Below are positions 1 to 60,944 of a stretch of DNA of 60,944 nt, piece by piece. The notes beneath the pieces are model-generated. The model did not search any database. It worked only from the letters and a program-made list of their open reading frames with translations, and was not told the origin of the DNA. A program made the translations under genes and the position numbers. This stretch comes from a virus. The stretch is taken from IMG/VR virus record IMGVR_UViG_3300044699_000154, positions 1-60,944 of that record. The stretch is one strand, 5' to 3'. Position 1 is the first letter of the stretch. Each line of letters opens with the position of its first letter.

Positions 1-60
1 CCGCGACCTGCCCGGACTGCCGGATCGTGAAAGCAATCCCGGCCCGAACATCCGGTGTGA
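1..60 (+). CDS. 3' end of a zinc-ribbon protein that begins at the right end of the window
   Basis: The reading TCPDCRIVKAIPA in the third frame looks like the second half of a paired-cysteine zinc ribbon. Its first half (CPKH, then SRC) is the unfinished gene at the right end of the window. With one base shift at the junction the joined protein reads SRCG, KGGWSATCPDC, IVKAIPA. A TGA at the end of this segment is followed three bases later by a strong terminator, as expected for the last gene of an operon. The in-frame alternative, with no shift, would stop ten codons in. Function unknown; the join is an inference. Confidence 0.5.
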
Positions 61-62
61 GG

Positions 63-92
63 CCCCGCCGGAGAGATCCGGGTCCGGCGGGG
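63..92 (+). terminator. hairpin terminator at the end of the rightward operon
   Basis: A perfect 10-base inverted repeat (CCCCGCCGGA / TCCGGCGGGG) around a 10-base loop sits just after the TGA of the junction-spanning gene. There is no T run, which is common for actinobacterial terminators. Confidence 0.65.
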
Positions 93-359
93 ATACCACC
101 CGTGTCGGGCGGGACGGCGGGCCGCGTGTCCGGCTGCGGAGGCCGGCGGCACGTCCCGGTACGTCCCGGCGATCCCTTATCCCCATGTGCCGCCCCTGGC
201 GGGAAGCGTACGGCTGGTAGAGCCGGGCTCTTTTTCCCGTCCCGCGCTCCCGCGGCCGTCGGGCGGGACGGGTGTAGGCCGCCAGCCGCGGCCCGTGCCT
301 CACGCTACCACACGCCGAAACCCCCCGCACGCGGCGGGGATCGGGTGGGGCTGGGTTGG
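93..359. other. intergenic stretch with two further hairpins
   Basis: No credible gene is seen. At 219-235 a short stem (AGAGC/GCTCT) is followed by five T, a possible second rightward terminator. At 319-339 a stem (CCCCGC/GCGGGG) followed by TTT on the minus strand would end the leftward gene whose stop is at 360. The rest is GC-rich sequence with several repeats of CGGGACG/CGTCCCG. Confidence 0.5.
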
Positions 360-591
360 TCAGCCGGCCGCCTGGTCGCGGGCGGCCATGAGACGCTCCA
401 TCCGCGCCGCCGGGTCCAGCCACGCGCGGGCCATTACCGATCGACGCCTCGGCGTCCCTCGCCCACGTCGCGGCGACCTGGAGGTGGTCGGGTTGCAGCG
501 CCGGATCACGCTCCAAAGCCTTGAGCGCCTCCTCGACGCGACCGATGGCGATCAACAAGTTGGTGCGGATCCTGCTCGTCGGAACGCTCAC
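360..591 (-). CDS. small protein of unknown function, frame broken once
   Basis: Starts at GTG with a GGAGAAGG ribosome site and lies three bases after the stop of the gene upstream, so it is the last gene of a leftward operon. The reading begins VSVPTSRIRTNLLIAIGR and continues as a helical, charged protein (VEEALKALERDPALQ, HLQVAATWARDAEASIG). It then changes frame near 437 to end MARAWLDPAARMERLMAARD, QAAG. The two parts together give about 76 residues. Either one base is missing, or two tiny overlapping genes are present. No family is recognised. Confidence 0.5.
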
Positions 592-593
592 CT

Positions 594-1083
594 CTAGATC
601 CCTTCTCCGCGGGTGGCCGTGAGCCGCTCGACGAGCGTCTCGCGCCCACGCGGGCGCGCTCTGGTCTTCCGCGACCACCAGCGCGTACGGCAGGTCGTCC
701 AGCTCGCAGGCGTCGCCGTCCTCGTCGTGCCAGCTGGCGGCCGGGTTGGGATGCCCGTGGTCGGGACGAACCAGAACCGGCCGAGGCGGCCGGTCTCGTG
801 CTCGACGGCGACGCCGTCCATGATCGCCGCGCGGATCGCGGCGGCGCGGTCGGCGTCGACCTGGTCGGCGACAGATGCGGACGCGCGCTCAAGGCCCGTG
901 GCACACCACTCGTGCACCGTGGAGCCGCGCGGCGTGGCCACGCCGGCGTCGTCCGGGCCGATGATCTGCGAGCATCGTCCGCAGGTCGGCCCGTCCTCGA
1001 TCGTCAGGCCGAATCGCGGGTGAACGCTGACCGTGTAGCCGGCCCGCTCGAGGGTTTCGACGGCTTCCGCGGTGGTTCGGCAT
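594..1083 (-). CDS. zinc-ribbon-like phage protein, frame broken about three times
   Basis: The rejoined reading contains AEAVETLERAGYTVSVHPRF, then GLTIEDGPTCGRCSQIIGPD and VHEWC, suggesting a C-x2-C plus HxxxC metal site. Later come FWFVP, HGHPNPAASWHDEDGDACEL, LPYALVVAED and ETLVERLTATRGEGI. Frames change near the start, near 765 and near 650; the first is needed to link the ATG to the body. The neighbours upstream (SWIM zinc finger) and downstream are in the same leftward operon. Function unknown. The shifts fall beside G/C runs, so they are probably sequence errors. Confidence 0.5.
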
Positions 1084-1140
1084 GGCGGTACTCCGATCGT
1101 GAGGTGGGGTGGTGATCGAACCGCTCGAGCGGGCGGCCGG

Positions 1141-1504
1141 TCAGGCGGCGGCTGGTAGGTGCGGGAGATGACCCAGCCTCGAGATCGCGACGGCGAGCAT
1201 GTGCTTGCAGGCGCCGTGCTCAGTCGCGCCCCGGCAGGTGCAGTCCAGGCCGTCGGTCTGGTAGGTGGTCGTAGGTCCCTGGCCACCCGGTAGAGGCGGA
1301 AGTGCTTGCTGGGGACGCGGGTGACCTTGCCCTCGCGGACGAGGCGGAACGCCTTGGCGGTCTGCTCGGGCGAGTAGTCGGCCAACTCCCGCGGACGATG
1401 CGGGCGCAGCCGGGGCCGTAGCCGACAGCGACGCTCTTGAGGTTGCGGAGAGGCCGACGGCAGCGCTTGCAGCGGGTGGGCTGGGTGCTGGTCTGGGCTG
1501 CCAT
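1141..1504 (-). CDS. SWIM zinc-finger protein with a DUF6011-like N-terminus
   Basis: The N-terminus (TRCKRCRRPLRNLKSVAVGY, then GPGCARI) is the cysteine module typical of DUF6011-type phage proteins. The middle reads LADYSPEQTAKAFRLVREGK and RVPSKHFRLYRV. The C-terminus TDGLDCTCRGATEHGACKHM matches the SWIM pattern CxC-x(n)-CxH, a zinc site linked to nucleic-acid or protein binding. Two one-base shifts, in a GGG run near 1389 and near 1284, separate the three parts. It is the first gene of the leftward operon driven from the divergent promoter region to its right. Function in the phage is unknown. Confidence 0.65.
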
Positions 1505-1613
1505 CTCGGTCTCCCCCTGCTGTCCCTCGGGGCGGTTCCCCTTGGGTGTGAGACAGATACTACCTGAGTAGGTGACTTACCTGTCAAGGGGGTAGGGGGG
1601 TAGAGTAGTCGGC
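1505..1613. promoter_or_regulatory. divergent promoter region with small inverted repeats
   Basis: On the plus strand TAGAGT (1601-1606) is a likely -10 box with TTACCT 18 bases upstream. This puts the transcription start on or next to the ATG at 1614, so the message would be leaderless. On the minus strand a perfect TTGACA (1587-1582) is followed 19 bases later by TAGTAT, a good promoter for the leftward operon. ACCTgagtAGGT (1562-1573) lies between the two and could be an operator. Confidence 0.65.
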
Positions 1614-1838
1614 ATGGAAGAGGCCAAGCTGAAGCCCGGCGGCCCCCGCCTCATGGGCAACGCCGAGATCATCGCCATGTTCGGGCTGTCCACCGCCCGC
1701 GCTCACCAGCTCATGAGCGATGACACGTTCCCCCCGCCGATCGCCAAGTTGAAAGCCGGCAAGATCTGGCTCGCCGAAGACGTCGAGGCGTGGGAACGCG
1801 CCCGGCAGGCACGGATGAAAGAGAGGGCCGGACGATGA
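1614..1838 (+). CDS. MerR/AlpA-type helix-turn-helix protein, excisionase-like
   Basis: 74 residues. The segment MGNAEIIAMFGLSTARAHQL, then KLKAGKIWLAEDVEAWERAR, is the winged HTH layout of AlpA/Xis-type proteins: a recognition helix and then a hairpin wing ending in DVEAW. Such small proteins serve as excisionases or transcription factors. With a large serine integrase in this genome, a recombination-direction or regulatory role is plausible. The start follows a -10 box directly (leaderless). Its stop overlaps the next ATG (ATGA). Confidence 0.75.
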   Translation: MEEAKLKPGGPRLMGNAEIIAMFGLSTARAHQLMSDDTFPPPIAKLKAGKIWLAEDVEAWERARQARMKERAGR

Positions 1839-2034
1839 GTGAGATCGGGCAGGAGGAGCGGGCGCTGATGGCCCTGTGTCCCGAGTCCCCGAGGGGCAGC
1901 GCAGGCAGATCACGTCCGACTGGTTCGCGGACGGCTGCCCACCGGCGACACGCGACGCCCTGCGTACGATCGGCAAGGAGATCGGCCGGATCAGTGCCGG
2001 TGCCGCCGCATACGAACAAGGGAAGGCCCGGTGA
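1835..2034 (+). CDS. small phage protein of unknown function, frame broken once
   Basis: The ATG overlaps the previous stop as ATGA. It reads MSEIGQEERALMALCPESP, then with one extra base in a CCCC run near 1890 continues EGQRRQITSDWFADGCPPAT and RDALRTIGKEIGRISAGAAA. Adding one C gives a continuous protein of about 66 residues whose stop overlaps the next GTG. Probably translationally coupled to both neighbours. No family recognised. Confidence 0.6.
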
Positions 2035-2210
2035 CCCTCGACGAGGCCCGCCGGAACGTCGGCCACGGCGTGGTCTACCGCGCCCCGCACGGGTCGACCG
2101 AACAGGGTGTGATCACCAGCGTGAACGACACGTACGTCTTCGTGCGGTTCGGCACGGACACGGGCAGCCAGGCCACGAGGCCCGAGCAGCTCAAGCTGCT
2201 CGCCACCTGA
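2031..2210 (+). CDS. small phage protein (LDEARRNVGHGVVY type)
   Basis: 59 residues, GTG start overlapping the preceding TGA. The sequence VTLDEARRNVGHGVVYRAPH, then EQGVITSVNDTYVFVRFG and TRPEQLKLLAT, resembles a small beta-rich fold seen in many actinobacterial phages. The GVVY...GVITSV...YVFVRFG strands suggest a KOW/SH3-like barrel. I know no proven function. It ends the three-gene rightward operon before a bidirectional terminator. Confidence 0.7.
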   Translation: MTLDEARRNVGHGVVYRAPHGSTEQGVITSVNDTYVFVRFGTDTGSQATRPEQLKLLAT

Positions 2211-2232
2211 ACGCCCCCGGATCACAAAAGAA

Positions 2233-2254
2233 CCCCGCCACAGGAGTGGCGGGG
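2233..2254. terminator. bidirectional hairpin terminator between converging genes
   Basis: CCCCGCCA / TGGCGGGG with a 6-base loop lies between a rightward stop at 2210 and a leftward stop at 2279. On the minus strand it is followed by TTCTTTTG. Confidence 0.8.
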
Positions 2255-2278
2255 TCCTTGCGTTCGGGGTCGAGACGG

Positions 2279-2722
2279 TCAGGCGATGCAGACCTTCCGC
2301 AGGTCCCGGCGCACGCCCGTGGACGTCACGGGCAGCCACACCGTGTCGTCCTCGGGGTCGCGGATCTCGTCGGTGACGCCGTGGGGCGCTCCACCCCGGT
2401 CGATCCAGATCCAACCGCCGTCCGCGCCGTCGGCGGCGAGGGTCTGGGCGTGGGTGGCCGGGCCGATCGGGTTCATGTCGGCGTCGAACATGTTCATGGT
2501 GGCGCCATCGACCCCCTGCTCCGATGCGTAGTTGAGCTGGTCGGCGATCGCTTGCCAGTCGTCGGCGGTGGCGGGCATGCCCTCGTCGTCGGTGTCGATC
2601 TGGCTGGCGAGCGCGCCCAGGTCGTCCTGGGTGACGTCGGGCTGTCCGGAGCGTTCGATCCGGCCGCCCTCGGTCCACAGGCGCTTGATCTGGTCGACGG
2701 TGATGCGCGTGGTGGTGTTCAT
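2279..2722 (-). CDS. acidic phage protein of unknown function
   Basis: 147 residues from the ATG preceded by GAGGAGACCGAG. Recognisable stretches are TTTRITVDQIKRLWTEGGR, DDLGALASQIDTDDEGM and GGWIWIDRGGAPHGVTDEI. The protein is acidic with a beta-rich C-terminal half and no metal sites or membrane segments. It is a single leftward gene facing the rightward gene at 2823. Not recognised. Confidence 0.7.
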   Translation of the reverse strand: MNTTTRITVDQIKRLWTEGGRIERSGQPDVTQDDLGALASQIDTDDEGMPATADDWQAIADQLNYASEQGVDGATMNMFDADMNPIGPATHAQTLAADGADGGWIWIDRGGAPHGVTDEIRDPEDDTVWLPVTSTGVRRDLRKVCIA

Positions 2723-2822
2723 CTCGGTCTCCTCTCGTTCCCGGGCCGGCTGCCCGGGGCGTGAGACCACGGTAGCAGTCAACCCGCTAGACGTCTATAG
2801 GGTAGACGTGTAGAGTACGGCC
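2723..2822. promoter_or_regulatory. divergent promoter region with repeated TAGACGT
   Basis: TAGAGT (2811-2816) is a likely -10 box, and TAGACG (2788-2793) sits 17 bases upstream as the -35. The start of transcription would fall on the ATG at 2823. TAGACGT occurs twice (2788 and 2803), so one copy overlaps the spacer and may be a repressor site. The leftward gene carries a normal ribosome site on its side. Confidence 0.6.
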
Positions 2823-3056
2823 ATGGCCACCACGACAGACACCCCGCAGACGCCCTGGCCGGGCTCCGGGAGATCCGGAGCCGAGTCGCCGATGCCACGG
2901 CGGAACTCGACGCCGCGCGCCAAGCCCGCACGGCCGAGATCCGGCGACTACGCCAGACCACGCCCACACACCGTGGACGAGATCGCCGCCGCCGCCGGAC
3001 TCTCACGGGCCCGCGTCAACGCCCTCGTCGAGGGCATCCGGAAGGGAGAGCGATGA
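2823..3056 (+). CDS. coiled-coil plus helix-turn-helix protein, frame broken twice
   Basis: Begins MATTTDTPQT. With one base added near 2852 it reads ALAGLREIRSRVADATAELD and AARQARTAEIRRLRQTTP, a heptad-rich coiled coil. It then returns to the first frame for HTVDEIAAAAGLSRARVNAL, an HTH. The two changes cancel, which argues for sequence error in a real gene of about 78 residues. Likely a small DNA-binding regulator. The stop overlaps the next ATG. Confidence 0.6.
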   Translation: MATTTDTPQTPWPGSGRSGAESPMPRRNSTPRAKPARPRSGDYARPRPHTVDEIAAAAGLSRARVNALVEGIRKGER

Positions 3057-3457
3057 GCGTCCCCACCGCCGCCCACAAGGCGGCACACGGAGAGGTCCCC
3101 CGCCCGGCGGACTACCGCATGCGTGACGAGAAGCACGTCGGCCGCGGCGTCCACGCCGTCCAGGCGTGGCTGAAGCGGGAGGCCGAAGCCGGCCACCCCG
3201 AAGCGCTGACCGACCACATGTACCTCTGGACCGCCCCACGCTCCTGCGGCGCCCGCGTGGAACACGTCCGCGCGGAACTCGCCGACGCAATCGAGCGGCT
3301 GATCCCGCAGTTGCGGACCCTGCGTCGCGTCTGCGGTCTGCGCGGCGTGTCGGAGGAATCGGAGAAAACAATCATGGACAGCCGGGCGGACGTCTGGGCC
3401 GCCTGGATCTGGCAGGACGAGGCCGCCTACCAGCGGCTGGCCGCATACCCCCTCTAG
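3053..3457 (+). CDS. phage protein of unknown function
   Basis: 134 residues, ATGA overlap with the gene before. The protein is mainly helical with many charged residues (MRDEKHVGRGVHAVQAWLKR, RVEHVRAELADAIERLIPQL, SRADVWAAWIWQDEAAYQRL). No cysteine pairs, signal or membrane segment. Its position in a small rightward control operon suggests an early or regulatory role, but no family was recognised. Confidence 0.65.
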   Translation: MSVPTAAHKAAHGEVPRPADYRMRDEKHVGRGVHAVQAWLKREAEAGHPEALTDHMYLWTAPRSCGARVEHVRAELADAIERLIPQLRTLRRVCGLRGVSEESEKTIMDSRADVWAAWIWQDEAAYQRLAAYPL

Positions 3458-3480
3458 CCCGGATGTCCGTCAGTACCAGT

Positions 3481-3502
3481 AGACCCCCGGCACGCCGGGT
3501 CT
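3481..3502 (+). terminator. possible weak hairpin in a short intergenic leader
   Basis: AGACCCCCGGC / GCCGGGTCT pairs with a two-base bulge. It could be a terminator for the gene ending at 3457 or part of the leader of the gene at 3566, together with CCCGCC/GGGCGGG at 3518-3536. Confidence 0.35.
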
Positions 3503-3565
3503 CATCGCCCCTGAGAGGGAAAGCCCGCCGGACGGGCGGGGAACAGCGAACCCCGAGGAGGGGAA

Positions 3566-3759
3566 ATGGCAAAGCAAAAGCAGGCGACATTCGCGCAGGT
3601 TGAAAACGTGCGACTTGCGCTGGTGGCCCGCATGAACAGGGGAGACGGCACCTGCCCGGGTGGGGGCATCTTTACGTGGGCGGGGTCCCCGTCCTCGCCA
3701 AGATCTCCGCCGCTGGACTCTCGGAAGAACAGGCGGAAAAAATAATAATGCAGGCTTAA
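3566..3759 (+). CDS. small phage protein, frame broken once
   Basis: An excellent ribosome site (GAGGAGGGG) precedes the ATG. It reads MAKQKQATFAQVENVRLALV, ARMNRGDG, then after one base is added near 3650 continues LPGWGHLYVGGVPVLAKISA and AGLSEEQAEKIIMQA. About 64 residues. The segment HLYVGGVPVLAKISAAGLSE is well formed, so the shift is probably an error. Function unknown. Confidence 0.6.
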
Positions 3760-3802
3760 GTTCAACCCCGTCCCGCAGCACAAGACCGGCCATGACAACG
3801 AC

Positions 3803-3830
3803 GCCCCCCCACCCGCGAGGGTGAGGGGGC
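3803..3830. terminator. bidirectional terminator between the control region and the lysis genes
   Basis: GCCCCC..ACCC / GGGTGAGGGGGC forms a long GC stem with a GCGA loop. It lies between the rightward gene ending at 3759 and the leftward lysin ending at 3891. Confidence 0.7.
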
Positions 3831-3890
3831 ATCGCCGCGCCAAAGAACGTGACCACTCGTTACCCGTGCGGCTGCATGGGCACAGGCAGG

Positions 3891-4802
3891 CTACCCGCCG
3901 GCCGCCGCACGGCGCAGCTCGACCGCCCGCGCGGACCACACGCCGGCCAGGTGATCGCATAGAACCGGGTCGGTCACCGTGTCCGCAGCCGCCGCGGTGT
4001 CGTCCTCGGCTGCGGCCATCACCACGTTGCGGATCACGTTGATCTGCTGCCGTGCCAGGCTCACCGCCTCGCCGACCATCCCGACCTGGTTGCGCAGGCC
4101 CATCGGGTCGGTGACCACGCGGGCGAAAACCCCGTCGATGATGTCCCGCTTGTCCTGCTCGTTCACGTCGTCTCCCTCGTCCGCACCGGCGCCGACGTAC
4201 AGCCGGGCCATCCTCAACAGCACGTCGATCGGGAAAGCCCCCGGATCTCCATGAGCGTTTTCAGCCGCGTGCTCATGACCGCACACTCCGCCGTAGGCCA
4301 CCCCACGCCGGCCCGGACAGCCGCTGCCCCGCACCCACCCCGTAAGACGCCGGATAGGCCACCCACCGCACCCCGGACGCCAGCGGCACCCCCCGCACCC
4401 GGTGCTCCCAGGCGAGCAGCCGGCCAACTCGGCGAGGGCTTCGGACGGCAGCGAGGCGATCTCCCCTGCCTTCCACGCGATCTCCACCTGGGAGACGTTC
4501 GCCCGGTTCGTCTCCACCCCGCCGGTCCGGTTCTCCAGCGCCTGCGCCGACCGGCCCGCCGGGATGTGATTGAAGATCCGCCACGGGCCGTCGCGACCAT
4601 GACGGGCCAGGGTGTAGTTCGGCCAGAACGTGTGGCCGTAGTACCGGCGCGCGGCACCCCGGCGGGTGTCCGGGGTGTACACACCCAACCCGCCCTCCGT
4701 GGTGTGCAGCACGACCTTCGGGGCGTACCCCGGCGCGTGCGTCCCCCACAGCCCCTCCGGCGCCCGGTCGTCGACCCCGCCCGGGTACCAGGACTCAGCC
4801 AC
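3891..4802 (-). CDS. endolysin, N-acetylmuramoyl-L-alanine amidase type
   Basis: Residues about 27-60 (APKVVLHTTEGGLGVYTPD) carry the HTT motif of amidase_2/PGRP-type lysins. A later segment, GVCGHEHAAENAHGDPGAFP, is the second histidine motif typical of actinobacteriophage LysA amidases. A C-terminal part (VNEQDKRDIIDGVFARVVTD, then GLRNQVGMVGEAVSLARQQ) is helical and may bind the wall. The 4290-4440 segment reads better in another frame (LLAWEHRVRGVPLASG, RWVAYPASYGVG) and then returns, so two compensating base errors are likely. It is the last gene of the late leftward operon and would cut the peptide off the host peptidoglycan at lysis. Confidence 0.85.
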   Translation of the reverse strand: MAESWYPGGVDDRAPEGLWGTHAPGYAPKVVLHTTEGGLGVYTPDTRRGAARRYYGHTFWPNYTLARHGRDGPWRIFNHIPAGRSAQALENRTGGVETNRANVSQVEIAWKAGEIASLPSEALAELAGCSPGSTGCGGCRWRPGCGGWPIRRLTGWVRGSGCPGRRGVAYGGVCGHEHAAENAHGDPGAFPIDVLLRMARLYVGAGADEGDDVNEQDKRDIIDGVFARVVTDPMGLRNQVGMVGEAVSLARQQINVIRNVVMAAAEDDTAAAADTVTDPVLCDHLAGVWSARAVELRRAAAGG

Positions 4803-4938
4803 GCTCGCACCTCCGATGCTGCGGCCCGTAGCCGCCGTCGTGGACCCTGCCCCGCACCCGGCGCCAGCACCAGCCGCACTGCGGCGCCCGGGAACCGGCC
4901 GGACGCCGCAGCCACCACACCCTCAGCCGCTCAACCAT
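4795..4938 (-). CDS. small cysteine-containing protein between lysis genes
   Basis: 47 residues: MVERLRVWWLRRPAGSRAPQ, CGWCWRRVRGRVHDGGYGPQ, HRRCERG. Contains CxxC and a late HxxC, a possible zinc site. The start overlaps the stop of the gene upstream, and the end overlaps the lysin start by eight bases, so translation is coupled. Function unknown. Confidence 0.6.
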   Translation of the reverse strand: MVERLRVWWLRRPAGSRAPQCGWCWRRVRGRVHDGGYGPQHRRCERG

Positions 4939-5192
4939 GCCGCACCCCCGCCCGCCGCCCGTACTCGGCCGGGCCGACCGACGCCAGCTCCCGCTCCCCC
5001 GACCGCAGCACGATCCGCAGTCTCGTCGCCCGTGCCCGTCTCCCACTGGCGGGAGCACAGTTCCCATGCCCGCGCCAGGCTCAGCCCGGAGTGGACGTGG
5101 GCGTGCCCCGCCCAGATCTGGCAGTCCCCGCGGCGGCGCAGGAGCCACGCCAGGCCCAGCGCGGCGGCCACCGCCCAGCCGGCCCGGCTCAT
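4931..5192 (-). CDS. small membrane protein of the lysis region, frame broken once
   Basis: Starts MSRAGWAVAAALGLAWLLRR, one membrane segment close to the N-terminus. Next come GDCQIWAGHAHVHSGLSLAR and AWELCSRQWETGTGDE. After one base shift near 5030 it ends RIVLRSGERELASVGPAEYG, RRAGVRHG, with the stop overlapping the next gene. A single N-terminal anchor plus a soluble tail next to the endolysin would fit a holin accessory or spanin-like role, but that is only from position. Confidence 0.55.
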
Positions 5193-5407
5193 CAGAGAAC
5201 CTCTCCCGTCGCCCGGTCCACGGCGAGCACGCCCGGCAGACCGACGAGCGCGGCCACCTGCCCGACGGCCGCAGTCCGGGTCAGCCGGGCGCGCACCCGC
5301 ACCCCGCCCGCGCGCACCTCCCACGTCCGCGCCGGACGCAGCAGGTGCCAAAACGCGACCAGTGAGGCGACGGCGAGCAGGGACGCGAAGGTCACGACGA
5401 CCGCCAC
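5192..5407 (-). CDS. small single-pass membrane protein, holin candidate
   Basis: 71 residues, GTG start, with MAVVVTFASLLAVASLVAFW as one membrane segment at the N-terminus. A basic/beta-rich soluble part follows (RPARTWEVRAGGVRVRARL) and it ends DRATGEVL. The stop overlaps the next ATG and the start overlaps the end of the glycosidase gene. Its place in the lysis cassette suggests membrane permeabilisation. No holin family was recognised directly. Confidence 0.6.
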   Translation of the reverse strand: MAVVVTFASLLAVASLVAFWHLLRPARTWEVRAGGVRVRARLTRTAAVGQVAALVGLPGVLAVDRATGEVL

Positions 5408-6456
5408 AGCCGCAGGTACTCCACCGCCGCCTGCGGATTCTGCCCGTTCATGACCCCCATGCGCTGGGCGGTGTCCTCATAGTAGATCTCCCCGCCCATC
5501 ACACCCTTGGCCTGGGCGTAGGCGAATTCCTCGAACATGTTCGCCACGAAGGCGGGATTGTCACCGCCGTGGTTTCCCTCGGCGACGTTTCCGCTGTTGC
5601 ACGCCCATTCTGCACACAGGAACCGTTTGCCCTCGGCTACGGCGAAGTCGACGTACCAGCGGATGCCGTTGACCTCGCCGGACTCGGCGCCAAAATCTTT
5701 ACGCCGTGGGCTGGTCGACGTCCCGCCGAACGACGGCGGGTAGTGGTCGTAGTAGTCGAGCCCTATGTAGTCGACGTAGTCCCGGCCCGGGTAGATGTTG
5801 CGCGGGTCGTTCGCGGGGAAGACCCCGGCGGGGAACCCGGGGCAGTCGTGGCCGTTCATCGTCCACGCGAAGAGGGCTTCGGGGTAGGTCTCCCGGACGG
5901 CCTTCACGAATCGGCGGAACACGCCGATGTATTCGGCGTAGGTCCGGAACTTCTGCCCGCTGCTCGACGGGCCGCCCCAGTAATGCATGTTCGCGTGGTT
6001 CGGTTCCCACCCGGGGGAGAAGACCGCGTCAATGTAACCGGCGTCCTTCCGCGCTTTCCAGTTCTTGCCCAGCTGTCGCCAGTTGCCGTAGACCGCGTCC
6101 GAGGTGAGCATGGTGGCGTACGTCTCGCCACCCTGCGGCATGAACGGCATCTGGACGACCAGCCTGACAGTTTTGTCCGTCCAGTAGGCAGGTGCCGACA
6201 ACAGAGGTCCCCACCCGTTGGTCCGGGTGGGGTAGTGCAGGGCGAGCGTGCACTTCCGCCCACGCCACCGGCCGAACTCCTCGGCGCCGGTCTGGCTGTT
6301 GTTGTTCGGGTTCCCACCCGACAGCCAGAAGTCGGACGGCGCCGGCTGCGGGGTCGGGGTGTGTTGAGGCTGGGGTGCGGGCAGCCTCGCCTCGAGCGCC
6401 GCGACGCGGCCCGCCAGCGCCTCGTGCTCCGCCCGCGTGGGCACCTCCACGGACAC
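5392..6456 (-). CDS. GH26-like glycoside hydrolase, virion or lysis associated
   Basis: 354 residues from the GTG with the ribosome site GGGAGGTGCTGAG. A short coiled coil (RAEHEALAGRVAALEARL) and a proline-rich linker lead into a TIM-barrel-like domain. Around residue 152 GWEPNHANMHYWG corresponds to the acid/base Glu region of family 26. Around residues 230-240 YVDYIGLDYYDHYPP is typical of that family. Near residue 282 FLCAEWACN offers the nucleophile Glu. The assignment to family 26 is from motif memory. It probably degrades a mannan-like or other host-surface glycan, either in the tail tip or at lysis. Confidence 0.75.
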   Translation of the reverse strand: MSVEVPTRAEHEALAGRVAALEARLPAPQPQHTPTPQPAPSDFWLSGGNPNNNSQTGAEEFGRWRGRKCTLALHYPTRTNGWGPLLSAPAYWTDKTVRLVVQMPFMPQGGETYATMLTSDAVYGNWRQLGKNWKARKDAGYIDAVFSPGWEPNHANMHYWGGPSSSGQKFRTYAEYIGVFRRFVKAVRETYPEALFAWTMNGHDCPGFPAGVFPANDPRNIYPGRDYVDYIGLDYYDHYPPSFGGTSTSPRRKDFGAESGEVNGIRWYVDFAVAEGKRFLCAEWACNSGNVAEGNHGGDNPAFVANMFEEFAYAQAKGVMGGEIYYEDTAQRMGVMNGQNPQAAVEYLRLWRSS

Positions 6457-6457
6457 C

Positions 6458-6598
6458 TCAGCACCTCCCGCACGTGCACGTCGGCGACAGGCTCTCCTGC
6501 CCCGCGACCCCGAGCCACCGGTCCTGCCGGTCGGCGCCGGCCAGAGGGCAGCGACGGCGCTCCAGCCACCGGCGCACGAACGCGGCGACACGAGGCAT
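6458..6598 (-). CDS. small cysteine-rich phage protein
   Basis: 46 residues: MPRVAAFVRRWLERRRCPLA, GADRQDRWLGVAGQESLSPT, CTCGRC. Cys at the middle and CxCxxC at the end could bind zinc. The stop lies beside the GTG of the glycosidase, consistent with coupled translation. No family recognised. Confidence 0.55.
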   Translation of the reverse strand: MPRVAAFVRRWLERRRCPLAGADRQDRWLGVAGQESLSPTCTCGRC

Positions 6599-6606
6599 GC
6601 GGTCAT

Positions 6607-6704
6607 CATCCCCCACCGGAAGGCGGAAACAGGCGGCGGGAACGAGAGGATCCCCCACCCGGGGACGTGGGAGGCGGCGAGGAGGGTCAGCATCCCCCAC
6701 CCGG
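6607..6704. repeat. three copies of an ATCCCCCACC(C)GG motif
   Basis: The motif occurs at 6607-6619, 6649-6662 and 6691-6704, spaced 42 bases apart, in the gap and start region between the coiled-coil membrane protein and the small cysteine-rich gene. The even 42-base spacing (about four helix turns) suggests protein binding or remnant tandem duplication. Confidence 0.5.
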
Positions 6705-6713
6705 CCGGCATGC

Positions 6714-7390
6714 CTACCTGGCCAGGACCACGACGAGCAGCCCGATCACGGTCAGCACGACCGCGAAGACGGCGACGGCTTGGCCGGCGTCGAGGCGCCG
6801 CTCGGTACGGGTGCCGGCCGCGCCGGCCACACCGCCTTCACTCCGGTCGAGACGCGCCTTGACGTCGGCGATCTTCTCGTCGAGCGCCTTGTTGCTGGCG
6901 ATCATCTGGGCGAGCATCGCGTCGATCTGCTTCTGCGTTGCCGCCTCAGACTTGCCGATGGCCAACGTGTTGGCCTTGTTCTGCTCGGAGACAGCCTCCT
7001 TGGCGGCGGCGAGGGCGGCGTCCAGGGAGATGCGGCTCTCCTGCGCCGCCTGCTCGGTCCGGGTGTCGCGTTCGAGGAATCTGGTGTTGACGGCCTCGAA
7101 CCGTTCCACGCTGACGGCGACGGTCGTACGGATCTCACCTTGGAGGAACTCGCGGAGCCCCGTCACCTGCCGGTCGGTGGCCTCGAGGCGCAGGACGACG
7201 GCTTGTCCATGGCGTTGAGCCTGGTCTCGAGCAGTTCGCGCAGCGACGCCATCTCGCGGCGGTACTGTTCGGTCGCGGCCTGCACCGCGTCCGTCGTGAG
7301 TTTGGTCGGGTCCGGTACCGGCATCAGGCTGCCTGCGGCGTCCCCGCGGTAGAGCCGGCCGCCGGCTTGGGTCTCCGCGTCGCCGGTCAC
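6714..7390 (-). CDS. coiled-coil protein with a C-terminal membrane anchor, frame broken once
   Basis: The GTG start has GGGAGGTGG eight bases upstream. After an N-terminal stretch (GSLMPVPDPTKLTTDAVQAA) there is a long coiled coil (ATEQYRREMASLRELLETRL, then VERFEAVNTRFLERDTRTEQ and AAKEAVSEQNKANTLAIGKS). A final hydrophobic segment (AVAVFAVVLTVIGLLVVVLA) ends the protein. One G missing near 7202 (DK, then AVVLRLEA) splits the reading. Total about 225 residues. It lies between tail-tip and lysis genes, so it could be a lysis timing protein or membrane-anchored accessory; unknown. Confidence 0.65.
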
Positions 7391-7426
7391 CAGGCCACCT
7401 CCCACCGGTCCACGGGGTCCAGTCTG

Positions 7427-8101
7427 TCAGGGATTGACCACCCCCTCGTCGGTGACCTTGATGAAGCACCTGTCGCCGGACGCGGCGAGGATCCGGTGCG
7501 AGCCGCCCCCGGCCAGATTGCTCCCCGTCAGATCCACGGTGTGGGAACCTGTGGACGCGTCGTCGATCTCCGTGACGTAGGTGAAACAATCCGGCGCCAG
7601 GCCGTCGATCGCGGACGTGGTCACGAACGAATGGGCGCTCTTGGCCGTGCTCGCGATCCTGTGCCGCATCACCACGAAGTCTCCGGCCGTGTTCGCCGCG
7701 CCGGCGTTGCCGACGTGACACGACGACGTGATCGTGTACGCCCGTCCGGCGACCATCGGCACGCCGGACAGCGTCTGCACGACCACCTGGGTCGTGGAGT
7801 TCCACGGCGAGGAGTTCACCGTGTTGTACCCGCGCTTGACGATTCCGCGGGGCGCCCGCTCGTCGCCGACCGCCCCGACCACCACCGGAGCGCCACCGCC
7901 GACGAGGATCAGCACCCGGTCCCCGACCAGCGGATCCGAGTAGGACGACAGGACGGGCAGGGCACCCCCGGGCACACCGCCGACGGTGACGGACACGGTG
8001 CCGGCGGCGGCGTCGACCGAGGCGACGACGCCGTACCGGATGTTCAACGGCGTCGCCCCGGGTCTCACCGCCCGAGCCAGTGCCAACGCGGCGGCCGTCA
8101 C
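7427..8101 (-). CDS. tail-tip protein with an OB-fold-like N-terminus
   Basis: The GTG start overlaps the stop of the DUF5047 gene. About 224 residues. The first third (LNIRYGVVASVDAAAGTVSV, then VLSSYSDPLVGDRVLILVGG) resembles baseplate or tail-tip OB domains. The remainder (NSTTQVVVQTLSGVPMVAGR, YTITSSCHVGNAG, SHTVDLTGSNLAGGGSH) is beta-rich like receptor-binding or fibre-head domains. Placement at the 3' end of the tail operon supports a minor tail role. Confidence 0.7.
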   Translation of the reverse strand: MTAAALALARAVRPGATPLNIRYGVVASVDAAAGTVSVTVGGVPGGALPVLSSYSDPLVGDRVLILVGGGAPVVVGAVGDERAPRGIVKRGYNTVNSSPWNSTTQVVVQTLSGVPMVAGRAYTITSSCHVGNAGAANTAGDFVVMRHRIASTAKSAHSFVTTSAIDGLAPDCFTYVTEIDDASTGSHTVDLTGSNLAGGGSHRILAASGDRCFIKVTDEGVVNP

Positions 8102-9214
8102 GGAACGCTCCTCCTCGCCCGGCAGGTGAGCACCATCGAACCCTCGCAACCGATCGGCAGCGAGAACGACTCGACCGTCAGCAGGTCGTCGAAGCCGGAC
8201 CGCTCGCGCACCAGGTGCACGACGTCCCCCTCGTCCAGCGCCGGATGCGGCACCGCGGTGATCGTCACGGTTTCGGTGGCGCCGGCCAGCCGCCGCAGCT
8301 CCGCCTTGGCCACCGCCGCCGCCTGCGCCGACGTGGTGACCAGCGGAGACGAGATCGGCACCGGGCGGTGACCGAACGGCCCGTCCCAGAACGCCGCCGA
8401 CTCCGGGTCCAGGTCGCGCGCCTCACCGCGCACAGGATCGTTCTCGGCGGACTCTCCCGTCACGACGACGGCGTTCCCGGTGCCCGGGCCGGCGGCGTAG
8501 GACCGGGTCAGAGCGGTCGCCGTGCACGTCGGACCCTCGACGAAACGCCAGGCCACCTGCTCGGTACCCGGGTCGGGCACATCCCTTATGATCAGTTCGC
8601 CGTCGCGGTGGAACCAGGCCTCGGCGCCGGCCGCGCGGGCCATCTCGAGCACGCCGTCCGCCCAGGCGTCGGCGTCCTCCTCGAGCACGTGGACGGGAGT
8701 GCTGTCTGCGGATGCGGTGGCGACCACGGTCGGAGTGCCGGGGAGCTGCGCATCGACGATCCCGGCGATCGCGGACACCAGGGACGTGCCGGACGGGGTG
8801 ACCAGCGGGTTGAGCAGCGGGAACGACACGTACGCCGACCGGTCGACGCCTTCGATCTTCAGTTCGAGCTGGCCGGCGGTGTCCGTCAGGTCGGACCCCG
8901 TGATCAGATACACGCCCTGCGGCACCAGCTCCACGCCGTCCGGGTAGGTGATCCCGGCGCGCAACACCAGCTCGTTGCCGTAGACGTCCAGCGGCGAGCG
9001 GACCCGCCCGGAGGGGATCAGGCTGGCGGGCAGGCCCACGACGGTGGCGCTGCACGTACGGCGGACGTCGGCACCCCGGTCGACCCGCACCTCGCCGCCG
9101 ACCACCTGTAGGTCGGTGGCGACGGTCACCCCGCCGCGGCGTATCTCGGCGGTCGCGGCGACCTGGTACGGGTTGGCCACGGCGGAGAGGAAACGAGCGG
9201 ACGCGGGGTACATC
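8098..9214 (-). CDS. DUF5047-type minor tail protein
   Basis: About 371 residues, ATG overlapping the preceding stop. The N-terminus (MYPASARFLSAVANPYQVAA, then AEIRRGGVTVATDLQVVGGE) is the signature of DUF5047 proteins, which follow the tape measure in many actinobacterial siphophages. It is also consistent with the tail-hub/gp27-like proteins that join the tube to the tip. The reading is uninterrupted. It acts in the virion; no catalytic residues seen. Confidence 0.8.
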
Positions 9215-12200
9215 AGGGCCGGTCCACCTCGACCGCGGTGATCTCGACCTTGCGCAGCGGCGCGGACAGCCGGCCCGTCGAGGAGTGCAGGGTCACCCGC
9301 CGGTCCGGGCCGAGGCGGACGTACCACTGCAAGCCCATGTCCGACTGCAACAACAGTGCGTTCGGCGCCCGGCGCAGGGTCTCGAACGCGGTCCAGCCCG
9401 CGGCGGTCTTGAAAATCAGCGGAAGGCTGAACACCTCGCTCTTGACCACGTCGGAGACGACGACGGGGGTGCGCCGGCCGAGCGGGTAGTGGACCTCCTG
9501 CGGCTGCGGCGACGTCGACTCCAGGTTCCCGCCGACCTGGAGCCGCAGGTGCGAACCGGCCGTCAGGGGATCGGACAGCCAGAACCCGTCGGCCGCCAGG
9601 GTGGCGCTCCCGGTGGCCGAGGGCTGCGAGGACACCGCCGCGCCGTCGGTCGGGTCGAGGGCGTAGTCCAGCGCCGCCGTGGACGCCCGGTAGTCCCGCC
9701 CGGCGCCGGGCGCCTCGCGGTCGTACAGGGTCACCAGACGCGTCACCGGGTCGTAGAACGCCTCCTCGGTGCCGCGGACCGCCGTCCAGGTCACGCCGCC
9801 GTCGTCGGAGAACTCCACGAGCGCATAACCGCGCCCGTGCGGCCCGACCTGGAACGGCGACGGCGCGGAGGCGCCCCGCGTCAGCATCACCCGCGTGATC
9901 GCACCGGATCCCGACACCAGCGGGGTGGTGGCCAGGACGGCGTGCACCCTGGCCGTCCCGGGCGGGGCGAGCGCGGTGTGCGCGGCCTCCGCCCAGACGT
10001 TGGCCGCACTCGGCAGCACGTCCGAGCCGAACGACTCGGCGAGGGTGACGCCGTTCGCGTCGGTGAACCGCAGGCCCGGCCGCAGCAACGTCGTGTCGAC
10101 GGTGGCCCGGAACAGCAGTGCGCGCACGGCGTAGTCCAGGCCCTCCGCCGCCGGTTTCCCCGGGCTGGCCGCGGTGATGTAGCTGGGGATGCCGGACGAC
10201 CCCGACCAGTTGATTTTCAATGCCGCCTTCGTGACCGGCCCGGCGTAGACGTCCCTGTTGACCGCCACATCCGTGCCGCCGGTCCAGCCGGCCACACCCG
10301 CAGCCGAGTTCTCGAACGTCGACTCGTTCGCCCCCAACAGGTTGCGGCTCATCATGCCGCCGCGCGACCAGGGGCGGGACGAACCGGGGATCAATCCGAC
10401 CTCGTCCCAGACGAACTTCTCCCCGGCTCCGGTCGGGAAACCGACGAGTATGACGTTGGCGTCCACGGCGCCGGGCGGCACCGTGACGTTCCGCGTGTTC
10501 TCCAGCAGCGCGCCCGTGGTCAACGTCGTGAAAGGCGTTCCGAAGCTGCACGACGACAGGTCGTAGACCCACAGCTCGTCGAAGGTGTGCGTGCGCTGCA
10601 CCGCGTCGGCGCCGTTGTTGCCGGTGATCGAAACCTTGCCGGACGTCCAGGTCGAGTCCTCGCCGACCCAGTCCCACATCGTGGGCTCGGGGACGGTGAA
10701 GTTATCCCACGCCTTGACTGCGATCGTCGTCCCGTGGGCGCGGATCCGAATCCAGAACCCGTTGGAGGGGCAGGTCTTGGTGATGGTCGCCAATACGGGG
10801 GAGCCGCTTCCGCCCTCCCTGACCCGCACCTCGCCGGCCAGCGGCGCGACCTCGACGAAGTACCCCTGCGCCGGGTGGTGCTGCCGCGTCGCCTCGGCGG
10901 ACCAGGAGCCGTTTCCGCGCACTCCGACGACCGCGTACGACTCGGACGCGACGGTCCCGGGGATGTATTTCACCAGCACCTCGGAGTCGGCCATCGACGA
11001 CATGGCCGAGAAATACTGCCGGGCGGGAGTCGAAGAGGCGGCCGTTCCGGTTCTCAGCCGGCCCTGAGTCGCCTGAATGTCGGAGCTGGCGCCGGTGCCG
11101 TGGGAAGAGGTCCAGTCGGCGTCCCACGGGTCGCCGTTGTTTCCGGGCCACTGCTCGTCGGCGACCGACAGCATCAGCGGCGTGCCGTCGGACTTCCCGT
11201 ATTCGACGTCGACTCGGCAGCTGCGTGCCAGGTTCGACGCCTGCCAGGCCTTCGCCGTGACGGTGAGCGTCTCGCCGGGGGTGACGGGGCAGCCCCAGCC
11301 CATCCGCCCGCCGGAACGGGCGCGTGCCTGCCGGGCGGCGGTCGCGGTCATCTCGAGCAGCCAGGAGCCGGAGGAGCCGGACACCACCGGGTCCAGGTCT
11401 CCGGCCTCGAAGTTGTCGGCGCGGGATATCGAGTTCGCGTTGTACATCCCGGCCGCGACCCGGTCCCCGGTGGTCAGCTCGGTGTCGGTCCACGTGCCGA
11501 GGTGCTGCAACGCGCCTTCGTCTCCCATTTGCAGGTAGACGTTTATCTTGCTTCCCTTTATCTCCCCCGCGCAGCGTCGCCGGGAGGACGAGCGGCCGGG
11601 GGAGGTAGCGGAAACCGGAGACGACCTTCCCGGAACCGGCGACGATCTTCCAGACTGAGAAACGGTTGTTGAACTGGTTCAGCTCGACGATGTATCCGGT
11701 GTTCGCGCCGGAGGAGAAACGCAGGCCTATGTGGCAGCTGCGGTCCACCGTCGTCGACAGCGTCACGACCTGGATCTGCGCGTAGTGGTCCACCGAGGGA
11801 AGCGCCGTGTTTGTGGCGCATCGACGCGAGCGAGCCGGACGTGGACGAGGTGAGCTGCCCGCCCGTGATGGAGAGGGAGCCGGTGAGCGTCGTCCACGAG
11901 CCCAGCGTCCCCCCGAAAGCCTCGGTGATCGTCGTCGCGGTCCCGCTGGTGGACCCGACGTTGGCGAGCGCGGTGTTGTTGTCGGCGTGCCAGCCGTCGC
12001 CCTCGCCGCCGTCGGCGGCCATCCCCGCGGTCGCGTACGGGAGCAGGTTGTCCGTTGGGTGACGTCCAATCTGACGCGCCGGTTCGCGGACTCCGCGGTG
12101 ACCGTCAGCGTGGGCGTCGCCGGGAGTTCCCCGGACATGGTGAACTCGACGTAGGTCCACGGCCCGTACACGCCGGCCGTGCCCGTCCCGGCGATCCGGC

Positions 12201-12919
12201 CGTAAATCCGGTAGTCGCCGTCGGGCAGCAGTGCGCCGACCTGCGCCGAGCTGGCCGAGGAGAGGACGGTGCCGCTCTCCCAGAAGGCGGTGGAGATGTT
12301 CTCGTCGAAACCGGCGGCGGCGTACTGCGCCGACGTGAACACCTTCAGCTGGTATCTCTCCTGCCCGGCGGTGGCGGTCCACGATGCGATCGGCATCTGG
12401 GTGCCGGTTATGGTGCCGGAGGGGTCGGAGAATACGAGTGACGGCACCTCTGCGTAGGTGACGTCGACATAGACCTCGTGTACCCGTACGGCGGTGCCGA
12501 TTCCGCCGAGACCGACTTCGAGCCGTGGAACGACGACCGTGTTGTCCCACGGCACGCCACCCGGGGCGGCGGTCAGGGAACCGTACGTCTTCGTGGCCGC
12601 GCCGGGTGCGGGTTTCTCCTGGTAGACGAAGACGTGGCTGACGTAGTCCCCGGACTTCGGCTGGTAGCCGAGCGCGCAGTCGAACGTGGCCACGTCGTCG
12701 CCGAGGCGGCGGACGCGCAGCGCCACCGCCGTCACGACCGCCCCGGCGGGCAGGGACAGCGCGCCGAGGGTGAGCACCAGCAGGCCGTAGCCGGACGGCG
12801 GGGAGACGTAGGAGGCGTCGGAGTTGTCGTTGAGCGCGGCGTGCCGGCTGGCGGCGCCGGTGACGGTCCCAGCCGCCGGAGTAGCGGGTGCCGTCGGGGC
12901 GGAGGGTGACGGTGGGCAT
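9213..12919 (-). CDS. large minor tail protein, frame broken about four times
   Basis: Begins MPTVTLRPDGTRYSGGW at the stop of the tape measure and ends KVEITAVEVDRP at the DUF5047 start. The rejoined reading, about 1,235 residues, includes HAALNDNSDASYVSPPSGYG, YRIYGRIAGTGTAGVYGPWT, GWHADNNTALANVGSTSG, HIGLRFSSGANTGYIVELNQ and GFWIRIRAHGTTIAVKAWDN. It is beta-rich with repeated carbohydrate-binding-like jelly-roll segments. Shifts occur near 12865, 12055, 11815 and 11530. The last 771 residues are continuous. Probably the distal tail or fibre-like protein that contacts the host. Confidence 0.7.
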
Positions 12920-15900
12920 CAGCGTCTCCCCACGCCCGCGCGGACCCGTTCGGCGACGCGGCCGAGGGCCTTGTCGACCTCGACGCGGACCACGCGCGCC
13001 GTGGCCGCCGCGTCGGCCCCGCCGCCGCTCACGGTCACGGTGGTGTTGAAGGTCAAATTGTTGACGATCGACATGCCGACGGGCACCCGAACGGCCGGGG
13101 ACACCGCACCGCCCGCGGCGTAGCCGACCGGGCCGCCGGTGGCGTAGCGGGGGACGATGTCGGCACGGCCGGCGTTGAGGGCGGCCATGCGCGCCTGACC
13201 CTGTGTCGCCACGGCCGACGCGCGGATCACCCATTCTCCGGCCGACGCCCAGATCGGCACGTCGTCGCTCGTCGGCCCACCCGGTCCTCGGACCGGCCCG
13301 CCGGTCGCCTGATTGATCCCCCCGCGACCTCCGGTGTAGCCGGCCGCACTCATCGCCTGCCTGCGCTCCGTGACGGTGAGCGTGGTGTACACGTTGCGCG
13401 GAATGCTGTTGATGGTTCCTATGTAGCGTTGAATGTTCACCTGCGCCCCGGCGAGACCGGGAGTCTGGAAATCGGTGGAGACGTCGGGCGGGATGAGACC
13501 CATGCGGGATATCAGGTCCCGTACCTCGCCCTCGGTGAAACCGGCGGCGATCGCGGCGGCGTAGAACTCGCCCTGGAGGCGGCCGAGGGTCCCGCTGTAG
13601 GCGGTGGCCGCCGCGCTCGCGTCATTCGTGGCCGCGTAGACCCGGCGGTACTCGTCGGAGGCGATGTCGTTCATCGAGTTCGCCAGGCCGAGGAGCATCA
13701 CGAGGTTCTGGTTCCCGGCGACCGTGTTCTGGTCGAGGGACGCGGTGTGCTGCCCGGCGGCGCCCGCGGCCAACGCCGTGCCGTCCCGGAGTTCCAGGAG
13801 TTTTATCCGCCATTCGGCGGCGGATGTCTCCGCGTTTATCATGACGCCGCTGAGGCGCTCGAACTGGTCGGTGTAGAGTTTCAGGGTCTTCTCCGCCGCG
13901 TCCATGTCGGCGGCCAGGGCGTTGCTGGCCCTTCGGAACTCCTCGGAGTTGAGTGCCGCGCCGCTCAGCTGCGGGACGAGCAGCGAGAACTGGCTGTGCA
14001 GCGTGCCGCCGGACGCCCCGAGGTCCCCGAGGGCCTGCGACAGGTCGAGCCCGGCGGCCACCGCCATTCTCTCCACGGCCGCCGTGGTCAATCCGAACTC
14101 GTTGGCCAACAGCGAAAGGTTGGCGCGGAAGTAATCCTCCTTCCGCGTGGCCTCCTCCTGCGCCGCGGTGACCCGCCGCACCGCCTCCTCGTTCTTCTTC
14201 ATCTCCGAGCCGGTCCGCTCCCAGAACTGGAGGCGCTGCTGGATCGAGCCGACGTAGTCCTCGTACTTCGCCTTAGCCGCCTCCACCTCGGCGCGCATCG
14301 CCGCGAGATCCTCGCGGGCCTTCCGGAACGACGCCGAGGTGGCCGGGGGGATCGCCTTGAATATCTCGTCGATGCGCAGGTCGACGGCCTTGAGCTCCTC
14401 GGCGGCACGCCGGGTCCGGTTGATCTCGTTGGTGACCACGAGGAGCCCCGCGGCGATCGCCGCGATCGGCGCCGAGAACATGAGCAGGCCGCGGAGGATC
14501 GAGCCGCCGCCGAGCACCCCGAAACCGATCAGCAGCCGCCCCAGGGCGGCCAGGGCCGCGTTCATCCCGGTGACCAGGCTCGCCCCGAACGCCACGGCCA
14601 GGGCGCGTATCCCGGCGACGACCGCCCCGACGTTGAACGCCAGCCAGGCGGCCACCAGGGTGTGCACGATCACCGTGTGGTCCGCCAGGAAACCGGTGGT
14701 CGCGGACACCGCCGCCGCGAGCGCGTTGAAACCGGCCACCACGGCGCCGATGCCGATCTTCGCGGCGAGGCCTATCAGGACGTCGAGGTTCAGGTCGCCG
14801 AGCATGTCGACGACGTCGCGGCCCGCGTCCACCAGTTTCCGGAAACCGGGCGCGAGCGCCTGCCCGACCTCGGTCGCGACACTCTTCACCTTGCCGCCGA
14901 ACTCGGTGAGCTCGCTCACCGCGCCGGTCACGTAAGGCAGGAACTTCGTCCCCAGCTCGATGCCGGTCGACACGATCTGGTTTCTCAACACGGCGAGGCG
15001 TTCCTTCGCCGACTTGGACACCTCGCCGTAGGCGTCCATCGCGGAACCGGCGGCCAGGGTGGCGGTGCCCATCTGGCCGACGACCTCTTCGTAAATCCTG
15101 CCGTCCGCGGCCCACAGCGCCAGCGCCCCGCGCGCCGCACGGATCTCGGGCAGCCACTGCTTGATGACGGCCACGTTCCCGCCGGAGGCGACGCGGAGCT
15201 TCTCCATGACGCCGTGCAGGCCTATCGCCGGGTTGGCGAGATCCTGTTGGATGTTGATTCCGAGCTGTTGGAAGACCTTTCCGAGCGACTTGGACGGGTT
15301 GATCAGCTTGGCGATGAGGTTGTTGAGCGACACGCCCGCCTCGGACGCGGATATGCCGCTGCGGGTCATCGTGGCGAGCGCGGACCCGACTTCCTCTATC
15401 GATATCCCGGCCTGCGCGGCGGTGCCCACCACGTGCGCCATCGCACCGGTCAACGCCTCATAGGAGATGACGCCGTAGTTCACCGTGGCGAAAAGCGCGT
15501 CGGACGCCCGTTCGGCCTGGTTCGCGCCCATCCCGTAGGCGTTCAGGATGGCGACCACCGCGCCGGAGGAGGTCGCCGTGTCCGTCATCCCCGCGGACGC
15601 CCCCATGGCGCTGACTTCCAATATGTGCATGGCGTCGGCGCCGTAGAAACCGGACCCGGCCACGTCGTAGAGGCCGGCGGCGAGCGTTCCAGCGGACTGA
15701 GACATGTGCTTGGACATGTCCAGGACGGCCTGTGACGTCTCGGAGAAGTTGTCGCGGACGTTCTTGTCGATCGAGGAGACGGCGCGCATCTTCGCCTCGA
15801 AGTCGATCGCGGCGGCGATCGAGGCGATCAGGCCGGCGGCCAGCAGGGCACCGCCTGCGGCGGCGGCCTGCATCCCCAGCTGCAACCTCCGGGCGTGCTG

Positions 15901-16329
15901 CGCGGCCCGTTCGGCCTCGGCGCCGAGCCGTTCGGCCTCGGCCGCCGCACGCCGGGCCTGCGCGCCCAGCCTGCCGGCCTCCTCGGCCGCGCCCGCCGCC
16001 TGCTCCCGCAGCCGGGCCGCGCGACCGGCGGCGGCGTCGGCCTGCCGGCCGAGCCGCGCGGCCTCCTCCCCGCCGGTCGCGGCCTCCCGCCGGAGCCGTG
16101 TGGCGGCGGCGGCGGCGGCGTCGGCCTGCGCGCCGAGGCGCGTCACCTTGGCGGCGGCGTGCTCCGCCTGGCTCCCGAGCCTGTTGGCCTGGGTCGCCGC
16201 GGCCTGGGCCTGCGCTCCGAGCCTGTTGGCTCTGGCGCCGAATGCGCCGAGCTGTGCGGCGCCCTGTGCCAGTGCGGCGGTGAGCGGGGACACCTGGCCG
16301 GTGAGGATGACGCTGACGATGTTCGGCAC
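12919..16329 (-). CDS. tape measure protein (PhageMin_Tail/TP901 type)
   Basis: 1,136 residues in one open frame. Residues 36-152 are eight tandem 14-residue units (RLGAQA-type) forming a coiled coil. Residues about 160-330 (IDFEAKMRAVSSIDKNVRDN, SQAVLDMSKHMSQSAGTLAA, GISIEEVGSALATMTRSGIS) match the PhageMin_Tail domain. Residues about 520-640 hold several hydrophobic stretches expected to reach the membrane, then further coiled coil. The Gly-rich end (GYAAGGAVSPAVRVPVGMS) is also typical. It sets tail length; predicted from size only, about 170 nm (roughly 0.15 nm per residue). Confidence 0.92.
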   Translation of the reverse strand: MPNIVSVILTGQVSPLTAALAQGAAQLGAFGARANRLGAQAQAAATQANRLGSQAEHAAAKVTRLGAQADAAAAAATRLRREAATGGEEAARLGRQADAAAGRAARLREQAAGAAEEAGRLGAQARRAAAEAERLGAEAERAAQHARRLQLGMQAAAAGGALLAAGLIASIAAAIDFEAKMRAVSSIDKNVRDNFSETSQAVLDMSKHMSQSAGTLAAGLYDVAGSGFYGADAMHILEVSAMGASAGMTDTATSSGAVVAILNAYGMGANQAERASDALFATVNYGVISYEALTGAMAHVVGTAAQAGISIEEVGSALATMTRSGISASEAGVSLNNLIAKLINPSKSLGKVFQQLGINIQQDLANPAIGLHGVMEKLRVASGGNVAVIKQWLPEIRAARGALALWAADGRIYEEVVGQMGTATLAAGSAMDAYGEVSKSAKERLAVLRNQIVSTGIELGTKFLPYVTGAVSELTEFGGKVKSVATEVGQALAPGFRKLVDAGRDVVDMLGDLNLDVLIGLAAKIGIGAVVAGFNALAAAVSATTGFLADHTVIVHTLVAAWLAFNVGAVVAGIRALAVAFGASLVTGMNAALAALGRLLIGFGVLGGGSILRGLLMFSAPIAAIAAGLLVVTNEINRTRRAAEELKAVDLRIDEIFKAIPPATSASFRKAREDLAAMRAEVEAAKAKYEDYVGSIQQRLQFWERTGSEMKKNEEAVRRVTAAQEEATRKEDYFRANLSLLANEFGLTTAAVERMAVAAGLDLSQALGDLGASGGTLHSQFSLLVPQLSGAALNSEEFRRASNALAADMDAAEKTLKLYTDQFERLSGVMINAETSAAEWRIKLLELRDGTALAAGAAGQHTASLDQNTVAGNQNLVMLLGLANSMNDIASDEYRRVYAATNDASAAATAYSGTLGRLQGEFYAAAIAAGFTEGEVRDLISRMGLIPPDVSTDFQTPGLAGAQVNIQRYIGTINSIPRNVYTTLTVTERRQAMSAAGYTGGRGGINQATGGPVRGPGGPTSDDVPIWASAGEWVIRASAVATQGQARMAALNAGRADIVPRYATGGPVGYAAGGAVSPAVRVPVGMSIVNNLTFNTTVTVSGGGADAAATARVVRVEVDKALGRVAERVRAGVGRR
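15889..16224 (-). repeat. eight imperfect 42-bp tandem repeats inside the tape measure gene
   Basis: Each unit encodes 14 residues starting RL: RLGAQAQAAATQAN, RLGSQAEHAAAKVT, RLGAQADAAAAAAT, RLRREAATGGEEAA, RLGRQADAAAGRAA, RLREQAAGAAEEAG, RLGAQARRAAAEAE, RLGAEAERAAQHAR. Fourteen residues are two heptads, so the units extend a continuous coiled coil. Confidence 0.9.
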
Positions 16330-16332
16330 GGC

Positions 16333-17279
16333 TCACCCACCCGCCGTGGCCGCGCGCCGGGCGATCCGCTCGGCCCGTTCGGCCGCACGGCGTTCGGCCT
16401 CACGCCGGGGGACGAGCGCGACGTACTGGCCGGACGTCTCGATCTCGGCGTCGCGGAGCTCGCGTTCGAGGTCGCCGCGGACCTGGCAGCCGGGGCAGAC
16501 GTGGACGTCGGCGGCGTAGGCGTGCCGGTCGCCCCCGGCGTCGGGTTCCCACTCCTCGGCCCGGGTGCCGCAGCCCGGGCAGGTCGAGTCCCGGTAGGCG
16601 GCGTAGGCCAGCGCCCACGCCCGGTCCTGCTCGCTCCACCGCAGGAACTGCGAGAGGGGTTTCCCCCACTCGTGGCAGAGGGCTAACTCGCGGCGGATCT
16701 GCGGGTCCGCCGCGATGATTTTCCCAGTTCCAACACCCTCGCCGCGGTGTGCACCCGGACCGCGGAACCGCAGAGGAGATCGATCTCCTGGTCTGTGATC
16801 TGCCCGCCCGCGAGCCATCTGCGCAGGTCGTCCGCGGTGACCCCGGCGGGTTCCACCACGGCGAGTTCGATCACGGCGTAGGGGAACGTCTCCGAGTTCC
16901 ACGTGGCGACCGCGTTCGGGTTCCCCAGGGCCTGGCGGACCCGGGCGTGGTCCTCCTCCGTCGGCCTGTGCTCGGGGAGCTTGAGGAGCGTCTCGTAGAC
17001 GGTGTTGCCCTTGCTCCGGAGCAGCCAGCGGACCGCGCCGGACGCCTCCAGCTCGGCGCGGGCCTCGTCGAGGCGGGCCTCCGCATCACCCCTGGCCGCC
17101 TCGTCGCGACCGAGGCGGGCCATGCGGGTCTCGACCTTGAGGTCCTCGTAGGCCGCGGCGAGCTCGTCGTCGGTGGTCAGCCAGTGCTCGGCCTCTGCGG
17201 GCCGCCGCTTGTTCATGCGGTTGAGCGAGTCGACGTCGCCCGCCTGCGCGGCGCGCTCCCGCGCCACCACGTTGCCCAT
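16333..17279 (-). CDS. tail assembly chaperone, long frameshifted product
   Basis: Made by a -1 shift at the slippery site from the upstream chaperone frame into a second frame. The second frame begins IIAADPQIRRELALCHEWGK and PLSQFLRWSEQDRAWALAYA. Two CxxC pairs (STCPGCGTRAEEW, DVHVCPGCQVRGD) form a zinc ribbon, and it ends in an Arg/Ala helix. The total is about 315 residues. This corresponds to the gpGT protein of lambda-like tails, which loads tube subunits on the tape measure. The second frame has no good start of its own. Confidence 0.85.
16683..17279 (-). CDS. tail assembly chaperone, short product
   Basis: 198 residues. Helical and charged (NRMNKRRPAEAEHWLTTDDE, then DEARAELEASGAVRWLLRSK and DHARVRQALGNPNAVATWN). 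It sits between the tail tube and tape measure genes, the usual place for gpG-type chaperones. It ends within the slippery site region (ARVLELGK, SSRRTRRSAAS). The start overlaps the stop of the tube gene. Confidence 0.85.
   Translation of the reverse strand: MGNVVARERAAQAGDVDSLNRMNKRRPAEAEHWLTTDDELAAAYEDLKVETRMARLGRDEAARGDAEARLDEARAELEASGAVRWLLRSKGNTVYETLLKLPEHRPTEEDHARVRQALGNPNAVATWNSETFPYAVIELAVVEPAGVTADDLRRWLAGGQITDQEIDLLCGSAVRVHTAARVLELGKSSRRTRRSAAS
16719..16725 (-). other. slippery heptamer for -1 ribosomal frameshifting
   Basis: On the coding strand the bases are G GGA AAA in frame (CTG GGA AAA TCA). This is the canonical heptamer used by tail chaperone genes, and it lies 43 bases before the stop of the short product. 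Slipping back one base joins the two frames exactly where conserved sequence resumes. Confidence 0.85.
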
Positions 17280-17758
17280 CAGATCGTCACGCCGCTCGGG
17301 AACGCGGCGTCCAGGTTGGGCCGCGTGGCGACGCTGTAGTCGACGAGGAATTTAGCCGCGGTCGGGTCGGTCTTGTACTCGTCGTTCGGTCCGAGCGAGA
17401 CGACCTGCCAGACGCGGCACTTGGTGCCGCCGACGCGGGCATACGGGTTGATCACCATGTAGCCGGCGGTGTTGATGGCGAACGCGTTCCACAGCGCCAT
17501 GGAGGCGGTGTCGTCGTAGAAGGTCAGTCCACTCGCTTCCGCGGTGTCCTCGCCGCCGATGGTGCTCACGAAGCTGGATGCGAGGTCCGGCGTCTCGATG
17601 GGCTTGTTCTTGTACATGAAACCGCCGACGTCGGCGATGCGCCCGGCGAGCGCGATCCCCGCGTTGATCTCGGCTGCGGTCGGCGCGGCGGTGTTGGCGA
17701 TCGCGGTCAGCCAGTACCAGCGGGTCTGGCCGTCGGTGCGGCGGAAGTAGCGGGCCAT
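17279..17758 (-). CDS. major tail tube protein
   Basis: 159 residues. The sequence MARYFRRTDGQTRWYWLTAI, then PTAAEINAGIALAGRIADVG, ETPDLASSFVSTIGGEDTAE and GYMVINPYARVGGTKCRVWQ follows the pattern of phage tail tube subunits, down to a PTAAEI segment and a late PY segment. It lies just before the chaperone pair. Homo-oligomeric rings of it build the tail tube. Uninterrupted reading. Confidence 0.85.
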   Translation of the reverse strand: MARYFRRTDGQTRWYWLTAIANTAAPTAAEINAGIALAGRIADVGGFMYKNKPIETPDLASSFVSTIGGEDTAEASGLTFYDDTASMALWNAFAINTAGYMVINPYARVGGTKCRVWQVVSLGPNDEYKTDPTAAKFLVDYSVATRPNLDAAFPSGVTI

Positions 17759-17761
17759 TTC

Positions 17762-18049
17762 TCAGGCCTCCTTCGTCCGGTGGGCTCCACGGCGGGGGGT
17801 CGCCGCCGGCTCGGGAGGCGGCTCGGGTTCCGTCGCCGCGGCGCGCTTGTCGGCGACGAGCCGGGCCACGTATTCGACGGGCAGCGCGGCCGGGTCGACG
17901 ACCGCGCCGCCCAGCGCGGCGGACGCCTCGTCGAGGTCCACGTCGACGGGCGTCCAGCCCTTCGGCCCCCACACCTCGTCGTAGGCCGCCTGCGGGACCA
18001 GTCCGGGGACGGCCACGTCGGGGTGCGACACCCACAGGAAGCCGGCCAT
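17762..18049 (-). CDS. small virion-region protein
   Basis: 95 residues: MAGFLWVSHPDVAVPGLVPQ, AAYDEVWGPKGWTPVDVDLD, a helical stretch, and a Pro/Arg/Lys-rich tail (RGAHRTKEA). The ATG overlaps the upstream stop. Such small proteins follow head-tail genes in related phages; its role is unknown. Confidence 0.6.
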   Translation of the reverse strand: MAGFLWVSHPDVAVPGLVPQAAYDEVWGPKGWTPVDVDLDEASAALGGAVVDPAALPVEYVARLVADKRAAATEPEPPPEPAATPRRGAHRTKEA

Positions 18050-18378
18050 CAGACGCGGACCGCGGCGACGGTGACGTTGGTGGCGGCGGTGTAGGTGATC
18101 GACGCCACGCCGGTGGTGGGGTCGTTGAAACGGTCGGCGAGCGGGATCATCACGTCGCCCGTGGTCGCCGGGATGGTGATCGGCCCGCGGCTGTGGGTGC
18201 TCCCCTGGGAGCACAGGCCCACGCCGGTGATGGTCACGTCGCGGGTGGCGGCGTTGGTGTTCTTGAAATGGAGGAACGTCCGGTCGTCGGCTTTGACGGT
18301 GTCGCCGCCGGCGTTGGCCGCCGCGTAGGTGGGCTGCAACCCGGTCGCGGAGATCTGTTGGACGGTCAACAGCGCCAT
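18049..18378 (-). CDS. beta-rich structural protein
   Basis: 109 residues starting MALLTVQQISATGLQPTYAA, with FLHFKNTNAATRDVTITGVG and TIPATTGDVMIPLADRFNDP. It is a compact beta sandwich type protein common in actinobacterial siphophages, usually annotated as a structural or decoration protein. It is the first leftward gene after the reversed RHH island. Confidence 0.7.
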   Translation of the reverse strand: MALLTVQQISATGLQPTYAAANAGGDTVKADDRTFLHFKNTNAATRDVTITGVGLCSQGSTHSRGPITIPATTGDVMIPLADRFNDPTTGVASITYTAATNVTVAAVRV

Positions 18379-18548
18379 GGGGCCTCCGCGGTTCGCGCTC
18401 GTCTGGTGCTCGGGTGGTGCGCGCGACGGCCGCGGAGTCGCCGTCGATCAGCATGTTACGCCGGTGGTTATGTTGGTGGTGCGCTCTCCCTCGGATGCTG
18501 CGGAGCTCCGAGGGCGGGCGTTTAACTTTGCATCGGTATACTGGCGTG
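18379..18548. promoter_or_regulatory. divergent control region left of the RHH island
   Basis: TATACT (18537-18542) is a strong -10 box for the rightward gene, placing the start of transcription at the GTG at 18549, again leaderless. The leftward side holds the ribosome site region for the structural gene. No clear terminator is seen. Confidence 0.6.
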
Positions 18549-18944
18549 GTGATTCGGAACACCATCAGTTTTACAGAGAAGACCTACGATCGGATTCGCG
18601 CTGCGGCAGAGGCGGACCGCCGATCGATCGGGTCTGAGGTCGTCGTGCTCGCCGAAGAAGCGCTCGACGAGAGAGAAATCGTCGCGATCTGCACCGATTA
18701 CGGGACGCGCAGACGGGACGGGAATGCGGTGCGGCTGGCGTTGGTGGAACAGGCCCTCCGAGATCTGCTCGCCGCGGTCGCGCCACTGGTCGACGACGAC
18801 ATCATCCAGCCTCACCACGACATGTTCAGGATCATCGACGAGGACACGCCCATGGCGGACGGGACCTACCCGGACGGGGAGAAGCTGCACGCGAGGCTGG
18901 CCGAGGCGTACCGGCGGGCGAGAGAGGCGACGGGAGAGGTGTAA
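18549..18944 (+). CDS. ribbon-helix-helix-like protein in a reversed island
   Basis: 131 residues from the GTG on which the promoter would start transcription; a GTG one codon earlier is also possible. The N-terminus VIRNTISFTEKTYDRIRAAA, then EADRRSIGSEVVVLAEEAL, fits an RHH (CopG/Arc-type) strand followed by two helices. The long helical C-terminal part (RLALVEQALRDLLAAVAPLV, then EKLHARLAEAYRRAREATGE) could bind a partner. It is read against the surrounding tail genes, so it may be expressed from the prophage. Antitoxin or repressor roles are plausible; not proven. Confidence 0.65.
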   Translation: MIRNTISFTEKTYDRIRAAAEADRRSIGSEVVVLAEEALDEREIVAICTDYGTRRRDGNAVRLALVEQALRDLLAAVAPLVDDDIIQPHHDMFRIIDEDTPMADGTYPDGEKLHARLAEAYRRAREATGEV

Positions 18945-19177
18945 TGCAGCCACCAGCCTATTCGGGGGAATGTTGTTGCCCTAGCAGTAGTCACATATAC
19001 CGGTTCCTACCCATCCCGGAGACGCCGGCCGAACAGGAGATGATCAGCGCCTACGGTGAAGCCGCCGAATGGTGGTGGACGTCCGAAGAGATAGCGGAGG
19101 CGGCCAGGCGCCTCATGGCCGGGGTGACGGCCGAAAACTGGACGTGGGTAAATGATGCCCCGAACCGCAATTCGTGA
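18944..19177 (+). CDS. small partner gene of the RHH protein
   Basis: 77 residues, ATG overlapping the stop before it (TAATG), so translation is coupled. It contains CCC near the N-terminus, an IYRFLPIPETPAEQEMISAY segment, then WWWTSEEIAEAARRLMAGVT. Base composition is lower in GC than its neighbours. No family recognised. It could be a toxin, an effector or a membrane-active peptide paired with the RHH protein. Confidence 0.55.
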   Translation: MQPPAYSGECCCPSSSHIYRFLPIPETPAEQEMISAYGEAAEWWWTSEEIAEAARRLMAGVTAENWTWVNDAPNRNS

Positions 19178-19178
19178 A

Positions 19179-19619
19179 CTAGTCCGGTGTCCAGTCCAGC
19201 TCGTACTCCGTCCGGTCTACGAAGATCTCTCGCCCCGGTTGACCTTCCACCGACACCCCGAGCATCTGCGCCGTCCGCCGCGACGAACACCGCCACCCCG
19301 CCACGGTGACCGCATACAGCCACCCGCCCGCACCGTCCGAGGACACCACCCGCGCCCGCGCCCGGTCCCCCAGCGCCTGCGCCTGGTCCTGCCTGCGGCC
19401 CACGCAGTCCAGGCAGAACCGGGTGCACACGTCCGCCCCGTCACCGGTCAGCGGAGGCCCGTCCGGCGACGGGGCGCCCAGGTATCGGACCCGCACGAAC
19501 GTCTCCGGCACGTCCCTCGTCGGCGGGCGGGAGAACACCGCCGTGCCGCCCATGTTCGCCGTGAGCATGGAGGCGAGCGCGGACGTGACGAGCTGCGTCG
19601 GCAGGACGGGCGTGGTCAC
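19179..19619 (-). CDS. tail terminator protein
   Basis: 146 residues, GTG start overlapping the previous stop. Reads VTTPVLPTQLVTSALASMLT, then SRPPTRDVPETFVRVRYLGA, ALGDRARARVVSSDGAGGWL and GREIFVDRTEYELDWTPD. This matches the layout of tail-completion proteins that follow HK97 gp10, an alpha-beta fold that caps the tail at the head side. Uninterrupted. Confidence 0.7.
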   Translation of the reverse strand: MTTPVLPTQLVTSALASMLTANMGGTAVFSRPPTRDVPETFVRVRYLGAPSPDGPPLTGDGADVCTRFCLDCVGRRQDQAQALGDRARARVVSSDGAGGWLYAVTVAGWRCSSRRTAQMLGVSVEGQPGREIFVDRTEYELDWTPD

Positions 19620-20107
19620 CTGCCGAACACCCGGCCGAACGCACGGCGGAGGAGGCCGCCGCGACCGCCCCCGCCGGCGGGGGCGCCCCTGTTCGCCATC
19701 GCCGTCACCCGCGCGGCGAGAGCGTGCTGTGCGGCGACGTAGTGCGGTCCCTGCTCGTCCAGCGCCGGCTGGAAGTGCGGCAACGGCTCCTGGAAGAACA
19801 GCCGGCCGAGCGAGTCCCGCATGTTGTAGAACCCGTGTTCGAGCCGTGCGGCCTGCGGGGCCTCCGAGTAGACGAACGCCTCGGCCCCACCCGGCGACGA
19901 CATGATCCGGTAGTCGACGCTCGCGATGTACCGCCCGGTGATGACGTTCGGTCCGGGCCTGCCGGTGGCCCTGCCGCGGACCGCCGCCGCCAGTCGGGCA
20001 CCGTACTCGTGGGCAAGCTCGAGTTGCGCCTGCTGCGCGTAGGCGCCTGCGGCCATGAACGCCGCCGCCGTCTCCTCCACCCCCTCGATCTTGACCGCCC
20101 AGACCAT
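19616..20107 (-). CDS. HK97 gp10-type head-tail connector protein
   Basis: 163 residues. VEETAAAFMAAGAYAQQAQL, ELAHEYGARLAAAVRGRATG, NVITGRYIASVDYRIMSSPG and LEHGFYNMRDSLGRLFFQEP follow the gp10 pattern: a long helix, a hydrophobic strand block, then a glycine-flanked hydrophobic strand. It ends with a Gly/Arg-rich tail. Joins tail to head. Confidence 0.75.
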   Translation of the reverse strand: MVWAVKIEGVEETAAAFMAAGAYAQQAQLELAHEYGARLAAAVRGRATGRPGPNVITGRYIASVDYRIMSSPGGAEAFVYSEAPQAARLEHGFYNMRDSLGRLFFQEPLPHFQPALDEQGPHYVAAQHALAARVTAMANRGAPAGGGGRGGLLRRAFGRVFGR

Positions 20108-20539
20108 CAGCCCCGCCCGCCCGTGCGTATCTCGACCTCGACCTGCCGGGACAGCTTGAACGTCCCGAACGTCGGCCCGACCACCCGGAGTTCGAGGCCC
20201 ACGGCCGCCGGGTCACGGCTGGCGAGCATCTCCACGTCGTCGGCCGCCTGCGGGAGGCCGGCGGACAGCGGGAGGCCCAGGCTGTAGTGCTTGGCCCACT
20301 CGGAGACGCCACCCTCGGTGACGCCGCGTTCGGCGGTGCCGACGCTGCCCTTCGCCGCGCCGAGCTTGCACGGCCCCTCGTAGACGACGATCACATCTCC
20401 CGCCGGGGGGACGAGGGCGAGGCTGGACGGGTCGAGGGTGTCGTCGTCGGTGCCCTGCGGATCGCGGGTGATGCGGCAACCGGTCGACCATCAGCTCCTC
20501 GATCCGCCGCTGCGCGCGGGTGAGGTCAGGAGCCGGCAT
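20107..20539 (-). CDS. DUF6093-type head completion protein, frame broken once
   Basis: Starts MPAPDLTRAQRRIEELMVDR. After one base change near 20475 it reads CRITRDPQGTDDDTLDPSSL and continues VIVVYEGPCKLGAAKGS, then WAKHYSLGLPLSAGLPQA. The RITRDP segment near residue 22 and the YEGPCKL segment are typical of DUF6093 connectors. About 143 residues. It lies in the connector cluster, so a head-tail joining role is expected. Confidence 0.7.
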
Positions 20540-20825
20540 CGGGGGTGGCCTCGCCGGGTGGCGCTTCGGCGGCGGGCGGAGTCCACCCGAGTGCCACCAG
20601 CGCGTCGTGCGTCTCGGGGTCGACCCTTACCCGCTGCGCGCCTTCCACCTCGACGGTCGGCGCACGGAAGGTCAATTCGATAGTGCCGACGGGTTCCTTC
20701 GCCCTCGCGCGGAAGGTCATCGCGGTCACGACGCCCGCGGGGACCGGGTGGCCGCCCACGGAGATCTCGCACGAGCCGGTCCTCTCGTAGCGCACGCGCA
20801 CGGGCGCTATCGCCACGTCAGTCAC
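20526..20825 (-). CDS. connector-region protein of unknown function
   Basis: 99 residues, GTG start overlapping the gene upstream by eight bases. VTDVAIAPVRVRYERTGSCE, VTAMTFRARAKEPVGTIELT and VRVDPETHDALVALGWTPP suggest a beta barrel followed by a helix. It lies among head-tail connectors. No family recognised. Confidence 0.6.
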   Translation of the reverse strand: MTDVAIAPVRVRYERTGSCEISVGGHPVPAGVVTAMTFRARAKEPVGTIELTFRAPTVEVEGAQRVRVDPETHDALVALGWTPPAAEAPPGEATPDAGS

Positions 20826-21162
20826 CCTCCTCCGCCGGCAGCATTGATCGTAACCCGGCGAGGAACGCGACACCCGGCGACATCGGCCCGCCCGACGCCT
20901 CCTCCGCCGCGAGCGCCGCCCGTTCGAGGCCGGCGGGGCTGACCCGGTCCAGGAACGCGGCGACCGCGCGCGGGGACGGCTCGGCGATGTACACGTCGCC
21001 CTCGCCGACGAACCTGCCGCCCGCCGCGAAGGTCAGGAACAGCTGTGTGCCCTGACCGGCGACGTGGTCCACGGCGACGCGGGCGACGCCCTTCTGCCGC
21101 CTGCCGCCCACGGTGACCTTGAGGCTGGCGGGGTCGGTCGTATCGACGTCGAAGGAGGGCAT
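20818..21162 (-). CDS. connector-region protein of unknown function
   Basis: 114 residues from the ATG overlapping the upstream TGA. DVDTTDPASLKVTVGGRRQK, VDHVAGQGTQLFLTFAAGGR and AFLDRVSPAGLERAALAAEE. A beta-rich first half and a helical second half. It may be an accessory to head completion; not recognised. Confidence 0.6.
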   Translation of the reverse strand: MPSFDVDTTDPASLKVTVGGRRQKGVARVAVDHVAGQGTQLFLTFAAGGRFVGEGDVYIAEPSPRAVAAFLDRVSPAGLERAALAAEEASGGPMSPGVAFLAGLRSMLPAEEGD

Positions 21163-21411
21163 CAGTCCTCCCCGTGCTTGCACTCGGACGTCATCTGCAC
21201 ATCGCAGTCAGCCGCTGCGAACCGCAGCATCCCGGCCACGTCCCACGTGCGGGCGTCGTGGTTGACGGTCCACGTTGAGGCTTCGTCTGCCGTCGGAGTC
21301 AACCTGTTCGGTGATGAGCACGAACCGGGACAGCATCAGGCCCTGCCGTTGGAACTCACCGCCGAGGATCTTCTCGACGGCTTCGGTGTCGACCTCGACA
21401 TCGGGGGGCAC
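21162..21411 (-). CDS. small virion-region protein, frame broken once
   Basis: Starts MPPDVEVDTEAVEKILGGEF, then MLSRFVLITEQVDSDGRR. After one base change near 21280 it continues TWTVNHDARTWDVAGMLRFA, AADCDVQMTSECKHGED. The final stop overlaps the next ATG. About 82 residues with three cysteines near the end. Function unknown. Confidence 0.6.
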
Positions 21412-21447
21412 TTCGGCATATCTCCTTCCGGCCGCGAGCGAACCCGA

Positions 21448-22461
21448 TCACTGTATGTCCAGGTCGCCCGGCACGTCCGCGTCGCCCGCGCCCCGCCGTG
21501 CGGCGAGCCTGGCGGCACGCGCCTCGATGCGCCGCCGCCGCGCGTCCAGCCGGTCGGGGCGCCTGCCCGCGAGCTGCGCGCGCCGTGCCTCCTCCTGGAC
21601 AGCCTGCCGGGCCACCTGCCGGTAGTAGTCCTGCTCGGCGGTGTCGAGGATCTTGGCGCTGGGGAGCTCGCCGTCCATGAGTTCGGCGGGATCGCGGATG
21701 TCCGTCCGCAGGAGCGGCACCCTCACGCAGCGTGGGTGGGCGATCGGGAAGGACTGGAACAGTTCGATGCTGACAACGAGGCCGTTCGCCTCGGGAGCAT
21801 GCCCGTGACCGGTGGGCCACTGGCAGCCGTGGCCATCTTGCACCTCGGCCGCGATGACCCCATGCCTCTTCCCGCGTTCGAGGATCGCCGCGTTGTACAT
21901 CCTCGCCGCCACGGTCCGCGAAAGCATTTCGAAATAGTCGTCCATGCCGTGCCGTGCGCCGTTGCTGTACCTCACGGCGTGCACCCCACGCTCCCGCATG
22001 ATCTGCGTAACCCGTGCGGGGACTTTCTCGAAACTCCTTTTCCGCCGCATGGCGCCGAGCACCTCGTCCGCCGCCACCCTGCGCAGCAACGCTTTCGTGG
22101 ACGCCTCCACGTTGCGGGTCGCCGTCAGCGCCTTCTCGACCATCTCCCGTGCGATCGCCTGCTCGACCGCGCGGTGTGCGGCGAGGTCCGCGGACATGCC
22201 GGTGGTCCCGACCCGGCGGGCCGCTTCGGCGTCGCCCCGGGCGAAGACGACGGGCAGCTTCTCGCGCGCCCACCGTGCGATGGCCTGCCGCAGCCTGCCC
22301 ATCTCGGTGGAGACGGTGGCCTGTATCTCCCGGTGCAGGGTGCGGGACTGCGGGTTGCGCCCGGTCAGCCGGTCGAGCGCGGCCTGCACTCTGGCCCATG
22401 CGCGTGCGGCGAGACGGGAGAGCTCGTCGGCGATGTCGCGGATCTCGGGCGGCTGGGCCAC
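21448..22461 (-). CDS. minor head protein (head morphogenesis)
   Basis: 337 residues. Long helices at the N-terminus (EIRDIADELSRLAARAWARV) are followed by RVTQIMRERGVHAVRYSNGA, ARMYNAAILERGKRHGVIAA, and VQDGHGCQWPTGHGHAPEAN with HPRCVRVPLL. This last layout, with a conserved His and Cys before a PRC segment, is that of SPP1 gp7/Mu gpF-like head proteins. The C-terminus is Arg-rich. It is placed inside the head and acts in DNA ejection or head assembly. Confidence 0.75.
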   Translation of the reverse strand: MAQPPEIRDIADELSRLAARAWARVQAALDRLTGRNPQSRTLHREIQATVSTEMGRLRQAIARWAREKLPVVFARGDAEAARRVGTTGMSADLAAHRAVEQAIAREMVEKALTATRNVEASTKALLRRVAADEVLGAMRRKRSFEKVPARVTQIMRERGVHAVRYSNGARHGMDDYFEMLSRTVAARMYNAAILERGKRHGVIAAEVQDGHGCQWPTGHGHAPEANGLVVSIELFQSFPIAHPRCVRVPLLRTDIRDPAELMDGELPSAKILDTAEQDYYRQVARQAVQEEARRAQLAGRRPDRLDARRRRIEARAARLAARRGAGDADVPGDLDIQ

Positions 22462-22465
22462 ACCG

Positions 22466-22777
22466 TCACTCCGGCGAGGACAGGGTGACCGGCGGCGGCG
22501 GGAACAACCCGCCTACGACGGCTCCCGCGATCTCGGCCAGGTCGTCGAGACTGGTCGGGTCGAAGCCGGTCCAGTCGAGATTGCGCAGAACGTCCACGAC
22601 CCGGAGTACCTCCGGCGTCCATGCCCCCAGTTCACCGGTGCCGGGAGGCCGGGCAGAGCGATCCTGATCGGGCAGGCAGCCGCAGATGTACTCCGGTTCG
22701 GCGGAGGGGAATGGCGTCACATCGACGGGATTAGGGCAGGCCAGATGCCCCGGCGTATCCCTGTTCACCGCTGTCAC
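22466..22777 (-). CDS. virion-region protein of unknown function
   Basis: 103 residues, GTG start inside the preceding stop (GTGA). VTAVNRDTPGHLACPNPVDV and PEYICGCLPDQDRSARPP hold a C-x(n)-CxC pattern. TPEVLRVVDVLRNLDWTGFD and DLAEIAGAVVGGLFPPPPV follow. Coupled to its neighbours; not recognised. Confidence 0.55.
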   Translation of the reverse strand: MTAVNRDTPGHLACPNPVDVTPFPSAEPEYICGCLPDQDRSARPPGTGELGAWTPEVLRVVDVLRNLDWTGFDPTSLDDLAEIAGAVVGGLFPPPPVTLSSPE

Positions 22778-22923
22778 CGCGCGCCCCCCGAGTAGAGCCA
22801 CTGCCAGTACGCGGCGAGCCACGGCGGCCTGCCCCGGTAACGGACGAGCCTCCTATTCCTGATTACCCGGTTCGGGTAACGACCGTTCATCTGGACGTAG
22901 TCGTGGACCCAGTGATTCATCAT
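22774..22923 (-). CDS. very small basic protein
   Basis: 49 residues beginning MMNHWVHDYVQMNGRYPNRV and ending YRGRPPWLAAYWQWLYSGGA, R. Strongly basic and aromatic. The stop overlaps the next start. It might be a DNA-binding or virion peptide. Lower GC than average. Confidence 0.5.
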   Translation of the reverse strand: MMNHWVHDYVQMNGRYPNRVIRNRRLVRYRGRPPWLAAYWQWLYSGGAR

Positions 22924-22967
22924 GCCGACTTGACTTAGAGGCGGACTGTTCCAACCCACGGAAGATC

Positions 22968-23315
22968 TCACCGCGCCCACCTCGTCCGGTCGGGTGCGAT
23001 GACCCTGATCGGGTTCCCCGCGTCTCCGCTGTCACTCGGCGCCGAGATCCCGTCGATCGCCTCACGCAGCGCCCGAATGTTCGCGTCGTTGCTGCGCGAG
23101 TACTCGCCGGGGATCGTCTCGGACGCCGGCTCGGCCAGCATCGTCGCAAGCCTGCCCTCGAGGGTCTCGCGTGCCGCGTAGCCGGTGGCGGCGGTGACGT
23201 CCGCACCGGTCCGGGCCGCGATCCGGGAGATCGCCGCTTCCAGGTCGGCGGACTCCCACGTGTCCGGGCCGAGCTTGGAGTCCAGGTAGGCGGTCTGGTC
23301 CGCGGTCAGCGCCAC
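22968..23315 (-). CDS. virion-region protein of unknown function
   Basis: 115 residues with a GTG start one base after the previous stop. Mostly helical: DQTAYLDSKLGPDTWESADL, AAISRIAARTGADVTAATGY, SNDANIRALREAIDGIS. This kind of all-helical protein sits at the head-completion position in many phages (like gp15/HK97 gp6), but no clear motif is visible. Confidence 0.6.
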   Translation of the reverse strand: MALTADQTAYLDSKLGPDTWESADLEAAISRIAARTGADVTAATGYAARETLEGRLATMLAEPASETIPGEYSRSNDANIRALREAIDGISAPSDSGDAGNPIRVIAPDRTRWAR

Positions 23316-23316
23316 G

Positions 23317-23700
23317 TCACACCGCCCTCACGAGCCCGGACACCCGTTTGATCCGCTCCACCCCGCCCGGCGCCACGTCCACCCACAGGTCATAGGCAAC
23401 ACCCACCGCCGTCGCCACCGCCCCGCCGTCCGGACCCACCAGCAGCCGGGCCATGTAGACCGGCGGCTGCCAGGTGTGCCACTGCCCGCCCTCGTCCTGC
23501 CAGGTGTGCGCCTCCGTGCGGGTCTCCCACGTGCCCGCGAACCAGGCGGACGGCTGCACGCCCGCGACGGGCAACGCCAGCTGTAGAGCCATCGCCGTGG
23601 GGTTGACGACCACGCCCGCGTCGTCACGGATCTCCACGGGTGCGCAGACCAGCTCCGTGCTGATCGCGGGGAGTTCGAGGACGGGCACGGGCATGGTCAC
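23317..23700 (-). CDS. beta-rich connector-region protein
   Basis: 127 residues from a GTG; an ATG two codons later is also possible. MPVPVLELPAISTELVCAPV, VGPDGGAVATAVGVAYDLWV and GVERIKRVSGLVRAV are beta-strand rich with several Trp. Likely a head-tail adaptor or a small capsid-associated protein; unknown. Confidence 0.6.
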   Translation of the reverse strand: MTMPVPVLELPAISTELVCAPVEIRDDAGVVVNPTAMALQLALPVAGVQPSAWFAGTWETRTEAHTWQDEGGQWHTWQPPVYMARLLVGPDGGAVATAVGVAYDLWVDVAPGGVERIKRVSGLVRAV

Positions 23701-23721
23701 AGGGTAGCCGCGGGCCGGGCG

Positions 23722-23928
23722 TCAAGGATCGCTGACGTCAGGGGAGCTTGACAGCGCCTCGTGGTCGGCGCGCACGGCGCCGCCGGCATAGGCGACGACC
23801 AGTTCGCCGAGCGCCATCACCTGTTCGGCGGTGGTGAGTCCGCTGCCGTCTAGGATCCGGGCGATCTGGGAGCGCGCGTCGGCGATGAGTACGCGGCGCG
23901 CCTGGATGCGCGGGTTGACTCTTCCCAT
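23722..23928 (-). CDS. small helical phage protein
   Basis: 68 residues: MGRVNPRIQARRVLIADARS, QIARILDGSGLTTAEQVMAL, GELVVAYAGGAVRADHEALS. Of a kind often seen upstream of head-tail genes in actinobacteriophages. Function unknown. Confidence 0.6.
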   Translation of the reverse strand: MGRVNPRIQARRVLIADARSQIARILDGSGLTTAEQVMALGELVVAYAGGAVRADHEALSSSPDVSDP

Positions 23929-24061
23929 CGAGCGTCCGCCTCTCCCTGAGCTGGCGGAGTGTGCCTACAGGCACGATATCGCCGGCATCCGCTTGTTTAT
24001 TAAGATACGCAACACGGTTAGCGCATCCCTGTAGGCACGGTTGAAACATACCAGCGCGCAG
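23929..24061. other. lower-GC gap with a small possible peptide and paired repeats
   Basis: GTGCC-taca-GGCAC (23961-23974) forms a small hairpin, and CCTGTAGGCAC returns at 24028-24038. On the minus strand a reading from 24049 gives MFQPCLQGCANRVAYLNKQA and DAGDIVPVGTLRQLRERRTL, which looks protein-like but runs into the next gene without a good stop. It may be a broken small gene. Confidence 0.35.
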
Positions 24062-24235
24062 TCATGTCGCGACGCCGAAGGCTTCGATCCAGTACCCGTC
24101 GTCGTTTACCTTAATCCAGTATGTGGGCTCGGGCGCGTACGGGTGGCCGTTCTCGCAGTGGACGTCCCAGCCGTTCCCGGCGGGATTGCAGGTGAGCACG
24201 AGGACCGTGGAACCACACTGGCTACACGGGGTCAT
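24062..24235 (-). CDS. small zinc-ribbon protein
   Basis: 57 residues: MTPCSQCGSTVLVLTCNPAG, NGWDVHCENGHPYAPEPTYW, IKVNDDGYWIEAFGVAT. CxxC followed by C...C...H fits a small zinc ribbon. The ATG overlaps the upstream stop. No family name. Confidence 0.65.
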   Translation of the reverse strand: MTPCSQCGSTVLVLTCNPAGNGWDVHCENGHPYAPEPTYWIKVNDDGYWIEAFGVAT

Positions 24236-24675
24236 GTCACGGCCCATTCCTTGCGGTAGTCGGGATGCTGCGAGCCGTCCGGCCGCAGGCGGTAGAACGC
24301 GGCGACATAGCGGAGCGCACTTCTGAGCGTTCCCGCGGTCCGGCGGTATCCCTCCCGTTCGCGGTCCGGGCAGTCCGGGTGTTCTGCCCATTCCGCCGCG
24401 CCCCTGAACTCGCCCAACAGTCCCCGTGTCATCTCGCACCGTGGAAGTGTGACGGCGGGGTTCTGCCTGACGATGTGGCGGGCGTCGTCCTCCCCGCAGG
24501 CGTACCACTCGATCAGGCAGTTGTTCTCGGCGTCGAGGACGCCCGCGCGATGGTCGTCTTCCACGTCGTTGACAGCCCACGGCCCCGGTGTCGCCGCCCG
24601 CGCATCGGCCTCCTCCTCGGCGATACGTGCCTCAATGAATGCGGCGATCTCGGCGACGTCGTTATCCTCGTCCAT
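24232..24675 (-). CDS. DUF6221 family protein
   Basis: 147 residues from the ATG that follows GAAGGGGTCG. EIAAFIEARIAEEEADARAA followed by TPGPWAV, a central DARHIVRQNPAVTLPRCEM, and a C-terminal SQHPDYRKEWAV are hallmarks of DUF6221, a protein found in Streptomyces and their phages. Its biochemical role is not known. Confidence 0.8.
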   Translation of the reverse strand: MDEDNDVAEIAAFIEARIAEEEADARAATPGPWAVNDVEDDHRAGVLDAENNCLIEWYACGEDDARHIVRQNPAVTLPRCEMTRGLLGEFRGAAEWAEHPDCPDREREGYRRTAGTLRSALRYVAAFYRLRPDGSQHPDYRKEWAVT

Positions 24676-24742
24676 GTCGACCCCTTCTCGGTCGGCCGCG
24701 CCCGGGGTGCTCACAACACCGCCGGGCACCTTCACGCCCAGA

Positions 24743-24847
24743 CTATCCGTCGTCGTCGTCCCGCCCGATCCCGCCAGCCGCAGCCGCACCGACCACCAGC
24801 GCGAAGAACGCGGCGAACGCGGCGGCGAACACCAGGAAATCGATCAC
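24743..24847 (-). CDS. tiny membrane peptide
   Basis: 34 residues starting VIDFLVFAAAFAAFFALVVG, AAAAGGIGR, ending with four Asp and Gly. One membrane segment with an acidic end. The GTG overlaps a TGA of another frame; it is too short to be sure. Confidence 0.4.
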   Translation of the reverse strand: MIDFLVFAAAFAAFFALVVGAAAAGGIGRDDDDG

Positions 24848-24860
24848 AGCATTTCCTGCG

Positions 24861-24944
24861 CTAGTACCACCACAGTGAAGCCAGACAGAGAAGCAGCGAG
24901 AAGACCGCGACGAGTAGGACTACCCATAGCAAACTCACGATCAC
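24861..24944 (-). CDS. tiny membrane peptide
   Basis: 27 residues, VIVSLLWVVLLVAVFSLLLC, LASLWWY, essentially all membrane segment. It may instead be the C-terminal end of the repeat protein upstream, because that frame is open into it. The GTG coincides with a stop in another frame of that gene. Confidence 0.35.
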   Translation of the reverse strand: MIVSLLWVVLLVAVFSLLLCLASLWWY

Positions 24945-26039
24945 AGCGTAGGCGGCCCCACCGTGTGCCGCACCAGCGGGCGCACCACCTGATGCCGCAA
25001 CCCGGGCGAGGCCACCCCATGCCGCAGCACCGGACGGGCCTGCCAGCACCGACAGGTTCCCCACCGTCGAGAAACCAGCCATCGACGCGACACGGCACGA
25101 GGCCGCGGCGGATCCGCTCGACCGCTTCGACCCCGCTGCGGACGACACCACCCGACAGGATGCGACTCCCGTACCAGACGACGCCTTCGACCCCGACGAC
25201 ACGCCGGACGGGCGCACCGACCCGATACCGGCACTTATACCACCCTTGGCCCCACCCGCCGTGGCCGTGGACCGCGGCGGCGCCACACAGCCGGACGCCC
25301 CGCCCTTGAAACCCCCGGCCGACGACGATGGGCGGCACGAGCCGGCCGCGGCGCCCGACGCAGACGGGCCGACCGACGCGGACGCCGCGGACGCAGAACG
25401 GCACGACGCGACGGCATCGCCCGCGGAACCCTTTGCTCCTGCGGGACTGCGACGCCGAACGCGACGACGCCGTGCCGGCACCGGCACCACCCTTCGCCCC
25501 GGATGCCTGTGCGGTCGCCCGAGTCGACGACGCGGCGGCGGCGGTCGAACCCTTGAAACCCGTGGCGACCGACGCCGACCGCGCAACCGACAGGTTGCCG
25601 CCGGGGAAGAGCGGGGTGAACGCGGCGGGGAACGCGCCGGACGCACCCGCAACCGACGCCTTCGACCCAGAGTCGACCGCAGACGACCGCGACGAGGCGA
25701 CGGCACCCGCCGACGTCCCCCTGGACCCGGTCGCGACGGCGGACGAACGGGCCGATCCGACGGCCGCACCCGACGCCCACGGACACCCGACGAGACCGAC
25801 GCGGCCCGGCCCGAGGACGACGCCGGGCCGGACGCCGCCTTGGCACCGGACGCGGCGGCGGCGGGACGGGCGGAGGCGGAGGCCGCACCGGTGCCCGCCT
25901 TCGACCCCGACGCCGCCGAGACGGCACGCGACGACGACGACGCGGGCCCGGACGCAGACGGGACACCCGGCACCGTCGGGAGGAACGGCCGGCGGCGGGG
26001 GCGTGGCCGCCACGGTGGGCGGAAGACACCGGAGGACAC
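24941..26039 (-). CDS. Ala/Ser/Gly repeat protein, probably fibre-like, frame broken
   Basis: Begins VSSGVFRPPWRPRP at a GTG a few bases after the previous stop. The body is a chain of units of about 20-21 residues built on an A-S-G-x-K-x-x-x-G pattern: SRAVSAASGSKAG, TGAASASARPAAAASGAKAA, RATAQASGAKGGAGAGTA, GTGVASCRVVSSAAGSKRSS. At least two frame changes (near 25860 and 25420) are needed to keep the pattern. One unit is interrupted by GAFPAAFTPLFPGGNLSV. The true C-terminus is uncertain. Low-complexity repeats of this type occur in phage tail or head fibres. Confidence 0.55.
25603..25640. repeat. 38-bp direct repeat, copy 1
   Basis: Identical over 38 bases to 27461-27498. It encodes GAFPAAFTPLFP inside the repeat protein, where it breaks the repeat pattern. 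Confidence 0.9.
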
Positions 26040-26042
26040 CTC

Positions 26043-26529
26043 TCAGGCCAGCTCGGCGATGCTCAGCCAGCCGACCACCGCCGAGATCGAGTCCGCCGGT
26101 GTCGTGACCAGCTCGAGCACGGCCCGCGTACCGCCCGCGATGACGTCGATCTCCTCCGGGGTCGGCCGCCACAGAGCCGACTGCCGGACCTGCCACGGGA
26201 TCCGCGCCAGTTCCGCGCTCGTCCCGCCGGTGAGTTTGGTCGTGTTGCCGGTCTCCAGCGTCGCCGAGGCGGCCACGTCGTTCGGAAGTCGGGGTATGAA
26301 CGTGGAGGTCCCGCCCCCGGACCCGGACGTCGGGGCGCCCGTGACCCGCTTGAGGACGAGGGTGAGCCACTCCTCCTGCGCGTCGCCCACCTCGGACGTC
26401 TGCCCGATCTCGAATCCGAGGACGGCGACGGGTTTCTCGGCGGCGGCGAGCAGCTCGAACACGTCGATCTGCGCGGTGAAACGCGACGGTGATGTTGATC
26501 GGCGCCCTGTAGGCGCGGCCGAGAATCAT
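26043..26529 (-). CDS. virion-associated protein of unknown function, frame broken once
   Basis: Starts MILGRAYRAPINITVAF. With one base change near 26480 it continues TAQIDVFELLAAAEKPVAVL, then LGFEIGQTSEVGDAQEEWLT, VTGAPTSGSGGGTSTFIPRL and AVVGWLSIAELA. About 161 residues, beta-rich, like small virion or decoration proteins placed downstream of the capsid gene. Unknown role. Confidence 0.6.
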
Positions 26530-26536
26530 GGTGACC

Positions 26537-27261
26537 TCACCGGACGAGGAGGGGCATCCGACGGCGCGTCGGATGTGTGGGGAGGAGGGACGCCGTGGCG
26601 GTCCCGGCGGCGAGGATCTCCACGGCGCACCAGTTCCACGCCGCCGCGCCCGTGCCGAACGCGTCGAAGCTCAACGTCACGCCCGTGCCGGACAGTGCGG
26701 TGACGGACGCCTTGCGGGGGGCGATCCCGGAGATGCCCCCGGCGACGGTGTACGCCGCGGCGGCGGCGTCGTCGGTCGTCGTTGGAGCGCCGAGCGCGTT
26801 CCACTCGACGCCACAGCCGATCACCAGCGAACCGTTCGCGGTCGTCGTCAAGACGGTGGGCACGATCGCGTTGGTGGTGGACGAGCCCTCGCCGGTCGCA
26901 CCCACCGGCGACGTCGTGTCCGCGCCGGTCAGCGCCCAAATCTTCACCCCGCCGTTGTCCTCGGTGTTGGCGGCGCTGGTCGTGACGGAGACGGTCCGGG
27001 CGACGCCGGAGGCGACGGGCGCGGTGAAGATCGCCGCCACGCCGGACTGTGCGCCGGAGTCGGTGCCCGTGCGCCTGGCGCGCTCGGTCCACGTGAGGCC
27101 GGTCGAGGAGGGGGTGAGTGTGACGTCCACGGCGGCCAGGGCGTCGGCCATGCAACAGCAGACGAGGAGGGACCCGGCGGGCGCGGTGAACGATGCGGTG
27201 ACCCACGGGTCGGAGCTCCCGAGGCCACGGCGGGGGTGGAGGCGTCGACCGCGATGGCCAC
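26537..27261 (-). CDS. beta-sandwich virion protein, frame broken once
   Basis: GTG start reading VAIAVDASTPAVASG, then after one base change near 27223 SSDPWVTASFTAPAGSLLVC. ALAAVDVTLTPSSTGLTWTE, SVTTSAANTEDNGGVKIWAL and TTANGSLVIGCGVEWNALGA follow. About 240 residues. This layout recurs in phage surface proteins whose neighbours are fibres and esterases. Probably receptor binding or decoration. Confidence 0.6.
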
Positions 27262-27283
27262 GGCGCGCGGTCTCCCTGCCCAC

Positions 27284-27631
27284 TCAGGCGGTCGTGATCG
27301 TGTGGCTGCCCACGTCATCCAACCCCGTCCAGCCCGTCAGCGCGGTGATCTCCGCGAGGGGCCACGTACGTTCGTCCTGTCCGGGGGCCAGCGTGAAACG
27401 GTGCGGGTTCTCCGCGGACCCCGCGTCGTACACCTCCCACGTGTCGTACATGCAGCCGGCGGGGAAGAGCGGGGTGAACGCGGCGGGGAACGCGCCGGGA
27501 TCCCGGACTATGTTCATCGACAACAGCGGGTAACCCTGCCCGGGGATCTCGGTGAAGTGCAGGGAGCAGGTTATGGCCCCGCCCGCATCGACGGCCGTCT
27601 CGCTCTGGGGGGACCGCAGGATCTTCGGCAT
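27284..27631 (-). CDS. small virion protein
   Basis: 115 residues, MPKILRSPQSETAVDAGGAI, TCSLHFTEIPGQGYPLLSMN, then GAFPAAFTPLFPAGCMYDTW and GWTGLDDVGSHTITTA. Uninterrupted. Its first codons and its GAFPAAFTPLFP segment are each repeated in neighbouring genes, so this gene has been a partner in local duplication. Function unknown. Confidence 0.65.
   Translation of the reverse strand: MPKILRSPQSETAVDAGGAITCSLHFTEIPGQGYPLLSMNIVRDPGAFPAAFTPLFPAGCMYDTWEVYDAGSAENPHRFTLAPGQDERTWPLAEITALTGWTGLDDVGSHTITTA
27461..27498. repeat. 38-bp direct repeat, copy 2
   Basis: Identical to 25603-25640 and in the same reading frame (GAFPAAFTPLFP). Here it fits naturally in the protein, so this is the likely donor. 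Confidence 0.9.
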
Positions 27632-27695
27632 GGCTACCCGTCCTTCTCGTCATGGCGCACAAAGGGAAGTCGATCTACGAGAATGTGAACGGACA

Positions 27696-28828
27696 TCAGG
27701 CTGCCGATAGGAAATCGGTGAGCGAGTCGGCCAGGAACGCATGCCCCCGGTTACTCGGGTGGAACGTGTCCGCCGCGAACAGCGGTGTGGCGCCGCAGAC
27801 CCCTATCCGGCTGCGGCCGTCGTAGACGCAGACGTCCGCGTCGGCCGCCGCGACCGCCCACATGACGTCTATGTAATCCGACCACAGATATGTGAATGCG
27901 CCGTTCACGGCGTCGCACGGGGCCATGAGGACGAAACTCGGCACCTTGCCCGCGGTGACGGATTTCGCGGTGGCGATGAGGGTTTCCAGGTTGGTCCGGA
28001 AAGCTGCCGGAGTAACGTTGGCACCCCAGTCGTTAAATCCCAGCTCGACGATCCACAGATCCGCGTCCTGCGGACCGATCGCCTGAGTGGAATACGTCCC
28101 CACGAGCGTCACGAAATCGCCCGACGCCCATCCCGCGTGACCCATGGGGACAACCGTTATCCCGGCGTTCTCGTCACCGTCATAGACGATCCCGCCATCG
28201 ATGTAGAGCGCACTCCCCGGCGCCGTCAGGCGGATCGTGTGACTGCCTGACGAGCCGAGGCTTATACGGTGGGCATTGCCGTCCGTAGCGCCAGATCCCT
28301 GATTCCAGCCCGTCACGCTCCCCCCATCGACGCTGACAGCGACGGTGAGGCCACCGCCGCTGGCGTCGATGACATCCATTGATGTCCCCGTGACAGTCGC
28401 CTGTATGTAGTCGCCGTTGGAGATGAGTACCAGCGGCAGCCCTCCCCATCCGAACCAGTACTGACCAGTATCCACCGTGCCGCTGTACGTCCACGCCGAG
28501 TTACTCGCCGCCGAGTTCGCGGCGAGGAAACCGACGCCGCCGCCCGCGCCGACACCGTCGGAGGGAAACCGGCTTCTCAGCTGTTCGCGGAGTCGGTCCG
28601 TCCACCGGTTCGCCCGCGACGACGCACCCACCCCTCGGTGAAACTGTCACCGAGCACCGTCACCTTCGCGGGAGCGAAATGCCGGTTCGCCAGCGCAGAC
28701 CACCACTGGCGCAGCGCCCGACCCTTCACCCAGGCCGCGTTGGCCCGGTGGGCGAGGTCGTTGTGGTGCCGGGTGTGCCCAGCATCGTTGTCGGCGTGCG
28801 TCTCGTTCAGCGGCAGCTCTGTCGGCAC
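27696..28828 (-). CDS. SGNH/GDSL esterase, tail or capsid surface enzyme, frame broken once
   Basis: The GTG start reads VPTELPLNETHADNDAGHTR and HHNDLAHRANAAWVKG, a common N-terminus of phage fibre proteins. VTVLGDSFTEG near residue 60 holds the GDS nucleophile, ELGFNDWG near 262 the Asn block, and ADTFHPSNRGH near 357 the DxxH pair. Between them lies a beta-sandwich insertion. One base is shifted just after the GDS motif (near 28630). About 378 residues. It probably deacetylates a host surface glycan. Confidence 0.8.
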
Positions 28829-28841
28829 GTCTCAACTCCCT

Positions 28842-28883
28842 TTAACCCTGGTCCCTCTGCGGGGACCGCAGGATCTTCGGCAC
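28842..28883 (-). pseudogene. truncated copy of the start of the gene at 27631
   Basis: VPKILRSPQRDQG, then stop. Twenty-two bases are identical to the start of the 27284-27631 gene (GACCGCAGGATCTTCGGCA on the plus strand). It reads as a leftover 5' end from a duplication. Confidence 0.55.
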
Positions 28884-28894
28884 GTTCCGACCGC

Positions 28895-29522
28895 CTATCC
28901 GGGTAGGACAGCTGTAGCAAGTTGACCGTGTAGGTGCCCTGTCCGATGTACGGCTCAGGTGTGATTTTGGAGACTTCGCCGTCCCCGACCGCCGTGAGGT
29001 TTATCGCCGCGCCGCCGGACGTCGCACTGAGCTGGAAGTCGTCGGTCGTGGACGACACGACGAAATACACCGTGCCCTCCGCCAGCCCCGTCGGCAGCGC
29101 CGCGCCGACCGCCGGCCACACCACCACCTGGTCGCCGTTGGAGTAGCCGTGCGCGGGGCTCTCCAGAGTGTCCGCGGTCGTGTCCGGAACGGAGAACTGG
29201 CGCCGCGCCGCACCCCCGGCCGGGGCGCAGCCGAAATACGTGCCCGACGTCGCCGCCGACCAGTAGCCGACCCATTCCACCCTTCCGCCGGCGGGCACGT
29301 CGAACTGCTGCGTGCCCGTCATGGCCTTCACCCCGGCCGACGACGCGCCCCACGACACCGCCTTCCGGGCGTAGGCCGGGGAACCGCCCGCCAGCTCGTT
29401 CGCCCCCGTCGTCCCGGGTTGGCCGAGTGCAGGGAGATGTGCGACGGCGGCCACGCCGGAGTGCCCGCCGTCGAGTCGAGCATCCGGTCCTTCGCGCCGT
29501 CCACGAAGGCGGGGGTGGGCAC
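28895..29522 (-). CDS. beta-rich virion protein, frame broken twice
   Basis: The GTG start reads VPTPAFVDGAKDRMLDSTAG and PAWPPSHISLHSANPG, then changes frame near 29410 to TTGANELAGGSPAYARKAVS. It continues GGRVEWVGYWSAATSGTYFG, SPAHGYSNGDQVVVWPAVGA, EGTVYFVVSSTTDDFQLSAT and TYTVNLLQLSYP. One more base in a CCC run near 28903 gives a stop straight after YPG. About 209 residues. Similar proteins follow the capsid gene in other actinophages; role unknown. Confidence 0.65.
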
Positions 29523-29525
29523 GGG

Positions 29526-29783
29526 CTACGCCCGTCCGCGCAGCTTGGACCGATCACGCCGAGGGCCGCCCTTCCGCCGGCAGCGCCGTCTGCCGTGCGC
29601 CGATGTAGGCGACCACGCGGCTCCCTCGGGCAGGCCGGGGTTCGGCACGGAGCGGGCCCGACCGCCTGCGCCGTGGCCGCCGTCGGCCGGGGGCCGGGGC
29701 CGGCTTGCGCCGCGGCCGGGCCGGATCGGCATCCTGGTGGCGCCGCCCTCGGCGCGGCGCGCGTTTCCCCTTCGTGCGGCCAT
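29526..29783 (-). CDS. small basic protein, frame uncertain
   Basis: From an ATG that overlaps the previous stop it reads MAARRGNARRAEGGATRMPI, then a Pro/Arg/Gly-rich stretch and NPGLPEGA. VVAYIGARQTALPAEG in another frame looks well formed, then GGPRRDRSKLRGRA. Two shifts are likely. A short, highly basic protein next to the capsid gene. Confidence 0.4.
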   Translation of the reverse strand: MAARRGNARRAEGGATRMPIRPGRGASRPRPPADGGHGAGGRARSVPNPGLPEGAAWSPTSAHGRRRCRRKGGPRRDRSKLRGRA

Positions 29784-30019
29784 CAGGCACCTCCCGCGTA
29801 GGGCAGCTCGCCGAGCGGCTCGGGTGCCGCTCGGTGCGCCGTAGTCCAGGCCGACGCGCCGGGGTCGTCGTGCGTGGGCCAGCACGCCTGACGTCGAAGA
29901 CGTGTTCGGGCAGTTACGCCGGGGGGCTGGTGTCCGGGTACGAGGGTCCGTACCAATGTCCGTCGATCTGGACGTTGCGGCGAGGCGCCGCGCGGCGGGC
30001 GCCTTCGGGTCGCTGCCAT
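29783..30019 (-). CDS. small capsid-region protein, frame broken
   Basis: Starts 14 bases after the capsid stop. Parts of three frames look real: RRLAANVQIDGHWYGPSYPD, TSPP, and a later TAPEHVFDVR-like stretch. In many phages a protein of this size with an HWYGP-type segment follows the gpE-type capsid gene. The exact sequence cannot be settled from these data. Confidence 0.45.
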   Translation of the reverse strand: MAATRRRPPRGASPQRPDRRTLVRTLVPGHQPPGVTARTRLRRQACWPTHDDPGASAWTTAHRAAPEPLGELPYAGGA

Positions 30020-30033
30020 CTCCCACTCCCTCC

Positions 30034-31065
30034 TTAGGGCTGCACCGTTGCCAGCAGCGTGAGATTGGGGTCGCGATCCATGGGAATCCCACGCCCGCGT
30101 CCTTGGTCCACACGCCCACCGGGTCGGACGTCTTGTCGATGACCACGACCAGGCCGGGCGCGTCCTCGCCCTCGATCGCCTGCGCCTCGACGAGTTCGAC
30201 GCTCTCCGCGGTCGGCCGACGAAGAACCCGCCCAGGTTCGGCGTCTCCTCGACGGTCGGCAGAAACAGGATCTTGTTGCGGGGGTGAGCCTGGCCTGGGA
30301 GCCGGTGGAGCGCCGGTCTGCCGTCGTTGGTGACGATCGGGGCAGGTTGTACGCCCATCAGCTGACCAGCGCGGCGGCGTTGTCGGCGGGCCGGCGACGG
30401 CAGCGCGAGCGCGGTCTTGACCGACTCGGAGACGAGCGCGCCCCCGAGCGCGCCGAGGACATCATGATCGCCCGGCGGGGCCGCCGTTGTCGCGACGTAC
30501 ACCTCGTGCCAGGCGAGCATGTCCTGGACCGGCACGCTGGTGGCCTTGTTCGCGCGGTCCACAGCACGGCGGCGGTCCCGAGTGGGAGCCGGAACGGCCG
30601 TAGCTGACAGTCGCGTGACGCGGTCGAACGTCGTGGTCAGCGTGATCGCCGCGTCGAACAGGGCGTCGGCGCGCAGCCTCGCCACCGTGCGGCGATGGCG
30701 CGGGCGTGGCGGGCGGCGTCCGCGTAGATCGCATCGATGATCTTCTGCTTGTCGCCGTGGCGCGGCCGAGGCGGATCATGTCGATCCGCTCCTTCTCTGC
30801 CGACCTTGGACTTCCGGCTGATCGGCGGATCTCGAACTTCGTCATCGCCGCGCCCTGGCGCCCACGATGTCCGACTCGGCGTCCCACGCCCGATCCGGGC
30901 CTCGGATTCGTCGAGGAGCGTGCCGACCGCGGCCGTCAGTTCGGTCTCCATCGTGCTGCGTCGCAGCCACGTGGAGAACATGAGCGGTTCCGCTCGGTCT
31001 CCATCATGATCTCGCGTGCGTACCCGGTGAGCTCCGCCAGGTCGACGAGATTGGTGACATGCCAT
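30034..31065 (-). CDS. major capsid protein (gpE type), frame broken many times
   Basis: Rejoined pieces follow the gpE-type order: ATNLVDLAELTGYAREIMME, ETERN, then RLMFSTWL, MTKFEIR, ISRKSKVG, GDKQKIIDAIYADAARHARA, IAAR. Next are VPVQDMLAWHEVYVATTAAP, APIVTNDG, NKILFLPTVEETPNLGGFFV, ELVEAQAIEGEDAPGLVVVI and DKTSDPVGVWTKDAG. The end NLTLLATVQP is followed by TAA. The span is 1,032 bases, exactly 344 codons, the usual size for this family. At least eight frame changes must be undone. An essential gene this fragmented points to sequence error. Confidence 0.8.
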
Positions 31066-31076
31066 CTTCGCGGCTC

Positions 31077-31541
31077 TCAGCGAAGAAGAAGCGGGAGCGG
31101 AAGTCGAGCAGGCCTGCGGGAGCTGTACGGGCGGCTCCGTCAGCGTCGTCAGCGCCGGCCCGGTGACGGTGTCGATCGCAAGCCCGCGTAGTCGCCGAGC
31201 TGCCGGTGCCTGGGGGACCTTCGCCGCCCGATCGCCCCGGTCCACAGCAGCGGGCGGGGGAGTCCGCGCCGGCGGCCCACACCCGTTGGTCAGGTCGATC
31301 GTCGCCGCGAGAACCCGACGGGATCTGCGTCCCGTCGGCGGCGTCGTTCTTGTACGGGCCGTAGAGCCGCTCGCAGTGATGATCCCGAGAGGGTGCCGAC
31401 TTGACCAGCTTCCGGGAACGGGTGGTCCCGAACGCGGTGTTCAACAGCGTGATCGACGCCGTGTAGCCGTCGCGAACTGCGAGAACAGCCACGAGTAGTC
31501 CTCGGGCGGGACAGTGTGGTGTTGACCGGACTGAGGTTCAC
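31077..31541 (-). CDS. head decoration protein, frame broken
   Basis: The GTG start reads VNLSPVNTTL and PEDYSWL in two frames. Then VRDGYTASITLLNTAFGTTR and RKLVKSAPS, then LYGPYKNDAADGTQIP, an AKV segment, and PAGLLDFRSRFFFA. This order (DYSWL, a GLYGPY-like block with a DG turn, LP near the end) is that of lambda gpD-like decoration proteins. About 154 residues, just upstream of the capsid gene. Confidence 0.7.
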
Positions 31542-31658
31542 GTGCCCTCCGGACGCATCGGGGGTTCTCTGCGTCCGCGGACCTTCGCCCCGGTGGCCTC
31601 GTCCCGCCGTGGTGGGTGCGGGTCCCCTCGTCCCGGCTACGGCCCGGGTGGCCCGAAA
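31542..31658. other. short gap with a hairpin between scaffold and decoration genes
   Basis: GACGCA/TGCGTC (31554-31577) can pair around a 12-base loop. No gene seen. It could be an attenuator giving more capsid than scaffold message. Confidence 0.35.
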
Positions 31659-32272
31659 CTAACTGCCCGTTACGACCTTACCGCCCTCGACGCGCCAGTT
31701 CGGGCCGCCCGCCTGTGCGCGCGCACGTTCGGCGCCACGTTGCAGCGCGCTCCGGGAGTCGCCGCCCTGCCCGCCCCTCGGCCCCGGCCCGGGTCCGACG
31801 GCGGGGCTCCGGCGGGGGTCGCGGCGAACAGGGCGGGCAGTTTGACCTTCAGCGCCTCGACGGCCGCCTCGACGGCGGCGGCGTCCGAACCCGCGGGACC
31901 TTCACGAGGTCCACGACGAGTTCGGGTGCGGCGCTGCCCGCGGCGCGGAGCGCGCGCTCGACGGCGATCGAGTGCAGCTGCCCGGCGGCCTCGGCCTTCG
32001 CCGCCGCCGCTTCGGCCTGTGCGGTGGCCAGGGCCTCCTGCGTCTTCTGCGCCTCGGTCTTCTCGGCTTCTTCGCGCGCCTTCGCCGCGTCGATCGTCTT
32101 CTTGGCGTCGGCGGGGCTCATGCCGAGTTGTTCGGCGAGCGCCGTTTCGGCGGCGCGGCGCCCTTCGGCCTTCTCCCGGCCGCGATCCGGTCCAGGTCGG
32201 CCTGCGTGAACGTGGCCGCAGGGGGGGCCGGCGGCTCGGGGGCCGGCGGTCCTGGCTGCGGCGTGTGGTCAC
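31659..32272 (-). CDS. scaffolding protein, frame broken about three times
   Basis: A Pro-rich start (PQPGPPAPEPPAPPAATF) leads to TQADLDRIAAREKAEGRRA. A coiled coil follows (MSPADAKKTIDAAKAREEAE, KTEAQKTQEALATAQAEAAA, AKAEAAGQLHSIAVERALRA), with PELVVDLVKVP and VEALKVKLPALFAATPAG. It ends RARAQAGGPNWRVEGGKVVT, GS. This is the standard composition and layout of phage scaffolds placed between portal and capsid. About 204 residues. Confidence 0.75.
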
Positions 32273-32281
32273 GATCGAAGA

Positions 32282-33981
32282 TTACACGCCTTGGTCACCG
32301 GGCGGCAGGCCGCCGGCCGGCGGCGCGGGCGCCGGTTCGGGCGGCGGGCCGGACAGGTCGGGCAGGTCGCCGGTGTGCAGCAGGCTCCGCACCGCCTCCT
32401 CGTCGCCGGTGGCGTCCAACAGGCGGACCGCCGCCGCGTAGTCGGCCCGCCGTATCTGCCTGACGAGCTCCTCGGCGTCGCCGACCGGGAAACCGGCTTC
32501 CACCAGCAGGTTGACGCAGAACTCGATGCTGCCGGCCGGCGGGTCGGACGCGCCGCCGAGGATCTTCCGGACCAGGTCCACCGCCGCGGCCTTGTCCTGC
32601 GGCAGGAACGCGCCGAACGTCATCTCCGCCGGCCGTCGGACGCCGGCGCGTCCGGCACGCCGTTGGCCAGCGAGAGGCGGCGGACGAACTTGAACAGGAG
32701 CCGGTACTTCTCGCCTCTGGCCTGCCTCATGTCCTGGCGGATCATCGCCGTGAGCGGGCCGAACCCGAGCGCGAACGCGAAGCCGCTCGGCACCTCGCTC
32801 GGCTTGACCTTGCCCATGACCGCCGCCGGCGTCCGGGCGACCGCGGCCATCCGGTCCTCGAGTCGCGCCGTCTCCGCGTGCAGTGCGACCAGCGCCTGCG
32901 AGGTGTCCAGGACGTCGGCCCGGCCGTCCTGGCCCATGTTCCATACCTCCCCGGCCGGTACGTGGCGACTGGTGCCGAAACTGGCCCCGGAGACGAACAC
33001 GACCGGGTTGGCGGCGGTGACGCCCGCGGCGGCGATGTTGGTGTCGGTCTGCGCGAGGTCGTCGAGAATCTGCGCCACGGCGAACGTGCTGGGGATCCCC
33101 CACCCGTCCCCGTCGTCTATCGAGTTCGGGACGTTTACCAGGGGGATGAAGTCGGTTCCGATCTCCCGGTCCCGGATCTCCCCGTGCTCGTCGGCGGCGT
33201 AGACGGCGGCACTCGGGTCGAGTTCGTCCACGCCGTCGCCCCGGCCCTGTTTCATCTCGAACACGGCGTCGGTGTAATAACACGCCAGCCGGGACGGCCG
33301 GTCGTTCCACGGGTAGGAGCGCGTTCCCCCGTCGTCGGCGGGGCGGAGGTGCCACGTCTTACGGACGATCCGGACCTTCCCCTGTCGTTGCAGTTCCGGG
33401 CTGGTCTCCTCCCACGCGAGGTGCACCTTCGACGGGAACTCCTCGTCACCCGGCTGCGGCGCGGGGAAATAAAAACCGGGCTCGTAGTCCCGCAGCCTCA
33501 CCCGGCCCGCGTCGGGGTCCCACCCGAGCGCGTATATCCCGTTCCCGAGTTTCACGGCGCGGCGTTCGGCCCGGTGCATCTTGATCGGCCCGCGCTCGTC
33601 TTCCCACCACCGCCGGTACCACTCCTGCGCGGCGGCGAGGCCCGGGTCGCCGGGTTCGGTGGGGGTGCCGTCGGCGCCGGGGACGGTGACGGCCTGGCTG
33701 TCGCCGAGGACGGCGGACAGCACGGTCCGGTTGATCAGGTATGCGTCGCCGTACTCGCGGACGTCGCCCTGCTCGCCGGCGAGCGCGGCCCGGTAGCGGC
33801 GGGCGGAGTTGCGGTCGTAGGCCTCCTGGAGGTGGTAGGCGGTGAGGCGGCGTTCGTGTTCCTCGCCGACCCACGTGGGGGGCCGGAACCCGCCGTCGGC
33901 GATGCTGATGCCGTCGCCGAGCGTGGATTTGAAGGCGAGCCAGGACCAGGCGTCGAGGATGAGCTCTCGGACCGCCCGCAT
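32282..33981 (-). CDS. portal protein, frame broken once
   Basis: The first 448 residues are continuous: MRAVRELILDAWSWLAFKST, GEEHERRLTAYHLQEAYDRN, AERRAVKLGNGIYALGWDPD, DFIPLVNVPNSIDDGDGWGI, EVWNMGQDGRADVLDTSQAL, VPSGFAFALGFGPLTAMIRQ. After a base shift near 32636 comes the C-terminal arm (MTFGAFLPQDKAAAVDLVRK, GSIEFCVNLLVEAGFPVGDA). Portal dodecamers form the DNA channel. Position after the terminase and before the scaffold fits. Confidence 0.85.
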
Positions 33982-34008
33982 CTGCGCCTCCCTGCCTCTC
34001 GGGACAGG

Positions 34009-34371
34009 TTATCGATCGTCGGCCGCGGTGCGGCGGTTGTACCCGTCCCACGCCAGGGCGCGTTCGCTGCGGGTGCCGCGGCGGGTGGCGAGGACGCCGT
34101 GCTCGAGGAGCTCGTCGAGGAGTTCGTGGGTGGCGTAATGCCCGTTGTCGCAGACGATCGCGAGGTTGTCGCGGTGGGACGTGCCGCCGTGCTCCCTGGG
34201 GAGGATGTGGTGGACGACGAGGCGCAGCGGGGGCGGGTAGTGGTAGCGGTGCAGCCGGCAGCCCCGTATGCCCGTGTCGGCGGTGAGCATGCGCAGGACG
34301 GGGATGGTGGCCGGCTGGCCGTCTTCGTATTCCACGGGTCGGCAGGCTATCGCATCGCCGGTCCGACGCAA
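34009..34371 (-). CDS. HNH endonuclease
   Basis: 120 residues; the true start may be a later GTG reading VEYEDGQ. The core RLVVHHILPREHGGTSHRDN, then LAIVCDNGHYATH, has the HH, N and H residues of HNH nucleases. There are no Cys pairs. Small HNH proteins next to terminases are needed for packaging in several phages. Here the ParB island lies between it and the large terminase. Confidence 0.75.
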   Translation of the reverse strand: MRRTGDAIACRPVEYEDGQPATIPVLRMLTADTGIRGCRLHRYHYPPPLRLVVHHILPREHGGTSHRDNLAIVCDNGHYATHELLDELLEHGVLATRRGTRSERALAWDGYNRRTAADDR

Positions 34372-34563
34372 GATCCAATCTAGTAGCTACAGGGTGGCTA
34401 TCGGACCGATGAAAGCCTTATGGCGTCGGCGGCTTGGTCTCAGGTTGGCGAGAGCCAGGATGCTCTAAACTGTGGGGGTACAAGGCCGTGAAGAGGAGTT
34501 GCCGGAGCGGTGCTGCCAGGCACCGCCCCGGCCTAACACCCTGAAGAGGAGGCGTCGCAACCG
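34372..34563 (+). promoter_or_regulatory. structured leader upstream of the ParB-like genes
   Basis: A -10 candidate TAAACT (34468-34473) precedes a hairpin at 34501-34532: GCCGG/CCGGC plus GCGGTGC/GCACCGC with one mismatch and a 6-base loop. GAAGAGGA occurs on both sides of the hairpin (34489 and 34543). The second copy runs into GG and is a strong ribosome site. Between them a tiny frame (GTG at 34488 to TGA) could be a leader peptide. Confidence 0.5.
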
Positions 34564-34599
34564 ATGATACCCGCATGCCCAAATGGGCTGCCAACCTAA
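34564..34599 (+). CDS. possible leader peptide overlapping the ParB-like start
   Basis: ATG 11 bases after GAAGAGGAGG gives MIPACPNGLPT, with its TAA sharing bases with the ATG at 34599 (TAATG). If real it would couple translation of the ParB-like gene to the structured leader. Alternatively a missing base here would fuse it to PKWAANLMRT. Confidence 0.35.
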   Translation: MIPACPNGLPT

Positions 34600-35477
34600 T
34601 GCGTACCATCACCGATCCGATGCGCCTCGTGGACGGCGATGCAATCGCACGTCGGCTGTTGGCCCCGGAAAATATTCAGCGATGGCGCCCGGCGAGCATC
34701 GATGTCGGCGCGCATGAAGGACGCGACGTAGAGGTCGGGGCGCTGCGCCGGTCCATCGACCGCGACGGGTTGATCTCCCCGGTCGTCTGTGGCCCCGATA
34801 GAACACTCATCGACGGCTGGCGCAGGATCCTGGCATGGGGCGACAGGGGCGTCATCGACGTCATCGAGGTCCACGACCTGGCCGAAGCGACGGTAGCCCT
34901 TAAATCCATGTGCGACCGAGAGCGGGCGGAACAGCGGGGGTTAGCCGATCTTATCTTCAAATGCGATCTGCTCCAGGGTCTACCGAGGCCGAAGTCGATC
35001 GATGTCTCGAAAATCCCCCGGGCAAGTCATTATGTTACCGACGTCGGGTCTTTCGTGAGTAATGCGGTCGGCATCCCCAGGTCAAAGTATTATGCGTATT
35101 GTCGGCTGCGCAGCATGGCGCATGGGACCGGCATCCCGGAGGCGGCAAGAGAGCTCGCTCGCCAAAAGATGGCGGAGGCGACTGCGGAGCAATGGGGAGA
35201 AAACAGGCTGAAGAGGGCCATCGGCGCGGTTAAGGCCGCAGCCGATGGAGATACGCCGCCCACGGAAACAGGTGGCATGCAACGCCGAAAACCTGCCGAC
35301 ATGAAATGGCTGCCGAAGGCTGTCTACAGTATCGGCGGCCTCACCGAGGCACTCGTCTTCACCTCACCCATTTCCGGCCTGCCGTCCGAGACGCGTGAAG
35401 AGATGATCGCGGTACTCGGTGCGACGGCGGGCAGGATCGACGACCTCCGGCAGAAACTGGAAGAGGGACGGCCATGA
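34575..35477 (+). CDS. ParB/Srx-domain protein in a reversed island
   Basis: 300 residues from the first ATG, 292 from the TAATG start. Residues about 50-100 (EVGALRRSIDRDGLISPVVC, then RTLIDGWRRILAWGDRGVID) match the ParB N-terminal nuclease-like/CTPase-type fold. The middle (ASHYVTDVGSFVSNAVGIPR, SKYYAYCRLRSMAHGT) could be an HTH, and the end is helical. GC is clearly lower than in the flanking late genes. The stop overlaps the next ATG. Partition is unlikely without a ParA, so DNA modification, regulation or host interference are open. Confidence 0.7.
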   Translation: MPKWAANLMRTITDPMRLVDGDAIARRLLAPENIQRWRPASIDVGAHEGRDVEVGALRRSIDRDGLISPVVCGPDRTLIDGWRRILAWGDRGVIDVIEVHDLAEATVALKSMCDRERAEQRGLADLIFKCDLLQGLPRPKSIDVSKIPRASHYVTDVGSFVSNAVGIPRSKYYAYCRLRSMAHGTGIPEAARELARQKMAEATAEQWGENRLKRAIGAVKAAADGDTPPTETGGMQRRKPADMKWLPKAVYSIGGLTEALVFTSPISGLPSETREEMIAVLGATAGRIDDLRQKLEEGRP

Positions 35478-36280
35478 CGGGCGCAGACTACCCGGAACCG
35501 AAAATCGAGATGCTGGCGGTCGGCTCGATAGCGACCGACCACCAAGTCCAGAGGCACCAAAGTCGCTCGCACATAGAGAAGATCAAGAGCGGCTACAGGC
35601 GCGACGGCATCGGAATCTTAACGCTGAGCCGAAGGGAGGACGGCACGCTCTGGTACATCGATGGCCAGCACCGCGGAACTGCGATGTTCGAACTCGGGCT
35701 GAGTTCCGAGCTCGTGACGTGCGAAGTCTACGAAGGCCTCACTCTCGCCCAAGAGGGTGAACTATTCCTCAAGCTGAACAACTCGAAGAACGTCAGCATC
35801 GTAGACAAGTTCCGCGTACGCGTAACCACCGGGGACCCGGTCGCCGTCGACATGGCGAGAATAGCGGGAAACCACGGACTGAAGATAACCGGCGCATCGG
35901 GCGAGGGCCAGATAGCGGCGATCGCGGCGGCGGAAAGCGTCTACACCGGGCAAGTGGCGGGGAAGAATGGAAGCTACCAGGCGGTTTTCGCCATGACTCT
36001 CTCCGTGCTCATCGAAGCTTTCGGCAGGGAACCGGACGCCATGAGCGGCCAGCTCGTCAGGGGTGTCGGGCTCTTCATCCATAAGTACGGCAAGGTGGTT
36101 GTGCAAAACGGACTCGCGAAGAAGATAGCATCGCATCCGGGCGGCGCCGAAGGGCTCATCGGAGCGGGAAAGAACAATAACTTCAGGCATCGACTGGGTG
36201 GCGTCCACAAAGGAATCTGCTTCGCCGTACTGGACGACTACAACAGGGGCAGGCGGAAAGATACGCTACCCGCCGCTTGA
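35474..36280 (+). CDS. DGQHR/ParB-like protein (DUF6551 type)
   Basis: 268 residues. LAVGSIATDHQVQRHQSRSH, IEKIKSGYRRDGIGILTLSR and WYIDGQHRGTAMFELGLSSE, then LTLAQEGELFLKLNNSKNVS form the DGQHR-type ParB-like domain of DUF6551/DndB-like proteins. A helical C-terminus ends GGVHKGICFAVLDDYNRGRR. Coupled to the ParB-like gene and sharing its lower GC. It ends 30 bases from the oppositely read terminase. Precise role unknown. Confidence 0.7.
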   Translation: MTGADYPEPKIEMLAVGSIATDHQVQRHQSRSHIEKIKSGYRRDGIGILTLSRREDGTLWYIDGQHRGTAMFELGLSSELVTCEVYEGLTLAQEGELFLKLNNSKNVSIVDKFRVRVTTGDPVAVDMARIAGNHGLKITGASGEGQIAAIAAAESVYTGQVAGKNGSYQAVFAMTLSVLIEAFGREPDAMSGQLVRGVGLFIHKYGKVVVQNGLAKKIASHPGGAEGLIGAGKNNNFRHRLGGVHKGICFAVLDDYNRGRRKDTLPAA

Positions 36281-36309
36281 CGGGAAGCACCTGATGCGCG
36301 CGAGCGATC

Positions 36310-37854
36310 TTACCGCCGGGAGAGCCGCCGGTCCTCGACCTGCCGCCGCTGCACGATCGCCCCCAGCCCGAGCAGATGCGTCAGCACCGTCACGTTGGCG
36401 TCCAGCCGGTCGGGAGAGTCGTCCTCGCCCGCCCAGGTGCACATCTCGTTCTCGAGTTTCGGCAGGCCCGGGGCCAGATGCCACACGGTGCCGCCGGTCG
36501 TCTTCTGATCGCCCTCGTAGCGGGCCGCGACCGGTTCGGCGCGGATCCGCTTGTTGTCCCGGGCGTGCACGGAGACGATCGGCGGGCACGCCCGCCCGTG
36601 CGTGCGTCCCTCCGACGCGAGCTGCCGCCACGCGATCCGGATGGTCTGGGCGCACATCTCGCCACCCTGGTTCGCCTCGACCACCACGACGTGCGCCCCC
36701 CAGTCGAGGACGGCGAGGCACACGGCGCGACCCCAGCCGGCGGGGGTGTCGTGCACGGTCCTGTCGTCGAGGACCACGGCGTGGTCGGAACGCTCGCCGG
36801 CCAGCCGCCCGGCCACGATGATGCCGGTGTTGTCGGCCTGCTCGCCGGAGGTGACGGCCGGGTCGACGCCCACGCCGATGAGCGCGATCGGCCCGTGCTG
36901 GGCGGGGGTGCACCACTTGTACCAGGCCCGTTTGATGATGACGCCTTCGGCCGTGCTGGGGCGCTGCTGGAACTGGCACTCCCACACCCGGCCGCCGACG
37001 TTGCGCCTCGTGCGGGCGACCTGTTCGGGGGTGTACCGCTCGGGCCAGAGGATCTGCCCCGGCTTGCGGCCCAACGGGTCGGGCGCGGGCTTCCCCTCCC
37101 GGTCGGTTCCGGTGGCCACCTCGGGGATGTCGACGACTTCCCACTTTTCGGCCTGCTCGCCCGCCTCCTCCATCTCGGCGAGCAGGCGGCCCACGAGGTC
37201 GTCGAGGTGGACGCGCTGCTGTACGACGATCACGGCGGCGCCGGGTTCCAGCCGGGTTAGGGCGGTGGACTGCCACCACTCCCAGCAGGTCTCTCGGATG
37301 GTCTTGGAGTCGGCCTCCTTGCCGGCCTTAATCGGGTCGTCTATGAGGAGCAGGTCGGCGCCGCGCCCGGTGAGCGGCCCGCCGGTCCCCAGGGTGAACA
37401 TGCCGCCGCCCGTGGTCAGGTCGAAGCGGTTGGCGGCGTGGCTGCCCCGTTCCAGGGTGAGCCCCAGCCCGGGATGAGTCTTGATCATGTCTCGGACCCA
37501 CCGGCCGTGGCCCTCGGCGAGCTCGGCGCCGTAGGACACGCCGACCACGCGGTGTTTCGGGTGCCGCCGGAGCCACCACAGCGGACCCCAGCGCAGGACG
37601 CGCTCGCTCTTGCCCCGTCGCGGGCTGATGGTGACGATGACGCGGTCGATCTCACCGGCGTCTATGCGCCGGTACACCCGGTCGAGCAGGTCGAGGTGTC
37701 TGCCGGGCCTGACGGCGGGTCCCCACAGCCGGCGGGCGAGGTCGCCGGGGCTGGCGTCGTCGGGGCTCGGCCGCTTAAGCCCGCCCTCGGCGGGTGCCTG
37801 GATCGTGTTCGACAACCATTCCAGCGGGTCCAGAACGGGTGTCGTCAGGCTCAT
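36310..37854 (-). CDS. terL: terminase large subunit
   Basis: 514 residues, uninterrupted. VIVTISPRRGKSERVLRWGP holds the ATP-binding Walker A (residues about 70-80), GADLLLIDDPIKAGKEADSK the Walker B, and VWECQFQQRPSTAEG a conserved linker. The nuclease part begins LIGVGVDPAVTSGEQADNTG with RNase H-like Asp, then VVVEANQGGEMCAQTIRIAW. It cuts and pumps DNA into the procapsid through the portal. The start overlaps the small terminase stop. Confidence 0.93.
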   Translation of the reverse strand: MSLTTPVLDPLEWLSNTIQAPAEGGLKRPSPDDASPGDLARRLWGPAVRPGRHLDLLDRVYRRIDAGEIDRVIVTISPRRGKSERVLRWGPLWWLRRHPKHRVVGVSYGAELAEGHGRWVRDMIKTHPGLGLTLERGSHAANRFDLTTGGGMFTLGTGGPLTGRGADLLLIDDPIKAGKEADSKTIRETCWEWWQSTALTRLEPGAAVIVVQQRVHLDDLVGRLLAEMEEAGEQAEKWEVVDIPEVATGTDREGKPAPDPLGRKPGQILWPERYTPEQVARTRRNVGGRVWECQFQQRPSTAEGVIIKRAWYKWCTPAQHGPIALIGVGVDPAVTSGEQADNTGIIVAGRLAGERSDHAVVLDDRTVHDTPAGWGRAVCLAVLDWGAHVVVVEANQGGEMCAQTIRIAWRQLASEGRTHGRACPPIVSVHARDNKRIRAEPVAARYEGDQKTTGGTVWHLAPGLPKLENEMCTWAGEDDSPDRLDANVTVLTHLLGLGAIVQRRQVEDRRLSRR

Positions 37855-38351
37855 TCGTTCATGATTGCCTGTGGTTCGGCCGTGACCTGCCTGATCTGAT
37901 CTACGATGATCGCCCTTACGTCTGGCGCATCCGGATCATGCCCGAGGGCGGCGAGCACGCCGCGGAGGACCGCGAGGACCCGTTCGCCCCGCATCTGGTT
38001 CGTCATTCGGTCCTGCTCGAGCAGGACGGAGACATGGTTACTGATCGAGGGGAACGTCGACAGCGCCGCCCTGGCCGCGTTGATCCTGACGTTCGGGTTT
38101 TCGTCTTCGAGGGTTCCGTCGAGGGCATCGACTGCGCGGCGAGCGGTATGGCCGAGAGCTATGACCGTCTCGGTGAGAATCTCGCGGCGCGCGGCTTCCA
38201 GTGCGGCGGCGAAGTCCGGTTCTCTACGCCAGTTCCTGATGGTCCTTCCGGCGACACCCACGACTTCGCCTGCCGCTTCGGTCGACATGCCCTGGGCCAA
38301 GGCAACGACCGCTCGCGTGCGTTGATCCTCCATGCTGGAAGATTTTGGCAA
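37851..38351 (-). CDS. terS: terminase small subunit
   Basis: 166 residues. RAVVALAQGMSTEAAGEVVG, then VAGRTIRNWRREPDFAAALE, is a helix-turn-helix as in phBC6A51-like small terminases. Helices for oligomer formation follow (ALGHTARRAVDALDGTLEDE, ISNHVSVLLEQDRM). The coding region shares four bases with the large subunit start. It recognises the packaging site. Confidence 0.8.
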   Translation of the reverse strand: MPKSSSMEDQRTRAVVALAQGMSTEAAGEVVGVAGRTIRNWRREPDFAAALEAARREILTETVIALGHTARRAVDALDGTLEDENPNVRINAARAALSTFPSISNHVSVLLEQDRMTNQMRGERVLAVLRGVLAALGHDPDAPDVRAIIVDQIRQVTAEPQAIMNE

Positions 38352-38384
38352 TTTTTGGCACTCGGTGGAAACTCCTTCGGTTCA

Positions 38385-38990
38385 TCATGCCCGCCGATCA
38401 ATCGGCGACAGCACCGCCTCGATCTCCTCCGCCGTGTAGACGACCTCGGCGGTGGCGCAGGGCCAGTCCGCCGATCCGTCGCCGACGGGCGGCGAGCAGG
38501 CGTGGCACTCGTAGACCCCGATCTCGGCGTTCCCGCTCTTGACGCGGCCGGCGAGCTGGGGCGCGTGGAGCTCGCGGACCGCCGTCCGCTCGGCGCGCAA
38601 CTTGTCGATCTCTGCGTGCAGGTCGGCGCGGTTGCGGGCGCCGATCGCGGCGCCGGACTGCTCCACGGCCAGATCCGCGGCGAGTCGCCGCACCTCGACC
38701 ACCAACGCGGGGACGTCCGATCTCGCGGCTGCGACGAACTCCCTGTCGGCGTCCTCGCGGACGTACTCCACGACCTGGTCGAGCTCGTGGAACTCGGGAC
38801 CGTGGACCACCGACATGCCGTCGGTCTGCCACGGCCCGTCGGTGGCCGCGTCCGCGCGGGCCTGGATCGCGTCGAGTGCGGCGGCGTCGAGGCTGCTCGT
38901 GTCGCACCCGCGTTCCCGGTCGGTGTGCTCGCCGAGCGCTCGGCGGACGCGGTCGAGCCAGGCGGCGGTGTCGGTCACCTTGTCAGTCAC
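38385..38990 (-). CDS. Ea22-like phage protein
   Basis: 201 residues. LDAAALDAIQARADAATDGP, then REFVAAARSDVPALVVEVRR, is the signature of Ead/Ea22-like proteins, and GNAEIGVYECHACSPPVGDG adds a small Cys pair. The role of this family is not settled. First gene after the late packaging block in the early cluster. Confidence 0.65.
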   Translation of the reverse strand: MTDKVTDTAAWLDRVRRALGEHTDRERGCDTSSLDAAALDAIQARADAATDGPWQTDGMSVVHGPEFHELDQVVEYVREDADREFVAAARSDVPALVVEVRRLAADLAVEQSGAAIGARNRADLHAEIDKLRAERTAVRELHAPQLAGRVKSGNAEIGVYECHACSPPVGDGSADWPCATAEVVYTAEEIEAVLSPIDRRA

Positions 38991-39283
38991 TGCGGGTTTC
39001 CCCCATCTGCTCGTGGGCTATTGCCTGCCTGATTTTCAACATCATCGGAGGGTGGTTTCAAAAATCCCACCTCTTCCGAGACCGCATGCGGTCCGGTAGC
39101 GGTCACGACATGCTCCGGATAGTGCTCGGCGTAGGCCACCCTCAGCGCCTCGTCTCGGCTCATCCCGACGCTGCGGAGCGTGGCGACGGTGTCGAGGTAG
39201 GCACGGAACCGCCGGACCTCCGCCGCGTCGCCCGGGTGGAGCCGGTCCAGTGGGGCGCCGGTCCCGCACCGGCCCGGGGGCAT
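38987..39283 (-). CDS. small early protein
   Basis: 98 residues from an ATG that overlaps the upstream stop. MPPGRCGTGAPLDRLHPGDA, EVRRFRAYLDTVATLRSVGM, SRDEALRVAYAEHYPEHVVT. Helical centre, acidic end. Not recognised. Confidence 0.6.
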   Translation of the reverse strand: MPPGRCGTGAPLDRLHPGDAAEVRRFRAYLDTVATLRSVGMSRDEALRVAYAEHYPEHVVTATGPHAVSEEVGFLKPPSDDVENQAGNSPRADGGNPQ

Positions 39284-39461
39284 CACGGCCCCACCTCCGC
39301 AGCCTCGTCCGCGGGAGCCCGAGCGCGGCGAGAACCTCCGCGCGTTCTTCCGGGTCTGCGACGCGCCGCCGGACGAGGCGTGCGGCGAGCCTGGCCTCCT
39401 CGGCGCGGCTGGTGGGCGTGCCGGGGGTGGCGAGGTGCTCGGCGGGCGGCAGGTCAGGCAT
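39283..39461 (-). CDS. small early protein, frame broken once
   Basis: MPDLPPAEHLATPGTPTSRA, EEARLAARLVRRRVADPEER, AEVLAALGLP, then with one G added near 39315 ADEAAEVGP and a stop that overlaps the next ATG. About 59 residues, helical. The neat fit of the shifted end supports the correction. Confidence 0.55.
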
Positions 39462-39717
39462 CGGCCCGCGCCGTCGCCTCCGCGACTCCCTCGTCGATGG
39501 AGTAGTCGACCGCGCACAGGTCCACGTCCGCGTACCACCGCGCCGCCAGGTGCGAGCAGACCGCCGGGGCGTACGGGTGCAGGCCCACGTGAACCGCCTC
39601 CCGCGCCTCCGCCTCGTGGGTGGCGCACACCAGGCTGTTGTGGACGTCGAGATCCCAGATCACGTGCGTGACCGCCAGGACGCCGCCAGGGGGGCGGCGG
39701 CGGTCCAGCGTCCGCAC
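39454..39717 (-). CDS. small early protein with Cys and His
   Basis: 87 residues; a start at the later GTG reading VIWDLDVHN is also possible. VIWDLDVHNSLVCATHEAEA, REAVHVGLHPYAPAVCSHLA, ARWYADVDLCAVDYSIDEGV contain several Cys/His that may bind metal. Overlaps the following gene slightly. Unknown. Confidence 0.6.
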   Translation of the reverse strand: MRTLDRRRPPGGVLAVTHVIWDLDVHNSLVCATHEAEAREAVHVGLHPYAPAVCSHLAARWYADVDLCAVDYSIDEGVAEATARADA

Positions 39718-39751
39718 ACGCCGGGCGGGGCCGCCTCGTCGGGGCAGCCGT

Positions 39752-39988
39752 TCACGCTGCCGCCCGTCGGCGGTCCCGGACGGGCGCCTGCGCGACGTCC
39801 CCCAGGTCCAGCGCGAGCTGGACCGCGGCGGCGACGCGGCCCGGGTGGGCGGCCAGGACGCGGCGGGCGCAGGTCGGACCCATCTTGAGTTCGCGGGAGA
39901 TCGGGTCGGTGAGCCAGGAGATCCGGCCCCGCACGGCGCAGGCTGTACAGCGCACGGGTTCGACTTCTCGTTCCATTTCCATTTCCAT
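39752..39988 (-). CDS. DUF6011-like small zinc protein with a triple ATG start
   Basis: 78 residues. The start is three repeats of ATGGAA (MEMEME), so any of three ATG could be used. PVRCTACAVRGRISWLTDPI, then RELKMGPTCARRVLAAHPGR, has CxxC and a later MGPTCARRV, the DUF6011 pattern also seen in the gene at 1141-1504. Possibly a modulator of host or phage nucleic-acid enzymes; unknown. Confidence 0.65.
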   Translation of the reverse strand: MEMEMEREVEPVRCTACAVRGRISWLTDPISRELKMGPTCARRVLAAHPGRVAAAVQLALDLGDVAQAPVRDRRRAAA

Positions 39989-39991
39989 TCC

Positions 39992-40105
39992 TCACCATCC
40001 CGCGTCGCACAGGCACATTTCCGCGTCGCACCCGCGGCAGTCGGGGTTCCACCCGTCGTGCACCCGCCGGACGAGTGCGCGCAGGAGGCGGAGGAGGATG
40101 CTCAT
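39992..40105 (-). CDS. very small cysteine-rich protein
   Basis: 37 residues: MSILLRLLRALVRRVHDGWN, PDCRGCDAEMCLCDAGW. CxxC and CxC pairs may bind zinc, with a basic amphipathic helix at the start. It begins right after the previous stop. Confidence 0.6.
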   Translation of the reverse strand: MSILLRLLRALVRRVHDGWNPDCRGCDAEMCLCDAGW

Positions 40106-40525
40106 TCAGATCGTCCCGAGGTAGCCGAAGTCGGGTAGGGCGTTGATTCCATCCGCTCTCCCCCACAAATGCAACGCGTTGGCGTGGATGTTCACGTGCC
40201 TCCCGGGCGGGGCGAACACCTGGTAAGCCCAGCGATCACCGAAGACGGCGGCGTGCAGGGCCTTCAGTTCGTCGTAGGTGGGCGTCCTGCCGTCCCTGTT
40301 CGCGATCGAGGCGTGCACCCATTCGACGTCCGGGGTCTCCGGGTGCGGGGCGGTCGAGGCGATGACGGAGAGCCCGGATGCCGGGTGGACGAGGGAGACG
40401 TCGTAGGGGATGCCGATGACGCTCATGTCGGCGTGGCGCCATCCGTTGCCGATGTCGCGTTCGAGGCTGCGACGGGCTTTCGCCTCCATTGGGTGCTCGG
40501 CAGTCCTCGCGGTTTTCACGGTCAA
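40106..40525 (-). CDS. DUF7694-like protein
   Basis: 139 residues; a start at the internal MEAKARR is possible. GWRHADMSVIGIPYDVSLVH, RTPTYDELKALHAAVFGDRW, YQVFAPPGRHVNIHANALHL and a closing WGRADG, LPDFGYLGTI are typical of the small phage domain I know as DUF7694. Biochemical role unknown. Confidence 0.65.
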   Translation of the reverse strand: MTVKTARTAEHPMEAKARRSLERDIGNGWRHADMSVIGIPYDVSLVHPASGLSVIASTAPHPETPDVEWVHASIANRDGRTPTYDELKALHAAVFGDRWAYQVFAPPGRHVNIHANALHLWGRADGINALPDFGYLGTI

Positions 40526-40791
40526 CCTCCGGGTCTGTTGGCGCTCAAGTGCGCGGGTGTCGCCGTGCCCGTCCCGGGCGGGATGTACGTCGCCATCCCG
40601 GGTTTACGCGGGTGTGCGGGGACGGTGACGCCGAGCCGTTGTGCCGCGCGCCGTTGCGCCCTGTTGCCCGTCGGGTCGGGGTCGGCCGGCGGGGGTGCGG
40701 CGTGGCGTTCGCCGCCGCTGCGGCTGCCGTGCCGGCGGGGCTGGCGCCACGGGTCGGCATGGCCGAAACGCAGGCGGCGGGTGGTGCTCAC
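40522..40791 (-). CDS. small basic early protein
   Basis: 89 residues, GTG start inside the previous stop. TTRRLRFGHADPWRQPRRHG is Arg-rich, followed by GNRAQRRAAQRLGVTVPAHP. Highly basic, without clear domains. May bind nucleic acid. Confidence 0.5.
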   Translation of the reverse strand: MSTTRRLRFGHADPWRQPRRHGSRSGGERHAAPPPADPDPTGNRAQRRAAQRLGVTVPAHPRKPGMATYIPPGTGTATPAHLSANRPGG

Positions 40792-40958
40792 CTCGGCTCC
40801 TCGTTCTTGACCACGTATACACCGAGGGCTCCCAGGAGCGAGACGATGACCGTTATGAGATCCCTCGCGGCCGGGTACTGCTCGGGAGTGAGGAATATCG
40901 CCGCGCACGTGAGGGCGGCGGCGATCAGGGCGGTGATGAACTTCCTGTACTTGCTCAC
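40788..40958 (-). CDS. holin-like two-segment membrane protein
   Basis: 56 residues: VSKYRKFITALIAAALTCAA, IFLTPEQYPAARDLITVIVS, LLGALGVYVVKNEEPR. Two membrane segments joined by a short acidic loop, with basic N- and charged C-ends, match small actinophage holins. It lies in the early cluster far from the endolysin, so either lysis control is split or this is a different membrane protein. Confidence 0.6.
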   Translation of the reverse strand: MSKYRKFITALIAAALTCAAIFLTPEQYPAARDLITVIVSLLGALGVYVVKNEEPR

Positions 40959-40959
40959 G

Positions 40960-41403
40960 TCAATCTCGCTTTCGTTTGGTCGTGCATTCGCCGCCGTCCG
41001 CGGCGCTGGCGTCCACCAGTCCGGCGATGTACGCGGCGCGGGCGAGCGCATGGGCCGCGGCCTGCCACGCGTCGACCTCGCCCGCCCGCCGGCCGCCGCC
41101 CTTCGGCTTCGGGCCGACGATCGCCGCCGCGACCGTCCGCCCGCCGAAGCGGGCCTCCCAGTACCAGAGCCGGGTCGGGCGGCCGGTGTCCTCGGCGACG
41201 TGGCGCCGGACGACGATCGGCTGGTCCGTGCCGGCGGCGGCGTCCGCGCGTTCGGTGACCGCCTTCTCGGAGAGCTCCGTGGGTTTGCTCCCGGTGAAGG
41301 CGTGGCAGTTGCCGCAGTAGCCGTGCTTCGCGTCGTCGGGGTGGTGGGACGTCATGCCGCAGTCCGGGCAGGTGAACGATGTCGGCGCGGCGGTATCGGT
41401 CAC
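40960..41403 (-). CDS. zinc-ribbon early protein
   Basis: 147 residues from GTG. TSFTCPDCGMTSHHPDDAKH and GYCGNCHAFTG form a four-Cys zinc ribbon. TRLWYWEARFGGRTVAAAIV and AWQAAAHALARAAYIAGLVD follow. Probably nucleic-acid or protein binding; function unknown. Confidence 0.65.
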   Translation of the reverse strand: MTDTAAPTSFTCPDCGMTSHHPDDAKHGYCGNCHAFTGSKPTELSEKAVTERADAAAGTDQPIVVRRHVAEDTGRPTRLWYWEARFGGRTVAAAIVGPKPKGGGRRAGEVDAWQAAAHALARAAYIAGLVDASAADGGECTTKRKRD

Positions 41404-41597
41404 GATGTCACTCTCGCTTTCGTCTTTGCCTGGCTGGTCAGGTGCCATTTGCGGCACGCCTCGCACTTGTACACGCGTATCGGCCCCTTGCCGCGGTGTG
41501 CGGCCAGCCGGGCTGCGGCACCGAGCGCGCGCTTGCGTTTCCCGTAGCAGACCTTGCGGGCGAGCGGGCAGACCTGCGCGATGTTCTCGCGGCTCAC
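41400..41597 (-). CDS. small zinc-binding early protein
   Basis: 65 residues, GTG start. VCPLARKVCYGKRKRALGAA and RVYKCEACRKWHLTSQAKTK carry two Cys pairs with a basic helix between. Resembles small phage zinc proteins that contact nucleic acid. The stop overlaps the next GTG. Confidence 0.65.
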   Translation of the reverse strand: MSRENIAQVCPLARKVCYGKRKRALGAAARLAAHRGKGPIRVYKCEACRKWHLTSQAKTKARVTS

Positions 41598-41986
41598 CGC
41601 GCGCCCTCCCGTCTCCACGCCTCCGCGCAGCATTCGACGATCACACGCCTGATCGGGGAGTCGTTGTATTTACCCTGCCATTCCCGGGGCGGGATGAACC
41701 CGTTCCACTGCCGTGGATCGACGAGCTTGTGCGCCCGCGCTATCAGTGCGGCGAGGTCGGGGTGGCGCAGCATGGCGCGTGCTCGGCCCCCGTTGCCCTC
41801 ACCGGCCGCGAACGCGTAGGCCTCGCGTTCGGTCTGGATCGGGACGACGTGCCGCTCGGCGTCGCTTTCCTGCCGTTGTCGGCGACGTTCCGCGATCCTT
41901 TGCAGGTCGATGATGTTGGATGACTGGTAGCCCGGCGGGGGGCCGAGTACGTAGGGGTTGGCTTCGGTCTGGTCGATGGTCGTCAC
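41594..41986 (-). CDS. early protein downstream of the initiator
   Basis: 130 residues, GTG start overlapping the initiator stop. YVLGPPPGYQSSNIIDLQRI, AERRRQRQESDAERHVVPIQ, HPDLAALIARAHKLVDPRQW, RRVIVECCAEAWRREGAR. Coupling to the initiator suggests a helper in replication (for example a helicase-loading partner), but no motif shows this. Confidence 0.6.
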   Translation of the reverse strand: MTTIDQTEANPYVLGPPPGYQSSNIIDLQRIAERRRQRQESDAERHVVPIQTEREAYAFAAGEGNGGRARAMLRHPDLAALIARAHKLVDPRQWNGFIPPREWQGKYNDSPIRRVIVECCAEAWRREGAR

Positions 41987-43020
41987 GGCGCGGCTCCGGC
42001 GAACGCATGCTTGTCGGCTTGCATGCGGCGTTCGTCGATCTCGTCGGCACGGCAGCCGCCGCACGTCTGGCCGCTGAAGATTTCGGTGTGGTGTGTGGGG
42101 CATCTGGCCGGCTTCGGGGTGGTGCGTCGCGGCCGGTCGGGGTCGTCGAGTCGGTCCTGTTCTCGGCCCGTTCGCGCCGCCGTGGCCGCGGCGTCGGCTT
42201 CTCGTCGCCAGCGTTCGCAGCAGGGGAGCTCGCACGCCCCGGGTCCGGCCGGAAGCTCGCCGAGGCGGTAGGCGAGCAAGCCGGAGGGCCGTTTGAGGTC
42301 GGGTGGCGGGTCGTCGGCGAGGTGGCGGACGAGGGCGTCGGCGGGCCAGGTGGCGCGTTCGGCTCGGGTGGCGGCGAGGGCGGCTGTGAGGTGGCGGGTG
42401 GCGGGGACGGGTCGTCGCCACGCTTCGGCGACGGCGGCGAGGAGGGCGGTCGCGTCGGCGTCGGGTGCGCTCACCGGCGCCGCCGGCTGTGGGGTGGTTT
42501 CGCCGAGATGGGGATCTTCACCACCACCACCGCCTTGATCCGCGATCAGGGGGGATAGGGGGGTGGTGGTTTTTAATTCCGTTGGGTCCGCAGTAGAAAG
42601 CGGGGCGGGTCCAGACCCGCTACTGACCAGCCCTCGATCTTGCTCGTCGAAGAGATCGAGTTCCGGGTCTTCCTCTGTCAGTAGCGGGTCTGGACCCGCC
42701 CTTGACTCGAAGTCGGCCGGCTCGCCCCGCGTGTCGGCCTGGTCGCCGGGGACGGCCAGCCCGTACCGGGTCGCGCCGAGGAACCGCCGGCCCTTCTCGA
42801 TGATCACGATCAAGCCGGATTCGATCACGGCGCGGATCCGCTCGCGGACCGCCGTCGGGTCCTTCATCCCTAGCCGACGCATGAGCTGTTTCTGCGAGAA
42901 GGTGCCGCAACCGGTGGCGAAGTCGACGAAACTGGCCATGGCGTTGGCCGTCTGCTTGACGATCGCCGGCTCGGGGGACGGGTCGAGGACTTCGCGGAGC
43001 CACGTCGTGTACCTGCTCAC
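41983..43020 (-). CDS. replication-initiator-like protein with winged-helix domain
   Basis: 345 residues. Residues 1-95 (VKQTANAMASFVDFATGCGT, FSQKQLMRRLGMKD, TAVRERIRAVIESGLIVIIE) form a winged helix. Residues about 105-165 are a low-complexity acidic linker (PLLTEEDPELDLFDEQDRGL, TELKTTTPLSPLIA). A helical domain (AWRRPVPATRHLTAALAATR) and a Cys/His end (ARCPTHHTEIFSGQTCGGCR) follow. This resembles phage initiators such as lambda O. The nested inverted repeat in the linker DNA supports that role. Initiator function is inferred. Confidence 0.65.
   Translation of the reverse strand: MSRYTTWLREVLDPSPEPAIVKQTANAMASFVDFATGCGTFSQKQLMRRLGMKDPTAVRERIRAVIESGLIVIIEKGRRFLGATRYGLAVPGDQADTRGEPADFESRAGPDPLLTEEDPELDLFDEQDRGLVSSGSGPAPLSTADPTELKTTTPLSPLIADQGGGGGEDPHLGETTPQPAAPVSAPDADATALLAAVAEAWRRPVPATRHLTAALAATRAERATWPADALVRHLADDPPPDLKRPSGLLAYRLGELPAGPGACELPCCERWRREADAAATAARTGREQDRLDDPDRPRRTTPKPARCPTHHTEIFSGQTCGGCRADEIDERRMQADKHAFAGAAP
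42603..42701. repeat. nested inverted repeat in the initiator gene, candidate replication origin
   Basis: Outer arms 42603-42627 and 42677-42701 are 25-base perfect inverted copies. Each contains the palindrome GCGGGTC-CA-GACCCGC (or with TG in the centre). Inside lie CTCGATCT (42633-42640) and AGATCGAG (42653-42660). An A/T-rich run (TTTTTAATTCC, about 42571-42581) and G runs lie just to the left. The element falls in the linker codons 107-140. Confidence 0.6.
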
Positions 43021-43022
43021 GG

Positions 43023-43406
43023 CTACGCCTCACCTTCGGTGCCGCATCCTGCGAGCTGGCGCAGCCGCTCGCGGCGCGCGGGGATGTCCGCTCCGGCGTC
43101 GCGGACGGCACGGATCACGTCGTCGGCGGTGTACCCGGCATCGATCGCCGTGGCGATGTCATAGGCCCAGTCGAAGGGTGCCCGGAGGGCTTGCATGACG
43201 CGCCATTCCGGCATCGACTTCGCGTAGTCGATCGTGGTGTGGGGGATGAGGAACCAGTCGCCGGAGTCGCAGTCGTGCACCGCCATGGCGTACCTGGCCG
43301 TGTTGATCGTGTGGGTTGCGCCGCAGTCGGGGCAGGGTGCGGTTCTCGTGCGGCGGGTCGGCGTGGTGCCGGGCTTGCGTGTCTGTGGCTTGCGTCGGCG
43401 GCTCAT
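43023..43406 (-). CDS. zinc-binding early protein
   Basis: 127 residues. MSRRRKPQTRKPGTTPTRRT is a basic tail; APCPDCGATHTINTARYAMA and VHDCDSGDWFLIPHTTIDYA carry CxxC and further Cys/His. AIDAGYTADDVIRAVRDAGA and RERLRQLAGCGTEGEA follow. The metal site and basic tail suggest nucleic-acid binding. Just upstream of the initiator. Confidence 0.65.
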   Translation of the reverse strand: MSRRRKPQTRKPGTTPTRRTRTAPCPDCGATHTINTARYAMAVHDCDSGDWFLIPHTTIDYAKSMPEWRVMQALRAPFDWAYDIATAIDAGYTADDVIRAVRDAGADIPARRERLRQLAGCGTEGEA

Positions 43407-43579
43407 CGCGCACCTCCGGCCGTGGGCCGCCGTGCCAGTGCCCGCAGCGTCTCGGCCTGGCGTGTGGCCCGGTACGCCAAGCGCTGGTGCAGGAATGCGA
43501 TGCACTCGTACCGGTCGGGGTCGTTCTCGTCGGGGAACATCTGCTCGATCATTCGGAACGCGTCGATCACGGTGATCAC
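43403..43579 (-). CDS. small helical early protein
   Basis: 58 residues from GTG: VITVIDAFRMIEQMFPDEND, PDRYECIAFLHQRLAYRATR, QAETLRALARRPTAGGAR. Both ends overlap neighbouring genes, so it is translationally coupled. Not recognised. Confidence 0.65.
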   Translation of the reverse strand: MITVIDAFRMIEQMFPDENDPDRYECIAFLHQRLAYRATRQAETLRALARRPTAGGAR

Positions 43580-43851
43580 ACGTCACCGCCGCTCGTCCCA
43601 GCGGTGCTGGTGGCGACTTCGACCCCGCCTACCTCGGCGAGCGCGACGGCGGCGATCGCCGCATCGACACCGCCGCCGTTGGCGATGAACGCGAGTGCGG
43701 CGGCGAGCTGAGACCGCTGCCCGCGCAGCCAGCGGATCTCGTCGGCTAGATCTTGGGCGAGTTCGGGGATCTCGTCGAGGTCCCAGTTGACCGCGTCGAG
43801 GTCGAAGTCCTCGGGGTGGACGTACGTCGGGGTCTCGGGGGGCGCGCTCAT
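43576..43851 (-). CDS. acidic early protein
   Basis: 91 residues: MSAPPETPTYVHPEDFDLDA, VNWDLDEIPELAQDLADEIR, WLRGQRSQLAAALAFIANGG. The first half is acidic, the second helical. The stop overlaps the next GTG. Unknown. Confidence 0.6.
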   Translation of the reverse strand: MSAPPETPTYVHPEDFDLDAVNWDLDEIPELAQDLADEIRWLRGQRSQLAAALAFIANGGGVDAAIAAVALAEVGGVEVATSTAGTSGGDV

Positions 43852-43872
43852 GCCGCACCGCCGGTGGTGGCG
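43844..43872. repeat. 29-bp direct repeat, left copy at a gene junction
   Basis: Identical to 44979-45007. It spans the end of one gene (coding for TTGGAA and stop) and the start of the next (MSA). The two copies bound a two-gene segment with the cytosine methyltransferase. Confidence 0.9.
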
Positions 43873-44255
43873 ACCTGGGCGGCGAGGGCCGGACACGTGG
43901 GCATGTGCCGGCCGATGTACACCGCGCCCGGCGCCTGCCACGTGTAGCACTGCCCGCAGTGCCACCACGGTCCCTCGACGGGGGCGTTGTCCGGGCCGGC
44001 GTCCTCGGCGTAGATCTCGCGCCAGTCCCACTCGTCGGGGTCTTCGACGCGCATGGCCGTGTCGATCGGCTGGTCGTGGTCGCCGAGCAGTTCGTGTGCG
44101 AAGCCGCCGCGTCGGATGTGGTCGAGGGTGTAGTCGTCTTCGACCCAGGCGACGTATCGGCTGGTCACCTCGATGATGACGGGGCGTTCCGTGTGGGGCT
44201 GTTCTAGATCGCCGATGTTCGGAGTCGAACGTCCGTTCCCGCCATGCGTGCTCAT
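43848..44255 (-). CDS. early protein with a CxxC pair
   Basis: 135 residues. VIIEVTSRYVAWVEDDYTLD, HIRRGGFAHELLGDHDQPID, PWWHCGQCYTWQAPGAVYIG, RHMPTCPALAAQVATTGGAA. CxxC plus H and C suggests a zinc site. Its GGNGRS start segment and TTGGAA end are repeated in neighbouring genes, part of the duplicated junctions described here. Confidence 0.6.
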   Translation of the reverse strand: MSTHGGNGRSTPNIGDLEQPHTERPVIIEVTSRYVAWVEDDYTLDHIRRGGFAHELLGDHDQPIDTAMRVEDPDEWDWREIYAEDAGPDNAPVEGPWWHCGQCYTWQAPGAVYIGRHMPTCPALAAQVATTGGAA

Positions 44256-44986
44256 GCCGCGCCGCCCATCGCGCGGACGGTCGCCGCTGCCATCAGGTGC
44301 TCGCCGAGGAACGCGGTGTACGCCGGCGGTATGGCCTGCGACAGCTCAGCCGAGTTCATCCAGCCGATCCCCATCGCCTCGCTTCCGGCGGCGAGGCGGA
44401 ACCGGTACCCGCGGGCGTACTGCCCTCCTCCGCCGGTGCCGTAGTAGCCGCCGACGGGACGACCCGCACAGCCGTCCGGCGGGGTGAGGACCAGGCCGAC
44501 ACCGCTCGTCTCGAACAGCCGGTGGCGACGCAGGATCCGTCCCTCGGCGCCGAGACCGAACATCGAACCGCAGAGGATCACGTGCTGTTCGACGGGCGCC
44601 CCGGGTACGTTCTCCATCGCCCACGGCAGGCCGGCCGCCTCGAGTCCGGCGCGGGTGGCCGGGATGAGGTCGGCGTACGCCTTCCCTGTGACGACTCGCA
44701 GCGCGGTGTGTGCCTGGCACGGGGGGCTGGCGTGGATCGCGTCGAATCCGGCGACGAACGACCGGTCGGCGAGTACCTCGATCGCGTCCGCCTGGATGAA
44801 CGGGAAGATGGCCGGGTAGTTGGGCTGCGGGGCCAGGTCCACTCCGGTGACGTCGAACCCGGCGGCGTGGTAGCCCATCGAGCAGCCACCGGCACCGCAG
44901 AATAGATCAAGTATCTTCGGCCTGATTCTCGAACGTCCGTTCCCGCCGGTGACGGTTCCGGACGCGCCCTGCTTTTGGGCGCTCAT
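44252..44986 (-). CDS. DNA cytosine-5 methyltransferase
   Basis: 244 residues. KILDLFCGAGGCSMGYHAAG is motif I, DAIHASPPCQAHT motif IV with the catalytic Cys, WAMENVPGAP motif VI, and ELSQAIPPAYTAFLG motif X. The region between motifs is short, so the target-recognition part is small. Without a nearby restriction enzyme it is likely an orphan methylase that protects phage DNA. Lies between 29-bp direct repeats. Confidence 0.88.
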   Translation of the reverse strand: MSAQKQGASGTVTGGNGRSRIRPKILDLFCGAGGCSMGYHAAGFDVTGVDLAPQPNYPAIFPFIQADAIEVLADRSFVAGFDAIHASPPCQAHTALRVVTGKAYADLIPATRAGLEAAGLPWAMENVPGAPVEQHVILCGSMFGLGAEGRILRRHRLFETSGVGLVLTPPDGCAGRPVGGYYGTGGGGQYARGYRFRLAAGSEAMGIGWMNSAELSQAIPPAYTAFLGEHLMAAATVRAMGGAA

Positions 44987-45007
44987 GCCGCACCGCCGGT
45001 GGTGGCG
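44979..45007. repeat. 29-bp direct repeat, right copy at a gene junction
   Basis: Second identical copy. A shorter 19-base pair (44225-44243 and 44929-44947, coding GGNGRS) lies within the same block. Confidence 0.9.
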
Positions 45008-45651
45008 GCGGTCGCGTGGGTGGCGTCATCGGGCAACTGCTCGGCGTTGTCCGGCAACCTGCCCAGGAACTCGGCCGGGATCTCACCCTGGAACCACAGG
45101 TTCGTCGTATGGATCACCCGGCCGTCTGCCAGGAGCCGGAACGCCCATCGGGCGCCGCCGAAGCCGCGCATGCCGGCGTACTGCTCGGCGCCGACGACGT
45201 AGTGCCAACCGCCTCGGCGGATCACCCGCCGACCGTCTTCGGTGCGGTCGCCGTTCTCGGCCCAGCGGACCTTCTCTTCCCAGAACCGCCAAGTGCCCCT
45301 GATGTCGTCGCGGATCTTCTGGGCGCACTCTTCTCGGGTGGCCGCCCACCAACCGTCGAAACCTCCGCCGCCGGCCAGGTTGGTTGCGTGCAGCATCTTC
45401 CACTGCGCTTCGGGCCGGTCGTCGCCGGTGGGCCAGACGGCGTTGTACCCGACGATGCTCTTGCCGCCGAGCTTTTGCGCTTCACCGTAGGTGATCTCGC
45501 CGTCATGGATGACGATGTCGAGGTCGTGGAAGCAGATGCTCGAACTCGTGTTCGCTTCCGGCTTCACGTCACCGTGCGCATCATCGGCTGTACTGGTAAC
45601 AGTGCCGGACTCCTGTGGCCCGATCTTTTCCGGGCATGGTTCAATAGCCAT
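44983..45651 (-). CDS. early protein of unknown function
   Basis: 222 residues. MAIEPCPEKIGPQESGTVTS leads to VIHDGEITYGEAQKLGGKSI, GGGGFDGWWAATREECAQKI, RDDIRGTWRFWEEKVRWAEN and WHYVVGAEQYAGMRGFGGAR. The C-terminal stretch (TNLWFQGEIPAEFLGRLPDN) resembles a small alpha-beta domain. Not recognised. First gene after a 300-base control region. Confidence 0.6.
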   Translation of the reverse strand: MAIEPCPEKIGPQESGTVTSTADDAHGDVKPEANTSSSICFHDLDIVIHDGEITYGEAQKLGGKSIVGYNAVWPTGDDRPEAQWKMLHATNLAGGGGFDGWWAATREECAQKIRDDIRGTWRFWEEKVRWAENGDRTEDGRRVIRRGGWHYVVGAEQYAGMRGFGGARWAFRLLADGRVIHTTNLWFQGEIPAEFLGRLPDNAEQLPDDATHATAATTGGAA

Positions 45652-45969
45652 TCGGCATTCCCTTCTGGTCGTTGCAGAGGGTGTGCAAGTGCCGTCTCCG
45701 TTGGCGCGGAGGCGGGGCGACGGATGCCGCAGGGCAGAACCGGGCGGGGAGCTTGAGACCGACCCATCCGGATGCCCTGCGGCATCACCCACTCTACCCC
45801 GTTCGGGCCATTGTGCGCGCCCACACAACGCCCCGCCCGAACTAGCCCGGGAAACGCTCGCCACTGCGCACCACCCCTTCACGGAAGCCTTGTGGAAACG
45901 GGCACGCCAAACCCGCGCCACGACCCCGGGCAAACGGCGGGCGCGACACGGGGAAACGAGGGGGAAAGG
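45652..45969. promoter_or_regulatory. 318-base gap with promoter candidate and inverted repeat
   Basis: On the minus strand GGGGTAGAGTGGG (about 45799) contains the TAGAGT -10 seen at two other promoters here. A 14-base perfect inverted repeat (GATGCCGCAGGGCA, 45723-45736 and 45773-45786) lies downstream in the leader. No gene recognised. Confidence 0.5.
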
Positions 45970-46719
45970 TCAGTCGGCGTCCAACAGCACCCCCTGACTC
46001 AACCGGCGCGCGGCGGATTCCAGTTGCGCCTCGTCCGCCTCGATCCCCACGGCACGGCGATCGAGCAGCTTTGCCGCCACGAGCGTGCTCCCACTGCCCG
46101 CGAAAGGGTCGACCACCAGCCCGCCGGGAGGGCAGGAATAGGCGATCAGAGGGGACAGTAGAGGTATCGGCTTGGCCGTCGGGTTCGATTCGCGGCCGTG
46201 CAGGTTCGCGGCGTAGATGATTGACGTCATCAACCGCGTGCCGTCATCAACCCACGGCATCGTCGACTGGTAGTCGGCGACAACGCCTTTATCTGGCTCC
46301 GGAGGTCGCCTCCGGCTGTTCGTCTTGACGTTGGATACCACCCGTTGTGGGTCTTTGTAGACATCCGGCCAGCTCCCGCGGAACCACAGAGCCACCTGCT
46401 CATGGGCCCGGCGGAAACGATCCGCCGCCCGGCCCACCGCCGTGTTCTTCGCCCACACGACGTCCTGGCTCAACCGCCAGCCGGCGAACTCGTCGCGGTA
46501 GCGCAGGAACATGCGCAGCGAGCCACAGCACCACATGGCGTCCGCGACCTCGGCGACGACCGCCGGCCAGCCGTCCGGCCACCGGTCCCACTTGAGGGAG
46601 GTCTCGCCGTAGGGAGGATCCGCGACGACGAGGTCGGCGCGCAGGCCCAGCGCGGGCAGGACCTCGCGGCAGTCTCCGAGAAAGAGCTGCACCTGACCGT
46701 CGGCGAAGTAGGGGGTCAC
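45970..46719 (-). CDS. DNA adenine/N4-cytosine methyltransferase, beta class
   Basis: 249 residues. LVVADPPYGETSLKWDRWPD is the catalytic DPPY motif, and it comes before the cofactor motif (GGLVVDPFAGSGSTLVAAKL, then RRAVGIEADEAQLESAARRL). This is the beta-class order. In this class the product is N6-methyladenine or N4-methylcytosine. No restriction partner is seen, so it probably protects phage DNA or controls genes. Confidence 0.88.
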   Translation of the reverse strand: MTPYFADGQVQLFLGDCREVLPALGLRADLVVADPPYGETSLKWDRWPDGWPAVVAEVADAMWCCGSLRMFLRYRDEFAGWRLSQDVVWAKNTAVGRAADRFRRAHEQVALWFRGSWPDVYKDPQRVVSNVKTNSRRRPPEPDKGVVADYQSTMPWVDDGTRLMTSIIYAANLHGRESNPTAKPIPLLSPLIAYSCPPGGLVVDPFAGSGSTLVAAKLLDRRAVGIEADEAQLESAARRLSQGVLLDAD

Positions 46720-46988
46720 GAGGCCTCGCCACCCTCGGCGGCGGGTAGCGCGTACGGGGGGCCGAGCAGCGACTCGATCCGCCGCGGACCATGCCGGCCG
46801 CACTCGTAAACCCCGCCGGGCAGGTAGCGGTAACCGGCTTCCGCGCCACCCCAGCAAAGGACTTCCACCCGCCACCTGTCGACGGCGACCCGTTCGAGAG
46901 CACGGCCGGAATACCGGTGGCCGTCCATCGTGACGGAAAGCAGCGTCCCGACGGTGACCCAGGAGAGCTCGCGGCCGGTGATGGTCAC
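46716..46988 (-). CDS. small beta-rich early protein
   Basis: 90 residues. VTITGRELSWVTVGTLLSVT, RALERVAVDRWRVEVLCWGG, YRYLPGGVYECGRHGPRRIE. Mainly strands and no clear motif. Its stop overlaps the start of the methyltransferase, so the two are coupled. Confidence 0.6.
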   Translation of the reverse strand: MTITGRELSWVTVGTLLSVTMDGHRYSGRALERVAVDRWRVEVLCWGGAEAGYRYLPGGVYECGRHGPRRIESLLGPPYALPAAEGGEAS

Positions 46989-47254
46989 GAGGCGCCCCCG
47001 CCCCGGTAGTTCGTCATCCGCACGAACCACCCCGGCGGCGTCGGCCGCCCCGCCGGGACGGACGGCGTCGTGTGCGCCGTCACCGTGCAGGAGAACACCG
47101 GCCCGTTCGGCGGCAAAGGAACCGGCGGCGCCTCGGCGTCCGCTGGCCCGACCGGCTTTCCACACCACACGCACCAACCCGGGTCCGTGACGTTGTCCAG
47201 GCAGCCGCTCCCGAGGTGCGTGCCGAAAAGGGCGAGGTCGTTGGCCCGCGTCAC
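46985..47254 (-). CDS. small zinc-binding early protein
   Basis: 89 residues. GSGCLDNVTDPGWCVWCGKP has CxxC near the start, and TPPGWFVRMTNYRGGGAS ends it. A single Cys pair plus an earlier Cys. Overlaps both neighbours. Unknown. Confidence 0.6.
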   Translation of the reverse strand: MTRANDLALFGTHLGSGCLDNVTDPGWCVWCGKPVGPADAEAPPVPLPPNGPVFSCTVTAHTTPSVPAGRPTPPGWFVRMTNYRGGGAS

Positions 47255-47547
47255 GAGCGGCCACCCTCGTCGGCGCCCGGCCGGGCCAGCTCGTCCCGCC
47301 CGGCTTGCGTGATCCCCCGGCGCTCCGCCGGTCCGCCGACGAGCCCGCGGTCGACGAGGCACGCATCGGCCGTGAACAGCTCGCGTCCACGTCGACCCCA
47401 CCGGCGGACGGCCGTGCGCCACAGGTCGTCGTCGCCGGAGCCGCCCCGGAGCGGGTACGGCTCGATCGCCTCGACGACGGCGGCGATCGCCGCCGGACCG
47501 TCGGCGTCGAGGCGACGCAGGATCGCCCGCTCGTCGGGGGTCGTCAC
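47251..47547 (-). CDS. small winged-helix-like protein
   Basis: 98 residues. ERAILRRLDADGPAAIAAVV, TAVRRWGRRGRELFTADACL and RRGITQAGRDELARPGA have the helix pattern of a winged-helix domain with a recognisable wing. A regulator is plausible. Confidence 0.55.
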   Translation of the reverse strand: MTTPDERAILRRLDADGPAAIAAVVEAIEPYPLRGGSGDDDLWRTAVRRWGRRGRELFTADACLVDRGLVGGPAERRGITQAGRDELARPGADEGGRS

Positions 47548-47762
47548 GGGGTCTCACCGGCCCGAACCGCACGCGTACGACGCGGACGCTCGCCCGGCGG
47601 GGACGCCCACACCGCCTCGCCGCGCGCGGACCACAGGATCCGCCGGTAGCCCGGCCACGGCGGACGCCCCACCGGAGGGCGCTCCCCCTCCTCCGGGGCG
47701 TACTCCCCCAGCACGGTCAGACCGCCCGGCGGGCGGGGCTTCAACTCGACGTAGGCGCTCAC
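47544..47762 (-). CDS. small early protein
   Basis: 72 residues. VELKPRPPGGLTVLGEYAPE, PPWPGYRRILWSARGEAVWA, Arg-rich end. Overlaps both neighbours. No family. Confidence 0.5.
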   Translation of the reverse strand: MSAYVELKPRPPGGLTVLGEYAPEEGERPPVGRPPWPGYRRILWSARGEAVWASPPGERPRRTRAVRAGETP

Positions 47763-47971
47763 GGGTCGCCGCCGTCCTCAGTCGCACAACGGCGGCGCAG
47801 GGCCTCAACGTCGGCCCGCCGGTAGCGGCGGTGCCCGCCGGGGGTGCGGAACGCCGTCGGCAGCGTCCCCGTCTCCGCCCACTGGGTGATCGTCTTCGGG
47901 TGGACGCCGAACACCTCGGCCACCTCGCCTCGCGCGAGCAGGGGTTCCACGTCGATCTTTTGCCTGGCCAC
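47759..47971 (-). CDS. BldC/MerR-like helix-turn-helix protein
   Basis: 70 residues. LLARGEVAEVFGVHPKTITQ, then WAETGTLPTAFRTPGGHRRY and RRADVEALRRR, is the single-domain MerR-type HTH with GGHRR wing found in BldC and in phage regulators. It would bind promoter DNA. It starts after a GGAGGAGG-type ribosome site and follows a terminator. Confidence 0.8.
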   Translation of the reverse strand: MARQKIDVEPLLARGEVAEVFGVHPKTITQWAETGTLPTAFRTPGGHRRYRRADVEALRRRCATEDGGDP

Positions 47972-48096
47972 CCCTCCTCCTCTCTACGTGTGCCCCCGAC
48001 CCGCGGGCGGGAGGTCCCGCGGGCCGGGGGCCGTCCCCGCCCGGCGGGGGTCCGGGCGGGGTGCCCCGGTGGGGGGTCCGGGGCGGTCGAGGGCGC
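47972..48096. other. 125-base gap, mostly hairpins
   Basis: Apart from the terminator at 48035-48061, the arms CCGCGGGCGGG / CCCGCGGG (about 48001-48022) form a second stem. On the minus strand a GTAGAG box before the BldC-like gene may be a promoter. No gene. Confidence 0.5.
48035..48061 (-). terminator. hairpin terminator after the membrane protein gene
   Basis: CCCCGCCCGG / CCGGGCGGGG pairs over 10 bases with a 7-base loop, 35 bases past the stop at 48097. Confidence 0.7.
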
Positions 48097-48483
48097 CTAG
48101 GGCAGCCGTCCGGTGGACGGCTCGTGAATCCGGCTGGTGTCGACTTGGAGTCGGCCGCCGGTCCCGGCGTCCGGGGGTCCGTAGTCTCCGTAGCCGGTCA
48201 TCCGGGCGGGACCCGGCTCCAGCGGATCCGACGGCACGGCGCCGAGCCGCCAGACCAGCGCGGCGCCCAGGAGGGTGAGGGCCAGGGTGAGGGCCAGGCC
48301 CGGGACGGTCCGGGTGAGCCATAGCACCGTCGTCCACAGGCCGTGGGCGACGGCGTACATCAGCGTCCACAGCCGCAACAGGAAGGCGACCAGGTAGACG
48401 AGGACGGCCGTCGCGGCGGCCGTCCAGTCCACCCGCGGGCGTGCGGCGCGGTGCGACGTGGCTGTGGGCGCGGTGGTGGCCAT
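48097..48483 (-). CDS. membrane protein
   Basis: 128 residues. DWTAAATAVLVYLVAFLLRL, WTLMYAVAHGLWTTVLWLTR and VPGLALTLALTLLGAALVWR make three likely membrane segments. The Gly/Pro-rich tail ends RLQVDTSRIHEPSTGRLP. Its role is unknown; an early membrane protein could act in exclusion or host control. Confidence 0.65.
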   Translation of the reverse strand: MATTAPTATSHRAARPRVDWTAAATAVLVYLVAFLLRLWTLMYAVAHGLWTTVLWLTRTVPGLALTLALTLLGAALVWRLGAVPSDPLEPGPARMTGYGDYGPPDAGTGGRLQVDTSRIHEPSTGRLP

Positions 48484-48875
48484 CAGGAGACCACATCCGG
48501 CCCGCGGCGGAGCACCAGATGCTCCGGGGGGATGTGACTCCAGTCCACCCACCCGAAGGTCTCCAGCAGGCCCGGGGTGACCTCCACCCAGTCGTCCGAG
48601 CCGTCGTCGGCGGCGGCGCGGACCCACACCGGGGCGCGTCCCGCCGCGCCGCTGACGAGGACGGTCCCGACCGGGTACGGCGGGCCGGGATCCGGCGCCA
48701 TCAGCGCGGCGATCGCCCGCGCCGCGCCGGGCCGCAGGGTGACGCCGCACTCGGCGGCGAACCGCTCGACGACGGCGGGGGTCACCCCGCCCGGCGCGGG
48801 TGGGGTTCCCTCCGCCGTCGGCGCCGTCCTCGGCCCGTCCCGCGCGCCCACGCCACTGCCTCCCCATCCGCCCAT
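48483..48875 (-). CDS. early protein of unknown function
   Basis: 130 residues. TPAVVERFAAECGVTLRPGA, ARAIAALMAPDPGPPYPVGT, then WVRAAADDGSDDWVEVTPGL, EHLVLRRGPDVVS. The ATG overlaps the preceding stop. No motif recognised. Confidence 0.6.
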   Translation of the reverse strand: MGGWGGSGVGARDGPRTAPTAEGTPPAPGGVTPAVVERFAAECGVTLRPGAARAIAALMAPDPGPPYPVGTVLVSGAAGRAPVWVRAAADDGSDDWVEVTPGLLETFGWVDWSHIPPEHLVLRRGPDVVS

Positions 48876-49453
48876 CACTGCCTCTCTCCCGGGCTCGCGC
48901 CCGTCTCGCGGAACACCTTCACCCGGGCCGGGCGGGGCTCGATCTTGAGCAGGTCTTCGTACTCGACGGCCTGCCCGTTCAGTTCGGTCGTGCGGTAGCC
49001 GCTGACGCTGGCGAACCGCAGGAACCGGCGGAGGATGGCCTCCACCTCCCGCCCGGAGACGTGCCCCATGTCCAGCTCGCCGGTTTCGGGGTCGGCGCGG
49101 AGCAGGGGCGCGAGCCGTCCGGCCGTACGCGTCACATCCCAGATCCGCCGGGGGGAAGACCCCCGTTCGGCCCGGAGGCCCAGCGCCTCCCATGCGGCGC
49201 GGTTGCGGCTCCATCCGCGGGCGTCGCGGGCACGCCTCTCGACCTGCTCGCGGACGTCGGCGACGGCGCCGGCGACGGCGTCGAGGTCGACGAGCAGTCC
49301 GGCGAGGTCGGCGAGCGGCACGCCCTCGGCGGGCAGCCCGGCGACGGCCTTCTCGGCGGCGGCGACGGTCGCGGCCAACGTCTCCAGCACCATCCGCAGG
49401 TGGGCGACGCCGATCTGGTCGGCGATGGGGACGTCGGCGTCAGGGATCGACAT
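48875..49453 (-). CDS. early helical protein
   Basis: 192 residues. GVAHLRMVLETLAATVAAAE, ADLAGLLVDLDAVAGAVADV, REQVERRARDARGWSRNRAA, then HVSGREVEAILRRFLRFASV and YRTTELNGQAVEYEDLLKIE. Coiled N-terminal part. It lies next to the AAA ATPase, as recombination helpers often do; unproven. Confidence 0.6.
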   Translation of the reverse strand: MSIPDADVPIADQIGVAHLRMVLETLAATVAAAEKAVAGLPAEGVPLADLAGLLVDLDAVAGAVADVREQVERRARDARGWSRNRAAWEALGLRAERGSSPRRIWDVTRTAGRLAPLLRADPETGELDMGHVSGREVEAILRRFLRFASVSGYRTTELNGQAVEYEDLLKIEPRPARVKVFRETGASPGERQ

Positions 49454-49670
49454 CCCAGCCCTCCTCGTCGTTCTCGTCGTCGATCTCGGTGACGGTGATC
49501 GAGAATCGGGCGACCTGCATGTCGTCGTCGTCGACCACGTAGATCTCGCCGCTGCCGTGGAGGAATCCGCCGAGTTCGAGTTGGTGGCCGTCGAGGTCGA
49601 CGGGGAGCAGTCCGTTCTCGCATGCGCCGTTGATCGCCTTGAGGACGTCGTCGGGGGTGAAGTCGCCCAT
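49440..49670 (-). CDS. small acidic early protein
   Basis: 76 residues. MGDFTPDDVLKAINGACENG, HQLELGGFLHGSGEIYVVDD, DDMQVARFSITVTEIDDEND. Very acidic C-terminus, suggesting interaction with basic or DNA-binding partners. The ATG overlaps the ATPase stop. Confidence 0.6.
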   Translation of the reverse strand: MGDFTPDDVLKAINGACENGLLPVDLDGHQLELGGFLHGSGEIYVVDDDDMQVARFSITVTEIDDENDEEGWDVDP

Positions 49671-51322
49671 CACGCCACCTCCGCCGGGTCGGCCCACGGG
49701 CTGCCGGCGCTCCCGGGCGGGTCGGCCCGGTCCGGCATCGGCTGGCCGGCGTCCGCGGGGGCGACCTGCCCGGTGAGCATGTCCGTGCCGATCGGGGCGT
49801 TCTCGCACTCGTAGATCACCTTGAGTGCTTCGGCGAGACTCAGGTGTTTTGTCGTCTCGACGACCTCGGCGTGCCCGAGGATGCGAGACGCCGCGCACCT
49901 GTGGTCGTCACCGGATTTGACCTTGCGGTCCGACAGGCGGATGTGCATCGTGCGCAGCGTGTCCGGGTCGACGAGGTTCGCGAGCAGGGCGCGGCGGTTG
50001 GTGATCCGGTTGTAGAGGGTGTCCGCGTCGAACGGCGCGCATTCGCCCGCCTTCCTGGCCTCGCTGACGATCGCCCACAGGCCGCGGAGGAGGTCGTCGT
50101 CGATGGCCGCGTCGATCTGGCTGCGTGTGACCGCGAGCCAGTCGAGCTGGGCCTGGCTGTGCCGTGGCGGACGCCCGTCGGTCGGCTGGGGCGCGTGGCC
50201 GTCGCCGTTCGGGTGGTGGCCGTTCTGCCCGTTCCCGTTGGCGGCGGTCGCCTGAAGCTCCCGGCCGAGCCTGTTGACCAGGGCGTCGAGGGTGACCTCG
50301 TCGCCGTGGTCGTCGATGACGACCGCTCCGATCAACCCGGCTTGCCGTACCTCCGCGTACAGGGCGCCGAGGCTGTCGTGTGTATGGCCACGCTCTAGGG
50401 CGCGGTCCCTGAACACCTCCGCCCGCGGGTCCGCGCCGCGCTCCTCGGGGGTGAGCTCGCCTGCCGTCACGGCGTGGACGTCCCGGACGTGGCGGGTCGC
50501 GGGGTCACACCCCAACGCGGTGAAGATCAGCCATTCGAGGAGGTTCCCGTCCGGCCCGACGGCTTCGGATGCGGCGATCGGCTGGGGCTCGTCCTTGCCC
50601 GGCTGCACCCCGTTGACCGCCGACCGTGCCGCCACCACCTCCGGCGGCGCGGTGCGCTTCATCCGGATGGTGACCGTCGCGTCTCCGACGATGTCCTTCT
50701 CGGCCTGGACGGAGTAGGTCTTCTTTCCCTCGATCGGCTGGCCGTCCGGTCCCGTGGCGGACACCTCCCGGCCGTTCGCGGTGGCCACGACGATCCCGGG
50801 AAACGTTTTCAGCGCCTCGATGATTTTCTGATAACGCTTATCCGTCGCATTCCACAGGTGTCGGGGGACGGTGACGTCGGCATTCGGGTCCCTGGCCAAT
50901 TTCCTCTGGTTCGCCTGCGACTGCTTGGCCCGTTCCGTCGTCCAGTCTTTAAATGAATTCCAGAGAGCCGTTATCGTGTCGATGACGAGCGTCACGGGCG
51001 GTTCGCCGGCTCTCCGTGCACGGGCGGCTTCGGCTTTGACGGCCAGGATCTGATCCAGGATGTCGGCGTGGGTCCACTCGTCGCCTGCCGGGATGAGGAT
51101 CTCGAAGTCGGCGCCGGGGATGCGGCCGTATTCGTCGCCGATCCCGTCGATGAGGTCGAGTAGGAACGTCCGCCCGACCCGCGGGCTCGCGGAGAGGCGG
51201 AGGGAGGTCCACGTGCGACCGCTCTTCGCCTCCCCTTCGACGAGGATGAACGGCAGGGGGACCTCCCCGGTGGGACGGCGGGACCGGATCGTGGGGACCT
51301 TGGCGGCTGTGACGTCGCTCAC
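49670..51322 (-). CDS. RecA/Sak4-like AAA ATPase, recombination or replication
   Basis: 550 residues. FILVEGEAKSGRTWTSLRLS (residues about 27-45) is the Walker A region, and VTLVIDTITALWNSFKDWTT (about 112) the Walker B. GIVVATANGREVSATGPDGQ carries a sensor-like stretch, and KDIVGDATVTIRMKRTAPPE is a strand block. The second half (RSQIDAAIDDDLLRGLWAIV, then CAASRILGHAEVVETTKHLS) is a helical region of its own. Sak4-type single-strand annealing ATPases have this core; the extra C-terminal part is longer than usual. Confidence 0.75.
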   Translation of the reverse strand: MSDVTAAKVPTIRSRRPTGEVPLPFILVEGEAKSGRTWTSLRLSASPRVGRTFLLDLIDGIGDEYGRIPGADFEILIPAGDEWTHADILDQILAVKAEAARARRAGEPPVTLVIDTITALWNSFKDWTTERAKQSQANQRKLARDPNADVTVPRHLWNATDKRYQKIIEALKTFPGIVVATANGREVSATGPDGQPIEGKKTYSVQAEKDIVGDATVTIRMKRTAPPEVVAARSAVNGVQPGKDEPQPIAASEAVGPDGNLLEWLIFTALGCDPATRHVRDVHAVTAGELTPEERGADPRAEVFRDRALERGHTHDSLGALYAEVRQAGLIGAVVIDDHGDEVTLDALVNRLGRELQATAANGNGQNGHHPNGDGHAPQPTDGRPPRHSQAQLDWLAVTRSQIDAAIDDDLLRGLWAIVSEARKAGECAPFDADTLYNRITNRRALLANLVDPDTLRTMHIRLSDRKVKSGDDHRCAASRILGHAEVVETTKHLSLAEALKVIYECENAPIGTDMLTGQVAPADAGQPMPDRADPPGSAGSPWADPAEVA

Positions 51323-51618
51323 GCCGCCACCGCCTCTCGGGTGGCAGGTGTGGCTGCACGCCGCCGGGCGGTCGTCCCGCCGCAGAGCTCGGCACAGGCG
51401 GCGTCGGCCGCCCGAGCCCGACGGACGGCACCGGCGGCGACGTCGCCGTAGCCGCCTTGCAGTGCGGCCACGATGCGCTCGACCTCGTCGGCGACGAAGA
51501 TCGCCATTCTTGCGCGGACGGCGTTCCGTTCCGCCGGGGTGCCGGCGGGCAGCCCGGCGATGCATGCGCGCGCCTGGGCGAGCTCCTGCGCGGTGGGCTC
51601 GAAGTCGGCGGGGCTCAC
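51319..51618 (-). CDS. small early helical protein
   Basis: 99 residues. PTAQELAQARACIAGLPAGT, ERNAVRARMAIFVADEVERI, VAALQGGYGDVAAGAVRRAR. Mostly helix. Start and stop overlap neighbours. Unknown. Confidence 0.6.
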   Translation of the reverse strand: MSPADFEPTAQELAQARACIAGLPAGTPAERNAVRARMAIFVADEVERIVAALQGGYGDVAAGAVRRARAADAACAELCGGTTARRRAATPATREAVAA

Positions 51619-51914
51619 CGGGCACCCGCCGGGACTCCGGCCGTGCGGGCGTCGGACGCCTCCACGAGGCCGAGCGCGGTCACCCGCGCCTGCACCTCGC
51701 GTGTCCCGCGCACCTGTCCGGCGGTGCGGCGGGCGTCGTGGACGGCGACGCCGAGGCTCAGGAGCCGGCCGTAGATGGCGTCCGGATCGATCCCGGGGAC
51801 GATCCCGAGGCCGATCGCGATGGCGGCGGGCCGGCGGACGAGCCCGCCGTGGACCATGGCGGCGAGTTCGAGGAGGGCGTCCGCGCGGACCCCCGCCGCG
51901 GTGCGGCGGGTCAT
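51615..51914 (-). CDS. small early protein
   Basis: 99 residues. GVRADALLELAAMVHGGLVR, AAIAIGLGIVPGIDPDAIYG, RGTREVQARVTALGLVEASD. Overlaps both neighbours. No family. Confidence 0.55.
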   Translation of the reverse strand: MTRRTAAGVRADALLELAAMVHGGLVRRPAAIAIGLGIVPGIDPDAIYGRLLSLGVAVHDARRTAGQVRGTREVQARVTALGLVEASDARTAGVPAGAR

Positions 51915-52456
51915 CGCGTCACACCGCCGCCGCCGACGCCGACGCTGATCGTCTGGATCGTGCCGCCGTTGACGACCTCCGCGTCGGCCGCCACCCCGAA
52001 GATCCTCGCGGTCTCGACGCCGCGGCAGCCGCGGCACAAGCCGTCCCGGTCGTCGGGCACGGCGGGCGGGGTCTCCAGGATCGCCGCGTCGGCGTGGTTC
52101 GGGCACGCCGTGGCGTGGACGCCGTGCAGCAGCGTCCACATGACCGCGTCGCCGAGCGCGTCGTCCTCGGAGGCGCGTGCGAGCGCCTCGCCCCAGTCGG
52201 CGGCGAGCAGCGCGGCGGCGCCGAGCTCCTCGCCGCCCAGGTGTTCGCGGTCGGCGAACGCGGGGTGCCACGAGGAGTGCGCGGCGGCGCGGGCGACGGC
52301 GTCTCCGTGGGCGAGCAGGGCGGCGGCGGCCTCGGCGGTCACCTCGATCCCGGTCTGCTCCAGCTCGCACGTAAGCCGGCCCAGGGATCGCAGCAGTGCG
52401 ACGCGTTCGGCGCGATCTCGTATGCTGAGTTCCGGTGAGTGGTTCTGGCAGGGCAT
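51911..52456 (-). CDS. early protein with a Cys cluster
   Basis: 181 residues. AERVALLRSLGRLTCELEQT, ELGAAALLAADWGEALARAS, GVHATACPNHADAAILETPP, DDRDGLCRGCRGVETARIFG. CPNH and CxxC pairs suggest zinc. Unknown role. Confidence 0.6.
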   Translation of the reverse strand: MPCQNHSPELSIRDRAERVALLRSLGRLTCELEQTGIEVTAEAAAALLAHGDAVARAAAHSSWHPAFADREHLGGEELGAAALLAADWGEALARASEDDALGDAVMWTLLHGVHATACPNHADAAILETPPAVPDDRDGLCRGCRGVETARIFGVAADAEVVNGGTIQTISVGVGGGGVTR

Positions 52457-52526
52457 CTGCCGTTCCTCTCTGTCGGTCGCCCCGTCGCTGTGCCGCGGCG
52501 GGGCGCCGTCGTCTCGGGTCGTGGTC

Positions 52527-52742
52527 TCAGGCGGCTCTGTCCGCGGGGCGTTCGGTCGCCTCGCGGAGGATGTGGGCGACGGCTGTGCGCAGGTGTTCGC
52601 GCCAGCCGCCGCGGGCGTAGAAGGTGCTCAGGTCGCGGATCATGGCGGCCCGCCCGGGGTGGCCGGGCGGGGTGGCCTCGTCGATGAGGCGTCGGACCGG
52701 TTCGGGGATGAGGTCGAGGTCGGGTTCCCCGGCGGCGGTCAC
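52527..52742 (-). CDS. small early protein
   Basis: 71 residues from GTG: VTAAGEPDLDLIPEPVRRLI, DEATPPGHPGRAAMIRDLST, REHLRTAVAHILREATERPA. Overlaps the stop of the gene before. The 70 bases before the next gene hold nothing clear. Confidence 0.55.
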   Translation of the reverse strand: MTAAGEPDLDLIPEPVRRLIDEATPPGHPGRAAMIRDLSTFYARGGWREHLRTAVAHILREATERPADRAA

Positions 52743-53014
52743 GGGGTGGTTCCCGCGTCCAACTGCTCCGCGGCGCGCAGGGCGACATCCAGTGCCGTGT
52801 TCAGCGACACCCGCGGCGGGATCTGCGTCAGGTGGAAGGCCAGGCAGGCCACCACCCGGCTGATCACGGTCCGGTCGACGTCGGGGAGCCCGGCGAACAG
52901 TTCGCGTGCGAGCTCCTCGGCGAGTTCGTCGGCGAGTGTGCCGACGGCGGATCCGTCGCCCCGCCGCGCCCGCCGGACGGTTCGGATCACCGTGGCGTGG
53001 TCGTAGGCGCTCAC
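52739..53014 (-). CDS. small early helical protein
   Basis: 91 residues from GTG. HATVIRTVRRARRGDGSAVG, TLADELAEELARELFAGLPD, VDRTVISRVVACLAFHLTQI. Helical. Second gene of the leftward early operon. Unknown. Confidence 0.6.
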   Translation of the reverse strand: MSAYDHATVIRTVRRARRGDGSAVGTLADELAEELARELFAGLPDVDRTVISRVVACLAFHLTQIPPRVSLNTALDVALRAAEQLDAGTTP

Positions 53015-53292
53015 GAGGCGATCCGGTCGGCGCCGCCCTGCATCCAGCACTCCAGGTCCGCGAGCTTGATCGCGACACGGGAGTGCGACGACCATCCGCG
53101 CCTGTCCGTCGAGTCCGGGTCGCGTCTATGGTGCTTGAGCCCCGTGCCGGGCTGGCGCCGCTCGGCCCGCATGGCGCGCTCGATCGTGCTGCGGGACCTC
53201 TTGGAGTGCCCGGCCGCCTCGTCGATGGTGAGCCAGATGTGCACGGGCGGCGCGGCGGGCGTGGTCGTCTCGATTGTCGTCGCTCTCGCCAT
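53011..53292 (-). CDS. helix-turn-helix switch protein, Cro/AlpA-like
   Basis: 93 residues from MARATT, the start chosen because the promoter would begin transcription there. VHIWLTIDEAAGHSKRSRST, then IERAMRAERRQPG, matches the HTH of AlpA/excisionase-type proteins. SHSRVAIKLADLECWMQGGA forms the wing end. It is the first leftward early gene, divergent from the repressor candidate, so it may act like Cro. Confidence 0.7.
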   Translation of the reverse strand: MARATTIETTTPAAPPVHIWLTIDEAAGHSKRSRSTIERAMRAERRQPGTGLKHHRRDPDSTDRRGWSSHSRVAIKLADLECWMQGGADRIAS

Positions 53293-53425
53293 GGCCGCAT
53301 CATCTGGCATGATCCGTCATCATGTCAAGTCCACTCTGCCGGATCATGTGGGATCGTGACTCCCGGTAATGGCAAGTTAGCCAGCCGCCGTGCGGCGGCG
53401 CGACGGATCGTGGCACGATGCACCC
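53293..53425. promoter_or_regulatory. divergent switch region with operator-like palindrome
   Basis: Minus TTGACA (53328-53323) with a -10 near 53300 gives a start at about 53293, the ATG itself. CATGAT-CCGTC-ATCATG (53308-53324) lies between the boxes, and further ATCATG copies are nearby (53343). On the plus strand CACGAT (53414-53419) could be the -10 for the GTG at 53426. Confidence 0.6.
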
Positions 53426-53908
53426 GTGCGCACCCGCCAGAGGCCCACGGAGGCCTTCGGCGTACCCGCACACGGCCCCGGGATGACCAGCCCCGAGGAG
53501 AGTCGGCGCCTCTTCCCGTTCGTGGACGAGCGCCGCCGGTTCCTCGGCCTCAGCATCGACCGGTCGCCGACGTCCGCGACCTTCGGCAAACTCCAGCGCG
53601 GACGCCCGATACAGCGCACCACCCTGGACAACATCGACAAGCGGTTCGTCGGTCCCGGGGGCGTCCCGGACGGGCTGTGGCCGCCCGGCACGGCCCACTG
53701 GCTCGCCACCGGGCAGATCGACCGGCCCGGACGGCGGCCGGAGGACATGGGCGCACCGGCCGTCGGCGCGGACACGCTGAAAGGCCTGTACGCACTCAAC
53801 GACCGGATCATGTCCGCGTTGCCGCACGCCTCGGCGGAACGGGCCGAACGCGCCCGGCGCGGCCTCGAGGCGGCCTGGGCGGCGCTGGACGAACGGCAGG
53901 GACGGTAG
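53426..53908 (+). CDS. immunity-repressor candidate
   Basis: 160 residues from the GTG. LFPFVDERRRFLGLSIDRSP, TSATFGKLQRGRPIQRTTLD and NIDKRFVGPGG form a helix-turn-helix of the type seen in actinophage repressors (ER-x-x-R-x-x-L, then a Gly-Lys-x-x-R recognition helix). The second part (GADTLKGLYALNDRIMSALP, ERAERARRGLEAAWAALDER) is helical and may mediate dimers. It is divergent from the early leftward operon. The start could be later at MTSPEES. Confidence 0.7.
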   Translation: MRTRQRPTEAFGVPAHGPGMTSPEESRRLFPFVDERRRFLGLSIDRSPTSATFGKLQRGRPIQRTTLDNIDKRFVGPGGVPDGLWPPGTAHWLATGQIDRPGRRPEDMGAPAVGADTLKGLYALNDRIMSALPHASAERAERARRGLEAAWAALDERQGR

Positions 53909-53917
53909 GGGCGCGGG

Positions 53918-54121
53918 TCAGACGCGGACGCCGTGCAGGACGTACAGGTCCCAGGCCGCCCGTTCGGCCGCCGTGACCACGATCTCGTGCCGGGCCGGGT
54001 CGAGGGTCGGGTCGACTGCGAGCCGCCGGGCGGCGAGGAGTCGGCGCATCAAGGCGCCGGGATCCCGGCCGTCCCCGTCGCGCCGCGCCCGCGCCACGGC
54101 CGCGTCACGCTGCACGAACAC
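53918..54121 (-). CDS. small protein of unknown function
   Basis: 67 residues, read against its neighbours. MFVQRDAAVARARRDGDGRD, GALMRRLLAARRLAVDPTLD, EIVVTAAERAAWDLYVLHGV. Helical. It sits next to the repressor candidate and could be part of its control. Confidence 0.5.
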   Translation of the reverse strand: MFVQRDAAVARARRDGDGRDPGALMRRLLAARRLAVDPTLDPARHEIVVTAAERAAWDLYVLHGVRV

Positions 54122-54220
54122 CCCACCTAGGGCCGGGGACGACCACCTCGGGCGGCGGGCGTCCTCGGCTATAGTCCGGCTATTTCCCCATCGCTATCAC
54201 AAGATGGGGAGAGCTGTCCC
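54122..54220 (+). promoter_or_regulatory. promoter and ribosome-site-sequestering hairpin
   Basis: TATAGT (54170-54175) is a good -10. TCCCCATC (54185-54192) pairs with GATGGGGA (54203-54210), which contains the GGGGAGAG ribosome site. The same CCCCAT can instead pair with ATGGGG at the start codon (54221-54226). The two pairings exclude each other. Confidence 0.5.
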
Positions 54221-54463
54221 ATGGGGCTGATCAGACAGATCGACTACGACGCCGAACTCCCGGAAGACGCCGAAGGGGGAGTCTGGACGCGCTGCGGCGC
54301 GTGCCACGCGGGGCTCGACACGCCGGCGGTGTGCGCGGAACACCCCGGGTCGGGGGTCGACGTCCGCATCCTGACCGCCGCGCGGCTGACGCCCGAACGG
54401 CGTGCGGCCGTGGAGGTGCTGCTCCTCGGGCAGGTGTGGGCCGACGACCCGGTCGAGGCCTGA
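54221..54463 (+). CDS. small zinc-binding protein
   Basis: 80 residues. GGVWTRCGACHAGLDTPAVC, AEHPGSGVDVRILTAARLTP, ERRAAVEVLLLGQVWADDPV. CxxC followed by C...H makes a likely zinc site. It follows a structured 5' region. Role unknown. Confidence 0.65.
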   Translation: MGLIRQIDYDAELPEDAEGGVWTRCGACHAGLDTPAVCAEHPGSGVDVRILTAARLTPERRAAVEVLLLGQVWADDPVEA

Positions 54464-54763
54464 CGCGCCCGGCGCTACTGCGGCACGCGGAACGCGCGTG
54501 CGGCTGCACGGGCGTCCGCCGGTGCGGGTGACCTGATCCTGCCGGCATCCCGGCGCCGCGGGCTCCCCCCTCCGGCCAAGAAGATCGGGAGCCTGCGGCG
54601 CAGGGAATGTCGCTGTGCAGCCAAGCGCCTTCAGCGTACATGCCGGGCTTCAGTCGCCGACCCCGCGCGCCGCGGCTGGTGACAGGGGCGGGTGTCGTGG
54701 GGCATCCTCGTCACACGACGGATTCTGGGGGATCATGATGTACGGACACCGGATGGAGCCCAT
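54464..54763. other. 300-base gap with a strong inverted repeat
   Basis: GCGCCGCGGGCTCCC (54553-54567) and GGGAGCCTGCGGCGC (54587-54601) pair over 15 bases with one mismatch, probably a terminator for the zinc protein gene. Beyond it is a short leader with GGGGGATCATGATG before the TPR-type gene. No gene seen. Confidence 0.5.
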
Positions 54764-55747
54764 GTGCTGCACAGACGCGCCCTTATGTACGGGGCGGGCG
54801 GCGCCGTGACCGCCGCCCTGCTGCCGTCGGCGGCCGGCGGCGAGCTCGACCGCCTGGCGGCCGACTTCGCCGAGGCGCTCGCCGCCCTGCCGCGCGTGAA
54901 GGTCGGGGCGAGTTCGCGGGCGGTCGCCGCCGTCCACCACGGGCTCCTAGACCTGGCGGACGGGGCGAAGCTCGGCCCCGCCCAGCGTGCCGCGGCGGCG
55001 TCGCTGACGGCCAGGGTCACCACGGCCCGGTCCGACGTCGCCAGGCTCGCCGGCCACGGGGACAGCGCCGACGCCGTGGCCGCGGCGGCGGCGCGGATGG
55101 TGGGTGCCGCGGACGATCCGGTGGCAGCGGGGACGCTTGCCGCGGTCCGCGCCGTCACGGCGATCGAAGCCGACCGGGCAGATCGGGCGGCGGCCCATGT
55201 GGACGAGGGGCTGGCGGTCTGCCCGTCCGGGCCGAGGGTGGTCTCTCTGACCGCGTTGCGCGCCCACGTGCTCGGGCTGTCGGGCGCGGCGCCCCGCGAC
55301 GTCGAGGCGGCGGCGGAGGCTGCGGTGGACGCCGCGGCCGACCTGCGCCCGGACGAGCGCGGCACGGTGGTCGGCCTCAGCTTCGACACCTACCATCCGA
55401 TCCGCGCGGCGGACCGTGCGCACAGCGCCCTGCTGGCCGCCGGCCTGATCGCCGAGTCCGAGCCGTACGCCGCCCTGATCCTGCCGGGGTTCGACGCGAT
55501 GGGGCTGCCCGGGTTCGCGAGCCACGCCCGGTTCGAGCGGGCGCTGGCGCTGGTGCGCGTGAACGGCGCGGCCGGCGTCGAGGAGTCCTGTGCGCTGGTC
55601 GCCGAGGCGGTCGGGATCTCGGCGGACCGGCGGACCGGCGCCCTGCTCGACCTGGCGGGCGGCTGGCTGGCCGCCGTGCGGCCGTTCTGGAAGGGCGCGG
55701 AGGTCGCGGAGACGGCACAGGCGGTCCGGCTGTGGCGGGCGGGGTGA
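54764..55747 (+). CDS. TPR-type protein with Arg-Arg N-terminus
   Basis: 327 residues. VLHRRALMYGAGGAVTAALL, PSAAGGELDRL is a twin-Arg, hydrophobic start like a Tat signal or anchor. The rest is repeated Ala-rich helices (RAVAAVHHGLLDLADGAKLG, GTLAAVRAVTAIEADRADRA, ALRAHVLGLSGAAPRDVEAA) like the C-terminal TPR domain of actinobacterial XRE regulators, but without the HTH. RGTVVGLSFDTYHPIRAADR is echoed in the protein at 59595. It may sense a peptide or protein; the role is unknown. Confidence 0.65.
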   Translation: MLHRRALMYGAGGAVTAALLPSAAGGELDRLAADFAEALAALPRVKVGASSRAVAAVHHGLLDLADGAKLGPAQRAAAASLTARVTTARSDVARLAGHGDSADAVAAAAARMVGAADDPVAAGTLAAVRAVTAIEADRADRAAAHVDEGLAVCPSGPRVVSLTALRAHVLGLSGAAPRDVEAAAEAAVDAAADLRPDERGTVVGLSFDTYHPIRAADRAHSALLAAGLIAESEPYAALILPGFDAMGLPGFASHARFERALALVRVNGAAGVEESCALVAEAVGISADRRTGALLDLAGGWLAAVRPFWKGAEVAETAQAVRLWRAG

Positions 55748-55769
55748 GCGGCGGCCCGAAGTCGGCGCG

Positions 55770-56141
55770 GTGAACGCGGCGGGCCGGTTACTCCTGCTGG
55801 CTGCGGGATTCCTGCTCGCCGCATGCGGCGGCGGCCTGTCGGACGGCGACCGCACAGCATGCGACCTGGGGCACGCCACACAGACGGCGCTGGACAGGGC
55901 CACCCGGGTCGAGGGCAGCGAAAGCCTGCGGGAGGAGAACGCCGAGACGGGCCGGCGGGCGTGGGACGCCGCCAGGGGGGCGGCGGCGCTGTCCGACGAC
56001 GACCGGCTGAGCTCGTCGGCCGCCTACTGGGGCGACTACTCGTCCCCGCTCATCGAGCGGGACGTCGGCGAACTGTTGGAATGGTGCCGCACCCACGGGT
56101 GGGAACCGCCGACGAGCGAATCGAACGGGGAGCGTCTGTAA
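55770..56141 (+). CDS. lipoprotein, possible superinfection-exclusion factor
   Basis: 123 residues. NAAGRLLLLAAGFLLAACGG is a signal peptide with a lipobox (LAAC). The mature part is short, charged and helical (GDRTACDLGHATQTALDRAT, EENAETGRRAWDAARGAAAL, DVGELLEWCRTHGWEPPTSE). Temperate phages near their immunity region often carry such lipoproteins that block a second infection. That role is inferred from position and type only. Confidence 0.7.
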   Translation: MNAAGRLLLLAAGFLLAACGGGLSDGDRTACDLGHATQTALDRATRVEGSESLREENAETGRRAWDAARGAAALSDDDRLSSSAAYWGDYSSPLIERDVGELLEWCRTHGWEPPTSESNGERL

Positions 56142-56152
56142 AATTCCCAACC

Positions 56153-56341
56153 GTGAACGTCTTCAGCGCCGCCGTCCTCGCCGCGGCACTCACCCTGATA
56201 GCGATCGGCGCGTTGCAGGCATTCGGGGTGACCACGCTGGACGACGGCGACATGCTCGCCGCCGGGTTCATCCTGCTCGGCACGGTCGCGGCGGCGGGCG
56301 CGCTCCCCGGGTCCGGCCCGTCGTGGCCGCGCCGCGGGTGA
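56153..56341 (+). CDS. small two-segment membrane protein
   Basis: 62 residues. VNVFSAAVLAAALTLIAIGA, LQAFGVTTLDDGDMLAAGFI, LLGTVAAAGALPGSGPSWPR. Two membrane segments with an acidic loop. Just after the lipoprotein gene, so probably co-transcribed. May be part of the same exclusion function. Confidence 0.6.
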   Translation: MNVFSAAVLAAALTLIAIGALQAFGVTTLDDGDMLAAGFILLGTVAAAGALPGSGPSWPRRG

Positions 56342-56545
56342 ACGCCGCACCGTGACGGAGCGCCACTCGGATGGGTGGGGCGGCTCCGCCGCAAACGAAG
56401 CCGCCTCCGGTACGCACCCCTCTGGCGAAGTAAGCGAGCACCAGTTGCCGACGCCAACATGCGAGCGCGAAAACGTTGGACGCCAGGGGAGAGCGTACAA
56501 CCACCCGCGGAAACGGCGCCCGCGTCCCCCGCGCGGGGGAGGCCT
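56342..56545. other. gap beside the integrase, attP candidate
   Basis: CCAAC (about 56454) and GTTGG (about 56474) flank GCGCGAAAA-type sequence, and TCCCCCGCGCGGGGGA (56525-56540) is a strong hairpin just past the integrase stop. Serine integrase attP sites usually lie beside the gene and are partly palindromic. No core can be named without the bacterial partner. Confidence 0.35.
56525..56540 (-). terminator. integrase terminator hairpin
   Basis: TCCCCC-GCGC-GGGGGA, six bases past the integrase stop on its strand. Confidence 0.6.
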
Positions 56546-58102
56546 TCAACGCCAGCGGATCTCCGCCCGGGAAGGGTCGAACGGGGCGCCGCGCCGGGAC
56601 TGCGGCCCCACCACCACCGCGTCCACCACCGCCCGCGCGAACATCCGCCGCCGCAGATGGTCCATCTCGTCCCACAGCCGGCCGTCCGCCACCGCCGCGG
56701 GCGACGGCCGGTCCCGGCCCGTCAGCCGCGCCTCGAGCACGTCGCGCCGCTCGGCCAGCCCGGAGCGCAGCTCCGCGTACTCGTCCATCGACATCCGCCG
56801 CGGACCCTCGGTAGCCCGCCACCGCTGCGCCAGCACCGTCAGATCCGCCTCGATCCTCGCCAGCTCGGCCGCCTCCGCGTCGCGCCCGGCACCCGCGGCC
56901 CCGCCCGCCCCGGCCAGCGCCGCCGGATCCGCCGCCAGCGCCCGCAGCCGGGCCGAGAGGTGGGCGTCCAGGTCCGCCACCCGCACCCACGTCCCCCCGC
57001 ACCCCCCGTACGGCCTGCCGCGGCGGCAGTAGTAGGCCGCCGGGTAGGACACCCGGACCCGCCGGCCGCCGTCCCGCGCGCGCTCCCCCTCCCACGGCGA
57101 GTGCACCGCCAGCCTCGCCCCGCAGCCCTCCCGGCCGCACACCGCCAGCCCGGAGCACAGGTACACCCGCTCCGGGTGCCTGGGCCGGCGCCCGCCGCGC
57201 GCCGTCATCGCCGCCTGTAGTTGCCGCCACGTCTCCTCATCCAGGATCGGATCCCAGTCCGCCTTTCCGACGATCTGCCCCCTGTGCGCCCGCAGCCCGG
57301 CTATCCGCGGGGAGCGCAGGATGTCGCGCAGCGTGGTGGCCTCCCACCTGCCGCCGCGGACGGTCGGCACGCCCCGTGCCGCCAGGTCCTCGGCGACCGC
57401 GTTGAGCGCCTCGCCGGCCAGGACGCGCCGCGCGGCCTCCCGGACGATCTGCGCCTCGCCCTCGACGACCCGCCGCTTGTCGACGATCTCCCGGCCTGCC
57501 GCGTCGAGCACGCCGGTCGGCACCCCGTAGCCGTAGCCGCGGCGACCCACCGCCGGGCGGCCCTTCTCGGCGGCGTCCCGCAGCGCGGCCCGGACCCGGC
57601 GGGATGTGTCCTGACTGCTCGAGTCGGCGTGGATGATCTCGTACCAGAGCGCGCGCCGGTCGTTCGGGTCGTTGAGGTCGCGCCGCCCGCCCCCGTAGGA
57701 GTGGATGGTCAGCCCGGCGTCGGCGGCCCTGATCAGTCTGAGGAGGTCGTCGGGCCGACGCATCAGCCGGTCCACGTGCCAGATGACCACCCCCCGGATC
57801 AGCCGGTCCCCGACGCGGCCGAGCAGCCTCTCCCACCCGGGGCGGACCACGCCCTCCTGCCAGGCGGAGACGTCGTCGTCGAGGTGGACCTCGCCGATGT
57901 CGAGACCCATCCGCCCGGCCATGGCCTTGCAGTCGCCCACCTGGCGGTCCGTGCTCTCCTTCTGGCCCTGGGCGTTGTAGCTGAGCCGGGCGTAGACGTC
58001 GTACACGTCCGGCGGCGGGGGCGCCCCGTCCGCGGCGGCGGCGCCCTGCCCGCGCCACCACGCATAGCGGCCTCTGATCGTCTCGTCGTCCACCCTGGAC
58101 AC
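56546..58102 (-). CDS. int: large serine integrase
   Basis: 518 residues. DVYARLSYNAQGQKESTDRQ holds the catalytic Ser (about residue 41). IGEVHLDDDVSAWQEGVVRP, RLIRGVVIWHVDRLMRRPDD and SQDTSRRVRAALRDAAEKGR complete the resolvase domain. The recombinase domain follows (GYGYGVPTGVLDAAGREIVD, VAEDLAARGVPTVRGGRWEA, LRDILRSPRIAGLRAHRGQ). A zinc ribbon comes next (CGREGCGARLAVH, YYCRRGRPYGGCGGTWV), then a coiled coil. It integrates the phage by attP x attB recombination. Uninterrupted reading. Confidence 0.93.
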   Translation of the reverse strand: MSRVDDETIRGRYAWWRGQGAAAADGAPPPPDVYDVYARLSYNAQGQKESTDRQVGDCKAMAGRMGLDIGEVHLDDDVSAWQEGVVRPGWERLLGRVGDRLIRGVVIWHVDRLMRRPDDLLRLIRAADAGLTIHSYGGGRRDLNDPNDRRALWYEIIHADSSSQDTSRRVRAALRDAAEKGRPAVGRRGYGYGVPTGVLDAAGREIVDKRRVVEGEAQIVREAARRVLAGEALNAVAEDLAARGVPTVRGGRWEATTLRDILRSPRIAGLRAHRGQIVGKADWDPILDEETWRQLQAAMTARGGRRPRHPERVYLCSGLAVCGREGCGARLAVHSPWEGERARDGGRRVRVSYPAAYYCRRGRPYGGCGGTWVRVADLDAHLSARLRALAADPAALAGAGGAAGAGRDAEAAELARIEADLTVLAQRWRATEGPRRMSMDEYAELRSGLAERRDVLEARLTGRDRPSPAAVADGRLWDEMDHLRRRMFARAVVDAVVVGPQSRRGAPFDPSRAEIRWR

Positions 58103-58241
58103 CCTAGTCAGGTGCGTGTATAAGTACCAGCGTGCTGATGTTTACGTCGGCACCTGCCGGTTCGCGGGACGGGGACGATCCGAAACCGTGCCGCTCCACC
58201 GCGTACTCCGTCGGCGCCCGCGCGACGCCCGGGAGGGGAAC
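58103..58241. promoter_or_regulatory. divergent region between integrase and rightward genes
   Basis: Rightward TATAAG (58119-58124) may be a -10 for the gene at 58242, and GGGAGGGG is its ribosome site. The integrase starts directly at the left edge. An operator cannot be told from the sequence. Confidence 0.45.
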
Positions 58242-58394
58242 ATGACCACCACCGCACCCACCGCCACCGACGTACTCGCCGCGCGCCTGCACGCGCCCGC
58301 CGACATCGCCGAGCAGGTCGGCGCCGGGCAAACCGACCCCGGCGCCGCCTTTGAGGCGCACCGGCTCCACGGCGCCCGCGAGGAGGTGGCCTGA
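58242..58394 (+). CDS. small protein upstream of WhiB
   Basis: 50 residues: MTTTAPTATDVLAARLHAPA, DIAEQVGAGQTDPGAAFEAH, RLHGAREEVA. Acidic helical. The stop overlaps the WhiB start as TGATGG, so the two are coupled. Unknown. Confidence 0.6.
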   Translation: MTTTAPTATDVLAARLHAPADIAEQVGAGQTDPGAAFEAHRLHGAREEVA

Positions 58395-58762
58395 TGGCCG
58401 CCGGGGTGCCCCTCATGCCGGGGACGGACCGGCCGGAACCGGCACAGCTGTTCGGCTGGGAGCCGCGCGGCGCGTGCCGGGACCTGCCCGCGGACACCTT
58501 TTTCCCGCCGGACGGGCGAAACAGCAAGGCCCGCGAGGCCTGGGAGGACGCCGCGCGGCGGGTGTGCGTCGGCGCCCCGCCGTGCCCGGTCCGACGGGAG
58601 TGCCTGGCGACCGCGCTGTACAGGCGCGAGGCCTATGGGCTGTGGGGTGGGCTCACGGTCCACGAGCGGGGACGGCTCGCACCGCGCGGGCGACTCTCGG
58701 AGGAGGAGGCACTCATGGTCGCGGACAGGGTCCTGGCGCGGGAGGCCCGGCATGGCCGATGA
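58394..58762 (+). CDS. WhiB-type iron-sulfur regulator
   Basis: 122 residues. FGWEPRGACRDLPADTFFPP and VCVGAPPCPVRRECLATALY hold the four cysteines of a Wbl [4Fe-4S] protein, followed by AYGLWGGLTVHERGRLAPRG, the G-[VL]-W-G-G turn and basic tail. The middle Cys pair is C-x5-C where the family has C-x2-C. Wbl proteins bind sigma factor A and control host genes in actinobacteria; phage copies may steer host transcription or exclusion. Confidence 0.85.
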   Translation: MAAGVPLMPGTDRPEPAQLFGWEPRGACRDLPADTFFPPDGRNSKAREAWEDAARRVCVGAPPCPVRRECLATALYRREAYGLWGGLTVHERGRLAPRGRLSEEEALMVADRVLAREARHGR

Positions 58763-58989
58763 CCGGACCCGCGAACTGCACGCCGGATGGGAGTGGGACT
58801 ACCCCACGCCGCGGATCCCCGTCGCCGACGACGTTCCGATGCCGCCGGACGGCCCCGGAGCCGGAACGGCGCCGTCCGCGCCTGCGGCAGTGGCGTTGGC
58901 TGGTTCCCGCCGTGCTGTCCGCATTGGTGCTGTTCGGCGTGTCCGCGGGCTATGTGGCGCAGACCGCCGCCAACGGGGGGTGCTGGTGA
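58752..58989 (+). CDS. small single-pass membrane protein, frame broken once
   Basis: Starts inside the WhiB gene. MADDRTRELHAGWEWDYPTP, RIPVADDVPMPPDGP, then with one base change near 58860 EPERRRPRLRQWRWLVPAVL and SALVLFGVSAGYVAQTAANG. About 78 residues. The WRWLVPAVLSALVLFGVSAG segment is a membrane anchor with positive residues on the inner side. Role unknown. Confidence 0.6.
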
Positions 58990-59476
58990 CTACCGCCGCC
59001 GAGACGGACACCTCCCGCGCCGCCGCCGACCTGCGCACCCACATCGCAGGCCTGCGCCACGCGACGATGACCGCCGAACTCGCCCTGCGCGAACTCGCCG
59101 GGGGGGACGGGCGACGACGTGGACCCCGTCGGCAGGCTGCTCGCCGGAAACCCCGGCGCCGCCCGGGACCTGCGGGACCGGGTGCTCGGCCCCGTCCTGA
59201 CCATGGAGGACCCGGTCAGCCGGGAGACGCTGACGCGGACGCTGGCGGCGTGGGTGGACGCCGGGTACAGCGCCGGCGCCGCGGCGTCGGCGGTCTTCTG
59301 CGACCGGAACACGGTGTACAACCACCTGGGCCGGATAGAGCGGCTCACGGGTTACGACAGGAAACCGCGACGTCGCGATGATCACCCTCGCCGTCCGGGC
59401 CTGGCGGCTCCTGGGCGGGACGGGGACGACGGCCGACCGCCGGCCGGAAGACCACGCCCGGGCCACCGGCCCGTAA
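58986..59476 (+). CDS. PucR/CdaR-type helix-turn-helix protein, frame broken twice
   Basis: The GTG start overlaps the stop before it. VTTAAETDTSRAAADLRTHI, AGLRHATMTAELALRELAG, then GDDVDPVGRLLAGNPGAARD, and RETLTRTLAAWVDAGYSAGA, ASAVFCDRNTVYNHLGRIER, LTGYD. This last part is the C-terminal HTH of PucR/CdaR regulators (R-N-T-V-x-x-H-L-x-R-I-E). After another base change it ends VAMITLAVRAWRLLGGTGTT, ADRRPEDHARATGP. About 163 residues. It lacks the usual long sensory part, so it may be a stand-alone DNA-binding protein. Confidence 0.7.
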
Positions 59477-59594
59477 CCCCATTTGCCTACGAAGAGAAGC
59501 CGTCCGGCGCTACGGTGCGCCGGAACCGTCCACCCTCCGAACGACCCGAACGGGGGGCAGAAATGCCCGCGAGAATGAGACAGGATCTGAAGCC
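59477..59594 (+). other. short gap with a leader
   Basis: Contains GGGGGGCAGAAATG, which gives a short ATG reading (MPARMRQDLKP) that may be the true start of the next protein in another frame. TACGGT could be a -10. Nothing else seen. Confidence 0.35.
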
Positions 59595-60591
59595 GTGGAC
59601 CCGCCGCACCCGTCCCGCCGCATCCTCCTCTCCGGCGTCGCCGCGCTGCCGCTGGCAGGTGGCGCCATGAGCTCCGAAGCGGTCCGCCCGATGCAGACGA
59701 CCACAGTCGAGATCTCCTCGATCCGGCGGACCCTGGCGGCGGTCGCCGCGGGCTGGGGCGAATGGGGGCCGCGCAAAGTCGCGGCCACGCTGGACACCGC
59801 GGAAGGCATTCTGACCCGCGTCCGGGCGGCGGAGGGCTCGAATCGAAGACCGCCCGCGACTGCACGGCCCTGCACGCCAGGCTCCTGGTCATGCGCGCCG
59901 AAGCCGACTGCGGGCTCGGCGACTACGCCGAGGCGGAGCGGCGGTGCGACGTCGCGACCCGGCTCGCCGACTCCGTCGGCGACCGGGCGACCGCCGGGCA
60001 GGCCCACGCGGTGACGTCGGTGGCCCGGCGGTGCGCGGGCCGGCCTCCCGGGGCGCTGATCGCCGCCCGGCGTGCGCGCTCGGCCGCAGGCGACTCGCCC
60101 GCCGGGGTGATGGCCCTGCTCGACGAGGCGCTCGCCTGCGCCGCCACGCCGGGCGCCGGCGCCCCGCACGCCGTCCTCGACGCGGTGGAGGCGGCCGAGG
60201 AGCTGCACGCCACCCTGGGCCATGACGTCTGGGGCGTGCCGGGCGGTTACCCGTTCGGCACCTACCACCGGGCGGACCTGCTGACCTACGGCGGGGCCGC
60301 CCTGGCCCGGGTCGGGATGTACGCCGCGGCGGCGGAGCGTCTGGACGAGGCCGCGGGGTCGTACCCGGCGGACAGCCTGGAGCTCTCGCGGGTGGCGCTG
60401 GAGCAGGCCCGCGTGGCGCTGGGCGTGGGCGAGCGGGACGCCGCCGCGGAGTTCGCGTCGGCCGCGGTGACCCAGGCGCAGCCCCGCCCGGCGGCGTGGG
60501 TGGCCGGATCGTCGGCGAGCTCGACCGGTCCTCCGGCGGCGCGATGGCCGACCTCGTCGCGCGGACGGCCGCGTGGAAGTTCGGTGCCTAG
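59595..60591 (+). CDS. TPR-type protein with Arg-Arg N-terminus, second copy, frame broken twice
   Basis: VDPPHPSRRILLSGVAALPL, AGGAMSSEAVR is a twin-Arg, hydrophobic start. It continues RRTLAAVAAGWGEWGPRKVA, ATLDTAEGILTRVRAAEG. After a base change near 59840 it reads KTARDCTALHARLLVMRAEA, DCGLGDYAEAERRCDVATRL, GGYPFGTYHRADLLTYGGAA and LSRVALEQARVALGVGERDA. A last change near 60505 gives VARTAAWKFGA. Same layout as the protein at 54764 (RR start, TPR-like helices, an F-x-TYH segment), so the two are probably distant relatives. Confidence 0.6.
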
Positions 60592-60594
60592 GAG

Positions 60595-60810
60595 GTGCCT
60601 AGGAAACGAGCCGGCGCCGCCTTCGGCCCGTACGAGGCCGTCGAGCAAGGCGCCCTGACCTGCCCGAACTGCCACGGCGGCGGGAAGATCGCAAAACCGG
60701 GTGCGGGCGCCAGCCTGACGAGCGACCAGCCCGAAAACCTCATCGACGACGACGCCCTCGACGACTGCCCCGAGTGCGGCGGGTCAGGGAAGGTGGCAGC
60801 GAAGAAATGA
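60595..60810 (+). CDS. DnaJ-like zinc-finger small protein
   Basis: 71 residues from GTG with GGAGGT before it. TCPNCHGGGKIAKPGAGASL and DDCPECGGSGKVAAKK are two CxxCxGxG units, as in the zinc-finger region of DnaJ. May chaperone phage proteins or bind nucleic acid. The stop overlaps the next ATG. Confidence 0.7.
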   Translation: MPRKRAGAAFGPYEAVEQGALTCPNCHGGGKIAKPGAGASLTSDQPENLIDDDALDDCPECGGSGKVAAKK

Positions 60811-60944
60811 CCACCGACGAGATCGATCCCCACGTCGCCGTGCGCTGTCCGAAACACCGCTTCGGCTGGCGCCGCGACCTACGCCGCGGGGGGGTCGCGC
60901 TGACGCTCGGCCCGGATTCGCGCTGCGGCGCAAGGGCGGGTGGT
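60807..60944 (+). CDS. 5' part of a zinc-ribbon protein cut by the window end
   Basis: 46 codons to the last base: MTTDEIDPHVAVRCPKHRFG, WRRDLRRGGVALTLGPDSRC, GARAGG. CPKH and a later Cys are half of a zinc ribbon whose other half (TCPDC) opens the left end of the window. With one base shift the joined protein runs from here across base 1 to the stop at 60, followed by a terminator. Confidence 0.6.
   Translation, partial: MTTDEIDPHVAVRCPKHRFGWRRDLRRGGVALTLGPDSRCGARAGG

Follow-up and report, generated by a model that had tools for sequence, protein, structure and literature searches.

Does a nested inverted repeat inside a phage gene mark the place at which the product of that gene starts copying the phage genome? 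This question is raised by a gene from an IMG/VR virus record of 60,944 bases. The whole record was analyzed and is herein referred to as the window. Its GC content is about 71%, and it contains actinobacterial phage genes:

12919-16329, minus strand, tape measure
36310-37854, minus strand, terminase
56546-58102, minus strand, serine integrase
58394-58762, plus strand, WhiB

The serine integrase and the WhiB regulator form, together with an NsdA-family TPR regulator, a cluster at one end of the window (56546-60658). Two ORFs on the plus strand (34575-36280), one ParB-like and one with a DGQHR domain, are located between the terminase gene and an HNH gene. They lie in the kilobase with the lowest GC content in the window (0.607), and this region resembles an acquired island for cargo, defence, or DNA modification. 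Two DNA methyltransferase genes, of the C5 and N6/N4 types (44252-46875, minus strand), are located upstream of the gene under study and have the same direction.

The protein encoded by this gene, P0001, consists of a winged helix (aa ~1-92), a linker rich in D, P, G, and T (aa ~97-180), and a C-terminal part, at the end of which a CxxH...CxxC zinc-ribbon-like segment can be read from the sequence. The gene, its parts, and the elements of the repeat region are as follows:

41983-43020, minus strand, P0001, 345-aa candidate replication initiator (hhalign, structure model)
42733-43020, minus strand, part coding for the N-terminal winged-helix domain (pLDDT 82.6 with the initiator alignment; fold matches)
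42481-42732, minus strand, linker segment, candidate origin region (GC3)
42603-42627, no strand, left arm of the 25-bp inverted repeat
42677-42701, no strand, right arm of the 25-bp inverted repeat
42605-42620, no strand, palindrome GCGGGTC-CA-GACCCGC, candidate initiator-binding site
42684-42699, no strand, palindrome GCGGGTC-TG-GACCCGC, second candidate site, 79 bp from the first
42633-42660, no strand, inner 8-bp inverted repeat CTCGATCT/AGATCGAG (42633-42640 and 42653-42660) with a 12-nt loop
42564-42587, no strand, most A/T-rich 24-mer of the gene, candidate unwinding element
42570-42578, A/T-rich run TTTTTAATT
42549-42563, G runs (G6-ATA-G6)
42520-42578, plus strand, CACC-rich/GGTGG-rich inverted repeat (42520-42531 and 42559-42570) with G runs and a T run, terminator-like

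A first-pass annotation had described a perfect 25-base outer repeat, two internal GCGGGTC-NN-GACCCGC palindromes, an inner 8-base repeat, and an adjoining A/T-rich run with G runs. All of these elements were recovered at the positions listed above. The arms of the outer repeat are 100% complementary and separated by a 49-nt spacer, and each arm contains one exact 16-bp palindrome, with no further exact copy in the window. The tetranucleotide GTAG is found at the inner foot of both hairpins. No significant direct repeat was found beyond the two palindromes, and a candidate direct-repeat unit composed of a palindrome and a half-site was rejected as not significant. On the coding strand, the A/T-richest 24-mer is located downstream of both palindromes; the local A/T peak is high, being exceeded by only 0.04-0.08% of the 20-30-bp windows, and is not the highest of the whole window. 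The CACCACC/GGTGGTGG inverted repeat lies on the strand opposite to the gene and directly adjoins the A/T-rich stretch. Motifs similar to this repeat were also found in loci L166 and L167.

The 25-bp inverted repeat is real and not a product of chance. The second-longest perfect inverted repeat in the 61-kb window has 14 nt, and in 40 third-order Markov sequences the longest one did not exceed 17. After synonymous recoding of the linker (n = 6,000), no sequence reached 25, the maximum being 20. Short palindromes are also overrepresented in the linker, with two observed and about 0.2 expected under synonymous recoding. The folding z-scores were -8.0 and -8.4 for RNA of the two strands, and ranged from -8.0 to -8.8 for RNA and DNA together.

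The region around the repeat is also unusual in its codon usage. GC3 of the gene is 0.92 before the linker, 0.61 in the linker, and 0.83 after it; over codons 101-180 it is 0.53-0.65, compared with about 0.9 before this stretch, and it rises again afterwards. Since the dip spans codons 101-180, the unusual stretch covers about 240 bp and extends beyond the 99-bp repeat. The A/T-rich run is contained in the same stretch.

No matches to PHROG, Pfam, or NCBIfam were found for P0001. Searches with tblastn or patterns gave no whole-gene relative, whether in phages and plasmids, in contigs of viral or genome origin, or in 43 related phage records. The repeat region has no direct DNA relatives and no close match in phages or plasmids, and the exact arm pattern is absent from IMG/VR. 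The motif AAAACCACCACCCC... was rejected: it led to three unrelated contigs, two of them with terminator-like repeats. Relatives selected by terminase (80 + 80 viral loci and 80 genome loci) were distant and lacked P0001, and the actinophage set of these loci had no comparable inverted repeat near the terminase. Many nested inverted repeats of 20-38 bp with 80-145-bp spacers were observed in alphaproteobacterial loci (L045, L063, L098, and others). These repeats are located near terminase-like (gene-transfer-agent) genes and resemble known REP-type palindromic repeats.

Comparable architecture was found by a search of IMG/VR for GACCCGCTAC followed, after 40-70 nt, by GTAGCGGGTC, with no use of homology. 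This search yielded one virus contig, L251, with the match located inside the linker of a 289-aa winged-helix protein. This protein is a member of PHROG 6643 / 391 (replication initiation, O-like), and directly after its gene comes one for a helicase, with a DnaB N-terminal domain and an AAA_25 domain. The same arrangement as proposed for the window is therefore present in an initiator gene adjoining a DnaB-type helicase gene, which supports the proposal of an origin inside the initiator gene. Five palindromic units are present in the L251 linker; they have the form GTAGnGGGTCAnnnnTTGACCCnCTAC, and some are degenerate at the ends. Annotated relatives of the L251 protein are found in Streptomyces phages, namely a "RepA-like replication initiator" in SoJo, where the gene adjoins a helicase loader gene, and a "replication initiation protein" in SV1 and Picard. 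All three of these initiators have linker palindromes and a GC3 dip, and the sequence of the unit varies by group.

A profile scan for such initiators gave 65 loci, one of which was the L251 contig again. The palindrome families vary widely across these loci, including GGGCCGGAATCCGGCCC, GGTCCGGAATCCGGACC, GGTACGGAATCCGTACC, and others. Palindromes and GC3 were counted in the 30 genes for which all three parts could be delimited, with the expectation taken from synonymous permutation. The linkers contain 92 palindromes vs. 20.1 expected, the winged-helix parts 12 vs. 14.5, and the C-terminal parts 10 vs. 9.9; these 30 genes are not independent events because they are related to each other. Mean GC3 is 0.90 in the winged helix, 0.66 in the linker, and 0.93 in the C-terminal part, and the linker has the lowest value in 30 of the 30 genes. 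The same test applied to the window gene gave GC3 values of 0.92, 0.61, and 0.83, and two palindromes vs. 0.21 expected. In 44 of 63 genes (~70%), including the window gene, all palindromes precede the A/T-richest 24-mer, an order also seen in phage lambda. Comparable palindromes occur at the same place in the predicted initiator genes of dozens of related Streptomyces-type phages. In the loci L260-L324 and L252-L259, the palindrome unit differs between initiator groups, and the winged helix can still be aligned. Raleigh-type phages (L258:1530-2480 and L259:1509-2459) have kept the C-terminal domain of the initiator and have a different N-terminal domain. Their linker palindromes also differ (GCTGTACC...GGTACAGC), and the N-domain and the palindromic sites appear to have been swapped together.

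The assignment of P0001 to a winged-helix, initiator-like type, made in the first-pass annotation, agrees with the profile comparison. In hhalign, the profile of the initiator winged helix matched P0001 with a score of 36.9 (E 3e-5). P0001 ranked first among 452 window ORFs (next score 19.9) and first among 2,081 sequences from phage loci (next score 21.1), while winged-helix controls scored 19.6 (LexA), 18.2 (FadR), and 8.0 (ArsR). By this comparison, the N-terminal domain is a much closer match to the winged helices of actinophage O-like initiators than generic winged helices are. The relation was not significant in HMMER (E 0.71), and no similarity was found between the C-terminal part of P0001 and the C-terminal domain of the initiators. 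AlphaFold, supplied with initiator winged helices as the alignment, predicted a winged helix with pLDDT 82.6; this model is support and not proof because the alignment presupposes the relation. The single-sequence fold (pLDDT 52.4) was uninformative. The first PDB rows obtained with Foldseek for the model include the RepA_N initiators 4pql, 4pt7, and 5kbj, a resemblance in fold only. Since VIA-align gives many unrelated winged helices equal rank, these are matches to winged helices in general, and an initiator cannot be recognised from the fold by itself.

The winged helix, the two palindromes, the downstream A/T-rich stretch, and the linker of the window gene form the same minimal set as in the lambda and pSK41 origins described below, and from this set we infer an origin of the same type. 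The linker of 41983-43020 (minus strand) is probably a cis-acting origin of the lambda/pSK41 type, with initiator-binding palindromes embedded in the linker of their own initiator, and the nested repeat most likely marks the place where P0001 would start copying the phage genome. The N-terminal winged helix, matched by both profile and model, would bind the two 16-bp palindromes as a dimer. Once bound, the initiator would bend and load this region, and it would melt the A/T-rich stretch that follows immediately downstream (42564-42587). A host or phage helicase would then be recruited; recruitment of the host helicase is speculative. The amino acid sequence of the linker may be largely a by-product of the DNA sites, and the perfect nesting into a 25-bp inverted repeat may result from two copies of one site in opposite orientation.

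Several properties of a lambda-type origin are present in the window gene: inverted-repeat sites inside the ORF, an A/T-rich stretch downstream of them, and an initiator-like DNA-binding domain encoded by the same gene. The earlier annotation placed a candidate origin in the linker of its initiator, by analogy with gene O of lambda, and this placement fits the profile match and the palindromes, GC3 dip, and usual downstream A/T-rich stretch of actinophage initiator linkers. Against an origin, there are only two full palindromes, 79 bp apart, and the C-terminus is unrelated to those of initiators. The lack of a whole-gene relative in the sets searched, the non-significant HMMER value, and the generic nature of the structure matches also count against it. 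Among the window proteins scanned, which cover part of the ORFs of a window that may itself be a fragment, we recognised no DnaB, primase, or helicase loader, and hence no helicase or loader gene adjoining the candidate initiator, as one does in a lambda-type origin. No DnaA boxes were found near the inverted repeat. A change of GC skew at the site, a test named in the first-pass annotation, was not observed; the absence of such a switch weakens the case for a phage origin here and does not exclude it.

Among known systems, lambda O/ori-lambda has, like the candidate origin of the window, a position in the middle of the initiator gene, inverted-repeat sites, and a flanking A/T-rich tract (PMC7466680). 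Each iteron bound by O is itself an inverted repeat and lies in the central part of the gene, and the minimal unwinding unit consists of two iterons and the neighbouring A/T-rich tract (PMC7466680). In lambda there are four iterons and an adjoining gene P, whereas the window has two palindromes in the form of 25-bp arms and no loader among the proteins scanned. RepA_N plasmids of the pSK41/pTZ2162 type share with the reading proposed for the window an N-terminal winged helix and origin boxes located in rep and encoding the linker. The pSK41 initiator uses its winged-helix domain to bind four boxes, which are located centrally in rep, and the linker encoded by the origin DNA is dispensable (PMC5703833). 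These plasmids differ in having four Rep boxes and another C-terminal domain, and P0001 is not a member of this group by sequence (no Pfam match). In SPP1, oriL is located inside gene 38, so that the origin also lies within the gene of the origin-binding protein (PMC6316719), but its repeats are direct instead of forming an inverted pair, and the gp39 loader and gp40 helicase are present. The actinophage O-like initiators (PHROG 6643/391; SV1, Picard, SoJo, and L251) have the winged helix, linker palindromes, GC3 dip, and, usually, downstream A/T-rich stretch in common with the window. P0001 differs from them in that neither whole-length homology nor a match to the PHROG family was detected, its C-terminus is zinc-ribbon-like whereas theirs is a YFLxxWxxLPPAP domain, and its palindrome sequence is its own.

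A further reading has a small chance of being right. Under this reading, an actinobacterial phage origin would be a fast-changing palindromic code in the initiator linker, with protein and target changing as one cassette. In this phage, the sites would have become the arms of a perfect nested repeat, and the initiator would read an extruded hairpin or cruciform and not linear iterons.

The main rival of the origin reading, unlikely in our estimate, is a GTAG-tagged REP doublet, in which two palindromes stand tail to tail and enclose GTAG, or a palindromic miniature element of another kind, that is, selfish DNA inserted in frame (99 bp, 33 codons) into a tolerant linker. Such a doublet would account for GTAG at the inner foot of each hairpin and for palindromes paired head-on in a layout that fits TT dimers with 20-100-bp spacers, and intragenic REPs have been described, many of them in replication and repair genes (PMC3733652). 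However, GTAG-tagged REP dimers form families of copies, and none was found for the window element, for which the window, IMG/VR, phages, and plasmids gave the negative results described above. The GC3 dip is wider than the 99-bp element, and GTAG-flanked palindromes are also present in bona fide initiator linkers (L251, L261, and L262).

Two further explanations are less likely, namely action at the RNA level and a foreign operator or centromere. A structured mRNA element, in which the nested hairpin slows translation or protects or attenuates the transcript, is very unlikely: either RNA strand folds far better than shuffles, and the terminator-like repeat with its T run adjoins on the plus strand, but the terminator scan made no call on that repeat (42520-42578), and it is DNA palindromes of divergent sequence that recur in initiator linkers, with no excess in the flanking domains. 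A chance placement in this gene of an operator or centromere-like site that serves another phage regulator, such as the ParB-like proteins (34575-36280), is also very unlikely: paired 16-bp palindromes do resemble paired operators and ParB-like genes are present, but exact copies of the palindrome occur in the window only here, their position in an initiator-like linker can be explained without a second protein, and plasmid-style partition is not required because the phage has a serine integrase.

That an origin can lie within the gene of its initiator is already known. As far as our searches show, two points are new: palindromic sites recur in the linkers of actinophage O-like initiators, and in a divergent variant, a gene whose C-terminus is different, these sites are arranged as a perfect nested repeat. 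The mapping of origins in actinobacterial phages is poor; for the RepA systems of mycobacteriophages, a position in or near repA is only a presumption, and the regions that were examined yielded no repeats (PMC7157519). The combination of palindromes, a GC3 dip, and an A/T stretch in the initiator linker provides a sequence rule that predicts origins in dozens of phages. Co-evolution of the initiator winged helix and its target becomes testable with simple plasmids, and the loci L260-L324 and L252-L259 provide a ready data set for it.
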